The notes below the pieces were generated by a model. That model searched no databases. It worked only from the letters and a program-made list of their open reading frames with translations, and was not told the origin of the DNA. A program made the position numbers and the translations under genes. From Myxococcus sp. (GTDB taxonomy: Bacteria > Myxococcota > Myxococcia > Myxococcales > Myxococcaceae): a stretch of DNA of 46,117 bases. The DNA is taken from the NCBI GenBank assembly GCA_014879945.1, contig JACSRE010000111.1, forward strand, positions 1 through 46,117, given 5' to 3'. Position 1 is the first letter of the stretch. Every line of letters begins with the position of its first letter. Shown here one piece after another: positions 1-46,117 of this stretch.

Positions 1-196
1 TGTCGCTCGCAGCCGGCGCCGGCGCCACGAAGATCACGTCGGAGCCGTAGGTCGCGAATTGGCCGCCCTGGCTTGTCGCCACGGCAGCATCGCTCAGCTC
101 AGGAAGGTCGAAGATGTCGATCAGGCACGTCGCACAGCTGTAGCGCACGCCGCTGAGGAACCCCAGGCGACGCGGAGCGCCAGCCGCGCTGCTCAC
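1..196 (-). CDS. Hypothetical protein, N-terminal part (runs off the left edge)
   Basis: On the minus strand a frame opens with GTG at 196-194 and stays open for 65 codons to the window edge. The GTG overlaps the TGA stop of the upstream peptidoglycan-binding gene (GTGA at 196-193), the usual sign of translational coupling. The visible residues begin with a short polar stretch (SSAAGAPRRLG), then contain a Cys-x2-Cys pair (SCATC) and a segment ending in SDVIFVAPAPAASD. I recognise no family. The call rests on the overlap arrangement and the lack of stops, so it is moderate at best. If real, the two genes are co-translated and probably act in the same envelope process. Confidence 0.45.
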   Translation of the reverse strand, partial: MSSAAGAPRRLGFLSGVRYSCATCLIDIFDLPELSDAAVATSQGGQFATYGSDVIFVAPAPAASD

Positions 197-759
197 CGCG
201 CCCGCTCGACCTCGGCGTGCAGCCGCGCGCTCGAGATGACGAGGCGGTTCATCGCGCCCCCGTCGTCGGCGGTGAGGGGCAGAATGAGCCCGCCGTTCAT
301 CTCGTCGAGGCGCCGCGCCGCCGCCAGCTCGGCCGGCGGAACCGCCCTGCCGTGGTCGTGGTACCAGGCGAGCCGGTCGGACATCTGGTCGTTCATCGTG
401 GTGATTCGGTCGTACGGGTGCGCGTCGGCCGGGGGCAGCCGAAGCGGCGGAGGCCCTGCCGGGGCTGGCGTTCCACCCGACGGCGCAGCGCCTCCGCGAG
501 AGGGGCCAGCAGGGGCGCCGCCGCCCGGGGTGCGGGGCGCTGGCTCGAACGCGTCGCCCGACAGGCCGAGCGCGGCCGCGGTGCGCCGCCCCACCACGCC
601 GTCGGGAGCGAGCCCATGCGAGCGCTGGAAGGCGACGACCGCCGCGCGGGTCTCTCGCCCGAACCGGCCATCGACGCCCAGTCCTCCCGCGCCGCTGGCC
701 GCCAATCGCTCCTGAATCTGCGTGACGACGGGTCCTCGTGCTCCGACTCGAACTGACAT
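193..759 (-). CDS. Peptidoglycan-binding domain protein
   Basis: Predicted 188-residue protein. The ATG at 759 was chosen because an AGGAGA sequence lies a few bases upstream; the open frame extends further but without a better signal. Residues ~1-65 form a PG_binding_1 repeat: VRVGARGPVVTQIQERL, then VDGRFGRETRAAVVAFQ and a GLAPDGVVGRRTAAALG ending. These are the hallmarks of the three-helix domain found in cell-wall hydrolases and spore-cortex enzymes. A Pro/Gly/Ala-rich linker (~75-115) follows, then a ~70-residue helical tail (ITTMNDQMSDRLAWYHDHGR...) that I do not recognise. No signal peptide or catalytic domain is visible. It may therefore be a targeting or effector-like protein rather than an enzyme. 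Its stop overlaps the next gene by GTGA. Confidence 0.75.
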   Translation of the reverse strand: MSVRVGARGPVVTQIQERLAASGAGGLGVDGRFGRETRAAVVAFQRSHGLAPDGVVGRRTAAALGLSGDAFEPAPRTPGGGAPAGPSRGGAAPSGGTPAPAGPPPLRLPPADAHPYDRITTMNDQMSDRLAWYHDHGRAVPPAELAAARRLDEMNGGLILPLTADDGGAMNRLVISSARLHAEVERAR

Positions 760-918
760 GGGGTTCTCCTGTGGGTGTTCCTTCTCCCGATGACTCGCAG
801 CGAGGGCTCCGTGGGACAGGCCTGGTGCTCGCGAGCTCGAAGGCGGGCTGGACGTCGGCGCGCGGCACCATTGGAACTCGTCGTTGACATCCCGGGAACT
901 GAAAGAGACAAGTTCGCC

Positions 919-1230
919 ATGCGCGCGGCCCTGCTCGTGCTGTTCAGCGTCGTCCTCGCCGGCTGTGCCGGCGTGGGCACCGTTCTGGTCGACGACGAGG
1001 CGCCTGTCGTCACCATCGTGGGCGGGATGGCGGCGACGGGCACGGGCACCTCCTGGCGCGTCTTCTATTTCGTCGATCGTCGGACGCGGCTCTGCGCGCT
1101 CGAGATCGGCGAAATCGGGGGGGTGGTATCCTGTTGCGACGTCTGGCGCCTCAGGGAGGCCCGGCCGCACCTGCGCTGGCTCAGCGCCGAGAAGTGCGCC
1201 GACAAGCCGGTCGCCGCTGACCAGAAGTAG
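919..1230 (+). CDS. Small putative lipoprotein
   Basis: 103 residues from ATG 919. A classical lipoprotein signal (RAALLVLFSVVLAGC) places the lipidated cysteine at residue 16. The mature part is about 85 residues with four further cysteines, including a CC pair (VVSCCDVW) and a late Cys (AEKCADK), which may form disulfides in the periplasm or outside. No family is recognised. A TTGACA hexamer lies at 884-889, but no convincing -10 follows, so the promoter is unresolved. The gene is divergent from the peptidoglycan-binding gene. Confidence 0.65.
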   Translation: MRAALLVLFSVVLAGCAGVGTVLVDDEAPVVTIVGGMAATGTGTSWRVFYFVDRRTRLCALEIGEIGGVVSCCDVWRLREARPHLRWLSAEKCADKPVAADQK

Positions 1231-1478
1231 CGCAGCCCCGGTCTGCGGAGCCCGTCAGCTCAGCGCAAGTGAACCGAGTACACCCCTCCTCCAGAAGACC
1301 CAGGCCGTCGAGCTGGGCGCCGCCTTGTCGGCCTTCGTCGGCGCGCGCTGACGCCGAGGGCGGGTTGTGCGCAATCAAGCTCCGCCGCCCCGACGCGACT
1401 TTGGAGTTCGCGTCCTGCTGCCGCGAAATACACTCGCCCTGCAGTCGCTGTTGCCAACTTCAACGCTCGGGGAACTCG

Positions 1479-4031
1479 ATGACTTTGCCGTTGCGATGCC
1501 GTGGTCTCGGCCTGTCTGTGCTCGTCTTCGTCGCGCTGTCTGCCTGCCCACCTCCGACGCCTGCGCTCAGGCCCGTCGACACCACCACCGTCAAGCAGGT
1601 GGTGGGCGCGGCCGGTGGTTCGCTGGTGCACCCCACCGGCGCAAAGCTGGTGGTGCCGCCCGGCGCCCTGTCCGCTGACGTCGAGCTCTCGCTCACCGGC
1701 GCCGCCGCGCCCGACCCCGCGCAGACCGGCGCGCCCGCCGTTGGCCAGGCCTTCGTGCTCGGCCCCGAGGGGCAGACCTTCGCCACGCCGCTCTCCATCG
1801 AGGTGCCGGTCGACCCTGCGCTGGTGCAGCAGCGGGGCGCCGGCGTCGACGAGCTGCGCCTGCGGCTGGCCCCGCAATCGACGATGCAGTTCGTCGAGCT
1901 CGCCACCACCGCCGACACCGAGCGCAAGGTGCTGACCGCCCAGCTCACCCACTTCTCCATCATCGTGCCCGTCGTCAGCGGGAGCGGCTTCACCTTCAGC
2001 ACCAGCGGGCTCCCCGCGGCCAGCGTGGGCGTCGCGTACTCGGGCGCCCTCGTCGTCTCGGGCGGCACCGCGCCGTACGCCTTCTCGGTCGTGGCCGGGT
2101 CGCTCCCTCCAGGGCTCAGCGTCAACGCCGCGGGCGTCTTCTCGGGCACGCCCACCGCCGCCGGGAACTTCGTCTTCACCGTGCGGGTGACGGACAGCGC
2201 GGCCAACGCGGCCGAAGCCGTGGTGGTGATGGCCGTGGGCGGGCAGGGGCAGTGCAACGCCGTGCCGAACTCGGGCGGCCTGGTGGCCGAGCAGCGCGTG
2301 GCCGCCGCCGCGCCCGCCCCCGCCGGCGGCACCGTCGCGCTGGGCACCTGGGTGCGCGCGTCGGCCATCATCTACACCGGCATCGGCGGCGCCACCGGGC
2401 CCACCGGACGGCAGGTGCGCCAGGCGCTGCGCCTCACCATGGTGAACGGCTCGCTGCGCTTCGACAGCGTCTACCAGGAGCCCGGCGAGGCCATCGAGCT
2501 CGTCAGCGGGAGCGCGGCCTTCAACGGCACGCAGCTCACCGTCACCTTCAACTGCCCCCAGCCGGGCACGCGCGCCTTCACCTACTCGGCGACCGCCGGC
2601 CGCTTCACGCTGTTCGAGCCGGTCACCGGAGGGCTCCGCGAGATGGTCTTCGTGCCCGAGGGCACCAGCTTGCCCACCGACGGCGGGACGCTCCTCGATG
2701 GCGGGTCGCCCACCGACGCGGGGACCGTCACCGACGCAGGCACCGCCTCAGACGCAGGGACGCTCGCGTGCAGCGGGCCAGGCTCGGCCGGGGCCGTGGT
2801 GCTCGAGCAGTACGCCGCGGGCCTCAGCCCCCAGGCCACCGGCGGCGTGGTGCCAGACGGCGACTATGCGCTCGTCTCGCAGCTCGTCTACGACGCCGAC
2901 GCGGGCACCTCGGGGCCGACCGGCGTGCAGCGCGCGCAGACCCTCCGCATCACCGGCACCCAGGTGGCCGCGACGACCGACGACGGCCCGGGGCCGCAGA
3001 CGACGCAGTACGCCCTGGCCTACGCGGGCCCCACCGTGGTGCTGACCCAGACCTGCCCCGCGGGCTCCGCCACCCAGAACTTCGCCTATTCGATGCTGAG
3101 CGGGCCGCAGCTCCGCCTGATGCGCGGCTCCTCGCGCGGCACGGTGGTGTCGCTCTACCAGCTCACCGGCGCCAGCGACGGCGGCGTGGCCTCTGACGCG
3201 GGCGTGGCGCCTGACGCCGGGGCGGTGGTCGACGCGGGCGTCGAGGTCATCGGCACGGGCTTCACCGACCTGGTGGACCTCGCGCGCGAGCCGAGCACGG
3301 GGTTCCTCTACACCCTGGGCGGTGGCGAGGTGCGCCGCTGCGACACCGTGGCCTGCGGCGGCACGGGCAACGGCACGCTGGTCACCAACGCCTTCGCCAG
3401 CAGCCTCACGGTGGACAACGGCACGCTCTACCTCACCACCGACTTCCAGAACGTGAAGCGCTGCGACGTGACCAACTGCACCCTCACCACCTTCGCCGCG
3501 CCCGGCGCCAACACCTACCCGGCGCACCTGGTGGTGGCCAACGGCTACCTCTACTGGATGGCGGAGGCTGGCCCGTCGCGACGAATTCAAGCCTGCCCCC
3601 TCAGCGGCTGCGGGGCCGGGCCGACGGGCGTCTACACCGGCGCCGAGCTCGACGGCGTTCCGGTCTCTGGCGTCGCCGTCGACGCGTCGGCGGTCTACGT
3701 GGCCAGCTTCACCGGCGGGCTGTGGCGCATTCCCCTCTCTGGCCCCGACACCGCGAGCGGCCCGGCGGTCAACCTCTCGGGCTCGGCCTACGGCACCGGC
3801 GGCCTCGTCGTCGACGGCACCACGCTGGCGTGGGCCGAGAGCAATGACAACCGGGTGCGCGCCTGCTCGCTCCCGAGCTGCGCGAGCACCTTCACCGTTC
3901 GCGGCGGCCTGGTGACACCCACCGGCCTCGCCTTCGACTCGACGTGGGTCTACGGCGTCGACCGCGGCACCCCCAACGGCTCGGGCGGCTTCGTGGCCGG
4001 CACGGGGCGGGTCTGGCGCTTCAGGAAGTAG
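1479..4031 (+). CDS. Large multidomain lipoprotein (ZU5-like, Ig-like, DAG linkers, propeller-like C-terminus)
   Basis: 850 residues from ATG 1479, preceded by GGGGA. The frame is open further upstream, but only this start gives a signal peptide (LSVLVFVALSAC, lipid Cys 23). Visible domains: a ZU5-like segment (~41-160; AAGGSLVHPTGAKLVVPPGAL); a putative Ig domain of He_PIG type (~170-250; GLPAASVGVAYSGAL, LPPGLSVNAAGVFSGTPT); and two related ~130-residue modules, each with a GPTG(R/V)Q motif. These are separated by Asp-Ala-Gly-rich linkers. The last ~260 residues are repeats of the 'VTNxxxxxLTVDNGTLYLTT...VKRCDVTNC' type resembling a beta-propeller. Such architecture is common in Myxococcota surface lipoproteins. 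A role in adhesion or sensing at the cell surface is inference; no catalytic site is seen. Confidence 0.85.
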   Translation: MTLPLRCRGLGLSVLVFVALSACPPPTPALRPVDTTTVKQVVGAAGGSLVHPTGAKLVVPPGALSADVELSLTGAAAPDPAQTGAPAVGQAFVLGPEGQTFATPLSIEVPVDPALVQQRGAGVDELRLRLAPQSTMQFVELATTADTERKVLTAQLTHFSIIVPVVSGSGFTFSTSGLPAASVGVAYSGALVVSGGTAPYAFSVVAGSLPPGLSVNAAGVFSGTPTAAGNFVFTVRVTDSAANAAEAVVVMAVGGQGQCNAVPNSGGLVAEQRVAAAAPAPAGGTVALGTWVRASAIIYTGIGGATGPTGRQVRQALRLTMVNGSLRFDSVYQEPGEAIELVSGSAAFNGTQLTVTFNCPQPGTRAFTYSATAGRFTLFEPVTGGLREMVFVPEGTSLPTDGGTLLDGGSPTDAGTVTDAGTASDAGTLACSGPGSAGAVVLEQYAAGLSPQATGGVVPDGDYALVSQLVYDADAGTSGPTGVQRAQTLRITGTQVAATTDDGPGPQTTQYALAYAGPTVVLTQTCPAGSATQNFAYSMLSGPQLRLMRGSSRGTVVSLYQLTGASDGGVASDAGVAPDAGAVVDAGVEVIGTGFTDLVDLAREPSTGFLYTLGGGEVRRCDTVACGGTGNGTLVTNAFASSLTVDNGTLYLTTDFQNVKRCDVTNCTLTTFAAPGANTYPAHLVVANGYLYWMAEAGPSRRIQACPLSGCGAGPTGVYTGAELDGVPVSGVAVDASAVYVASFTGGLWRIPLSGPDTASGPAVNLSGSAYGTGGLVVDGTTLAWAESNDNRVRACSLPSCASTFTVRGGLVTPTGLAFDSTWVYGVDRGTPNGSGGFVAGTGRVWRFRK

Positions 4032-4133
4032 CGCCTCGAGGCCCTCGCGGCTCGTTCCCGGCGCGTTCGCCGACCGAGCCGCGGGCGCGCGTCGACGCCC
4101 TGGCCGCTGCGGCAACCCGAAGAGACGCCACGG

Positions 4134-5180
4134 CTACAGCAGGCTGCACACCTCGGGGTGGGCCGTCACGATGGCCTGCACGCTCCGCAGCATCAGCTCG
4201 CACTCGGGGCGAACCTCGGCCGCGCGGGTGCGCAGGGGCCCGTAGTGCCCGGCTGCCCCGCCCCGTACCCGGAGCATCACCGCGGCGTACTCGGCGGCGA
4301 AGCCCGGGCACTCCTTCTCGAGGCGTTGAAACAGCAGGCCGTCGGCGCCGGTGCCCCAGTTCTGCCAGTTGGCGGCGCTGCAGGTGACGCCCTCGGCGTA
4401 GGCGCTGAGGAAGCACCCCGTCGTCGAGGCGCGGTAGCGGTCGAAGAGCAGCGGCAGCTCCGGGCTCGAGGTGCGCGAGTCGTAGCTGGTCTGCCAGGCC
4501 CCGGCCTCGGCGCTGTCCGAGGTGGTGTTGGTGGCCGAGGTGTCGCGGCCGGTGCAGTGCTCGCCCGAGCTCTCGCGCATGCCCAGGCCGAGCAACAGGG
4601 TGTACGTGTGCCGGAAGGTGTCGAGCCCGGCGACGCTGTTGTCGAGGTTCAGCGCGGCGAACTGGGCGCTGTACCAGGCGAGCGCGTCGCGCTGCGTGTT
4701 GGTGGTCTGCGCCATCGAGACGACCGCCACGTCGGACCGCGTCGGCTGGCAGACGCCCCGCGCGAACGACAGGGCGACCCCCTTCGCGTAGCCGCGCGGC
4801 ATCTGGCCCCGGCTCGGCCACTGGTAGCGGTAGCAGGCGGAGCCCACCGCAGCCGAGGTGATGGCGTCTCGCCAGACCCCTGCGTCGAGCGCTGCGCCAG
4901 CGTCGAGGGCGGCGCCCGCGTCGGTCGGAGGCGTGCCCCCATCGATGGCGGGCCCGGCGTCGGCGAAGTGCCCCGCGTCGGCGAAGTGCCCCGCGTCGGG
5001 CTGAGGGCCGGCGTCACCGGCCGCGCCGCCGTCTTCGCCCTCGCCTGCATCGGGGGGAGGCACCCCGGCGTCGTGCGCTGGTCCCGCGTCACGCATCGGC
5101 AGACCAGCGTCGACGGCCTCCACGGGAGCCCCGCAGGCGCCCAGCGCCAGCGCGACGACGAGTATTCGTGACGAGGACAC
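4134..5180 (-). CDS. DAG-repeat lipoprotein with possible lysozyme-like domain
   Basis: 348 residues. Two in-frame GTG codons are possible (5186, 5180). The second is preferred because AGGAG lies five bases before it, whereas it abuts the first. The signal peptide ends at LALGAC (Cys 16). Residues ~20-102 are an extended linker with about eleven Asp-Ala-Gly triplets, two of them in a perfect DAGHFA tandem repeat. The remaining ~245 residues are globular and Cys-containing. They carry MRESSGEHCTGRD followed by EAGAWQTSYDS, which resembles the catalytic Glu and following loop of goose-type lysozyme/transglycosylase folds (Glu ~203). That similarity is from memory of motif shape, so the enzymatic call is tentative. 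It is convergent with the large lipoprotein gene. Confidence 0.8.
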   Translation of the reverse strand: MSSSRILVVALALGACGAPVEAVDAGLPMRDAGPAHDAGVPPPDAGEGEDGGAAGDAGPQPDAGHFADAGHFADAGPAIDGGTPPTDAGAALDAGAALDAGVWRDAITSAAVGSACYRYQWPSRGQMPRGYAKGVALSFARGVCQPTRSDVAVVSMAQTTNTQRDALAWYSAQFAALNLDNSVAGLDTFRHTYTLLLGLGMRESSGEHCTGRDTSATNTTSDSAEAGAWQTSYDSRTSSPELPLLFDRYRASTTGCFLSAYAEGVTCSAANWQNWGTGADGLLFQRLEKECPGFAAEYAAVMLRVRGGAAGHYGPLRTRAAEVRPECELMLRSVQAIVTAHPEVCSLL

Positions 5181-5308
5181 GGGCACTCCTGGCGCGAACG
5201 GCCGGGTGACGTTGTCAGCTCCGGGCGCGGTGGGAAAGACTGCGCCTCAACAGACTGCGCCGGAGATCCTCGAAAAGCCGAAGGGGCTGGGCTACACCCG
5301 CACTCCTC

Positions 5309-6238
<930 letters not shown>

Positions 6239-6331
6239 CCTGACGCGGCGGCTCGCGGGAGCTCCTCGGCTGACTCGCGAGAGCGCAGGCCGCCGTCGAT
6301 GGGCCAGCGCGCAGACTGCTGCTGAGGCCGC

Positions 6332-6631
6332 TCAGGGCTCCGAGGGCGACGACGGCTCGGCCGGGGCCGTGCGCCCGTCTTCGAGCTTGAGCACGAAGGT
6401 CTTCTTCTCGCCGGCCTTCACCGGCACCTCTTCTTCGTGCGAGTCGCCTTTGTGCTCGAGCCGCACGATGTGTTTGCCCGCGGCCACCTTGAGGGTGATG
6501 GGCTTCTCTCCGCTGGTGCCGGCCTTCTTGCCGTCGACCTTCACCACCACCCCGGGCGGCGAGACGTCGATGATGAGCTGCGTCGGGCCCGCGGCGAGCA
6601 CGAGCGAGGCGGTGAGCGCGATGGCGAACAT
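6332..6631 (-). CDS. Secreted PEGA-domain protein
   Basis: 99 residues from ATG 6631, with GGGGGAG five bases upstream. The much longer open frame in this phase is a shadow of the mutase gene. A signal peptide (MFAIALTASLVLAAG) precedes a PEGA domain: LIIDVSPPGVVVKVDGKKAGTSG, then ITLKVAAGKHIVRLEHKG. PEGA domains are small beta-rich surface-layer or periplasmic modules, often C-terminal in larger myxobacterial proteins; here the domain stands alone. The tail is acidic and Pro/Ser-rich. Function is unknown. It is divergent from the phosphohexomutase with a 90-bp gap. Confidence 0.8.
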   Translation of the reverse strand: MFAIALTASLVLAAGPTQLIIDVSPPGVVVKVDGKKAGTSGEKPITLKVAAGKHIVRLEHKGDSHEEEVPVKAGEKKTFVLKLEDGRTAPAEPSSPSEP

Positions 6632-6721
6632 GAGGACTCCCCCAGCGATGAGTTGGCGCACTGTACCTCGCGCGCGCGGCAACTGAAGCGGCGGCGCCGA
6701 TTGGGGGTATGAAGCCCGGTC

Positions 6722-8467
6722 ATGGACACCGACCGGTTGCTTCGCGACGCGCAGGCCTGGGCTGACGCCGACCCCGACCCCACCACCGCGGCCGAGCTCG
6801 AGGCGCTCATCGCCGCGAAGAACACCGCCGAGCTCTCTGACCGCTTCGCGATGGCGCTCGAGTTCGGCACCGCCGGCCTGCGCGGTGTGCTGGGCGGCGG
6901 CACCAACCGCATGAACCGCGCCGTCGTGCGGCGCACCACGCTGGGCCTGGCGCGCTACCTCAAGGCGACGGTGCCCGACGTCACCACCCGCGGCGTCATC
7001 ATCGGGCGTGACGGCCGCCTGCTCAGCGTCGAGTTCGCGCAAGACGCCGCCGCGGTGCTGGCCGCCGAGGGCATTCCGGCCTGGGTGTTCCCCGACGTGG
7101 CGCCCACGCCGCTGACCGCGTTCGCCGTGGTTCGCCACAACGCCGCGGCCGGCATCATGGTGACCGCCAGCCACAACCCGCCCGAGTACAACGGGTACAA
7201 GGTGTACTGGGGCAACGGGGCGCAGATCATCCCTCCCCACGACACCGGCATCGCCAGGGCCATCGACGCGGTGGGGCCGGCGAAGGACGTCGCGCTGATG
7301 AACGAAGACGAGGCGCGTCGCAGGGGCCTGTTCCACGACGTGAAGGACAGCGTCACCCGCGCCTACCTCGACGCCATCCTCGCGCTGCGGCCGACCCGCC
7401 AGACGAAGGGCCTCTCCATCGTCTACACGGCGATGCACGGCGTCGGCGGCGCGCTGGTGCTGCAGGCCCTGGCCGAGGCGGGCTTCGAGCACGTCGCCCC
7501 GGTGCCCGAGCAGCAGCAGCCTGACGGGCGCTTCCCCACCGTTCGCTTCCCCAACCCCGAAGAGAAGGGCGCGATGGACCTCTCGACCGCGCTCGCCAAC
7601 TCGGTGAAGGCCGACCTGGTGCTGGCCAACGACCCCGACGCCGATCGGCTGGCGGTGATGGCGCGCGACGCCAGCGGCGCCCTGGTGATGCTCACCGGCA
7701 ACGAGGTGGGCGTGCTGCTCGGGCACTTCCTGCTGACACAGCAGAAGACCGAGCACCCGCTGGTGGTCACCACCATCGTCTCGTCGGCGCAGCTCAAGGC
7801 CATCGCCGCGGCGCTGGGCAGCCGGTACGCCGAGACGCTCACCGGCTTCAAGTGGATCGCCAACGTCGCCCTCGACGAGCTCCAGCGCGGCGCCAACTTC
7901 GTCGTCGGCTACGAGGAGGCGCTCGGCTACTCGGTGGGCCCGGTGGTGCGCGACAAGGACGGCATCGGCGCGGCGCTGGTGGTGGCCGACATGGCGGCGT
8001 GGTGCAAGGCGCGGGGCCTGACGCTCTTGGGCTACCTCGAAGAGGTGCAGCGCGCGCACGGGCTGTTCGTCGCGAAGCAGTTCAACGCCACGTTGCCCGG
8101 CGCCTCGGGCGCGGCCACCATCAAGGCGGTGATGGACGGCTTCCGCGCCAGGGCCCCCGCCGCCATCGGCCCGGCGCGCATCACCGCCACCAACGACTAC
8201 CAGCTGCAGACGCGCACCGAGGGCGGCACCGTGAGCCCGCTGTCGCTGCCGCCGTCGAACGTGGTGGCCTACGAGCTCGAGGGCGGGCACCGCGTGACGC
8301 TGCGCCCGTCGGGCACCGAGCCGAAGATCAAGTTCTACTTCGAGTGGAGAGAGACGATGACGCCAGGTGAACCCATGGCCGACGCCAAGGCGCGCGCGAT
8401 GAAGCGCCTCGACGCGCTCGAGGCCGCGTTCCTCCCGCTGGCGGCCGAGCGGGGGCTGCCCCGATGA
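6722..8467 (+). CDS. Phosphoglucomutase/phosphopentomutase (PGM2-like alpha-phosphohexomutase)
   Basis: 581 residues, the typical length of the PGM2/PgcA branch. All four alpha-D-phosphohexomutase signatures are visible. These are the phosphoserine loop TASHNP (Ser 150), the Mg-binding DPDADR loop (304-309), the sugar-recognition GYEEALGYSVG (396-406) and the phosphate-binding RPSGT (528-532). The N-terminal FGTAGLRG (48-55) is also characteristic. Family members interconvert glucose-1-P/glucose-6-P or ribose/deoxyribose-1-P and -5-P; sequence alone does not decide between them. The nearby deoC and BMP-type importer make a phosphopentomutase role attractive, but that is inference. The stop overlaps the next gene by ATGA at 8464, so the two are translationally coupled. 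Confidence 0.92.
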   Translation: MDTDRLLRDAQAWADADPDPTTAAELEALIAAKNTAELSDRFAMALEFGTAGLRGVLGGGTNRMNRAVVRRTTLGLARYLKATVPDVTTRGVIIGRDGRLLSVEFAQDAAAVLAAEGIPAWVFPDVAPTPLTAFAVVRHNAAAGIMVTASHNPPEYNGYKVYWGNGAQIIPPHDTGIARAIDAVGPAKDVALMNEDEARRRGLFHDVKDSVTRAYLDAILALRPTRQTKGLSIVYTAMHGVGGALVLQALAEAGFEHVAPVPEQQQPDGRFPTVRFPNPEEKGAMDLSTALANSVKADLVLANDPDADRLAVMARDASGALVMLTGNEVGVLLGHFLLTQQKTEHPLVVTTIVSSAQLKAIAAALGSRYAETLTGFKWIANVALDELQRGANFVVGYEEALGYSVGPVVRDKDGIGAALVVADMAAWCKARGLTLLGYLEEVQRAHGLFVAKQFNATLPGASGAATIKAVMDGFRARAPAAIGPARITATNDYQLQTRTEGGTVSPLSLPPSNVVAYELEGGHRVTLRPSGTEPKIKFYFEWRETMTPGEPMADAKARAMKRLDALEAAFLPLAAERGLPR

Positions 8468-9132
8468 TCGCGCTCCCGCTCGTGCTGGCCTTGTCGTTGG
8501 GGGCCGACGCGCCGCCACCCGCCGCGGCAGCGTCCACCCCGTCCACCCCGTCCATCACCCAGGGCCAGCGGTGGTCGGTGGTCGGCGCGCTCACCGCGGG
8601 CGAAGGCGGCAACGTCATCGAAGGCGGGCTCGGCTGGCCGGGCCTCTCCGGGAGCTTCTCGCACGGCGTGGCGAAGCACTTCGACCTCGGGGTGCGCATC
8701 TCGTTCAACTACGGCCTCGAGGGGCTCGTCACCCGGGTGTTGCCGGGCGCGAAGCTCCAGGGCCTGGTGAAGTTCCGCGTCTTCGAGGCCAACGCGCTGT
8801 CCTTCGGCATCACCTTCGAGCCGGGCCCGCTCTTCGCGGTGGACCGCTTCGGCAACGGCCTGGTCGGGTTCGCGCTGCCGCTGGGCTTCAGGTTCGGCGT
8901 GGCCGTCTCGAGCGCCATCACCCTCGGGTTCTCGTTCGACGTGCCGCTGTGGGTGCAGTTCGGCGGCGGCGGCGGCGTCAACGTGCCGCTGCTCCCGGGC
9001 CTGGGCCTCGAGTACTTCATCAAGAGCGAGCTGCTGGTGTTCTTCAAGACGCGCATGGGCCCGACGGTGCGGCCCAGCGGGCTGCTCGAGCTGGCCTTCG
9101 ACGCGCACCTCGGCGTCGGCTACCGGTTCTGA
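8464..9132 (+). CDS. Secreted beta-rich protein, possible outer-membrane barrel
   Basis: 222 residues. The ATG overlaps the mutase stop (ATGA). A signal peptide (MIALPLVLALSLGADA) is followed by a short Pro/Ala/Thr stretch, then ~190 residues of alternating hydrophobic/polar strands rich in Gly and aromatics (FDLGVRISFNYGL, SFGITFEPGPLF, ITLGFSFDVPLW). The protein ends with GVGYRF; a terminal Phe is typical of BAM-assembled outer-membrane barrels. I recognise no specific family. Coupling to a cytosolic mutase gene may reflect compact packing rather than shared function. Confidence 0.7.
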   Translation: MIALPLVLALSLGADAPPPAAAASTPSTPSITQGQRWSVVGALTAGEGGNVIEGGLGWPGLSGSFSHGVAKHFDLGVRISFNYGLEGLVTRVLPGAKLQGLVKFRVFEANALSFGITFEPGPLFAVDRFGNGLVGFALPLGFRFGVAVSSAITLGFSFDVPLWVQFGGGGGVNVPLLPGLGLEYFIKSELLVFFKTRMGPTVRPSGLLELAFDAHLGVGYRF

Positions 9133-9181
9133 CAGGTCGGTTTTCCGAACGCGGGCGCGCGCGGCTGGCAAGGTGCCGCGC

Positions 9182-10222
9182 ATGAGAGCCCGCGCCTACG
9201 CCACCACCGCCGCCGACCAGCCCCTCGCGCCCTTCACCGTGGAGCGCCGCGAGGTGGGGCCGGCCGACGTGCTCATCGAGCTCATCGCCTCGGGCATCTG
9301 CCACTCCGACCTCCACCAGGCGCGCAGCGAGTGGGGCCCGGCGAAGTACCCGATGGTGCCCGGCCACGAGATTGTCGGACGGGTCGCCGCCGTGGGCGCG
9401 CAGGTGACGCGCTTCAAGGTGGGCGACCTCGCCGGCGTCGGCTGCATGGTGGACTCGTGCCGCGCCTGTCGGCCCTGCGCGCAGGGCGACGAGCAGTTCT
9501 GCGAGCAGACGCCGGCGTGGACGTACAACGGCACCGAGATGGACCGGAAGACGCCGACCTTCGGCGGCTACTCCACCCACGTGGTGGTGACGGAGCACTT
9601 CGTGGTGAAGGTGCCCGAAGGGCTCGACCCGTTCGCGGCCGCGCCGGTGCTGTGCGCAGGCGTCACCACGTTCTCACCGCTGCGGGAGTGGGGCTGCAAG
9701 CAGGGCGACCAGGTGGCGGTGGTGGGCCTGGGAGGCCTGGGCCACATGGCGGTGAAGCTGGCCGCCGCGATGGGCGCCGAGGTCACGCTGCTGTCCACCT
9801 CGCCGGGCAAGCAGGCCGACGCCACGCGCCTGGGCGCCGCGAACTTCGAGCTCTCGACCGACCGCACCACCTTCAAGAAGCTCGCGCGTCGCTTCGACCT
9901 CATCATCGACACCGTGTCGGCCGCGCACGACTACAACGCGTACCTGAACCTGCTGCGCCCCCGCGGCGCGATGGTGGTGGTGGGCGTGCCGCCGACGCCC
10001 TCGCCGGTGTCGGCCTTTTCGCTCATCGCCGGCAACCGTCGCCTCGCCGGCTCCAGCATCGGCAACATGCGCCAGACCCAGGAGGTGCTCGACTTCTGCG
10101 CCCAGCACCGCTTCGGCGCCGACGTCGAGGTCATCAAGGCCGCCGACGTCAACGACGCCTGGGAGCGCATGGTGAAGAACGACGTGAAGTACCGCTTCGT
10201 CATCGACGCGAAGACCTTCTGA
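9182..10222 (+). CDS. Zinc-dependent NAD(P)-alcohol dehydrogenase (YahK/cinnamyl-alcohol type)
   Basis: 346 residues from ATG 9182, chosen over an in-frame GTG at 9173 because AAGG lies eight bases before the ATG. It is a medium-chain dehydrogenase/reductase. Catalytic zinc ligands are Cys 40 (GICHSDLHQ), His 62-Glu 63 (PGHEIVG) and Cys 158 (LCAGVTT). The structural zinc site is C93-x2-C96-x2-C99-x7-C107. The Rossmann motif is GLGGLG (182-187). Overall it closely follows E. coli YahK (VPGHEIVGRV, VKYRFVID near the end), a broad NADPH-dependent aldehyde reductase. It could reduce acetaldehyde formed by DeoC, but such enzymes are promiscuous and that link is speculative. It lies 49 bp after the preceding gene. 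Confidence 0.93.
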   Translation: MRARAYATTAADQPLAPFTVERREVGPADVLIELIASGICHSDLHQARSEWGPAKYPMVPGHEIVGRVAAVGAQVTRFKVGDLAGVGCMVDSCRACRPCAQGDEQFCEQTPAWTYNGTEMDRKTPTFGGYSTHVVVTEHFVVKVPEGLDPFAAAPVLCAGVTTFSPLREWGCKQGDQVAVVGLGGLGHMAVKLAAAMGAEVTLLSTSPGKQADATRLGAANFELSTDRTTFKKLARRFDLIIDTVSAAHDYNAYLNLLRPRGAMVVVGVPPTPSPVSAFSLIAGNRRLAGSSIGNMRQTQEVLDFCAQHRFGADVEVIKAADVNDAWERMVKNDVKYRFVIDAKTF

Positions 10223-10269
10223 CGGACGGCGGTGAATGAGGCGCACCTGCGCGGACACCATGCGCCGCG

Positions 10270-12876
10270 ATGCGACTCCTCCGACTGGTGGTGATGGCTG
10301 GCGCGGTCTTCTTCTCCGCGTGTCCCCAGGCGCCGTGCGGGCCCGGCACCTGCTTCGGGTGCTGCAGCGCCTCGGGCGAGTGCGTCGGGAGCCAGCCCTC
10401 GTCGTGCGGAGAGCAGGGCGCGGCGTGCGTGGCGTGCCAGCCCGGTGAGGTGTGCGCTGCGGGCCTGTGCAGCACGCTCAACCGTGGCGGTGGCGGGGCG
10501 AGCGGTGGCGGGTCGAGCGGTGGCGGGTCGAGCGCGGCTGGCGGCAGCAGCGGCGGCGGGGCGGCCGGTGGCAGCGTCGGAGGTGGGCTAGCGGGTGGCT
10601 CCGCCGGCGGGCGCAGTACCGGCGGCGGGAGCACCGGCGGCGGACTCGCTGGCGGCTCGGCCGTGGGCGGTGGTGCGGGTGGTGGTGGCCCTTCGTGCGT
10701 GGCCCCACGCCTCACCTGTAACGGCCTGTGCACGGACCCGTCGGGCGACCGCTTCAACTGCGGCGCGTGTTCCCGCCGGTGTGGCCCCGCGGAGTCGTGC
10801 TCCAGCGGCCAGTGCGTGCCAACCGTGTGCACGCCCGGCAGCGGCTGCTCCCTCGCCGATGGTGGCTTTGGTTCCTGCTGTGATGGCACCTGTCGCTCGA
10901 CGTTCGCCGACGCCCTGGCGTGTGGCGGCTGTGGGTTGTCGTGCGCGAGCGGGCTGTGTGCGTCGGGGGTCTGCCTCGTCCGCTGCGGCGCTGACGGCGG
11001 CACCTGCGCCTCGGGGACCGAGTGCGTCACCCGCCCGAGCTCGAGCGCGTGCGCCATCACCACCTGTACCCCGGGCACCGAAGGGGCGACCTGCTCCCTG
11101 GGCGCCGGGCGCTCGGGGCGCTGCTGCAGCAGCGCGTGCGTCGACCTCGACCTGTCTCCCAACTGTGGCGCGTGCGGGCGCGTGTGCTCTGGCCTGACGC
11201 AGTGCCTCAACCGTGCGTGTCAGATCTCCGCCAACTGCAGCTCGGCGATGGTGGGCACCGCGTGCGCGGTCCCCGACGGTGGCGCCGGCTCGTGCTGTGA
11301 CGGCCGGTGTCAGGATGACGTCTTCACCAGCCCCGGCAACTGCGGAGGCTGCGGGCGCACCTGCGGCGTCGGCGCGTCGTGCCTGCGCGGCGCCTGCGCC
11401 ACCGACGCGGGCACCTTCACCGACTGCGCGCAGACCTGCGCCACCGGGACGGCGTGTGTTCAGCAGAAGTGCGTGCGAACCGACTGCACCGGCGCCAACG
11501 TCGGCCAGACCTGCGGGCCGGCGCTGCAGGGCGCGTGCTGCGGTGGCGCTTCGTGCAGCGACCTGCGCAACTCGACCCAGCACTGCGGCGCCTGCGGCCG
11601 GGCGTGCCGGGCAGGGGAGTTCTGCAGCAATGGCGCGTGTCGCCCCACGCCGACGTGCACGCTCACCAACGACGGCACCGCCTGTCCGCTCTCGCCGGGC
11701 CAGCCGGGCCTCTGCTGTGGCGGCGCCTGCGTCGACGCGCTGTCGAGCGCCACCAACTGTGGGCAGTGCAACGCGGGCTGCGGCGCTGGCGCTTCGTGCC
11801 GCAACGGGCAGTGCAACAGGCCTGACGGTGGCTTCTCGTCCTGCTTCAGCGCCTCATCCGGAGACCCGTGCCCGGCGAGCACCGCGTGTGCGGCCAACAA
11901 GTGCGTTCCGCTCGCGTGCCCACCGGGGAGCTCCGGCGGCGCGTGCGCCTACGGGCGCACCTCGACCAACGGCGCGGGCCTGTGTTGTCAGGGCCGTTGC
12001 GTCGACCCCGCCCAGGACCCGGCGAACTGCGGCAGCTGTGGACGCCCGTGCGTGAACGGCCTCTGCCTGCCTGGTGACTTCGGCAACGAGGCGATCTGTC
12101 TGCCGCCGAACCCCGGCACCACCTGCATGCAGAGCTGTGGAGTCGGGACCTTCTGCCTCAACGGACGCTGCGAGAGCGCCTCGTGTGGCAACGGCTCTCA
12201 GGGTGGGGCCTGCTTCGACGGCACCACCGTCGGGGCGTGCTGCGGCTTCATCAGCCAGCAGTGCGTCGACTTGAAGACCGACCAGAACAACTGCGGCGCG
12301 TGCGACCAGCGCTGCCCCGGAGGGGTCTGCATCAACGGGGTGTGCCAGACCGGCGGGCCGACGTGCCAGCGCGGCGACGTCAACCGGTACTGCGACCCCG
12401 ACGCGGGCACCTCGAGCCTGTGCTGCGCGGGCTCGGGCTGTGTCGACACGCTCCACAGCAACGCCAACTGCGGCGCGTGTGGCAACGCCTGCCGCGCGGG
12501 CCTCGCCTGCACCGACGGGCGCTGCGTCGCAGCCAGCTGCGCGCCAGGGCTCCCCAGCAATACCCTCTGCTCCAGCGGCGACGGCGGCCTGGGCACCTGC
12601 TGTGCCACGACCTGCGCGACGTTGGCGACCGACCCGCTCAACTGCGGCCAGTGCGGAAGGCTGTGCGCGGTGGGCGAGGTCTGCTCCGCGGGAGCGTGCG
12701 CGCTCGCGATGTGCAGCCCCAGCACGCTCGGCTCGCTCTGTCACACCGGCGACGCCGGAGTGGGGAGCTGCTGCAGCGGCGGCTGCACGGCCACCCGCTC
12801 CGACCCGCTGAACTGCGGCGCTTGCAACCGGCAGTGCCCGGGCGACGCGGGGTGCGTCAGCGGCATGTGTCGGTAG
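10270..12876 (+). CDS. Cysteine-rich lipoprotein with about eleven Stig1-like modules
   Basis: 868 residues. The signal peptide (LLRLVVMAGAVFFSAC) gives a lipid Cys near residue 18, so it is anchored in a membrane and probably surface-exposed. A short Cys-rich head (~18-70) is followed by a Gly/Ser-rich linker (~72-140). The remainder is a string of ~60-70-residue modules with the pattern NCGxCGxxC...GxxCxxGxC...GxCCxGxCxD, matching the Stig1-type repeats often annotated in Myxococcota. I count eleven NCGxC-like anchors from FNCGACSRRCG to LNCGACNRQCP; the second is degenerate (ACGGCG). Cysteine is near 15% of the modular part. An extended, disulfide-locked stalk with an adhesive or protective role is inference. 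It starts 47 bp after the dehydrogenase gene. Confidence 0.88.
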   Translation: MRLLRLVVMAGAVFFSACPQAPCGPGTCFGCCSASGECVGSQPSSCGEQGAACVACQPGEVCAAGLCSTLNRGGGGASGGGSSGGGSSAAGGSSGGGAAGGSVGGGLAGGSAGGRSTGGGSTGGGLAGGSAVGGGAGGGGPSCVAPRLTCNGLCTDPSGDRFNCGACSRRCGPAESCSSGQCVPTVCTPGSGCSLADGGFGSCCDGTCRSTFADALACGGCGLSCASGLCASGVCLVRCGADGGTCASGTECVTRPSSSACAITTCTPGTEGATCSLGAGRSGRCCSSACVDLDLSPNCGACGRVCSGLTQCLNRACQISANCSSAMVGTACAVPDGGAGSCCDGRCQDDVFTSPGNCGGCGRTCGVGASCLRGACATDAGTFTDCAQTCATGTACVQQKCVRTDCTGANVGQTCGPALQGACCGGASCSDLRNSTQHCGACGRACRAGEFCSNGACRPTPTCTLTNDGTACPLSPGQPGLCCGGACVDALSSATNCGQCNAGCGAGASCRNGQCNRPDGGFSSCFSASSGDPCPASTACAANKCVPLACPPGSSGGACAYGRTSTNGAGLCCQGRCVDPAQDPANCGSCGRPCVNGLCLPGDFGNEAICLPPNPGTTCMQSCGVGTFCLNGRCESASCGNGSQGGACFDGTTVGACCGFISQQCVDLKTDQNNCGACDQRCPGGVCINGVCQTGGPTCQRGDVNRYCDPDAGTSSLCCAGSGCVDTLHSNANCGACGNACRAGLACTDGRCVAASCAPGLPSNTLCSSGDGGLGTCCATTCATLATDPLNCGQCGRLCAVGEVCSAGACALAMCSPSTLGSLCHTGDAGVGSCCSGGCTATRSDPLNCGACNRQCPGDAGCVSGMCR

Positions 12877-12982
12877 CGCCGCTCCGGGCTGACGAACGCT
12901 CCCCTCTCCAGCAGCGACGATGCCCTGCCGAGGTGCCTGCTTCGACGACCTCGGCGGGCTCGGTTCGCTGTCGGCAGCGGCC

Positions 12983-13029
12983 CATCACCTGCGCCGCGGC
13001 GGCGGCTCCAGACGCGTCCACGCGCATCA
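12983..13029. repeat. 47-bp displaced copy of part of the downstream permease gene
   Basis: This stretch matches 13794-13840 (inside the ABC permease gene) in the same orientation, with four mismatches over 47 positions by eye. Both begin catcacc and end cgcgcatca. It lies in the gap between the Cys-rich lipoprotein and the 3' end of that permease. Part of the match is low-complexity gcggcgg sequence, but the flanking non-repetitive bases also agree. The gap 12877-13070 holds no other recognised element. Confidence 0.6.
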
Positions 13030-13070
13030 GCCGACGCAGGGTGCTGCACGAGCGCGACCGGCTCGCGCCG

Positions 13071-13955
13071 CTACCGGAGCTCCGGGTCGTACGGCTGACC
13101 GAGCGCGGCGGGCGCGCGCGCGGCGCCCCGTCGCTGCAATGACAACACCAGCAGGGTCAGCGCGTAGGGCAGGGCGAGCAGCACGCCCTGCGGCACCACC
13201 TCGAGCAGGCCCGGCGCTGAAGACGCGAGCGAGATGCGCAGCGCATCGCCGAACGCGAAGAAGAGCGCGGCGCCCGCGGCGCCCAGCGGCGTCCACCGGC
13301 CGAACACCATCGCCGCCACCGCCATGAAGCCCAGGCCCGAGGGCATGTGGCTCTCGAAGTGGTCCAGCACCGCGGTGGACAGCTGCGCGCCGCCCAGGCC
13401 CGCGAAGGCGCCCGAGAGCACCACCGCGCCGAACCGCAGCCGCGTCACCCGCACGCCCATCGCCGCCACCGCCTGAGGCTTCTCGCCCACCGCGCGCAGG
13501 CGAAGCCCCCATGGCGTGCGCGTCACCGCGAGGTGCACCACGAAGGGCAGCACGATGGCCAGCCACGTCAGCGGGGAGTGGCCGAACCACTTCGGCAGCT
13601 GGGTGATGGCGGGCGTGCCGGCCGGCGACGAGAAGGCCGCCTCGAGGAGGAACTGGCCGAAGGCGAGCATCACCAGGTTGATGGCCATGCCCGAGACGAC
13701 CTGGTCGCTGCGGCCCTGAATGCACAGCCACGCGTGCAGGGCCGCGACGAGCGCGCCGGCCGCCACGCCCACCAGCACCCCCAGCGGCGTCGGCATCACC
13801 AGCGCCGCGGCGGCGGCTCCAAACGCGCCCGCGCGCATCATGCCTTCGACGCCGACGTTCACCACGCCCGCGCGCTCCGAGAGCGTCGCGCCCACCGCGG
13901 CGAACACCACCGCGGGCGCCGCGTCGAGCACCGAGCTGAGGAGCGCCAGCAGCAT
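13071..13955 (-). CDS. ABC transporter permease 2, BMP/nucleoside-type importer
   Basis: 294 residues from ATG 13955, which overlaps the previous permease stop by one base (TGATG). It is a hydrophobic multi-span protein of the BPD_transp_2 family (NupQ/YufQ-like). Characteristic segments are LSERAGVVNVGVEGMMRAGAF (residues ~20-40), LCIQGRSDQVVSGMAINLV, and TPWGLRLRAVGEKPQAVAAMGV near the middle, the cytoplasmic coupling loop. With its partner it forms the membrane channel for substrate passed on by the BMP lipoprotein. A 47-bp piece of this gene is duplicated just beyond its 3' end. Confidence 0.92.
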   Translation of the reverse strand: MLLALLSSVLDAAPAVVFAAVGATLSERAGVVNVGVEGMMRAGAFGAAAAALVMPTPLGVLVGVAAGALVAALHAWLCIQGRSDQVVSGMAINLVMLAFGQFLLEAAFSSPAGTPAITQLPKWFGHSPLTWLAIVLPFVVHLAVTRTPWGLRLRAVGEKPQAVAAMGVRVTRLRFGAVVLSGAFAGLGGAQLSTAVLDHFESHMPSGLGFMAVAAMVFGRWTPLGAAGAALFFAFGDALRISLASSAPGLLEVVPQGVLLALPYALTLLVLSLQRRGAARAPAALGQPYDPELR

Positions 13956-15055
13956 CAGGGGCCGCCCTTCGGCTTCAGCAGCCGATCCGACACCTTCATC
14001 CACATGAGGCGCGCCGCGACGAGCAACAGCGCCAGCCCCTGAATCAACTCAGGGAAGCTCTTGTGCACGCCGAACAGCTGCATGCGCGTGCCGCCGGCCC
14101 GCAGCCCGCCGAACAGCAGCGCCGAGGCCAGCACGCCCAGCGGGTGCCCGTTGCCGATGAGCGCCATCGCGATGCCGTCGAAGCCGTACGGCGCGCCGAT
14201 GGTGGCGGGGTAGCGCTGCTCCGTGCCGAGGATGAGGACGGCGCCCGCCAGGCCCGCCAGCGCGCCCGACACCAGCATCGCCGAGATGAAGGCGCGCCCG
14301 ACGTTCACGCCCGACGCCCGCGCGGCCTCGGGGTTCGCCCCCACGGCCCGCCACTGAAAGCCGCCCACGAAGCGCGTCAGCCACAGCCACAGCGCCACCG
14401 CCGCCGCGATCGCCAGGAGGATGCCGGCGTTGAGCCGCGAGACGTCGCCCAGGAGCCGCGGGAGCTCGGCGCTGGCGTGAATCTGCGCGGTGCCCGCGAT
14501 GGAGTTGTCGCCCGTCGTCGTCGCGCGCAGCGGGCCGGTGACGAGCCAGTTCTCGACCAGCGACAGCGCCACCCAGTTCAGCATGATGGTGCTGATGACC
14601 TCGTGCACGCCCCGGTAGCGCTTCAAGAGCGCGGGCCCGAGCGCGTAGAGGGCGCCTCCCGCCGCCGCGGCGAGCAGGCAGAGCGCCACGTGCAGCGCCG
14701 TGGGGAGCTCCACCCCCGCGCCCACCACCGCGGCCGCGAGCGCGCCCACGATGAGCTGGCCCTGCGCGCCGATGTTGAAGAGCCCGACCCGGAAGGCCAC
14801 CGCCACCGACAGGCCGGTGAGCGTGAGGATGGCGGCCTTGGTGGCCGACTCGCCCAGCGGGCGCAGCACCGCGGCGCTGGTGCCGCCGTCGAAGAACCTC
14901 GGGAAGTCACCGAACGCGCCCCACGTCATGGCGAGGAACGCGTCGAGCGCCACCTCGAGCCCGCCGCGCAGCACCGCCACCGCGAGGAAGCACACCACCA
15001 ACGAGGTGATGACCGAGGCGACCGAGGGGAGCGCCGCGCGCGCCGTCTCACGCAT
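13955..15055 (-). CDS. ABC transporter permease 1, BMP/nucleoside-type importer
   Basis: 366 residues. The ATG at 15055 is preferred over an adjacent GTG at 15058; GGGAG lies about six bases upstream, and the start overlaps the ATPase stop by eight bases. It is a BPD_transp_2 permease of NupP/YufP type: ~9 hydrophobic spans, a large first extracytoplasmic loop, FRVGLFNIGAQGQLIVGAL (~90-108), a RYRGVHEVISTIMLNWVAL segment and the coupling loop WRAVGANPEAARASGVNV. The ATPase-permease-permease order and the tight overlaps show a co-translated unit. Family members import purine and pyrimidine nucleosides in characterised Firmicutes and spirochaete systems. The substrate here is inferred from that. 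Confidence 0.93.
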   Translation of the reverse strand: MRETARAALPSVASVITSLVVCFLAVAVLRGGLEVALDAFLAMTWGAFGDFPRFFDGGTSAAVLRPLGESATKAAILTLTGLSVAVAFRVGLFNIGAQGQLIVGALAAAVVGAGVELPTALHVALCLLAAAAGGALYALGPALLKRYRGVHEVISTIMLNWVALSLVENWLVTGPLRATTTGDNSIAGTAQIHASAELPRLLGDVSRLNAGILLAIAAAVALWLWLTRFVGGFQWRAVGANPEAARASGVNVGRAFISAMLVSGALAGLAGAVLILGTEQRYPATIGAPYGFDGIAMALIGNGHPLGVLASALLFGGLRAGGTRMQLFGVHKSFPELIQGLALLLVAARLMWMKVSDRLLKPKGGP

Positions 15056-16538
15056 CACGCACTCCCAGCATGCGCTCGCCGATGAGGCGCTCGTCGAACT
15101 CGCCGCGGGTGAACTCGCCCGTCACCCGGCCCTCGTAGAGCACCACCACGCGGTCCGAGAGCGCCAGCACCTCTTCGAGGTCGAGCGACACCAGCACCAC
15201 CGCGCCGCCCTGCGCGCGGAAGTCGAGCAGCCGGCTGCGCACCGCGTCCACCGCGGCGAGGTCGAGCCCGCGGGTGGGCTGCACCGCCACCAGCAGCTTC
15301 GGGTTCGCGTCGAGCTCGCGCGCCACCACCAGCTTCTGCTGGTTGCCTCCCGAGAGCGCGCCGAGGCGGAGCGACGGCGCCCTCGGCCGCACGTCGTGGG
15401 CCTCGAGGAGCGACGTCGTTCGTGACAGCCGCCCTTCGAAGTCGATGCGCGGGCCCTTGGCGAACGGCGCCTGGTGCTGGCGGCCCAGCGCGACGTTCTC
15501 GGCCACGGTGAAGTCGGTGACGACGGCGTGGTGCAGCCGGTCTTCGGGGATGTGCGCGACGCCGAGGCGCCGGGCGGCCCTCGGGGTCAGCGAGGGCTGC
15601 GGGCTCCCGAGGAGGTGCAGCGTGCCCCCGTCGAGCCGGCTCAAGCCCGTCAGCACCGCCGCCAGCTCTCGCTGGCCGTTGCCGTCGACGCCCGCGATGC
15701 CCAGCACCTCACCGGCGCGCACCTCGAGCGAGACGTCCTTCAGCTTGCCGCAGGCGCCGTGGGCCAGCGCCACCACCACGTCGCCGGGCGTCGACGCCGG
15801 AGGGGCCGCCGGCGCCTCGCGCTCCCCCACCATCAGCGCGGCGAGCGAGGCCTGCGTCGACTCCTCTGGCGTCACCTCGGCCACCTTCTTGCCCCGGCGC
15901 AGCACCGCGATGCGGGTGGCGAACGAGAGCACCTCGCGCAGCTTGTGGCTGATGAGCACCACGGTGAGGCCCTCGTCCGAGAGGCGCCGGGTGACGGCGA
16001 AGAGCTCGTCGGCCTCTTGCGGCGTCAGCACCGCCGTCGGCTCGTCGAGGATGAGGGTGGACACGCCGCGGTGGAGCGCCTTGACGATCTCGACCTTCTG
16101 CTGCGAGCCCACCGAGAGCGTGTCGACGCGGGCGTTCACGTCGAGCACGAAGCCGAAGCGCGCGCAGGTGGCCGCCACCTCGGCCTTCGCGCGGGGCAGG
16201 TCGAGCAGCCCGGCCTTCGTCGGCTCGCGGCCCAGCACCACGTTCTCGGCGACGGTGAGGGGGCCCACGAGGGTGAAGTGCTGGTGCACCATGCCGATGC
16301 CGTGCGCGAGCGCGTCGGCCGGCGTGCGGAGCCGCACCTTCTTGCCGTCGATGGCCACCTCGCCTGCGTCGGCGCCGTAGAGGCCGTAGAGCACGTTCAT
16401 CAGCGACGACTTGCCGGCGCCGTTCTCGCCGACGAGGGCGACGCGCTCACCCCGGCCGAGCTCCAGCGAGACGTCGTCGAGGGCGACCTGGCTGCCGAAG
16501 CGCTTCTTGATGTGGCGGAGGGCGATGGTCACCGTCAC
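15048..16538 (-). CDS. ABC transporter ATPase with two nucleotide-binding domains, BMP/nucleoside-type
   Basis: About 496 residues, the usual size for NupO/RbsA-type fused ATPases. Domain 1 has Walker A GENGAGKS (37-44), signature LSVGSQQK and Walker B TLILDEPTAVLTP. Domain 2 has a degenerate Walker A (GVDGNGQRE), signature LSGGNQQK and an altered Walker B region (LLVAVQPTRGLD). One intact and one degenerate site is normal in this subfamily. The start is uncertain: GTG 16538 gives the expected N-terminus (TVTIALRHIKKRFG), GTG 16532 and 16556 are alternatives, and no clear ribosome-binding site is seen. The substrate-binding gene normally adjacent is displaced beyond an opposite-strand esterase. 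Confidence 0.92.
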   Translation of the reverse strand: MTVTIALRHIKKRFGSQVALDDVSLELGRGERVALVGENGAGKSSLMNVLYGLYGADAGEVAIDGKKVRLRTPADALAHGIGMVHQHFTLVGPLTVAENVVLGREPTKAGLLDLPRAKAEVAATCARFGFVLDVNARVDTLSVGSQQKVEIVKALHRGVSTLILDEPTAVLTPQEADELFAVTRRLSDEGLTVVLISHKLREVLSFATRIAVLRRGKKVAEVTPEESTQASLAALMVGEREAPAAPPASTPGDVVVALAHGACGKLKDVSLEVRAGEVLGIAGVDGNGQRELAAVLTGLSRLDGGTLHLLGSPQPSLTPRAARRLGVAHIPEDRLHHAVVTDFTVAENVALGRQHQAPFAKGPRIDFEGRLSRTTSLLEAHDVRPRAPSLRLGALSGGNQQKLVVARELDANPKLLVAVQPTRGLDLAAVDAVRSRLLDFRAQGGAVVLVSLDLEEVLALSDRVVVLYEGRVTGEFTRGEFDERLIGERMLGVRDA

Positions 16539-16644
16539 GGCGGCGCACTGTCTCACGAAGTCGCACCACCTGCCGCAATGGCGCAGAGGCGCACATTCGT
16601 CCACTTGACGAGCGGGTGAACGGCTCTGAGGATTCGCGGCCTCC

Positions 16645-17379
16645 ATGACCGCTCGTCATTTGCTCCTCGACAGCCCCGCCCTCGGCCGCCGCGTTCACGT
16701 CTGGTGTTTCGGCGTCGTCGGCACCCCCGTCATCGTCTTCCCCTCGAACGCCGGCGTCGCGCACGAGTGGCGAGAGAGCGGCATGGTCGACGCGCTCGGG
16801 CCCCTCTTCGCCGCGGGCCGCATCAAGCTGTACTGCCCCGAGAGCAACATCTCGCAGACGTTCTCAGGTGAGGGCTCGCTCGAGGCGCGCATGCACCAGC
16901 ACCACCTCTACGAGCGCTTCATCCTCGAGACGCTGGTGCCCTTCATCCAGAAAGACACCCACCAGCCGCACGTGCGGGTGCTCGCGACGGGCTGCAGCAT
17001 GGGGGCGATGCTGTCGTCGCTCTTCGCGCTCAAGCACCCCGAGGTGTTTCGCGGCGCGCTCTGCATGTCGGGCCGGTACCGGGGCGCGGGCTTCGTGCGC
17101 GGCGGCGCGTCAGAGGCCTCGTACTTCAACGATCCGCTCGCCTTCCTGCCGAACCTCGACGGCGCGCCGCTGGAGCGCGTTCGCCGCCAGACGCACCTGA
17201 CGCTCGTGGTGGGCCGCGGGCCGTTCGAGAACAGCTGCATTCCTGAGACGATCGAGCTGGGTGGGTGGCTGCGGAAGAAGGGCGTTCCCCACCACCTGGG
17301 CGTGTGGGGCCACGACAGCCGGCACGAGTACTCGTGGTGGAAGCGGCAGGCGCGGCACTACCTGGCGCAGCTGACGTAG
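16645..17379 (+). CDS. Esterase-family alpha/beta hydrolase
   Basis: 244 residues. The nucleophile elbow GCSMGA lies at ~113-118, with Ser ~115 as likely catalytic residue, and a late GHDSRHEYSWWKRQ contains the probable catalytic His. Other segments fit the putative-esterase (EstD/antigen-85-like) family: PVIVFPSNAGVAHEW, KLYCPESNISQTFSGEG and LFALKHPEVFRGALCMSGRY. No signal peptide is present, so it is likely cytosolic. The substrate is unknown. It lies on the plus strand, dividing the minus-strand importer genes. Its stop is only three bases from the stop of the BMP lipoprotein gene, and its start is ~105 bp from the ATPase start. Confidence 0.85.
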   Translation: MTARHLLLDSPALGRRVHVWCFGVVGTPVIVFPSNAGVAHEWRESGMVDALGPLFAAGRIKLYCPESNISQTFSGEGSLEARMHQHHLYERFILETLVPFIQKDTHQPHVRVLATGCSMGAMLSSLFALKHPEVFRGALCMSGRYRGAGFVRGGASEASYFNDPLAFLPNLDGAPLERVRRQTHLTLVVGRGPFENSCIPETIELGGWLRKKGVPHHLGVWGHDSRHEYSWWKRQARHYLAQLT

Positions 17380-17382
17380 CCT

Positions 17383-18519
17383 TCAGTTGGCAGGGGCGAC
17401 GAAGCCCTCGAGGTCCTTCTCGTTCGAGGGCACCACGACCGCGCCGCTGATGATGGCTGTCTCGAGCGCCTTCACCTTCGCCAGCGCCTCGGCCTTGCCC
17501 GGGAAGTCGAGCGTCACCTCGGCCAGCGTCACGCCGCCCTCCTTGAGGCCCATCACCGAGTCACCCGCCGAGAACGCCTTGCCCTCGAGGTCCTTGATGG
17601 CCTGCCACACCGCGAGGTCCACCCGCTTCACCATCGACGTGAGCACCGCCTCGGGCGCCAGGTGTGACTGGTCGGAGTCGACGCCGATGGCGAACACCGG
17701 CTTGCCCGCCGCGCGCGCCTCTTTGACCGCCTGAATGACGCCGGTGCCGTCGCTCCCGGCGGCGTGGAAGACGACCTCACAGCCCTTCGCCACCAGGTCG
17801 GTCGCCACCTGCTTGCCGTGCTGCACGTTGTCGAAGGTGCCCGTGTATTGCACCAGCACCTGCGCGCCCGGGTTCGTCGTCTTCACGCCCGCGCGGAAGC
17901 CCGCCTCGAACTTCTTGATGAGGGGAATCTCCATGCCGCCCACGAAGCCGACCTTCTGCTTCGCCACCAGCCCCGCGAGCGCGCCGGCGAGGAAGCTGCC
18001 CTCCTGCTCCCTGAAGACGACCGTGCGCACGTTGGGGAGCGTCTGCGGCGCGCCCTTCGCGTCGAGGATGGGGCTGTCGATGAGCAGGAACTTCGCGCCC
18101 GCGTTCTGCTTCGCCACCGCCTCGACCGCGTTCTCGAGCGCGAAGCCGACGCCGACGATGAGGTCGGCCCCCTGGTCGACGACGAGCTGCAGGTTCGGCT
18201 GGTAGTCCTCCTGCACCTTCGACTGCACCACCAGCGGCTTGAGCGAGACGGGCGTCACCCGCGCCTTGAGCGCCGCGGGGATCATCGCCTCGCGCGTCGC
18301 CGGCGCCATCGCCTCGTAGCGGCCACCCTTGAAGCTCGCGCTGGCCGCCCACACCTCGAGCCCGCGCAGCGCCGAGTCGTTGAAGGACTGGTCGCCGCGG
18401 CCGCCGATGTCGGTGACGAGGCCGACGGTGAGCGCCGGCTTCGGCGCCGCGTCTTTCGCGTCAGACGACTTCTTGCAGCCACCGGCAACCAGGAGCATCA
18501 GCAGGAGCGCGCGTCGCAT
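17383..18519 (-). CDS. BMP-family substrate-binding lipoprotein of the ABC importer
   Basis: 378 residues from ATG 18519, with GAGG about six bases upstream. The signal peptide LLLMLLVAGGCKKSSD puts the lipid Cys at 15. The mature protein follows the BMP/PnrA fold: VGLVTDIGGRGDQSFNDSALRGLE (~32-55), then QGADLIVGVGFALENAVEAVAK, LAGLVAKQKVGFVGGMEIPLI and GCEVVFHAAGSDGTGVIQAVKEA. PnrA/TmpC proteins bind purine nucleosides. The DQSFNDSA segment belongs to the ligand pocket of that family. It should deliver substrate to the permease pair encoded at 13.1-15.1 kb. It is convergent with the intervening esterase and divergent from the GNAT gene. Confidence 0.93.
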   Translation of the reverse strand: MRRALLLMLLVAGGCKKSSDAKDAAPKPALTVGLVTDIGGRGDQSFNDSALRGLEVWAASASFKGGRYEAMAPATREAMIPAALKARVTPVSLKPLVVQSKVQEDYQPNLQLVVDQGADLIVGVGFALENAVEAVAKQNAGAKFLLIDSPILDAKGAPQTLPNVRTVVFREQEGSFLAGALAGLVAKQKVGFVGGMEIPLIKKFEAGFRAGVKTTNPGAQVLVQYTGTFDNVQHGKQVATDLVAKGCEVVFHAAGSDGTGVIQAVKEARAAGKPVFAIGVDSDQSHLAPEAVLTSMVKRVDLAVWQAIKDLEGKAFSAGDSVMGLKEGGVTLAEVTLDFPGKAEALAKVKALETAIISGAVVVPSNEKDLEGFVAPAN

Positions 18520-18582
18520 GAGTGCCTCGCTTGTAGCGCCCGACCACGCGACGGCAAAGCGCTCGCGGAGTACCGTCGGCGC

Positions 18583-19212
18583 ATGCCCGCCACCGCCGCT
18601 GCTCAGGTGATTCCCGTCCCCACGCTCGGCACCGCGCGGCTGCGGCTGCGCGACTGGCGTGACGACGACCTGCCCGCGTTCGCGGCGCTCAACCTCGACC
18701 GCGAGGTGCGCCGCTACTTCCCCTCGGTGATGACGCCCGCCGAGTCCGACGCCTTCGCGGGCTCGATTCGCCAGCTCCTCTCCGCCAACGGCTGGGGCCT
18801 GTGGGCCGTCGAGGTCGTTGGCGGCGCGCCCTTCATCGGCTTCGTGGGCCTGGCGCGGCCGAGCTTCGAGCCCTTCACCGCGTGCGTCGAGGTCGGCTGG
18901 CGGCTGTCGCGTCAGGCCTGGGGGCAGGGCTACGCCACCGAGGCGGCGCGCGCGGCGGTGGCCTTCGGCTTCACCTCGCTGGGGCTCGCGGAGGTCGTCG
19001 CCTTCACCGTGCCGGGCAACACCGCGTCTCGCCGCGTGATGGAGAAGCTGCGCATGCGCCGAGACGAGGCCGGAGACTTCCTTCACCCGCGCGTCGCGCC
19101 CGGGCACCCGTTGCAGCCGCACGTCCTGTACCGGCTCTCGTACGAGGCGTGGGCGGCGCCCCATGACGCCCTTCGTCATGCCGCGGCTTCGGAGTCTGCG
19201 CCGCCGCGCTAG
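18583..19212 (+). CDS. GNAT N-acetyltransferase, RimJ/RimL type
   Basis: 209 residues from ATG 18583. It opens with the Acetyltransf_3 signature: TARLRLRDWRDDDLPAFAALN, then EVRRYFPS, a VEVGWRLSRQAWGQGYATEAARAAVAFGF acetyl-CoA loop (motif A, Q/RxxGxA-like at WGQGYATEA) and VPGNTASRRVMEKLRMR. Members acetylate ribosomal protein N-termini or small amines; the acceptor here is unknown. The stop is 9 bp before the bpt start, so the two genes probably share a transcript. Confidence 0.9.
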   Translation: MPATAAAQVIPVPTLGTARLRLRDWRDDDLPAFAALNLDREVRRYFPSVMTPAESDAFAGSIRQLLSANGWGLWAVEVVGGAPFIGFVGLARPSFEPFTACVEVGWRLSRQAWGQGYATEAARAAVAFGFTSLGLAEVVAFTVPGNTASRRVMEKLRMRRDEAGDFLHPRVAPGHPLQPHVLYRLSYEAWAAPHDALRHAAASESAPPR

Positions 19213-19221
19213 AAAGGCCCC

Positions 19222-20001
19222 GTGGCCCGTCTGGTTCGTCACTTCGTCGAAGAGCCGCGTACGTGCTCGTACCTCGCCAACCTCAAGGCGGCGCTCGAGT
19301 ACCGCTTGATGGTGGACGTCACGCCGATGGAGCTGCAGGCGCTGGTGATGCGCGGCTGGCGGCGCTTCGGCCCGGCGTATTTCCGGCCCGCGTGCCCCTC
19401 GTGCCAGGAGTGCGTCTCGATTCGCCTCGACGTGCACCGCTTCCTCCCTACCCCGAGCCAGAAGCGGGGCCTCAAGCGCTCCAAACGGTTTCGCGTCGAG
19501 GTGGGGCGGCCGCGCATCGACGAGGCCCGCCTCGACCTCCACACCGCGTGGCACGGCACCCGCGAGAGCACTCGAGGCTGGGAGCCCACCAACCTCACCG
19601 AAGACGAGTACGCCACGCAGTTCGCGTTCCCCTCGAGCACGGGGCGCGAGATGGCCTGGTACGACGGCGAGCGGCTGGTGGCGCTGGGCCTCATCGACGT
19701 CACGCCCGACTGCTTGTCCGCCGCGTACTTCTTCTTTCACCCCGACATCGCGCGCCTCTCTCCGGGCGTCGGCAACGTGATGCGCTGCGTGGAGCTGGCG
19801 CGCGAGCTGGGCTGCCAGCACATGTACCTGGGCTACCGCGTCGAGGGGTGCCCGTCGCTCACCTACAAGGGCACCTTCCGGCCTCACGAGCTGCTGATGG
19901 GGCGGCCGAGCCTCGAGGAAGAGCCGGTGTGGCTCGAGGCGCAGCGAACGGCGACGCCGCTGCCTGACCTCGACGCGCCGCTGCCCGACGACAAGGACTG
20001 A
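19222..20001 (+). CDS. bpt: Aspartate/glutamate leucyltransferase (bacterial ATE family)
   Basis: Transfers leucine from Leu-tRNA to N-terminal Asp or Glu of proteins, marking them for ClpS/ClpAP degradation. 259 residues from GTG 19222 (AAAGG upstream). The N-domain shows CSYLANLKAALEYRLM and the paired cysteines ACPSCQECVSIRLDV; the C-domain shows GREMAWYDGERLVALGLIDVTPDCLSAAYFFFHPD and the GCQHMYLGYRVEGCPSLTYKGTFRPHELL block. These are all typical of Bpt. The conserved Cys cluster is thought to bind a metal or iron-sulfur centre in ATE1 relatives. Substrate specificity (Bpt versus eukaryotic-like Ate) is assigned by bacterial context. Confidence 0.92.
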   Translation: MARLVRHFVEEPRTCSYLANLKAALEYRLMVDVTPMELQALVMRGWRRFGPAYFRPACPSCQECVSIRLDVHRFLPTPSQKRGLKRSKRFRVEVGRPRIDEARLDLHTAWHGTRESTRGWEPTNLTEDEYATQFAFPSSTGREMAWYDGERLVALGLIDVTPDCLSAAYFFFHPDIARLSPGVGNVMRCVELARELGCQHMYLGYRVEGCPSLTYKGTFRPHELLMGRPSLEEEPVWLEAQRTATPLPDLDAPLPDDKD

Positions 20002-20031
20002 GCCGCGAGCAGCGCCAGCGCGTCGGCTGTC

Positions 20032-20306
20032 CGTCAGCGCCGCACGAAGGAGATCTGTCAGGACTGCGCGCTGCGCCGAGGCTGGCCTCAGCGCCGCACG
20101 AAGGAGGGCTCTCGGGCTCTGAGCCCGGCGTCACGAGCACCGGCGGTTCGTCAGCGCCGCACGAAGGAGGACTCTCGGACTCTGAGCCCGGCGTCAGGAG
20201 CACCGGCGGTTCGTCAGCGCCGCACGAAGGCGGTCTCTCAGGACTGCGCGCTGCGCCGAGGCTGGAGCGTCAGGAGCACCGGCGGCTCGTCAGCGCCGCA
20301 CGAAGG
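20032..20306. repeat. Five degenerate tandem copies derived from the 3' end of the monooxygenase gene
   Basis: A 19-bp core (cgtcagcgccgcacgaagg) recurs at 20032, 20086 (one mismatch), 20149, 20212 and 20288. The last copy is the real C-terminal codons and stop of the FAD monooxygenase on the minus strand. Spacings are 54, 63, 63 and 76 bp. The units starting at 20086 and 20149 agree over 63 bp with about four differences. Those starting at 20032 and 20212 share a different tail (tcaggactgcgcgctgcgc). The 63-bp units contain a near-perfect dyad (cgggctctgagcccg). The array fills the space between the convergent bpt and monooxygenase genes and may also act as a bidirectional terminator. Confidence 0.85.
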
Positions 20307-21810
20307 CAGCCGCTTCGGGCAGCGCGCGCTGCGCCGAGCCCGGCGTCAGCAGGTGCTGGAGCGCCGCCGCGAGCCTGGGCTGCTCCGTCGCGCTGGTCTG
20401 CGCGGCGATGATGCCGTCGGGGCGCACCAGCACCAGGCCCGGCCGCGACCCGAGCCACGCGCGCCCGCTGGCGTCTCGCGTCGGCACCTCGTGGGTGGTG
20501 ACGCCGGCCAGCGGCGCCACCGGGCACCCCACGCCGAAGAGCGTCCACCCGTTCGCCGCCAGCAGCGCGTGGGCGCGACGGCCATCGTCGAAGCTGGCGT
20601 CGGGGAAGCGCGCGCCCGCCGAGCGCCCTCGGAACGAGAGCAGCGCAGGGCTGGGCCGGTGGTCGAGATCGTAGAGCGACAGCAGCCGCTCGATGGGCCG
20701 CGGCACCTCGACGCTGCCCGACGCCGTGCTGAGCGCAGCGTCGATGAAGCGCAGGGCCAGCGCGCCCGACGGGTACTCCATGCGGTTCCACGAGAGGGTC
20801 GCGATGATGCGCTTGACCATCGAGCGCAGCTCGGTGTCGTAGCTGTCGAGCAGCGACGCGTCGACCTCGTGCCGCGCGACCGCCGCCAGCTTCCACGCCA
20901 GGTTGTGCGCGGCGAGCAGGCCGACGTTCATGCCGCGCCCGCCGATGGGCGCCCACACCGCGGCGGCGTCTCCGCACAACATGACGCGCCCGACTCGCAG
21001 GCGGGCCGCGAGGCGGTCTTGAAAGCGGGCGCTGGTGAGCCAGCGGGGCTCGGTGAGGCGAAGGCGCAGCGGCTCGTGGGCGATGTGCGACAGCTGGGCC
21101 TGGGCGTCTTCGAGCGTCGGCTGGGTGAGCTCGCCGCGCGCCCGGCGGAAGGAGACGAAGCGGTAGCCGCGCTCGGGCAGCGGCACCGTCAGCAGCGTGG
21201 CGCCGGGGCTGAGGTCGAAGCGACAGAACCCGGGGGTGGGCGGCGTCGCGAACGCACACTCCGCGTTCACCTGCAGGCACTCGAGCCCCTCGTGCGCCGC
21301 GCCCTCGAAGGCGACGTCGAGCGCCTTGCGCACCGTGCTGCGCGCCCCGTCACAGCCCACCAGGTACCGGGCGCGGAGGCGCTCTTCGCCGCGCGCCGTG
21401 CGCACCTGCGCGGTGACGCCGTGCTCGTCTTGCGTCAGCCCCACGAGGGCGTGCCGCTCGAGCACCGGCTGGCCGAGGGCCTCACGGAGCACAGCCTCGG
21501 TGCGGTGCTGCTCGATGATCCACGACTGCGGCTCGGGCCCGTCGAGGCGCCCCAGGCGGAGCGTGCCGCGACGCACGCCCTTTACCTGCAGCTCGACGCC
21601 TTCCAGGAGCCTGCGCTCCCGCGCGAAGGCGGCGCCCAGCCCTCGTGAGGCGAGCACCTCGGCGGTGCGCGGCCAGATGACGGCGGCGCGGGGGTCGAAC
21701 ACCGTGCCCTCGCGCGCTTCGATGACCACCACCTCGAGGCCGCGCTGGCGCAGCGAGTGGGCGAGGAAGAGGCCGACCGGCCCTGCTCCGGCGATGAGGA
21801 CGTCGACCAT
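20290..21810 (-). CDS. FAD-dependent aromatic-ring monooxygenase (PHBH-type)
   Basis: 506 residues from ATG 21810. The N-terminal Rossmann motif is MVDVLIAGAGPVGLFLAHSLRQRGLEVVVIE (GxGxxG at 8-13), and the DG motif is YLVGCDGARSTVRKAL. The GD motif VMLCGDAAAVWAPIGGRGMNVGLLAAHNLAWKLA contacts FAD ribityl in class A flavoprotein hydroxylases. A ~110-residue thioredoxin-like C-terminal domain follows, as in phenol-2-monooxygenase and polyketide hydroxylases. Such enzymes hydroxylate phenolic or polyketide substrates using NAD(P)H and O2. No biosynthetic cluster is near, so the substrate is unknown. Its last codons are the parent of the tandem array downstream. Confidence 0.9.
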   Translation of the reverse strand: MVDVLIAGAGPVGLFLAHSLRQRGLEVVVIEAREGTVFDPRAAVIWPRTAEVLASRGLGAAFARERRLLEGVELQVKGVRRGTLRLGRLDGPEPQSWIIEQHRTEAVLREALGQPVLERHALVGLTQDEHGVTAQVRTARGEERLRARYLVGCDGARSTVRKALDVAFEGAAHEGLECLQVNAECAFATPPTPGFCRFDLSPGATLLTVPLPERGYRFVSFRRARGELTQPTLEDAQAQLSHIAHEPLRLRLTEPRWLTSARFQDRLAARLRVGRVMLCGDAAAVWAPIGGRGMNVGLLAAHNLAWKLAAVARHEVDASLLDSYDTELRSMVKRIIATLSWNRMEYPSGALALRFIDAALSTASGSVEVPRPIERLLSLYDLDHRPSPALLSFRGRSAGARFPDASFDDGRRAHALLAANGWTLFGVGCPVAPLAGVTTHEVPTRDASGRAWLGSRPGLVLVRPDGIIAAQTSATEQPRLAAALQHLLTPGSAQRALPEAAAFVRR

Positions 21811-21976
21811 GGCCGGGTCACTAACCGTGGGGCGCGCGCTGCGCACGGTCGCCGCGCGCGGCCGTCACTCGACTCGATGACTACGCCGGCGCGGGTGCGC
21901 GAGGCCGTAGCCTGCCGCCTCTCGTTCGTTCGCGCCGAGGTGGGGGCGGCGCGAGCGAGGGGAGGCCTCCCCCGGC

Positions 21977-23152
21977 TCAGGGCTTCGCGTACCAGGCGGC
22001 GATGGCGCGCTGCTGCACTTCCTTCAGCGGCACCTTCGCCTGCTCGGCCAGGGCTCGGCAGTCTTCGAACTCGGGCGCGACGTTGACGACGTGGCCGTCC
22101 CTGAGGCCGACCTTCACCGCGACGGCGCCGAACGGCGTCTGCACCGTGTCGAAGCGGCGCTCGAGGGCCACCCGGGCGACGCGGGACTCCCGCACCCCCA
22201 GCGAGGTGGACTCGAGCAGCAGCGTGTCGAGCAGCGCCGCCCGATGGGCTGCCTCGCAGAGCACGCTGAGCACCTGGCCGGGCCGGCTCTTCTTCATCAG
22301 CACCGGCGTCACCCAGACGTCGAGCGCGCTGCGGCTCATCAGCGTCTCGAGGAGCGCGCCCACCAGCTGCGGCGTGGCGTCGTCGAGGTTGCACTCCAGC
22401 ACCGTCAGCGTCGAGGTGGTGTCGGTGCTGCGCCGGCCGAGGGAGGCGCGCAGCACGTTCGCCCGGTCGGGCCAGTCCTTCGTGCCGACGCCGTAGCCGA
22501 TGCGCTCGACGACGAGCTCCGGAGGTTGGGCGAACGTGGCGACTGTCTTGAGAATCGCGGCGCCGGTGGGCGTGGTGAGCTCGCCCTTGCCCTCGAAGCG
22601 CACGGGCCGGTCCTTCAAGAGCTCGAGCGTCGCCGGCACGGGAATGGGGACGGTGCCGTGCGCGATGCGAATGGTGCCCGAGCCGAGCGGCGGCGGGGTG
22701 GTGAAGACCTCGGGCCAGCCGAGCAGGTGCAGCGCCAGCGCCGCGCCGCAGATGTCGACGATGGAATCGACCGCGCCTACCTCGTGAAAGTGGATCGCGT
22801 CGAGCGTGGTGCCGTGCACCTTCGCCTCGACTTCACCGAGGTTCCTGAAGATGGCGAGCGCGACCTCCTTCGCCTTCTCGGGCAACGCGCTGGCGCCGAT
22901 GAGCGCGGCGATGTCGGTGTAGCTGCGGTGGGAGTGCGCTTCTTTCTCGTCGAGCACCACGTCGAGGTGGGTGCCGCTGATGGCGTGCCGCTCCTGCCGT
23001 GAGCGCGAGAACCGCCACCCCGGCACGTCCAGCGAGCGCAGCGGCCCCTCGAGCGCGCTCACCTCGACGCCGAGGTCGATGGCCGCCGCGAGGAACATGT
23101 CGCCCGCGATGCCACCGACCGGCTCGAGAAAGAGGACGCGCGCGGAGCCCAC
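21977..23152 (-). CDS. larC: Nickel-pincer cofactor biosynthesis protein LarC
   Basis: About 391 residues. GTG 23152 gives the canonical opening (SARVLFLEPVGGIAGDMFLAAAIDLG, matching the LarC pattern LYLDCFSGISGDMFLG). It follows the proS stop by five bases, indicating co-transcription. Further LarC features are HSHRSYTDIAALI, IHFHEVGAVDSIVDICGAAL, TPPPLGSGTIRIAHGTVPIPVPATLELL, LTTPTGAAIL and LECNLDDATPQ. LarC is the CTP-dependent nickel insertase that completes the pyridinium dithiocarboxylate nickel pincer used by lactate racemase and relatives. Here it is a single uninterrupted protein, whereas some lactobacilli make it by frameshifting. LarB, LarE and LarA are not in the window. Confidence 0.93.
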   Translation of the reverse strand: MGSARVLFLEPVGGIAGDMFLAAAIDLGVEVSALEGPLRSLDVPGWRFSRSRQERHAISGTHLDVVLDEKEAHSHRSYTDIAALIGASALPEKAKEVALAIFRNLGEVEAKVHGTTLDAIHFHEVGAVDSIVDICGAALALHLLGWPEVFTTPPPLGSGTIRIAHGTVPIPVPATLELLKDRPVRFEGKGELTTPTGAAILKTVATFAQPPELVVERIGYGVGTKDWPDRANVLRASLGRRSTDTTSTLTVLECNLDDATPQLVGALLETLMSRSALDVWVTPVLMKKSRPGQVLSVLCEAAHRAALLDTLLLESTSLGVRESRVARVALERRFDTVQTPFGAVAVKVGLRDGHVVNVAPEFEDCRALAEQAKVPLKEVQQRAIAAWYAKP

Positions 23153-23157
23153 GTCGG

Positions 23158-24636
23158 TCAGTACGCCTTCGCGAAGACGATGCGGCCCGGAGACGGGTTG
23201 CCGGTCAGCACGCACTTGCCCGGCTCCTGCTTCAGGTCGAACGGCCGGTTGCGCGAGGTGAGGCCGAACTCGTCCTTGATGCGCTTCTCGGTCTCGGCCG
23301 TGCCGTCCCAGTGCATCAGCAAGAAGCCGTCTTCGGCCTTCGCCTTGAGCTCCTCGACGGTGTTCACCTCGAAGGTGTGCGCGGCGCGGAAGTCCTTCGC
23401 CTTCGTGAACAGGTCCCTCTGCATGGCCTCGAGCTGCTCGGCCACCTTGCCCACGATGGCGTCGATGCCGATGGCCTCTTTGGCCCTGGTGTCGCGGCGG
23501 GTCAGCATCGCCTGGTTCTTCTCGAGGTCCTTGGGCCCCAGGTCGATGCGCAGGCAGGCGCCGCGCAGCTCGTACTCGGCGTACTTGAAGCCCGGGCCCT
23601 TGGTCTCGTCGTCGTCGACCAGCACGCGCACGCCGTTCTTCTTGAGGTCGGCGGCCAGCGCCTGCGCCTTCGCGCGCACCGCGCCACGCTCCTCGGGCGT
23701 CTTGCCGATGATGACGATCACGCACTGCATGGGCGCCAGCTTCGGCGGCACGATGAGGCCCGCGTCATCGGAGTGCGTCATGATCAGCGCGCCGATGAGC
23801 CGCGTCGAGACGCCCCACGAGGTCTGCCAGACGTACTCCTTCTGGCCCTCCTTCGACTGGTACATGGTGTCGAACATCTTCGCGAAGTTCTGGCCCAGCA
23901 TGTGCGAGGTGCCGGCCTGCAGGGCCTTCTTGTCCTGCATCATCGCTTCGATGGAGTAGGTGTTCACCGCGCCGGGGAACTTCTCGCTCTCGGTCTTCTG
24001 GCCCTTGATGACGGGCATCGCCATGTAGTCCTCGGCGAAGCGCTCGTAGCAGTCGAGCATCTTGAGCGTCTCTTCGGTCGCCTCGGCCTCGGTCGCGTGG
24101 CAGGTGTGGCCCTCTTGCCAGAGGAACTCGGTGGTGCGGAGGAACAGGCGCGGGCGCATCTCCCAGCGCATCACGTTCGCCCACTGGTTGATGAGGATGG
24201 GCAGGTCCCGGTAGCTCTGCACCCAGTTGGTGAACGAGCGGTTGATGATCGTCTCGGACGTCGGGCGAATGACGTAGCGCTCGCCCTCGGGCAGCGGCTT
24301 GCCGCCAGCGTGGGTGACGACGGCCACCTGCGGCGCGAAGTCGGCGACGTGCTTCTTCTCTTTCGCCAGGTACGACTCGGGGATGAGCACGGGGAAGTAG
24401 GCGTTCTGGTGGCCCGTGTCCTTGAACATGCCGTCGAGCACCCGCTGCATGTTCTCCCAGATGGCGTAGCCGTTCGGGCGGATCACCATCGAGCCACGCA
24501 CGTCGGAGTTGTCGGCCAGCTTCGCCCGCTTGACGAGCTCGTTGTACCAACCGGAGAAGTCGTCGGCCCGCGTCGGTAGCTTGAGGTTGTCGTTCTGCTT
24601 CTTGGGGGCGGCGGCGTTCGCGTTCTGTTCGGTCAT
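23158..24636 (-). CDS. proS: Prolyl-tRNA synthetase, archaeal/eukaryote-type
   Basis: Charges tRNA-Pro. 492 residues from ATG 24636. The short length, no insertion domain between motifs 2 and 3, and the terminal -FAKAY (C-terminal Tyr) identify the archaeal/eukaryote-like class rather than the long bacterial ProRS. Class II landmarks are YPDL-type helix [19 protein letters not shown] (motif 1 region), [22 protein letters not shown] (motif 2) and [15 protein letters not shown] plus [17 protein letters not shown] (motif 3 region). The anticodon-binding domain covers ~295-400. It precedes larC by five bases. Its start overlaps a 43-codon frame by ATGA (separate entry). Confidence 0.96.
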
Positions 24637-24764
24637 GGGCTTGGGTCTTTGTCGCGGCAGGCGGCCTGGGTCGCCTCGACGCGGGGGTGGATCAGCTCGG
24701 CGTACGCCTCGTGCGACGTGGGAGCGACCTTCGCTCCGACTGGCTGCGGCGCCTTCTCCGGCAT
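24633..24764 (-). CDS. Possible 43-residue small protein overlapping proS start
   Basis: On the minus strand, ATG 24764 opens a 43-codon frame ([20 protein letters not shown]...). Its TGA at 24635-24633 overlaps the proS ATG as ATGA, the arrangement seen for translationally coupled genes. The peptide is Pro/Ala/Glu-rich, contains one Cys and no hydrophobic segment. No Shine-Dalgarno sequence precedes its ATG and the frame is open further upstream, so it could be chance in GC-rich DNA. It has no proline run, so a proline-sensing leader peptide is not supported. Confidence 0.25.
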
Positions 24765-24833
24765 GGGCGCGCGCGTACCACGGTTGATGGCGCACCGCGC
24801 AACTTCATCGGCGCAGGGTACGACAATGTCGGC

Positions 24834-25193
24834 ATGCGCGTCGTCGGGCCCCGAGCCCTCGCCCAGCCCATCGGCCTCCCCACCAGGAAGGCGAGTGACT
24901 CCGAGACCCTGGCCGGGTGCCTGCGCGAGGCCGGCGTCTCGCAGCGCGAGCTCTTTGGCTGGCAGCAGACCTCCTTCCGACGCGTCGAGGCCGTCTCGTC
25001 CACCCACGTCTCGCTCGACTTCGAGGGGCGCGCGGTGGCCGTGCCCAGGCAGCTCCTCCCCAGGGTCGAGGTGGACCAGTGGCTGCGCTTCGAGCGCGCT
25101 GGCGCCGCCGTCACCGCCACCGTCGACCTGCGCGCCACCCTCCGCGCCGAGGCCCGCCTGGCCGACCTCTTTCAGGTGCTCGTTCGTCCCTGA
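24834..25193 (+). CDS. DUF3006-like small protein
   Basis: 119 residues from ATG 24834. Residues ~55-95 read FRRVEAVSSTHVSLDFEGRAVAVPRQLLPRVEVDQWLRF. This resembles the DUF3006 pattern (RIEGD-x-AVLEL-xGRxVxVPRxLLP-x-EGDWLRL), a small beta-barrel of unknown function often found near hydrolases. An N-terminal ~50 residues (MRVVGPRALAQPIGLPTRKASDSETLAGCLREAGVS) precede it. The family assignment is from memory and tentative. The gene is divergent from proS. The C-terminus (RLADLFQVLVRP) is helical. Confidence 0.55.
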   Translation: MRVVGPRALAQPIGLPTRKASDSETLAGCLREAGVSQRELFGWQQTSFRRVEAVSSTHVSLDFEGRAVAVPRQLLPRVEVDQWLRFERAGAAVTATVDLRATLRAEARLADLFQVLVRP

Positions 25194-25519
25194 GGGGCCG
25201 GGTCTTTGGCGACCTCCACCGTCGCCGATGACCCACCTGCGCCACTGGAGGACGGCACCTCTACGTCGGGACCAGGGGTTGCAGTGACCCGGTGGGTGTT
25301 GCGGGGTCCTCTGATCACCAGCCTCCGCTGGTGCCAGCAGCTTCACCGGCTCGGAGCGCCGTCGGCGAGGGCGTCGTGGCGGGCCAGCCGAGCGGCTCCG
25401 CGCGGGACGGCTCCTCGACCTCGGCCTGGCGCGGCGGAGGCGGTGTGGCGGGCCAGAGCACCGGGCCCGCACGGCGGCACGGCTCGTCGACGCCGGCCTG
25501 GCGCGGCGCAGGCGGCCTG
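25194..25519. other. 326-bp intergenic region before the histidine kinase
   Basis: No convincing gene is visible on either strand, although the kinase frame is open back to GTG 25292. The first ~180 bp show no repeat, terminator or consensus promoter that I can support. The last ~140 bp are the imperfect tandem repeat listed separately. Confidence 0.5.
25376..25514. repeat. Two imperfect 69-bp tandem repeats just before the kinase start
   Basis: Copy 1 begins at 25376 and copy 2 at 25445, each opening gtggcgggccag and closing cggcctggcgcggcg(g/c)aggcgg, with about 80% identity by eye. The period is a multiple of three and the reading frame of the kinase is open through both copies. If translation began upstream they would encode two related ~23-residue segments (VAGQ...SST(S/P)AWRG). 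More likely they are a non-coding minisatellite in the leader. Confidence 0.7.
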
Positions 25520-26833
25520 ATGCGAGCCCGCAACCCCACCACGCCGATGATTCGCGAGGTGGTGCTGACCGTCGGCGCAGGCGCCGCGCTGGTGGTCTCG
25601 GCCTTTCAGTGGGCGCTCGGTTTGCTCGAGCCGGGGCGCGCGCTCTGGCAGCTGGGCATGGGCGCGGCCTTCGTGGCGCTCGTCCTCATCGACCGCGAGG
25701 CGCGGCCCTCGCTGCGCCGGTGGGCGCCGGTGGTGGTCGCGGCGTCGTGCTGCCTGCTGATTCCCCTCTTCCTCGGCGACGAGCGCCGGCCCCAGATGCT
25801 GGTGGTCACCGTCTTGACCGCGCCGCTCGTCATCGCGCTCGTCTTCTTCGATGACTTTCGGGTGGTGGTGGCGGCCACCTCGTCGGGGGTCGTCGCCGCC
25901 GTCCTCGCTCGAGACGGGGTAGGCCTGGCGCCCCACGAGACCCTCGAGTTCTTTGCGGGCGCCGTCGCGGTCAACGGGTTGGCCGCCGTCTGCTCGCTCG
26001 GGTACGCCCGGCAGCGGCAGGCCGACCAGGCGCTCGAGCTGCGCCGCGCGGAGCAGCTCCAGGGGGCGGAGCGTCGCCAGGCCCAGGTCGAGCGCATGGC
26101 CCTCGTGGGCCAGCTCGCGGCCGGCGTGGCGCACGAGATCAACAACCCGCTCTCGTTCGTCGCCTCGAACGTCGGGCTGGTGCGCGACCAGCTGTTGGGG
26201 CACGACGCGCTCGGTGACGAGCGGCCGGAGCAGGTGCTCGCAGAGGCGCAAGAGGGGCTCGAGCGCATCAAGCAGATCGTCGCCGACCTCCGCGCCTTCG
26301 CGCGCGACGAGGCCGACGGCGGGCGCGCCGTGCACCTCGCCGACGTGGTGCAGGAGGCGCTGCGGCTGGCGTCGGTCAAGATGCCCTCGGGCGCCTTCGT
26401 GGAGTGCTCCGGCCTGGCGACGGTGCCCCTGGTGAAGGGCAGCCACCGCAAGCTGGTGCAGGTGCTCCTGAACCTGCTGGTGAACGCGGCCGACGCGCTC
26501 GAGGAGCACCGGGTGGCCAGCCCCCGCGTCTCGGTGACCGTGCGCCGCACCGAGCTCGGCGTGGCCATCGACGTCGCCGACAACGGCCCCGGGCTGACCG
26601 GCGAGGCCCGCGAGCACCTCTTCGAGCCGTTCTTCAGCACCAAGGGGCCGGGCAAGGGCACCGGCCTGGGGCTGGCGATGTCGCGCGAGATGGTGCGGGC
26701 CATGGGCGGTGACGTGCGCCTGAGCCCGAGCGCCGCGGGCGCCTGCTTCACCGTCGACCTCCCCATCGAGAGCCGACGGACCCCGCACGAGGTGCCCGTC
26801 ACCGAGCCGGCGGCGCCGCCGACGCGCAGCTGA
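25520..26833 (+). CDS. Membrane sensor histidine kinase
   Basis: 437 residues from ATG 25520 (AGGCGG upstream). ATG 25547, which starts at MIREVV, is an alternative. About six hydrophobic segments occupy residues 12-160 (VVLTVGAGAALVVSAF, MGAAFVALVLI, PVVVAASCCLLIPLFL, VVTVLTAPLVIALVFF, VVVAATSSGVVAAVLA, FFAGAVAVNGLAAVCSL). A short coiled coil (165-192) leads to HisKA with phosphoacceptor His 205 (GVAHEINNPLSF). The ATPase domain has the N box (NLLVNAADAL), G1 (DNGPGL), F box (FEPFFSTK) and G2 (GTGLGLAMS). This is the NtrB/HK4-like type common in myxobacteria. No response regulator is adjacent, so it is an orphan kinase. The signal is unknown. Confidence 0.9.
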   Translation: MRARNPTTPMIREVVLTVGAGAALVVSAFQWALGLLEPGRALWQLGMGAAFVALVLIDREARPSLRRWAPVVVAASCCLLIPLFLGDERRPQMLVVTVLTAPLVIALVFFDDFRVVVAATSSGVVAAVLARDGVGLAPHETLEFFAGAVAVNGLAAVCSLGYARQRQADQALELRRAEQLQGAERRQAQVERMALVGQLAAGVAHEINNPLSFVASNVGLVRDQLLGHDALGDERPEQVLAEAQEGLERIKQIVADLRAFARDEADGGRAVHLADVVQEALRLASVKMPSGAFVECSGLATVPLVKGSHRKLVQVLLNLLVNAADALEEHRVASPRVSVTVRRTELGVAIDVADNGPGLTGEAREHLFEPFFSTKGPGKGTGLGLAMSREMVRAMGGDVRLSPSAAGACFTVDLPIESRRTPHEVPVTEPAAPPTRS

Positions 26834-26941
26834 CGGCTCCAGGCGAGGCCGCGCTGCCGAGGGCTCGCGGCGCTCGGTCAGCGCCGACCTCCAGGAACCG
26901 GATGGTGCGGTGACGAGGACGACGTGCTGACGGAGCGGCCT

Positions 26942-27604
26942 TCAGTTCAACAGGCCTTCGGGCTTCTTCGGCGGCTTGATGTGGCTGACGAGCTCGAGCA
27001 GGTCGCTGGTGACCGCCGACAGGCGTGAGGGCACGTCGAGCTGCGAGAGCACCTCGAACCGTCGCTCGGGGTCGGCGATGAGGCTCCCGACGAGGATGTC
27101 GGCCAGCGCGCCCCCGCGGGCGCCCGTCGTCACCTGCGCGATGCGCTGGCCCACCTCGGTCGGCACCCGCGCCATCAGCTCGAAGACCGCGGTGCGCAGC
27201 GCCGACTCTTCTTCGCCGTCGTACGGCGCGTCGACCAGCACCTCGGCCTTCACCTCGCGGTAGGGGTGGGTGAGGGGCCACTCGCTGATGATGCGGGCGC
27301 GGCACACGCCGATGAGCACCAGGTTCGCGCGGCCGTCTTCCAGGTGCTCGTGCACCGAGATGACGCCGGCGCACAGCATCGGGTCGAGGTCGGGGCGGCC
27401 GGCCAGGCGGTCTTCCTGGCCGGGCACCACCTGGGCCATGGCGAAGACGCCGTCGGTGTCCATCGCGTCCTTCAGCATCGCCTTGTAGCGGGGCTCGAAG
27501 ACGTGGAGCGGCATGATGCCGCCGGGGAGCAGCACCGCCGAAGGCAGCGGGAAGACCTTCAGTCGGCCCGCTGCTGCCTTCACCCGCTCGAGCGCGTCAC
27601 GCAC
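26942..27604 (-). CDS. LON substrate-binding domain protein (no protease domain)
   Basis: 220 residues from GTG 27604. The LON_substr_bdg signature is clear: LKVFPLPSAVLLPGGIMPLHVFEPRYKAMLKDAM (~15-48), then DLDPMLCAGVISVHEHLEDGRANLVLIGVCRARI, with a helical C-terminal half (LRTAVFELMARVP...VLSQLDVPSRLSAVTSDLLELV). It lacks the AAA+ and Ser-Lys protease parts of Lon, like other bacterial stand-alone LON-domain proteins whose role is unclear. It probably forms its own transcript; DedA ends 54 bp upstream in the same direction. Confidence 0.9.
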   Translation of the reverse strand: MRDALERVKAAAGRLKVFPLPSAVLLPGGIMPLHVFEPRYKAMLKDAMDTDGVFAMAQVVPGQEDRLAGRPDLDPMLCAGVISVHEHLEDGRANLVLIGVCRARIISEWPLTHPYREVKAEVLVDAPYDGEEESALRTAVFELMARVPTEVGQRIAQVTTGARGGALADILVGSLIADPERRFEVLSQLDVPSRLSAVTSDLLELVSHIKPPKKPEGLLN

Positions 27605-27658
27605 AGCGCATGCGTAACCCCGTCAGGGCGTTAGCCGCCACCCTCACGACGTCGAAAG

Positions 27659-28351
27659 TCAGGCGGTGGGCGCGGGCGCGGCGGGCTCGCGCGTCTTCAT
27701 GATGCGCTTGCTCAACAGCACGTACGCCACGAAGGCCAGCAGCAGCGAGGGGATGAGCCAGATGAAGTGCTGCTTCACCATCGCGGTGCCCTCGGTGACG
27801 AGCTCGGCGTAGGTCATCGCCGCGGTGCGGCTGCCCACGATGTACCCGACCACCGTCAACACCGTCACCCAGATGCCCGCGCCCAGCCCCGTCCACAGGG
27901 TGAAGCTGCCCAGCGGCATGCGCGCCAGCCCCGCCGGAATCGAGATGAGCTGCCGAATGGCCGGCAGAAGCCGGCAGACGAAGGTGGCGCCAGCGCCGTA
28001 CTGGCGGAACAGCTCGTTCGCGCGCGCGAGGCTCGGGGGCGGGAGGAAGAAGTACTTGCCGTACTTCTCGAGGAAGGGCGTGCCCAGGGCGCTGAAGAGG
28101 AAGTAGTTCACGTACGCGCCCAGCAGCGAGCCGACGGTGCCGCAGGCCACCGCGATGACCGCGTCGACCATCGGCGAGCCGGTGCTGAGGCCGCCGCGCG
28201 CCGCCAGGAAGCCCGCCGGAATCATCACCACCTCACTGGGGAAGGGGATGAACGAGCTCTCGATGGTCATGAACAGAATGATGAGCAGGAAGCCCCACGT
28301 GCTGGCAGACGCGGCGATGGTCTCGATGTGGCTGATCAACATCTGGGTCAT
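27659..28351 (-). CDS. DedA-family (VTT/SNARE-associated) membrane protein
   Basis: 230 residues from ATG 28351; AAGGAG lies ~10 bases upstream. DedA proteins are inner-membrane lipid carrier transporters, including undecaprenyl-phosphate and phosphatidylethanolamine flippases. Diagnostic segments are ESSFIPFPSEVVMIPAGFLAA (re-entrant helix with conserved Glu and Pro), CGTVGSLLGAYVNYFLFSALG, and FVCRLLPAIRQLISIPAGLARMPLGSFTLWTGLGAGIW with the essential Arg residues. The C-terminal span ends in a short Pro/Ala-rich tail. An intrinsic-terminator-like hairpin separates it from the exb operon upstream. Confidence 0.93.
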   Translation of the reverse strand: MTQMLISHIETIAASASTWGFLLIILFMTIESSFIPFPSEVVMIPAGFLAARGGLSTGSPMVDAVIAVACGTVGSLLGAYVNYFLFSALGTPFLEKYGKYFFLPPPSLARANELFRQYGAGATFVCRLLPAIRQLISIPAGLARMPLGSFTLWTGLGAGIWVTVLTVVGYIVGSRTAAMTYAELVTEGTAMVKQHFIWLIPSLLLAFVAYVLLSKRIMKTREPAAPAPTA

Positions 28352-28405
28352 GGCGAGAACGCTCCTTGAATGGGCGCCACCTAGCACCGTTGCCGCAAAC
28401 GACAA

Positions 28406-28436
28406 ACCCCGGCGGTCCGTGAGGACCAACCGGGGT
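28406..28436 (-). terminator. Hairpin terminator downstream of the exbB-exbD-exbD operon
   Basis: ACCCCGG at 28406-28412 pairs with CCGGGGT at 28430-28436. Inside it, GGTCC (28414-28418) pairs with GGACC (28423-28427) around a GTGA loop. On the minus strand the stem is followed by TTGTCGTTTG, a moderately T-rich tail. It lies 26 bp after the last exbD stop and before the dedA start. Confidence 0.75.
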
Positions 28437-28462
28437 CGGGTCGAACGACGCGCGGCCTGACG

Positions 28463-29035
28463 CTATTCGCGCGAGGCCGTCTTCGGCGGGTCGTCCTTCT
28501 GGCTGGCGGCCATGGTGGCGAAGGCGATGTTGCCGTAGCCCGCCGCCGCGCACGAGAACATCACCCGCTTGATGATGCGGAACTGCACCTTCTTGTCGGC
28601 CTGAATGTTCACGTCGCCCTTGAAGGCGCCCGAGTCGTTGGCCGCGTTGTGCAGGTCTTCGAACTGCTTCTTCATGTCGCGCAGCTTCTCTTCGAGCTGC
28701 GGAATGTTGAGGTAGTCCTCGCGGGTCAGGTCGTCGACGCGGCCCACCGAGGTGCCCGAGACGATGACCTGCTCCTTCGAGACCTGCACCACGGGCGCCA
28801 GCTGGAGCTCGTCCGTGTTCGAGGCCTCAGGCAGCTCGATGTCCTTCGACATCGCGAGGATCTCACCCGTCGCCGAGAAGTTGGCGATGAGGAAGAGCAC
28901 GAGAATGACGAACATGTCGACGAGCGGCGTCACGTTCAGGTCGGCGTTGATGTTCTTCTTCCCACCCGGGTGGCCGAACACCTTCGAGTGCTGCAGGCGC
29001 TTGCCGTACCGTTTTCCTGGGGCTTCGATGGCCAT
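28463..29035 (-). CDS. ExbD/TolR-family protein (second copy)
   Basis: 190 residues from ATG 29035. A basic cytoplasmic N-terminus (KRYGKRLQHSKVF) precedes the single transmembrane helix NVTPLVDMFVILVLFLIANFS, in which the Asp of PLVDMF is the proton-carrying residue essential in ExbD/TolR. A periplasmic domain follows, longer than usual, with a helical insert (EEKLRDMKKQFEDLHNAAN) and the ExbD-type strand FKGDVNIQADKKVQFRIIKRVMFSCAAAGYGNIAFATM. It forms the proton-driven motor with the TolQ/ExbB homologue of the same operon. The previous exbD ends 15 bp upstream. Confidence 0.92.
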   Translation of the reverse strand: MAIEAPGKRYGKRLQHSKVFGHPGGKKNINADLNVTPLVDMFVILVLFLIANFSATGEILAMSKDIELPEASNTDELQLAPVVQVSKEQVIVSGTSVGRVDDLTREDYLNIPQLEEKLRDMKKQFEDLHNAANDSGAFKGDVNIQADKKVQFRIIKRVMFSCAAAGYGNIAFATMAASQKDDPPKTASRE

Positions 29036-29050
29036 GGTCGCGTTTCTTTC

Positions 29051-29533
29051 TTAGCTGGAGGCGGGAGACACCGAGACGCTGGGAAACTGCGCGCCGATGG
29101 CGGTGTCGATGATGCGCACCAGGTCTTCGTAGAGCACGTTGTCTTCGGTCTGCAGGGTGATGGAGGCCTGGTCAGGCTGCTCCGCCTTCACCTTGCCGAG
29201 GTTCTCGACGAGCTTCTTGAGCTCGACCCGGCCCTTGTCGTCGCGGGTGATGGGAATCGGGTCGTACTGCAGGCCGCCGACCGAGAGCTTGAGCTCCTTC
29301 TCGGTGATGAGCAGCGACGGCGGGGGCGGCTTGTTCTCTTGCGGCTGCTCTTCCTGCGCAGACTGCCCCGACTGCGACACCTGCAGGCGGCCCAGCTGCG
29401 TCCACACGGCCGACATGATGAGGAAAACGATGGTGACGGCCATCAGGTCGATGAACGGCACGAGGTTGATGCTGGTGTCGAGGGGCTTCTTGCCGCCTTT
29501 TCCACCACCGCCTAGGTCCATACCGCCGGCCAT
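29051..29533 (-). CDS. ExbD/TolR-family protein (first copy)
   Basis: 160 residues from ATG 29533; AAGGAG lies six bases upstream. The gly-rich N-terminus (MAGGMDLGGGGKGGKKPLDTS) leads to the transmembrane helix INLVPFIDLMAVTIVFLIMSAV, with the conserved Asp in PFIDLM. The periplasmic part has a Gln/Pro-rich linker and an ExbD fold (LSVGGLQYDPIPIT, QASITLQTEDNVLYEDLVRIIDTA). Two non-identical ExbD paralogues after one ExbB are frequent in Myxococcota, where such units drive gliding or outer-membrane processes. The exact partner cannot be told from sequence. Confidence 0.92.
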   Translation of the reverse strand: MAGGMDLGGGGKGGKKPLDTSINLVPFIDLMAVTIVFLIMSAVWTQLGRLQVSQSGQSAQEEQPQENKPPPPSLLITEKELKLSVGGLQYDPIPITRDDKGRVELKKLVENLGKVKAEQPDQASITLQTEDNVLYEDLVRIIDTAIGAQFPSVSVSPASS

Positions 29534-29608
29534 GTGCTGCTCCTTCGTTTCACCCGGCGTCAGCCGGTGGCACTCAAAGAAGAACTGCGTTCGACTCACC
29601 AAGACAGT

Positions 29609-29639
29609 GACGGCCGGGAAGGGTTCCCCCCCGGCCGTC
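29609..29639 (-). terminator. Strong intercistronic hairpin between exbB and the first exbD
   Basis: A perfect 10-bp stem, GACGGCCGGG at 29609-29618 with CCCGGCCGTC at 29630-29639, has room for further G-C pairing inside. It sits in the 132-bp gap between the exbB stop and the next start. No T-run follows on the minus strand, so full termination is unlikely. Attenuation or an mRNA-stabilising end that favours exbB expression is more likely. Confidence 0.6.
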
Positions 29640-29665
29640 GGAGGCACGTCACCGAACGGGGAGGA

Positions 29666-30391
29666 TTACTCCTCGGCCTGCGCGGGGACCGTCAGGTTCT
29701 TGAACTTGTCCTTGTTCTGGACGACCAGGTTCAGCACCGCGACCGACGTCTCGCTGATGTCGTTGATCAGCGACTGGGTGCGGCCGTTGAGCACCGAGAA
29801 GAAGATCAGGAGCGGGATGGCGGCGATGAGGCCGAAGCGGGTGCAGTTCATCGCTTCACCGATGGAGCCGGCGAGGATGGTGGCGCGGTCGGCAGGCGCG
29901 GCGTGCGCGACGGCCTTAAACGAGCCGATGAGACCGTCGACCGTGCCGAGCAGACCGGCGAGCATCGCCGCGTTGCCGAGCATGGCGAGGTAGCCGGAGC
30001 GGGCCTCGAGCTTGGGGTTCTCGCGCAGGGCCGCCTCGTCGAGCGCCGCCTGCACTTCCTCTTCACCCTTGGGAACGTTCATCAGGCCCGACTTCACGAC
30101 GTTCGTGAGCGGCGTGGGCTTCTGACCGGCGACGTAGTTGATCGCCTTGTCGAGGTCGCCTGCGTAGATGTGCTTCTTCAGACCGCGCAGGAAGCCGTCC
30201 TTGTTGATGGCGGCGCTGAAGAACAACACGATCGTGCGCTCGACCGTGATGGCAAGGCCAATCACGAGGAAGAAAGCGATGGGGTACATACCCCAGCCAC
30301 CTTCGACCCATGCGTGGGCGATAGAAGCGAAGAGGCCCATTTCTTCACCAGCGGCCTCAGAAGCGAGCGGAATCAGCGATGCGAGCGTCAT
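29666..30391 (-). CDS. MotA/TolQ/ExbB proton-channel protein
   Basis: 241 residues from ATG 30391, with GGAGG about eleven bases upstream. ATG at residue 18 is an alternative. It has three membrane spans: GGWGMYPIAFFLVIGLAITVERTIVLFF (~30-57), then LAMLGNAAMLAGLLGTVDGLIGSFKAVA (~135-162, with the GLLGTVxGLIxxF motif) and MNCTRFGLIAAIPLLIFFSVLN (~184-205, with the conserved Thr). The cytoplasmic loop lies between the first two. It is the stator pentamer of a proton-motive-force motor with the two ExbD proteins encoded downstream. The first gene of its operon, it is preceded by a good sigma-70-like promoter. Confidence 0.94.
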   Translation of the reverse strand: MTLASLIPLASEAAGEEMGLFASIAHAWVEGGWGMYPIAFFLVIGLAITVERTIVLFFSAAINKDGFLRGLKKHIYAGDLDKAINYVAGQKPTPLTNVVKSGLMNVPKGEEEVQAALDEAALRENPKLEARSGYLAMLGNAAMLAGLLGTVDGLIGSFKAVAHAAPADRATILAGSIGEAMNCTRFGLIAAIPLLIFFSVLNGRTQSLINDISETSVAVLNLVVQNKDKFKNLTVPAQAEE

Positions 30392-30462
30392 TGCGGGAAT
30401 GCCTCCAACCTGTGTCCAGTGTGTGACTGTCTTCGGATCAGGACCGTCCGAAAATCGCGCGC

Positions 30463-30492
30463 ACCATAAGCGCCTGCGGAAAAGGGTGTCAA
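30463..30492 (-). promoter_or_regulatory. Sigma-70-like promoter of the exbB operon
   Basis: On the minus strand a perfect -35 TTGACA (30492-30487) is followed after 18 bp by TATGGT (30468-30463). A one-base shift gives TTATGG at 17 bp. The expected start lies ~65 bp before the exbB ATG. It is one of the few consensus-like promoters in this GC-rich window. Confidence 0.65.
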
Positions 30493-30602
30493 GGCACGAT
30501 AAAGGGGCGTGAAATCGGGCCTTCTCCTACCCTGCGGGAACGGCGTTTTTCCCGTCTCCTGAGAGTCGCCCCGCGGCCCGGTGTGGATCAGCCCGGGGGG
30601 AA

Positions 30603-31400
30603 ATGACAGAGAGCGTCGCCATGTCGCGAAAGCGGATTGGCGAGCTGTTGCTCGAGCGCAACGTCATCACCAAGCAGCAGCTCGAGGCGGGGCTGTTGGC
30701 CCAGCAGCGCACGCGGCAGCGCCTGGGCATCACCCTCATTCAGCAGGGCGTGCTCTCAGAGGCGCAGCTCGCCGGCGCGCTCGCCGCGTCGCTGGGGCTG
30801 CCCGCGGTCGACCTCGTCAAGGTGCAGGTCGACTGGAGCGCGGTGCACATGCTCCGCACGCGCTTCTGCGAGAACCACGAGGTCTTCCCCTTCGGCATCG
30901 ACGGCAAGGGCACCACCACCAAGCGCCTGGTGGTGGCCATGAGCGACCCGCTCAACCAGCCCGCCCTCGACGAGATCGAGTTCACCACCGGGCTGAAGGC
31001 GGCGCCGTGCGTGGCCACGCACTCGCAGGTGCGCGAGGCGATCTTGCGCTACTACCACAAGGTCACCGCGAGCGCGGCGTCGCCCCGGCCCGGCGGCATG
31101 CCCGGCGCCGCCACCATGCGGCTGATTCCTTCGCCGGTCGAGGCAGACGAGCCGGTGGTGATGGGCGAAGAGATCATCTCCATCGGCAACCCGCTGCCAC
31201 CCGACGTCGAGGTGCCCGCGAAGGCGCCCGCGAAGAAGAAGCTCGAGGGCGCCTCGCGAGACCTCGAGTTCCTCTTCGGCCTCGAGGGCAACGACGACGT
31301 CGAGACCATGGAGCGCCGCTTCTGGGCGCTGTTGCGCCTGATGCAGAAGAAGGGCCTCATCACCCGCGAAGAGTTCTTGAACGAGCTGGGCGAAGAGTAG
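30603..31400 (+). CDS. Stand-alone MshEN (GspE N-terminal) domain protein, probable c-di-GMP binder
   Basis: 265 residues from ATG 30603 (GGGGGGA upstream); ATG 30621 is also possible. Residues 11-34 and 40-63 are two 24-residue RLGxxL...QLxxALxxQ-type motifs separated by exactly five residues (QRTRQ). This is the layout of the cyclic-di-GMP-binding MshEN domain at the N-terminus of type II secretion and type IV pilus ATPases. The rest of a T2SSE_N fold follows (VDLVKVQVDWSAVHML, VVAMSDPLNQPALDEIEFTTG to ~150). There is no ATPase domain. Instead a Pro/Lys linker leads to a C-terminal helical segment (~215-265). In motif I a conserved Gly is replaced by Asn 20. It probably acts as a c-di-GMP-responsive adaptor; this is inference. 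Confidence 0.88.
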   Translation: MTESVAMSRKRIGELLLERNVITKQQLEAGLLAQQRTRQRLGITLIQQGVLSEAQLAGALAASLGLPAVDLVKVQVDWSAVHMLRTRFCENHEVFPFGIDGKGTTTKRLVVAMSDPLNQPALDEIEFTTGLKAAPCVATHSQVREAILRYYHKVTASAASPRPGGMPGAATMRLIPSPVEADEPVVMGEEIISIGNPLPPDVEVPAKAPAKKKLEGASRDLEFLFGLEGNDDVETMERRFWALLRLMQKKGLITREEFLNELGEE

Positions 31401-31409
31401 CGCCGCGCC

Positions 31410-32585
31410 TCAGGCGGCCGCGCGCGCCGACCGCTCGAGCACGTCGCTCCACTGCCGCGCGACCTCGGGCGAGGCCGCGAACAACGTGCAGTGAAGCTCG
31501 TGCACCTCGCCGCGCTTGAGCGCGCGCTGCACCACCGCCCACACCTTCACCGGCGTGCCCTGCACCTGCAGCTCCACCAGCCGGTTGGTCTGGAGCGCGT
31601 CTTTCGCCAGCGCGACGAAGCCGTGCGCGTCGGCCCGCCGCACGTCGAGGAGCGTGGGCTTCGCCGCCCCCTTGAGCTCGAGCGTGAGGGCCACCGGGCG
31701 GGTGCTGGGGGCGGCGCCGGTCGGCAGCCCGGGCTCGGGGGCGAGGGCGGGCGTCACCACGGCCTCGGCGGTCGCCGCGTCGCCTTCGAACGCGCTGATG
31801 GCCGACGGAATCGAGGGAATCGACGCCGCCAGGCGCTCGCACGCGGGGGGCGGGAGCCCGGTGAGCGCCTCGAGGGCCCGCGCGTCGACGCCGGCCTGCT
31901 GCTCCAGCGCCTCGACGATGCGGTCGGCGAGGGCCACCCGACGGGTGAGAGCGTCGGCCGGCGCGGCGTCGTGGTGCGTCGCGATGACCTGCGCGAGCGC
32001 GACCGGCAACTGCCACCGGCCCGAGAGGATGAGGCCGAACCTCGCGTGCTCCTGCTCCAGCAGCGCCTCGACCGTCGCTGGCGCGGCGCGCAGGTCGGAG
32101 CGCTTCGCCAGGGCGTCTTCGATGCACCCGATGATGAGGAGCTTACCGGCGTCGTGCAGGAGCCCCGCGACGAACGCCTCGCCGGCGTCGCTGCCGTCGA
32201 CCCTGGCGAGGGCTTCGGCCACCAGCGCCGCGGTCAACGAGCGCCTCCAGACCCCGCGGCGCAGCTCCGCGAGCGGGCCTGCGGCCGACGCGGCGTTCGA
32301 GACGCTGGCGGCCATCGCCAGGCGCGTCAGCTCCTTGGTGCCGATGCGGCCGACGGCGAGGCCCAGCGACGTCACCGCGTCTCCGCGGCGGTAGAAGGGC
32401 GAGTTCGCCAGCCGCAAGATGTTGCCCGCGAAGACCGCGTCGGTGCGCATGGCGTCGACCAGCGCCGTCATCGAGAAGTCGGGCTGCGCCATCACCTTCT
32501 GCAGCTTCATCGCCGTCGACGGGTACGGAGGGACCCGCACCGAGTCCTTCTGCACCGCGTCTGCGAGGGCCTCTGCGAGCTCCAT
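31410..32585 (-). CDS. HDOD-domain protein with possible degenerate PilZ-like C-terminus
   Basis: 391 residues. ATG 32585 is preferred over the adjacent GTG 32588 (GGAAGG upstream). The HDOD domain (~10-210) has VPPYPSTAMKLQKVMAQPDFSMTALVDAMRTDAVFAGNILRLANSPFY, GLLHDAGKLLI and ATHHDAAP. HDOD proteins are signalling relatives of HD-GYP domains without full metal sites. After a Pro/Ala linker, the last ~100 residues (LLDVRRADAHGFVALAKDAL..., VKVWAVVQRALKRGEVHELHCTLF, ARQWSDVL) look like a PilZ-type barrel whose RxxxR binding motif is missing. That part is tentative. The gene is convergent with the MshEN gene, stops 9 bp apart. Confidence 0.88.
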   Translation of the reverse strand: MELAEALADAVQKDSVRVPPYPSTAMKLQKVMAQPDFSMTALVDAMRTDAVFAGNILRLANSPFYRRGDAVTSLGLAVGRIGTKELTRLAMAASVSNAASAAGPLAELRRGVWRRSLTAALVAEALARVDGSDAGEAFVAGLLHDAGKLLIIGCIEDALAKRSDLRAAPATVEALLEQEHARFGLILSGRWQLPVALAQVIATHHDAAPADALTRRVALADRIVEALEQQAGVDARALEALTGLPPPACERLAASIPSIPSAISAFEGDAATAEAVVTPALAPEPGLPTGAAPSTRPVALTLELKGAAKPTLLDVRRADAHGFVALAKDALQTNRLVELQVQGTPVKVWAVVQRALKRGEVHELHCTLFAASPEVARQWSDVLERSARAAA

Positions 32586-32742
32586 CACGCCACCTTCCCG
32601 CGGCTTGGCGCGCCGCGCCGAGTTGCTGCTCGCTTCAACAGCAAGCGGGCGGCCAGCGTCGGCCGAGCGGCCGAGGTCGCGCGTCAGGCGGAGGGCCTGG
32701 CCGGGGCGCCGCGCCGCCCCGACGCGCCCGCCGAAACGACGA

Positions 32743-32770
32743 CGGGCCGCCAGGTTGCCCGGGCGGCCCG
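32743..32770 (-). terminator. Hairpin terminator downstream of atpA
   Basis: CGGGCCGCC at 32743-32751 pairs perfectly with GGCGGCCCG at 32762-32770 around a 10-base loop. On the minus strand TCGTCGTTTC follows, a tail similar to that of the exb-operon terminator (TTGTCGTTTG). It starts 26 bp after the atpA stop. Confidence 0.75.
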
Positions 32771-32795
32771 CGGCCTTCGACCCCTGACGCGCGGG

Positions 32796-35168
<2,373 letters not shown>

Positions 35169-35172
<4 letters not shown>

Positions 35173-35543
35173 GCAGCGGCCTTCACGACCCTGCCCGGCG
35201 ACGGCGCGTGGCCCACCAGCGGGGCCACCTGGTCGATGAGGTGCCCGAGGAACGAGCGTCGGCACACCAGCTCTTCGTCGATGGTGCCCCCGGCCAGCCA
35301 ACCCGCGGCGACCCCGGCGTGCACCGCGCGGAACTCGTGGCGAACGCCCTCGAGGCCGCTGCGAAACCCGGCGAGGCCTCCGGAGGCGGCGCTGATCAGC
35401 CGCTCGGTGATGGCGCTGCTCCAGGCCTCGAACGCCCGGCGCTGCGAGTCCGACAGCTCGGCGTGAACCGCCAGGCGCGCCACCAGCGGCGACAGGCGGT
35501 CGAGCGAGAGTGCGTCCGTGAGGCGTTCGGTCTCACCAGCCAT
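35169..35543 (-). CDS. Hypothetical helical protein coupled to the ANL-like gene
   Basis: 124 residues from ATG 35543, with a strong AGGAGA about eight bases upstream. The composition is helical and mildly amphipathic (ERLTDALSLDRLSPLVARLAVHAELSDSQRRAFEAWSSAITERLI), followed by FLGHLIDQVAPLVG and a basic tail (GRVVKAAA). There is no signal peptide, membrane span or recognised domain. The stop overlaps the next start by ATGA, so it and the ANL-like protein are probably made together and may interact. Function unknown. Confidence 0.7.
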
Positions 35544-35691
35544 GTTCAAGTCTCCTGTGGGGCGGGGGAGGGAGCCGCCCTGCGTGGAGACCGTCAGTGC
35601 AAGGGCAGATCCACCCCCAAGCCGCGTTGTTGTGGTGGGGGCTCGAGGGTCGCGCCGAGAGGTCGGGTCAACGGCTACCCGGCGTGGGCGG

Positions 35692-36111
35692 TCACTCTTC
35701 GCCGGCCAGCGCGCCGCCCAGGCCCTGCATCATCTGCTCGACCTGTCTGGCCTGCTTCTCGACGTGCTTCTTCTGCTCGGCGCGCTGCTTCTCGGTCTTC
35801 TCTTTCTCGTCCTTCTCTTCTTCCTGCTTCTTGCGCAGCGCCTCTTCCCGCTCGGCGAGCTCGGCCTCTTTCCGCGCCAGGGCCGCTTCCTTCGCCGTCA
35901 GCTCCTTCGCCTTCGCCTCGGGGGCCGCCCCGGAGCACGCGGCCGGGTCGTCGGCGCAGCGCAGCTTGAGGTCCTCGGCGCGCGCCTCTGCGTCGAGCTC
36001 GGCCTGGTGCTTCGCCGCGACCGACTTCGCCGCCCGGTTCGACTTGATGACCTTCACCTCTTTGGCCGGCGCCTGAGACAGCGCGGCGGTGAGGGCGAGC
36101 GCGAGGAACAT
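35692..36111 (-). CDS. Secreted coiled-coil protein
   Basis: 139 residues from ATG 36111. A signal peptide (MFLALALTAALSQAPA) precedes a Lys/Arg-rich stretch with two cysteines eight residues apart (LRCADDPAACSG), probably a disulfide. A long charged coiled coil (~70-125: KELTAKEAALARKEAELAEREEALRKKQEEEKDEK...) follows, with a short Gly-rich tail. Such small periplasmic coiled coils are common but unassigned. It is divergent from the efflux-linked kinase. The gap 35544-35691 after it holds only a weak 6-bp stem (ccccca/tgggggg). Confidence 0.75.
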   Translation of the reverse strand: MFLALALTAALSQAPAKEVKVIKSNRAAKSVAAKHQAELDAEARAEDLKLRCADDPAACSGAAPEAKAKELTAKEAALARKEAELAEREEALRKKQEEEKDEKEKTEKQRAEQKKHVEKQARQVEQMMQGLGGALAGEE

Positions 36112-36221
36112 GGGCGGCAGTGTAGCGAGCGCGCCCCCAGACAGCGAGTCGGTCAGCTGGCCGGGGGCAGCCGCGCTTCGTCGCTTGCGTCGCGAGCCCT
36201 CGCGAGGTCACCTGCGCGCCG

Positions 36222-37856
36222 ATGCCTTCGACGGTGAACAGCCCCGAGCAGCTGCGTTCGAAGGCCGCGCTGTCGACGGTGCGCTCGGTGTTGGTCGGCC
36301 TCATCCTCCTGGGGCTGTTGGGCATCATCGCCGCCGTGGCCTCGTACCGGGCCGACGTGGCCGAGGCGCGCGGGCAGGTGCACGAGCGGGTGGGCCGCCA
36401 GGGCCGCCTCTACGCCGACTCCCTGGCCCTGCACTTCGAGGTGCTGCGCGCGGAGCTGAAGCTGCTGGCCGACCGGGGCATGCCCATTCTGCGCGCGCGC
36501 GGACCGGGCGTGTTGACCAGCGTGACGGAGGACCGCAACCTGTTCGCCGACGGCGTGGTGTTGTTCGACCTCGAAGGCAACGTCGTGTGGCAGGAGCCCG
36601 GCTCGCTCGTGCTGCCCCCGGTGACCGAGCGGCCCTGGTTCCAGCAGGTGCTGCGGGGCGAGCGCGGCGCGGTCGACCAGGTGGCCGACGACGAGAACAG
36701 CCGGCTGGCCGTCGCCCTGCCCGTGCGCGGCGAGGCAGGCCTCGAGGGGGTGTTGGTCGGGCTGGTCGCGGCCACCGACAAGCTCCTCTACGGCGCCGAC
36801 CGCAGCGGCGAGCAGCTGCTGCTGCTGGGCTCGAGCGAGCGGGTGCTGGTGCCGCTGGCCGAGCCGGCCTGGAGCCGCGACCGCGACTTCGGCTTGCGCG
36901 TCGAGGCGCTCCGTCGTTCGGGCGGCGACGCGGCCTGGCGCGTGGGCGGCCACGAGGTGCTGGCGGGCGCCTTCGCGGTGCGCGGCACGGGGCTGCAGGT
37001 GCTGGCCCTCGAGTCGGAGGAGACGTCGGTGTCGGCCATTCGCACGCGGCTGAACGTGCAGCTGGCGTTCCTGTTGGGCATGCAGCTGGCTGCCCTGGGC
37101 GCCTTCGTCATCTTCCTGCGGCGCACCTGGCGGGCCTTCCTCGACGCCGAGGCGCGGGTGGCCGAGCAAGAGACGATGGCCGCGCTGGGCTCGGCCGCCA
37201 GCCTCATCGCGCACGAGGTGAAGAACTCGCTCAACGGGCTCAACGCGGCCACCTCGATGCTGGGCGCGCCCGGCGCCCCGGCGCTCGCCAGCCGCATCAT
37301 CCGCGGGCAGGTCGACCGCCTCTCGCACCTGGCGCGCTCGCTGCTCTCGTTCTCGCGCCCGCCCGTCCTGCAGCGCGTGCCGCTCGCGCTCGACGCGGTG
37401 GTGCGCGAGACGGTGGCGGGGCTCTCGGCGCTGCCCGAGTGGCCCGAGGTCGAGGTGGTGCTCGACCTGCAGCCCGACGCCGCGCTGCGCAGCGACCCGC
37501 TCCTCATCACCACCGTCACCGACAACCTGGTGCGCAACGCCATCGAGGCGGCGGTGGCGGCCAAGGACGTGGGCCTGCAGCCCGCGCCCAGGGTCGAGGT
37601 GTCGGTGCTGAAGGAGGGCGAGCGGCTGGTGCTGCGCGTCGACGACAACGCCGGGAGCGCCGACAAGGGCCTCGACGTGCGCCTGGGCCAGCCCTTCTTC
37701 ACCACCAAGTCCAAGGGCATCGGCCTGGGCCTGGCGATGACCAGCCGCGCGGTCGACCAACTGGGGGCGCAGCTGAAGTTCCAGCGCCTGGCGCACGGCA
37801 GCCGCTTCGAGGTGACGTTTCCCGCGCAGCCCCCCGCCGACGGCGGCGCGGGGTAG
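36222..37856 (+). CDS. Sensor histidine kinase with extracytoplasmic Cache-like sensor
   Basis: 544 residues. TM1 (~22-41, VLVGLILLGLLGIIAAVASY) and TM2 (~279-299, LAFLLGMQLAALGAFVIFL) bracket a ~235-residue periplasmic domain. That domain has Cache features: ADGVVLFDLEGNVVWQEPG, TERPWFQQVLRGERGAV, VALPVRGEAGLEGVLVGLV. HisKA has His 331 (IAHEVKNSLNGL). The ATPase domain has an N box (DNLVRNAIEAA), an atypical G1 (DDNAGSADKG instead of DNGxG), PFFTTKSKGIGLGLAMTS and a final strand SRFEVTFPA. The adjacent NtrC-type regulator starts 11 bp downstream, so they form a two-component pair. The periplasmic sensor and downstream pump suggest it senses metal or envelope stress; this is inference. Confidence 0.92.
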   Translation: MPSTVNSPEQLRSKAALSTVRSVLVGLILLGLLGIIAAVASYRADVAEARGQVHERVGRQGRLYADSLALHFEVLRAELKLLADRGMPILRARGPGVLTSVTEDRNLFADGVVLFDLEGNVVWQEPGSLVLPPVTERPWFQQVLRGERGAVDQVADDENSRLAVALPVRGEAGLEGVLVGLVAATDKLLYGADRSGEQLLLLGSSERVLVPLAEPAWSRDRDFGLRVEALRRSGGDAAWRVGGHEVLAGAFAVRGTGLQVLALESEETSVSAIRTRLNVQLAFLLGMQLAALGAFVIFLRRTWRAFLDAEARVAEQETMAALGSAASLIAHEVKNSLNGLNAATSMLGAPGAPALASRIIRGQVDRLSHLARSLLSFSRPPVLQRVPLALDAVVRETVAGLSALPEWPEVEVVLDLQPDAALRSDPLLITTVTDNLVRNAIEAAVAAKDVGLQPAPRVEVSVLKEGERLVLRVDDNAGSADKGLDVRLGQPFFTTKSKGIGLGLAMTSRAVDQLGAQLKFQRLAHGSRFEVTFPAQPPADGGAG

Positions 37857-37867
37857 AAGGGCGCACG

Positions 37868-39202
<1,335 letters not shown>

Positions 39203-39205
<3 letters not shown>

Positions 39206-39240
39206 AAGTTCCTTTCACCCACTGCTGAAAGGTCCTTTCC
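39203..39240. promoter_or_regulatory. Two tandem GAAAG-N3-CTTTC dyads, candidate activator sites
   Basis: Site 1 (39204-39216) is GAAAGTTCCTTTC and site 2 (39227-39239) is GAAAGGTCCTTTC. They differ at one position and are spaced 23 bp, about two helical turns. Site 1 extends to a 6-bp-arm palindrome (TGAAAG...CTTTCA). They lie between the NtrC-type regulator and the efflux operon, where an upstream activator sequence would be expected. Confidence 0.6.
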
Positions 39241-39263
39241 CTCGCGGGGCGGCGCCCTCCTGA

Positions 39264-39279
39264 CGGCGGGTGGTTGGCG
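39264..39279 (+). promoter_or_regulatory. Possible sigma-54 (-24/-12) promoter of the efflux operon
   Basis: CGGCGGG-tggt-TGGCG retains the invariant GG (39265-39266) and GC (39277-39278) with the required 10-bp spacing, and matches roughly half of the remaining TGGCACG-N4-TTGCA consensus. It would start transcription near 39290, about 20 bp before the OMF GTG. GC-rich sequence gives such matches by chance, so support comes mainly from the position. Confidence 0.35.
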
Positions 39280-39310
39280 CTGGCCCGCCGCGTGGAATGG
39301 GCCTGGGCCG

Positions 39311-40597
39311 GTGTGGTCCTCAGCGCTCCTGGCTCTCGTCGTGACGGCGGCTCCGCCGCTCGACCTCTCGTCGCTCGGCGACGGCGCCGCCCTGGTGCCC
39401 CTGGTGTGGAGCGAGGCGCCCGACCTGCAGCCGTGGAAGGCGCAGGTCGAGGTGGCCCTCGCCGCGCGCGACAAGACGACGCGGCTGCCCAACCCCGGGC
39501 TCGACGTCTCGCTCAACACGCTGCCCGTGGGGCCCAGCAACCCGGTGGACCTGCCGCAGCCCTTCTTGAACGTGCCGAACGTGCAGGTGGGGGTGTCGGT
39601 GCTGCTCGAGGTGGGCAAGCGCGGGCCCCGACAGGCGGCGGCGAGCGCCGACGTCGAGGCCGTCGTCTTTCAGGCGCAGGCCGCGCTGAGGAGCCAGCTG
39701 CTGGCGCTCTACGACGTCATCGGAGACGCGGCGGCGGCCGAGGTGCGCGTGGTGACGCTCGAGGAGCTGCTGCGCAACGCCGAGAAGCTGGCCGCGCTGC
39801 AAGAGGCGCGGGCCCAGCGCGGAGACACCTCGCCCCTCGACGCCGACCGCGCGCGCCTCGAGCAGGAGGGCGCCGGGGCGCAGCTGGCCGAGGCCAGGGA
39901 GCAGCTGGCCGAGGCGCTGCGCGGCTGCGCCAGCGTCATCGCCCGCCCGTGCCGCCCGTTCGGCGACGTCGTCAAGGCGGCCGCCTGGCTCGACCAGCGC
40001 TTCGAGGGCTCGGCGCCCGTGGGGCAGCGCCCCGACCTGCTGGCGCTCGAGGCGGCGAACCGGGCCTCGAAGGCGCGTGAGGCGCTGGCGCTGAACGCGG
40101 CGCTGCCCGACCCGACGGTGCGCCTGGGCTACGTGCACGACCGCTTCCTCGTCTCGGGCAACCAGATGAACAGCCTCTTCGTGGGCGCCTCGTTGCCGCT
40201 CCCCGTCTTCGACCGCGGGCAAGACGACGCCAGGGCCGCCCGGGCCCTCGTCGAGGCCACCGAGCGAGAGGGCGCGCAGCGCGTCGCCGCTGCCCGCAAC
40301 CAGCTCGAGAGCATGGGGCTCGAGGTGGCCGCCGCCGAGGCGCGCCAGGCCCGCCTGAAGACGCGCGCGCTGCCGCTGGCGACGAGCGTGGTGCAGCGCC
40401 TCGAGCTGGCCGTCGCGCGCGGCGCGGCGCCGCTGCAGGAGCTGCTGTTCGCCCAGCGCACCCGCGCCGAGCTGACGGTCAGCGCCATCGACGTCGACCG
40501 CCGCGTCTTTCACCTTCACGTCAAGCGCGCCCGCGCGTCGGCCGCGCCGTTGCCCGGGCAGGAGCTGCTCGAGGTCGCCCCCAGGAGCCCCCCATGA
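39311..40597 (+). CDS. Outer-membrane efflux protein (TolC/CzcC-like)
   Basis: 428 residues from GTG 39311; no earlier start exists in frame nearby. A signal peptide (MWSSALLALVVTAAP) is followed by two OEP halves rich in long Ala/Leu/Glu helices (ADVEAVVFQAQAALRSQLLALYDVIGDAAAAEVRVVTLEELL; ARALVEATEREGAQRVAAARNQLESMGLEVAAAEAR). The strand motifs are LPNPGLDVSLNTLP, VGVSVLLEVGKRGPRQ and FVGASLPLPVFDRGQDDARAA. The layout matches CzcC/CusC. It forms the outer-membrane channel of the tripartite pump. The stop overlaps the adaptor ATG (ATGA, 40594-40597). Confidence 0.9.
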   Translation: MWSSALLALVVTAAPPLDLSSLGDGAALVPLVWSEAPDLQPWKAQVEVALAARDKTTRLPNPGLDVSLNTLPVGPSNPVDLPQPFLNVPNVQVGVSVLLEVGKRGPRQAAASADVEAVVFQAQAALRSQLLALYDVIGDAAAAEVRVVTLEELLRNAEKLAALQEARAQRGDTSPLDADRARLEQEGAGAQLAEAREQLAEALRGCASVIARPCRPFGDVVKAAAWLDQRFEGSAPVGQRPDLLALEAANRASKAREALALNAALPDPTVRLGYVHDRFLVSGNQMNSLFVGASLPLPVFDRGQDDARAARALVEATEREGAQRVAAARNQLESMGLEVAAAEARQARLKTRALPLATSVVQRLELAVARGAAPLQELLFAQRTRAELTVSAIDVDRRVFHLHVKRARASAAPLPGQELLEVAPRSPP

Positions 40598-41709
40598 ACC
40601 GCCTCGCCCTCTTGCTGCCGGTGGTGTTCGCCGCCGGCTGTCACGACAAGCCCGGCGCCGCGGCGCCGCCGACCATGACGGCCGACGCGCAGAGCCTCAC
40701 GCTCGCCGCCGACGCGCCGCAGTGGAAGTACGTGGAGCTGGCGGTGGCCGCGAAGGCGCCGCGACTGGCGCCGCCGCCGCTGCCGGGCCGCGTGGGGCTC
40801 GACCCGCGGCGCACGGCGAGCGTCGGCGTGCCCCTGCGCGGCCGCGTCGAGTCGGTGCTGGTGCGGCTGGGCGCGCGGGTGAAGCAGGGCGAGCGCCTGT
40901 TCTCGGTGCGCAGCGGCGCCTTCGCCGACCTCGACCGTGAGACCGAGGCCGCGCGTACGCAGGTGGCGGTGCGGCGCCGCCTCGCCGAGCGCGCCGCCGA
41001 GCTGTACGAGCTCAAGGCGGCCGCCCAGAAAGAGGTGCTCGCCGCCGAGGCCGAACAGAAAGAGGCGGAGCTGGCGCTCAAGGCCGCCGAGTCGAAGCAG
41101 CGCAGCCTCGCCGTCGTGGCAGACGGTGACAACCTGTTCTGGGTGCGCGCGCCACGGGCTGGCACCGTCGTCGACCTCGAGCTCTTCCCCGGCCAGGAGG
41201 TGGGCCCTGAGCAGGACAAGGGGCCGCTGAAGCTGTCTGACCTCGACGAGGTGTTGGTCATCGCCGACGTGCCAGAGAGCGACGTGCGCGACCTCTCGGT
41301 CGGCCAGGCGGTGATGGTGCAGCCGCAGTTCGGCGATGCCGCCCGCGCGGGCGCCGTCGAGTACATCAGCGAGGTCGTCGACCCCCGGCGCCGCACCATC
41401 GAGGTGTGGGTGCGGGCGCAGAACGCCGACCGCCTGCTCCGCCCGAACGCCTTCGTGCAGGTGGTGGTCGCGGCCGGCGCCGCCTCGCCGCTGGTGCTGG
41501 TGCCCGACGCGGCGGTGGTGACGCGAGGGAGCCAGGCGGTCGTCTTCATTCTCGCCAGCCCGGGGCGGCTCGAGGCGCGGCAGGTGCAGGTGGGCCGGCG
41601 CCGCGATGGGGTGACCGAGGTGCGCACGGGGCTCGAGGCGGGAGAGCGCTTCGTCTCGCGGGGCGCGCTGCTGCTCCTCAACCAGCTCGACCTCTCGTCG
41701 GACGCCTGA
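40594..41709 (+). CDS. RND efflux periplasmic adaptor (CzcB/CusB-like membrane fusion protein)
   Basis: 371 residues. The lipoprotein signal MNRLALLLPVVFAAGC puts the lipid Cys at 16. The order of domains fits HlyD/RND adaptors: a lipoyl half-motif (ASVGVPLRGRVESVLVRLGARVKQGERLFSV), a helical hairpin (~118-165), the second lipoyl half (FWVRAPRAGTVVDLELFPGQEVGP), a beta-barrel (EVLVIADVPESDVRDLSVGQAVMVQ) and a membrane-proximal part (LVPDAAVVTRGSQAVVFI, GLEAGERFVSRGALLLLNQ). No His- or Met-rich metal-binding N-terminus is evident. It is coupled to the OMF gene by ATGA and precedes the RND gene by 3 bp. Confidence 0.92.
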   Translation: MNRLALLLPVVFAAGCHDKPGAAAPPTMTADAQSLTLAADAPQWKYVELAVAAKAPRLAPPPLPGRVGLDPRRTASVGVPLRGRVESVLVRLGARVKQGERLFSVRSGAFADLDRETEAARTQVAVRRRLAERAAELYELKAAAQKEVLAAEAEQKEAELALKAAESKQRSLAVVADGDNLFWVRAPRAGTVVDLELFPGQEVGPEQDKGPLKLSDLDEVLVIADVPESDVRDLSVGQAVMVQPQFGDAARAGAVEYISEVVDPRRRTIEVWVRAQNADRLLRPNAFVQVVVAAGAASPLVLVPDAAVVTRGSQAVVFILASPGRLEARQVQVGRRRDGVTEVRTGLEAGERFVSRGALLLLNQLDLSSDA

Positions 41710-41712
41710 CGC

Positions 41713-44700
41713 ATGTTCGAACGGCTCGTCGGCTTCAGCATCAACAACCGCGTGGCGGTGGTCTTCGTCTCGCTCGTGGTGCTTCTCATGGGCGTGTGGA
41801 GCTTCCAGCAGCTCACCATCGAGGCGTTCCCCGACCCGACGGACACCCAGGTGAACGTCATCACCCTCTTCGAGGGCCAGCCCACCGAAGAGGTGGAGCG
41901 GCAGATCGGCCTGCCGCTCGAGCGCGCGCTCAACGGCACGCCCAACATGACGCGGCTGCGGAACCTGTCGATGTTCGGCCTGTCGATGGTGACGCTCACC
42001 TTCCGCGACGGCACCGACGGGCTGTGGGCGCGGCAGCAGGTGCTCGAGCGCCTGCGCGAGGCCGAGCTGCCCGAGGGCGTGCGCGCCGAGCTGGGGCCCT
42101 ACGCGACGCCCATCGGCGAGGTGTACCGGTACACGCTCACCGGCGCGAAGGGCGACCCGATGAAGCTGCGCACCCTGCAGGACTGGTTGGTGCGCCCCGC
42201 GCTGATGCGGGTCAACGGCGTGGCCGACGTAGTGAGCTACGGCGGCCTGCAGCGCGTGGTGCAGGTCGAGCCGCGCCCGCAGGCGCTGGCGTCGCTGGGG
42301 CTGACGCTGCAGGACCTGGAGGAGTCGGTCCGCATGGGCAGCCAGAACGCCTCGGGCGGCGTGATGGAGCGCGGCGCCGAGCAGTTCGTCATTCGCAGCG
42401 AGGGCCTCTTCAAGTCGCTCGACGACCTGCGCAACACCGGCGTGGTGGAGCGTGACGGCACCCCTTTCTTCATCAAGGACGTGGCGGCGGTGACCGAGGC
42501 CTGGGCGCCTCGGCAGGGCGTGGTGAGCCGCGGCCAGGGCTTCGACGTGGTCGAGGGCATCGTGCTGATGCGCCGGGGTGAGAACCCGTCGGTGGTGCTG
42601 GAGGGGCTGCGGGAGCAGCTCACCCTCATCAACGCCCAGCTGGCGACCGACGGCGCGGCGGTCTCGGCGTTCTACGACCGCAGCGAGCTCATCAACGCCA
42701 CCCTGCGCACGGTGGGCAAGAACCTGGTCGAGGGCGCGGTGCTGGTGGTGCTGGTGCTCTTCATCTTCCTGCTCGACCTGCGCGCGGCCCTCATCGTCGC
42801 GGCGCTCATTCCGCTCTCGCTGGCGACGGCCTTCATCTACCTGCAGCAGCGCGGCATGTCGGCCAACCTGCTGTCGATGGGCGCGGTGGACTTCGGCGTC
42901 ATCGTGGACGGCGGCGTCGTCATCATCGAGGCGATCATCGCGGCGATGGTGGTGAAGGACCACAACCCGGGCCCGCCTCAGGAGCGCTTGCGGAAGGCGG
43001 CGGTGTCGGTGGTGCGGCCGACGGTGTTCGCGATGCTGATCATCATCGCGGCGTACGTGCCCATCTTCATGCTCCAGCGGGTCGAGGGCCGCATCTTCTC
43101 GCCGATGGCCAACACGGTGGCGGCCGCGCTGGTCGGCGCGCTCATCTTCTCGGTGACGCTGGTGCCGGCCCTCTCGTCGTGGGCGTTCGCGAAGCCGGCC
43201 CACCACCGGGAGTCGCCGGTGCTGACCCTGGCCCAGCGCCTGTACGGGCCCACGCTCGCCTTCGCCCTCAGGCGCCCCCTGCTGGTGTTGGGCGCGGCCA
43301 CCGTGCTCTTGCTCTCGACGCTCGGGCTCGCGACGCGGCTGGGCAGCGAGTTCCTGCCGGAGCTGAACGAGGGGGCCCTCTACATGACCTTCACGCTGCC
43401 CTCGAACATCTCGCTGTCCGAGGGGCGCCGCATGGTGCCGCGGCTGGTTCGGCTGGTCGAGACGCAGCCGCAGGTCGAGGCGGTGCTCAGCCAGCTGGGT
43501 CGGCCGGAAGACGGCACCGACGCGAAGCTGACCAACAACCTCGAGATCTTCGTGAAGCTGCGGCCCGCCAGCGAGTGGCCCGCCTCGACGCCCGAGCTGG
43601 GCGACGTCATCGGCGTGCTGCGCGGCGCCATCGACGAGGTGCCGGGCCTCGAGGTGAGCTTCAGCCAGCCCATTCGCGACAACGTCAACGAGAGCATCAG
43701 CGGGCAGTCGGGGCAGATCGCCCTCAAGCTCTTCGGTGACGACCTGGTGGCCCTGCAGCAGCAGGCGGAGCGGGTGAAGACGGTGCTGTCGACGGTGCCC
43801 GGCATCGCCGACCTCGGCATCGTCAAGAGCGGTGAGGTGCCGCAGCTGAAGGTGGACCCCGACCGCACGGCGCTGGCGCGGCACGGGCTGACGCTGGGCG
43901 AGTTCCAGCACGTCTTCCAGACGGCGGTCGGCGGGCGGGTCGTCGACGAGTTCTGGGAAGGCGAGCGGCGCTTCGACGTGGTGCTGCGCCTGCCCGAGTC
44001 CGAGCGCGACGACATCGAGAAGGTGAAGAAGCTGCGGGTCGCGACCGAGGCCGGCGTGACGGTGCCGCTCGAGGCGCTGGCGAAGCTCACCACCGGCTTC
44101 GGCCGCGCGTCGATCAACCGTGAGAACGGCCGGCGCTACATCGGCCTGCGCATGAACGTGCGCGGCCGCGACCTGGGGGGCTTCGTCGATGAGGCCCGCG
44201 CGCGGGTGGACGCCGAGGTCGCGCTGCAGCCCGGGCAGCGGCTGGAGTGGGGCGGCGAGTTCGAGAACAAGGAGCGCGCCATGAAGCGGCTCGCGCTGGT
44301 GGTGCCGCTGGCCCTGGTGCTGACGCTGCTGTTGCTCTTCAAGGCCTTCGACCACTTCGGCCGCGCGGTGCTGACGCTGGTGAACGTGCCCTTCGCGCTG
44401 ACGGGCGGGGTGCTGGGGCTGTGGCTGTTCGACATGCCGCTGTCGGTGGCGGCCGCGGTCGGCTTCATCGCGCTCATCGGCCAGGCGTCGCTCAACGGGG
44501 TGCTCATCAGCTCGGCCATCGCCGAGAAGCGCCGCGAGGGCCGGGCCCTGGAGCTCTCGGTGTACGAGGGCGCAAGGGAGCGCCTGCGCCCGGTGCTGAT
44601 GACGGCGGCCCTGGCGGCGCTCGGGCTGGTGCCGGCCGCGTTCAGTCGCGAGATGGGCAGCGAGACGCAGCGCCCGCTGGCGGTGGTCATCGTGTTCGGC

Positions 44701-44778
44701 ACCCTGTCGGCGTGCGCGCTGACGCTGGTGCTGTTGCCGGTGCTGTACCGGGAGTGGTCGCGCCGCTTCGACCCGTGA
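41713..44778 (+). CDS. CzcA-type heavy-metal RND efflux pump
   Basis: 1021 residues, normal for HME-RND transporters. N-terminal FSINNRVAVVFVSLVVLLMGVWSF and TIEAFPDPTDTQVNV are typical. Transmembrane helix 4 has AVDFGVIVDGGVVIIEAI, with Asp 393, Asp 399 and Glu 406. These match the proton-relay residues of CzcA (Asp402/Asp408/Glu415), pointing to a divalent-cation pump (Co/Zn/Cd/Ni) rather than the CusA type. The GxxLSTxGLATRLGSEFLPELNEGALY segment opens the second half, and further helices at the end include GFIALIGQASLNGVLISSAI. It exports metal through the OMF/MFP channel using the proton gradient. The exact ion cannot be read from the sequence. It ends 9 bp from the convergent bioA. Confidence 0.95.
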   Translation: MFERLVGFSINNRVAVVFVSLVVLLMGVWSFQQLTIEAFPDPTDTQVNVITLFEGQPTEEVERQIGLPLERALNGTPNMTRLRNLSMFGLSMVTLTFRDGTDGLWARQQVLERLREAELPEGVRAELGPYATPIGEVYRYTLTGAKGDPMKLRTLQDWLVRPALMRVNGVADVVSYGGLQRVVQVEPRPQALASLGLTLQDLEESVRMGSQNASGGVMERGAEQFVIRSEGLFKSLDDLRNTGVVERDGTPFFIKDVAAVTEAWAPRQGVVSRGQGFDVVEGIVLMRRGENPSVVLEGLREQLTLINAQLATDGAAVSAFYDRSELINATLRTVGKNLVEGAVLVVLVLFIFLLDLRAALIVAALIPLSLATAFIYLQQRGMSANLLSMGAVDFGVIVDGGVVIIEAIIAAMVVKDHNPGPPQERLRKAAVSVVRPTVFAMLIIIAAYVPIFMLQRVEGRIFSPMANTVAAALVGALIFSVTLVPALSSWAFAKPAHHRESPVLTLAQRLYGPTLAFALRRPLLVLGAATVLLLSTLGLATRLGSEFLPELNEGALYMTFTLPSNISLSEGRRMVPRLVRLVETQPQVEAVLSQLGRPEDGTDAKLTNNLEIFVKLRPASEWPASTPELGDVIGVLRGAIDEVPGLEVSFSQPIRDNVNESISGQSGQIALKLFGDDLVALQQQAERVKTVLSTVPGIADLGIVKSGEVPQLKVDPDRTALARHGLTLGEFQHVFQTAVGGRVVDEFWEGERRFDVVLRLPESERDDIEKVKKLRVATEAGVTVPLEALAKLTTGFGRASINRENGRRYIGLRMNVRGRDLGGFVDEARARVDAEVALQPGQRLEWGGEFENKERAMKRLALVVPLALVLTLLLLFKAFDHFGRAVLTLVNVPFALTGGVLGLWLFDMPLSVAAAVGFIALIGQASLNGVLISSAIAEKRREGRALELSVYEGARERLRPVLMTAALAALGLVPAAFSREMGSETQRPLAVVIVFGTLSACALTLVLLPVLYREWSRRFDP

Positions 44779-44787
44779 GGGCTGGCT

Positions 44788-46117
44788 TCAGCTCGCCGGG
44801 GTTCCACGAGGCCTCGCCGACGTGGGGAGGACCTCGGCGAGGGCCTGCTCGAGGGCCTCGACGACGCGCCCGGCCTCTTCGACGCTCAGCGACAACGGCG
44901 GCATCAGCACGATGACGTTGCCCAGGGGGCGCAGCCACACCCCGTGGGCCCGCGCGGCCAGGCACACCTTGAAGCCCAGGCGCTCGTCGAAGGCGAAGGG
45001 CTCCTTCGTCGCGCGGTCCTTCACCAATTCGACGCCCATCATCATGCCGCGCTGGCGCACGTCGCCGACGTTGGGGTGCGCGCGAAGGCGCGCGAGGCCA
45101 CGCGCCAGGGTCTGCATGGTCGGCTTCATGCGCGCGAGCGTGTCGTCGGTCTCGAACAGCGCGAGCGACGCGAGGGCCGCCGCGCAGGCCAGCGGGTTGC
45201 CGGTGTAGGTGTGCCCATGGAAGAACGTCCTGGCCTCGCCGAAGGAGCCCAGGAACGCCGCGTACACGCGCTCCGTCGCCAGCGTGGCCGCCAGCGGCAG
45301 GTACCCACCGGTGAGCCCCTTGGCCAGACACAAGAAGTCGGGGCGCACGTCCTCCTGCTCGACGGCGAACAGCGTGCCGGTGCGCCCGAAGCCCGTCGCC
45401 ACCTCGTCACAGATGAGGAGCACGTCGTACCTCCGGCACAGCGCCTCGAGGCCTTTGAGGTAGCCCTTCGGCTGCATCAGCATGCCGGCGGCGCCCTGCA
45501 CCAGCGGCTCCACCACCAGGCCCGCGATGGACTCGTGCTTCTCGCGCAGGAGCGCCTCTGCCGCGGCGAGCGACTCCGAGAGCACGTCGGCGCCGGGCCA
45601 GCGGTACGCGTGCGGGGTGGGAATGCGCTCGACGGGGAACAGCAGGTGGCGGAAGCGCTCGTGGAACAGGTCCATGCCGCCCACCGAGACCGAGCCGATG
45701 GTGTCGCCGTGGTACGCCTCGGCGAGCGCGACGAAGCGCTGCTTCTGCGGGCGCCCGACCAACTGCCAGTACTGGTACGCCATCTTCACCGCGACCTCGA
45801 CGGCGGTGCTGCCCGAGTCGGAGTAGAAGACGCGCGTCAGGCCCTCGGGCGCGACGGCGGCGAGCTTCTTGGCGAGCGTGATGCTGGGCTCCGAGCCGAG
45901 GCCGAGCAGCGTGGAGTGCGCCACCTTGTCGAGCTGGGCCTTCACCGCCGCGTCGAGCTCGACCCGTCGGTGGCCGTGCACCGTCACCCACAGCGACGAG
46001 ATGGCGTCGAGGTAGCGCCGGCCCTCGGTGTCGATGAGCCAGCTGCCCTCGGCGCGGTCGATGATGACGGGCGAGTCGTCGGGCCACACCTGCATCTGGG
46101 TGAAGGGGTGCCACACG
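44788..46117 (-). CDS. bioA: Adenosylmethionine-8-amino-7-oxononanoate aminotransferase, N-terminus cut by window edge
   Basis: Biotin pathway enzyme making 7,8-diaminopelargonate from KAPA with SAM as amino donor (PLP, fold type I). About 442 residues are visible. They begin ...WHPFTQM, which in E. coli BioA lies about nine residues from the start, so only a short N-terminus is missing; the GTG at the edge is probably not the true start. Landmarks are SGSTAVEVAVKMAYQYW, AYHGDTIGSVSVGG, ICDEVATGFGRTG (Asp ~237), the PLP lysine in CLAKGLTGGYLPLAATL (~266) and HGHTYTGNPLACAAAL. It is convergent with the RND gene. No other biotin gene is in the window. Confidence 0.95.
   Translation of the reverse strand, partial: VWHPFTQMQVWPDDSPVIIDRAEGSWLIDTEGRRYLDAISSLWVTVHGHRRVELDAAVKAQLDKVAHSTLLGLGSEPSITLAKKLAAVAPEGLTRVFYSDSGSTAVEVAVKMAYQYWQLVGRPQKQRFVALAEAYHGDTIGSVSVGGMDLFHERFRHLLFPVERIPTPHAYRWPGADVLSESLAAAEALLREKHESIAGLVVEPLVQGAAGMLMQPKGYLKGLEALCRRYDVLLICDEVATGFGRTGTLFAVEQEDVRPDFLCLAKGLTGGYLPLAATLATERVYAAFLGSFGEARTFFHGHTYTGNPLACAAALASLALFETDDTLARMKPTMQTLARGLARLRAHPNVGDVRQRGMMMGVELVKDRATKEPFAFDERLGFKVCLAARAHGVWLRPLGNVIVLMPPLSLSVEEAGRVVEALEQALAEVLPTSARPRGTPAS

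Follow-up and report, generated by a model that had tools for sequence, protein, structure and literature searches.

In MshE of Vibrio cholerae (PDB 5htl; PMC5013675), the MshEN domain is built from two motifs of 24 residues each, five residues apart, and a following MshEN_C subdomain, and the nucleotide is contacted by Arg, Gly and Leu residues. The GSPII-A and GSPII-B domains of PilF from Thermus thermophilus, a pilus ATPase that carries three domains of this kind, have the same fold, and their binding sites have been dissected by mutation (PMC11731258). GSPII-B still binds when the motif-II Gln is changed (Q218E, PDB 9glg; Kd 460 nM) or when motif I is mutated (950 nM), and only the double mutation abolishes binding; no binding is seen for GSPII-A, in which motif I has a His and motif II is degenerate (PMC11731258). 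MshEN proteins that stand alone are already known and are numerous in myxobacteria (PMC5013675, PMC8844925): 17-22 MshEN genes have been reported for M. xanthus (PMC8844925, PMC5013675), and 17 MshEN proteins were counted in one of these studies (PMC8844925). The second system of interest is AglRQS, the proton-driven gliding motor of M. xanthus, whose subunits AglR, AglQ and AglS have 245, 162 and 194 amino acids; its description does not mention a divergent MshEN gene (PMC3169522). What we add to this is the linkage of a distinct MshEN subfamily, with an altered binding site, to the gliding motor. In the literature searched, no mention was found of the gene beside aglR or of the MXAN_6863 locus.

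The window, by which we mean the whole stretch of 46,117 nucleotides analysed here from a Myxococcus sp., encodes a stand-alone MshEN protein of 259 amino acids (mshEN, 30621-31400, plus strand), as judged from the open reading frame, Pfam and NCBIfam matches and the starts of orthologs. The sequence-only reading had used an upstream ATG at 30603, which gives a product of 265 amino acids. Since the orthologs begin M-x-R-K-R-I-G, the second ATG, at 30621, is probably the true start; residue numbers of that reading are therefore 6 too high, and its Asn20 is Asn14. Its description of the motifs stood. Direct reading of the sequence gives motif I, RIGELLLERNVITKQQLEAGLLAQ (30633-30704), and motif II, RLGITLIQQGVLSEAQLAGALAAS (30720-30791), each of 24 residues and separated by exactly five, and the region is matched by NCBIfam NF053729 (cyclic di-GMP-binding, MshE-related) with 55.3 bits (cut-off 38) at residues 11-62, counted, like the range that follows, on the 265-residue form. 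The MshEN_C subdomain (30792-31061) is recognised by Pfam PF05157 at residues 64-153 (66.5 bits, cut-off 23.1) as well as by an AlphaFold2 model and Foldseek. In that model, which is based on an alignment of 56 family members, pLDDT exceeds 90 across the MshEN module, and of the PDB structures, c-di-GMP-bound MshE of V. cholerae matches the model best (5htl_B; E 2.7e-11, target TM 0.82, 36% identity). Pfam and NCBIfam detect no further domain above its cut-off, in particular no AAA+ ATPase domain with Walker motifs, and the reading frame stops at 259 amino acids. The protein is thus not a secretion or pilus ATPase of the GspE/PilB/MshE type, and that no ATPase follows the MshEN module had been read correctly from the letters.

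Apart from the missing ATPase, the window protein differs from MshE of V. cholerae in a Ser in place of the last Gln of motif II, an Asn in place of the motif-I Gly, and in an added linker and C-terminal hairpin. The linker (31062-31244) is predicted to be disordered, with pLDDT mostly below 50. The helical hairpin, ERRFWALLRLMQKKGLITREEFLNEL (31290-31388), is modelled with a pLDDT of about 87 in its core and is a candidate partner-binding element. A C-terminal helical element had been proposed before; it is indeed predicted, and it is conserved to the same degree as the MshEN domain (mean column identity 0.74 and 0.71, respectively, against 0.41 for the linker). The genome holds no clear second copy of it; one paralog (L007) reaches E 0.07. 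Other myxobacterial stand-alone MshEN proteins, for example L006 and L007, likewise lack an ATPase, and some have a short C-terminal helical tail. The tail of L007 (G000:C341) is the one with this weak likeness to the hairpin; L007 itself is a stand-alone protein with both Gln kept and is the first gene of a tandem with another MshEN gene (L005). In total, 14 MshEN domains are encoded in the genome of the window. The paralogs that we compared differ from the window protein in that both Gln are kept and in that they lie on contigs other than that of aglRQS.

Divergent from mshEN, on the minus strand, lies an operon (28463-30391) with the order TolQ-TolR-TolR according to Pfam. Its genes are orthologs of aglR (29666-30391; TolQ/MotA/ExbB family, the channel subunit of the gliding motor), aglQ (29051-29533) and aglS (28463-29035; both TolR/ExbD family), and gene order and lengths match those of the M. 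xanthus motor (PMC3169522). In the M. xanthus locus (L089), open reading frames of 245, 162 and, from the first ATG, 194 amino acids lie beside the mshEN ortholog, and AglR of that locus is 71% identical to that of the window. On the sequence evidence the operon is aglRQS, orthologous to MXAN_6862-6860. Assignment of the TolQ/TolR genes to a Tol-Pal system was considered and rejected: a separate TolQ-type match (~35%) was found besides the AglR ortholog in all 16 genomes searched except G004. In the intergenic region between aglR and mshEN (30392-30620) there is a conserved box of the TTGACA type (30487-30492, complement); it faces aglR and is a candidate promoter only. The AgmX/PglI tail family is matched 22 times in the genome, with 15 matches above the cut-off, which suggests that Glt components are present as well.

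Orthologs of the mshEN product, defined by identity, full-length alignment and a gap that separates ortholog from paralog scores, extend across the order with identities from 86% down to ~40%, and a close ortholog is present in 69 of 117 sampled genomes. In 65 of these 69, mshEN and aglRQS are divergently oriented, and 1504-1878 bp separate mshEN from the start of aglS; all 65 belong to the Myxococcaceae and one sister family, and the four exceptions to two other families (taxonomic assignments are based on named loci). The genes on both outer flanks of the mshEN-aglRQS block change among genomes. A plasmid or phage origin was looked for as well, and yielded distant matches to the MshEN part only, none of which covers 80% of the query. 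Beyond the Myxococcaceae and the sister family, mshEN is located elsewhere, e.g. beside a glutamine synthetase gene, so the older role of the protein may have been something other than gliding. In three loci from other Myxococcota (L118, L119 and L120), the ortholog lies directly upstream of that gene. The motor can do without mshEN, since it is absent from four relatives that keep aglRQS (G001, G009, G011 and G017); AglR of G001 is 97% identical.

This linkage replaces the partner that had been proposed for the protein. Convergent to mshEN, with a gap of only 9 bases, lies a gene (31410-32588, minus strand) for an HDOD protein (PF08668, E 2.1e-41), and the sequence-only reading took the two as one small c-di-GMP output module. 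It had also noted a PilZ-like tail without RxxxR, and this was borne out: the tail (~31416-31700), in a model built from five sequences only, consists of six strands and a C-terminal helix and matches PilZ domains (4xrn_D; probability 1.00, target TM 0.70, E 4.6e-3), while Pfam finds no PilZ domain there. Convergence and the predicted PilZ-like fold thus speak for a joint module. Neither RxxxR nor (D/N)xSxxG is present in the tail, however, so it lacks the sequence marks of a c-di-GMP-binding PilZ domain, and a survey of the pairing in 117 genomes did not reveal a conserved unit. The HDOD ortholog adjoins mshEN in four genomes of one genus only (G000, G002, G003 and G005, with a gap of 0.7 kb in G003); it is 1.5 kb away in G018, G007 and G021 carry it on a different contig, and G006, also a member of that genus, has no HDOD gene between mshEN and atpA. 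It is missing from most of the order, and mshEN is common where it is absent. A common c-di-GMP output module of the two proteins is therefore very improbable, and the conserved partner of mshEN is aglRQS. Solved relatives of the HDOD protein include SadB of Pseudomonas aeruginosa (9qzk).

Does the MshEN module still bind a nucleotide? In a survey of the site in 56 family members, using the numbering of V. cholerae MshE, Arg9, Gly11, Leu25, Leu29, Arg38, Gly40, Gly47, Leu54 and Leu58 are retained in nearly all; Arg9 is Lys in six. In motif II, only one of the 56 has retained Gln61; the other 55 have Ala, Ser, Val or another residue in its place (Ser in the window protein). In motif I, Gln32 is still present in 40 members, including the window protein, and lost in 16, where it is His in 15, among them the M. 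xanthus ortholog. Gly18 of motif I is replaced in 23 members, by Asn in the window protein and by Arg in M. xanthus. The strict c-di-GMP-binding consensus asks, in each of the two motifs, for an RLG start, a Gly turn, LxxxL and a Gln at the end. The window protein does not conform to it: in motif I, Leu is replaced by Ile and Gly by Asn, and the last residue of motif II is Ser. Judged by these residues, the site is asymmetric, with motif I largely kept and motif II altered. The Asn at the motif-I Gly had been named beforehand as a change that might prevent binding. The substitution is there, as Asn14, although it affects a structural position that varies across the family, and the loss of the final Gln of motif II is the graver change.

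Its direct analogue is the Q218E variant of GSPII-B, and as this variant retains a Kd of 460 nM, loss of the motif-II Gln alone need not abolish binding. The site of the M. xanthus ortholog resembles that of GSPII-A. Taken together with the site residues, the PilF mutants make it plausible that the window protein is a weak c-di-GMP binder and doubtful that the M. xanthus ortholog binds at all. An alternative is that nucleotide sensing has been lost altogether and that the gliding or kinase system uses the degenerate MshEN fold as a scaffold for protein interactions. The losses of Gln in motif II (55/56) and motif I (16/56) and of the motif-I Gly (23/56) would be in line with this, all the more as both Gln are intact in the paralogs of the same genome (L006, L007 and L012) and in its PilB (L001). 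A pure scaffold would, however, have no need for the Arg-Leu-Gly starts and Leu clusters, which are almost invariant, and PilF tolerates the loss of one Gln with sub-micromolar binding. We therefore regard a complete loss of sensing as somewhat unlikely.

The published effects of c-di-GMP on motility of M. xanthus mainly concern type IV pili (PMC4877007), which speaks against a role of the protein in gliding. Its nearest relatives in structure and sequence are the N termini of PilB, PilF and MshE. It could thus be argued that a free MshEN domain mimics the N terminus of PilB and regulates type IV pili, either by competing with or modulating PilB or by binding PilZ- or FimX-like partners, and that the position beside aglRQS is historical. 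PilB is encoded in the genome of the window, and PDB entries exist in which the N-terminal domain of a PilB is bound to PilZ. On the other hand, aglRQS is linked to mshEN in all 65 genomes of the Myxococcaceae and the sister family, no pil gene was seen among the neighbourhoods examined, the conserved C-terminal hairpin is absent from PilB, and the mshEN family has been lost in relatives with PilB-like proteins. A role in piliation is, on balance, distinctly unlikely.

A further neighbour may point to signalling. In most Myxococcaceae, a PAS/GAF histidine kinase is encoded convergently behind mshEN, followed by a GAF-PAS protein in which HisKA was found and no HATPase domain was detected; in M. 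xanthus the kinase region is at L089:10200-14124. Several families of the Myxococcales carry kinase orthologs beside or near aglRQS, and where mshEN is absent, these are found immediately upstream of aglRQS or at a distance of up to ~2 kb (L160, from G011, and L161, L162, L166 and L181). One locus (L111) has mshEN and both kinases, with aglRQS absent within the stretch examined, and in the genome of the window the first kinase is on a separate contig, with 58% identity. Different genomes thus link different pairs among mshEN, the kinases and aglRQS, which is a stronger argument for a functional relation than one frozen block would be. It is possible that the PAS/GAF kinase pair provides the signalling input to the gliding motor.

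Taken together, we favour, at a probability of roughly 40%, that the mshEN product is a cytoplasmic adaptor that regulates the Agl-Glt gliding machinery, with the MshEN module as the sensor and the hairpin as the output, joined by the linker. This sensor-tether-output arrangement is suggested by the hairpin being conserved like the MshEN domain, by the far less conserved linker and by the lack of a clear second copy of the hairpin. In this genus the module would probably bind c-di-GMP or cGAMP, weakly and asymmetrically; the M. xanthus ortholog possibly binds no ligand. The flexible linker would tether sensor and output, and the hairpin would contact a partner, which, from the gene linkage, is most likely the AglRQS motor complex or the neighbouring PAS/GAF histidine-kinase pathway. 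The state of ligand or partner would then tune gliding, in one direction or the other, and gliding would not require the protein. mshEN is not among the transposon hits defining the gliding clusters listed in PMC3169522. This, together with its dispensability, fits a modulator and does not fit a structural part. The best reading of the sequences is thus a dispensable modulator of gliding with a weakened, lineage-dependent sensitivity to c-di-GMP.

YcgR and MotI are PilZ effectors that act on flagellar stators. A cyclic-dinucleotide effector acting on a motor of the MotA/TolQ family would be an analogous idea, with a different receptor domain. It is tempting to speculate further that the stand-alone MshEN protein is a clutch or assembly switch controlled by cyclic dinucleotides that acts on AglRQS via the hairpin, with sensing worn down, for example, in Myxococcus. 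We consider this specific version unlikely; if true, it would be a receptor dedicated to Agl-Glt gliding, and its MshEN domain would act through an output other than an ATPase or a glycosyltransferase.

The route from cyclic dinucleotides to the gliding machinery is not yet established. Bdellovibrio leaves its prey by gliding under the control of an enzyme that makes cGAMP (PMC9140294). For Myxococcus, the effects of c-di-GMP on motility that have been documented are mostly exerted through pili, and some PilZ proteins also influence gliding (PMC8316039). The mshEN product is a candidate for the missing connection from cyclic dinucleotides to gliding. With a receptor-fold protein beside the gliding motor family-wide, a single gene is at hand whose deletion can be assayed in a genetically tractable bacterium.

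Elsewhere in the window, an open reading frame of 868 amino acids (10270-12876, plus strand) matches the Stig1 (stigma-specific STIG1-like) family in six stretches. On the minus strand, a long open reading frame of uncertain start (17386-19887) ends in a Bmp/PnrA-type substrate-binding domain and is adjoined by a two-domain ABC ATPase (15051-16646); the two likely form a nucleoside-type importer.
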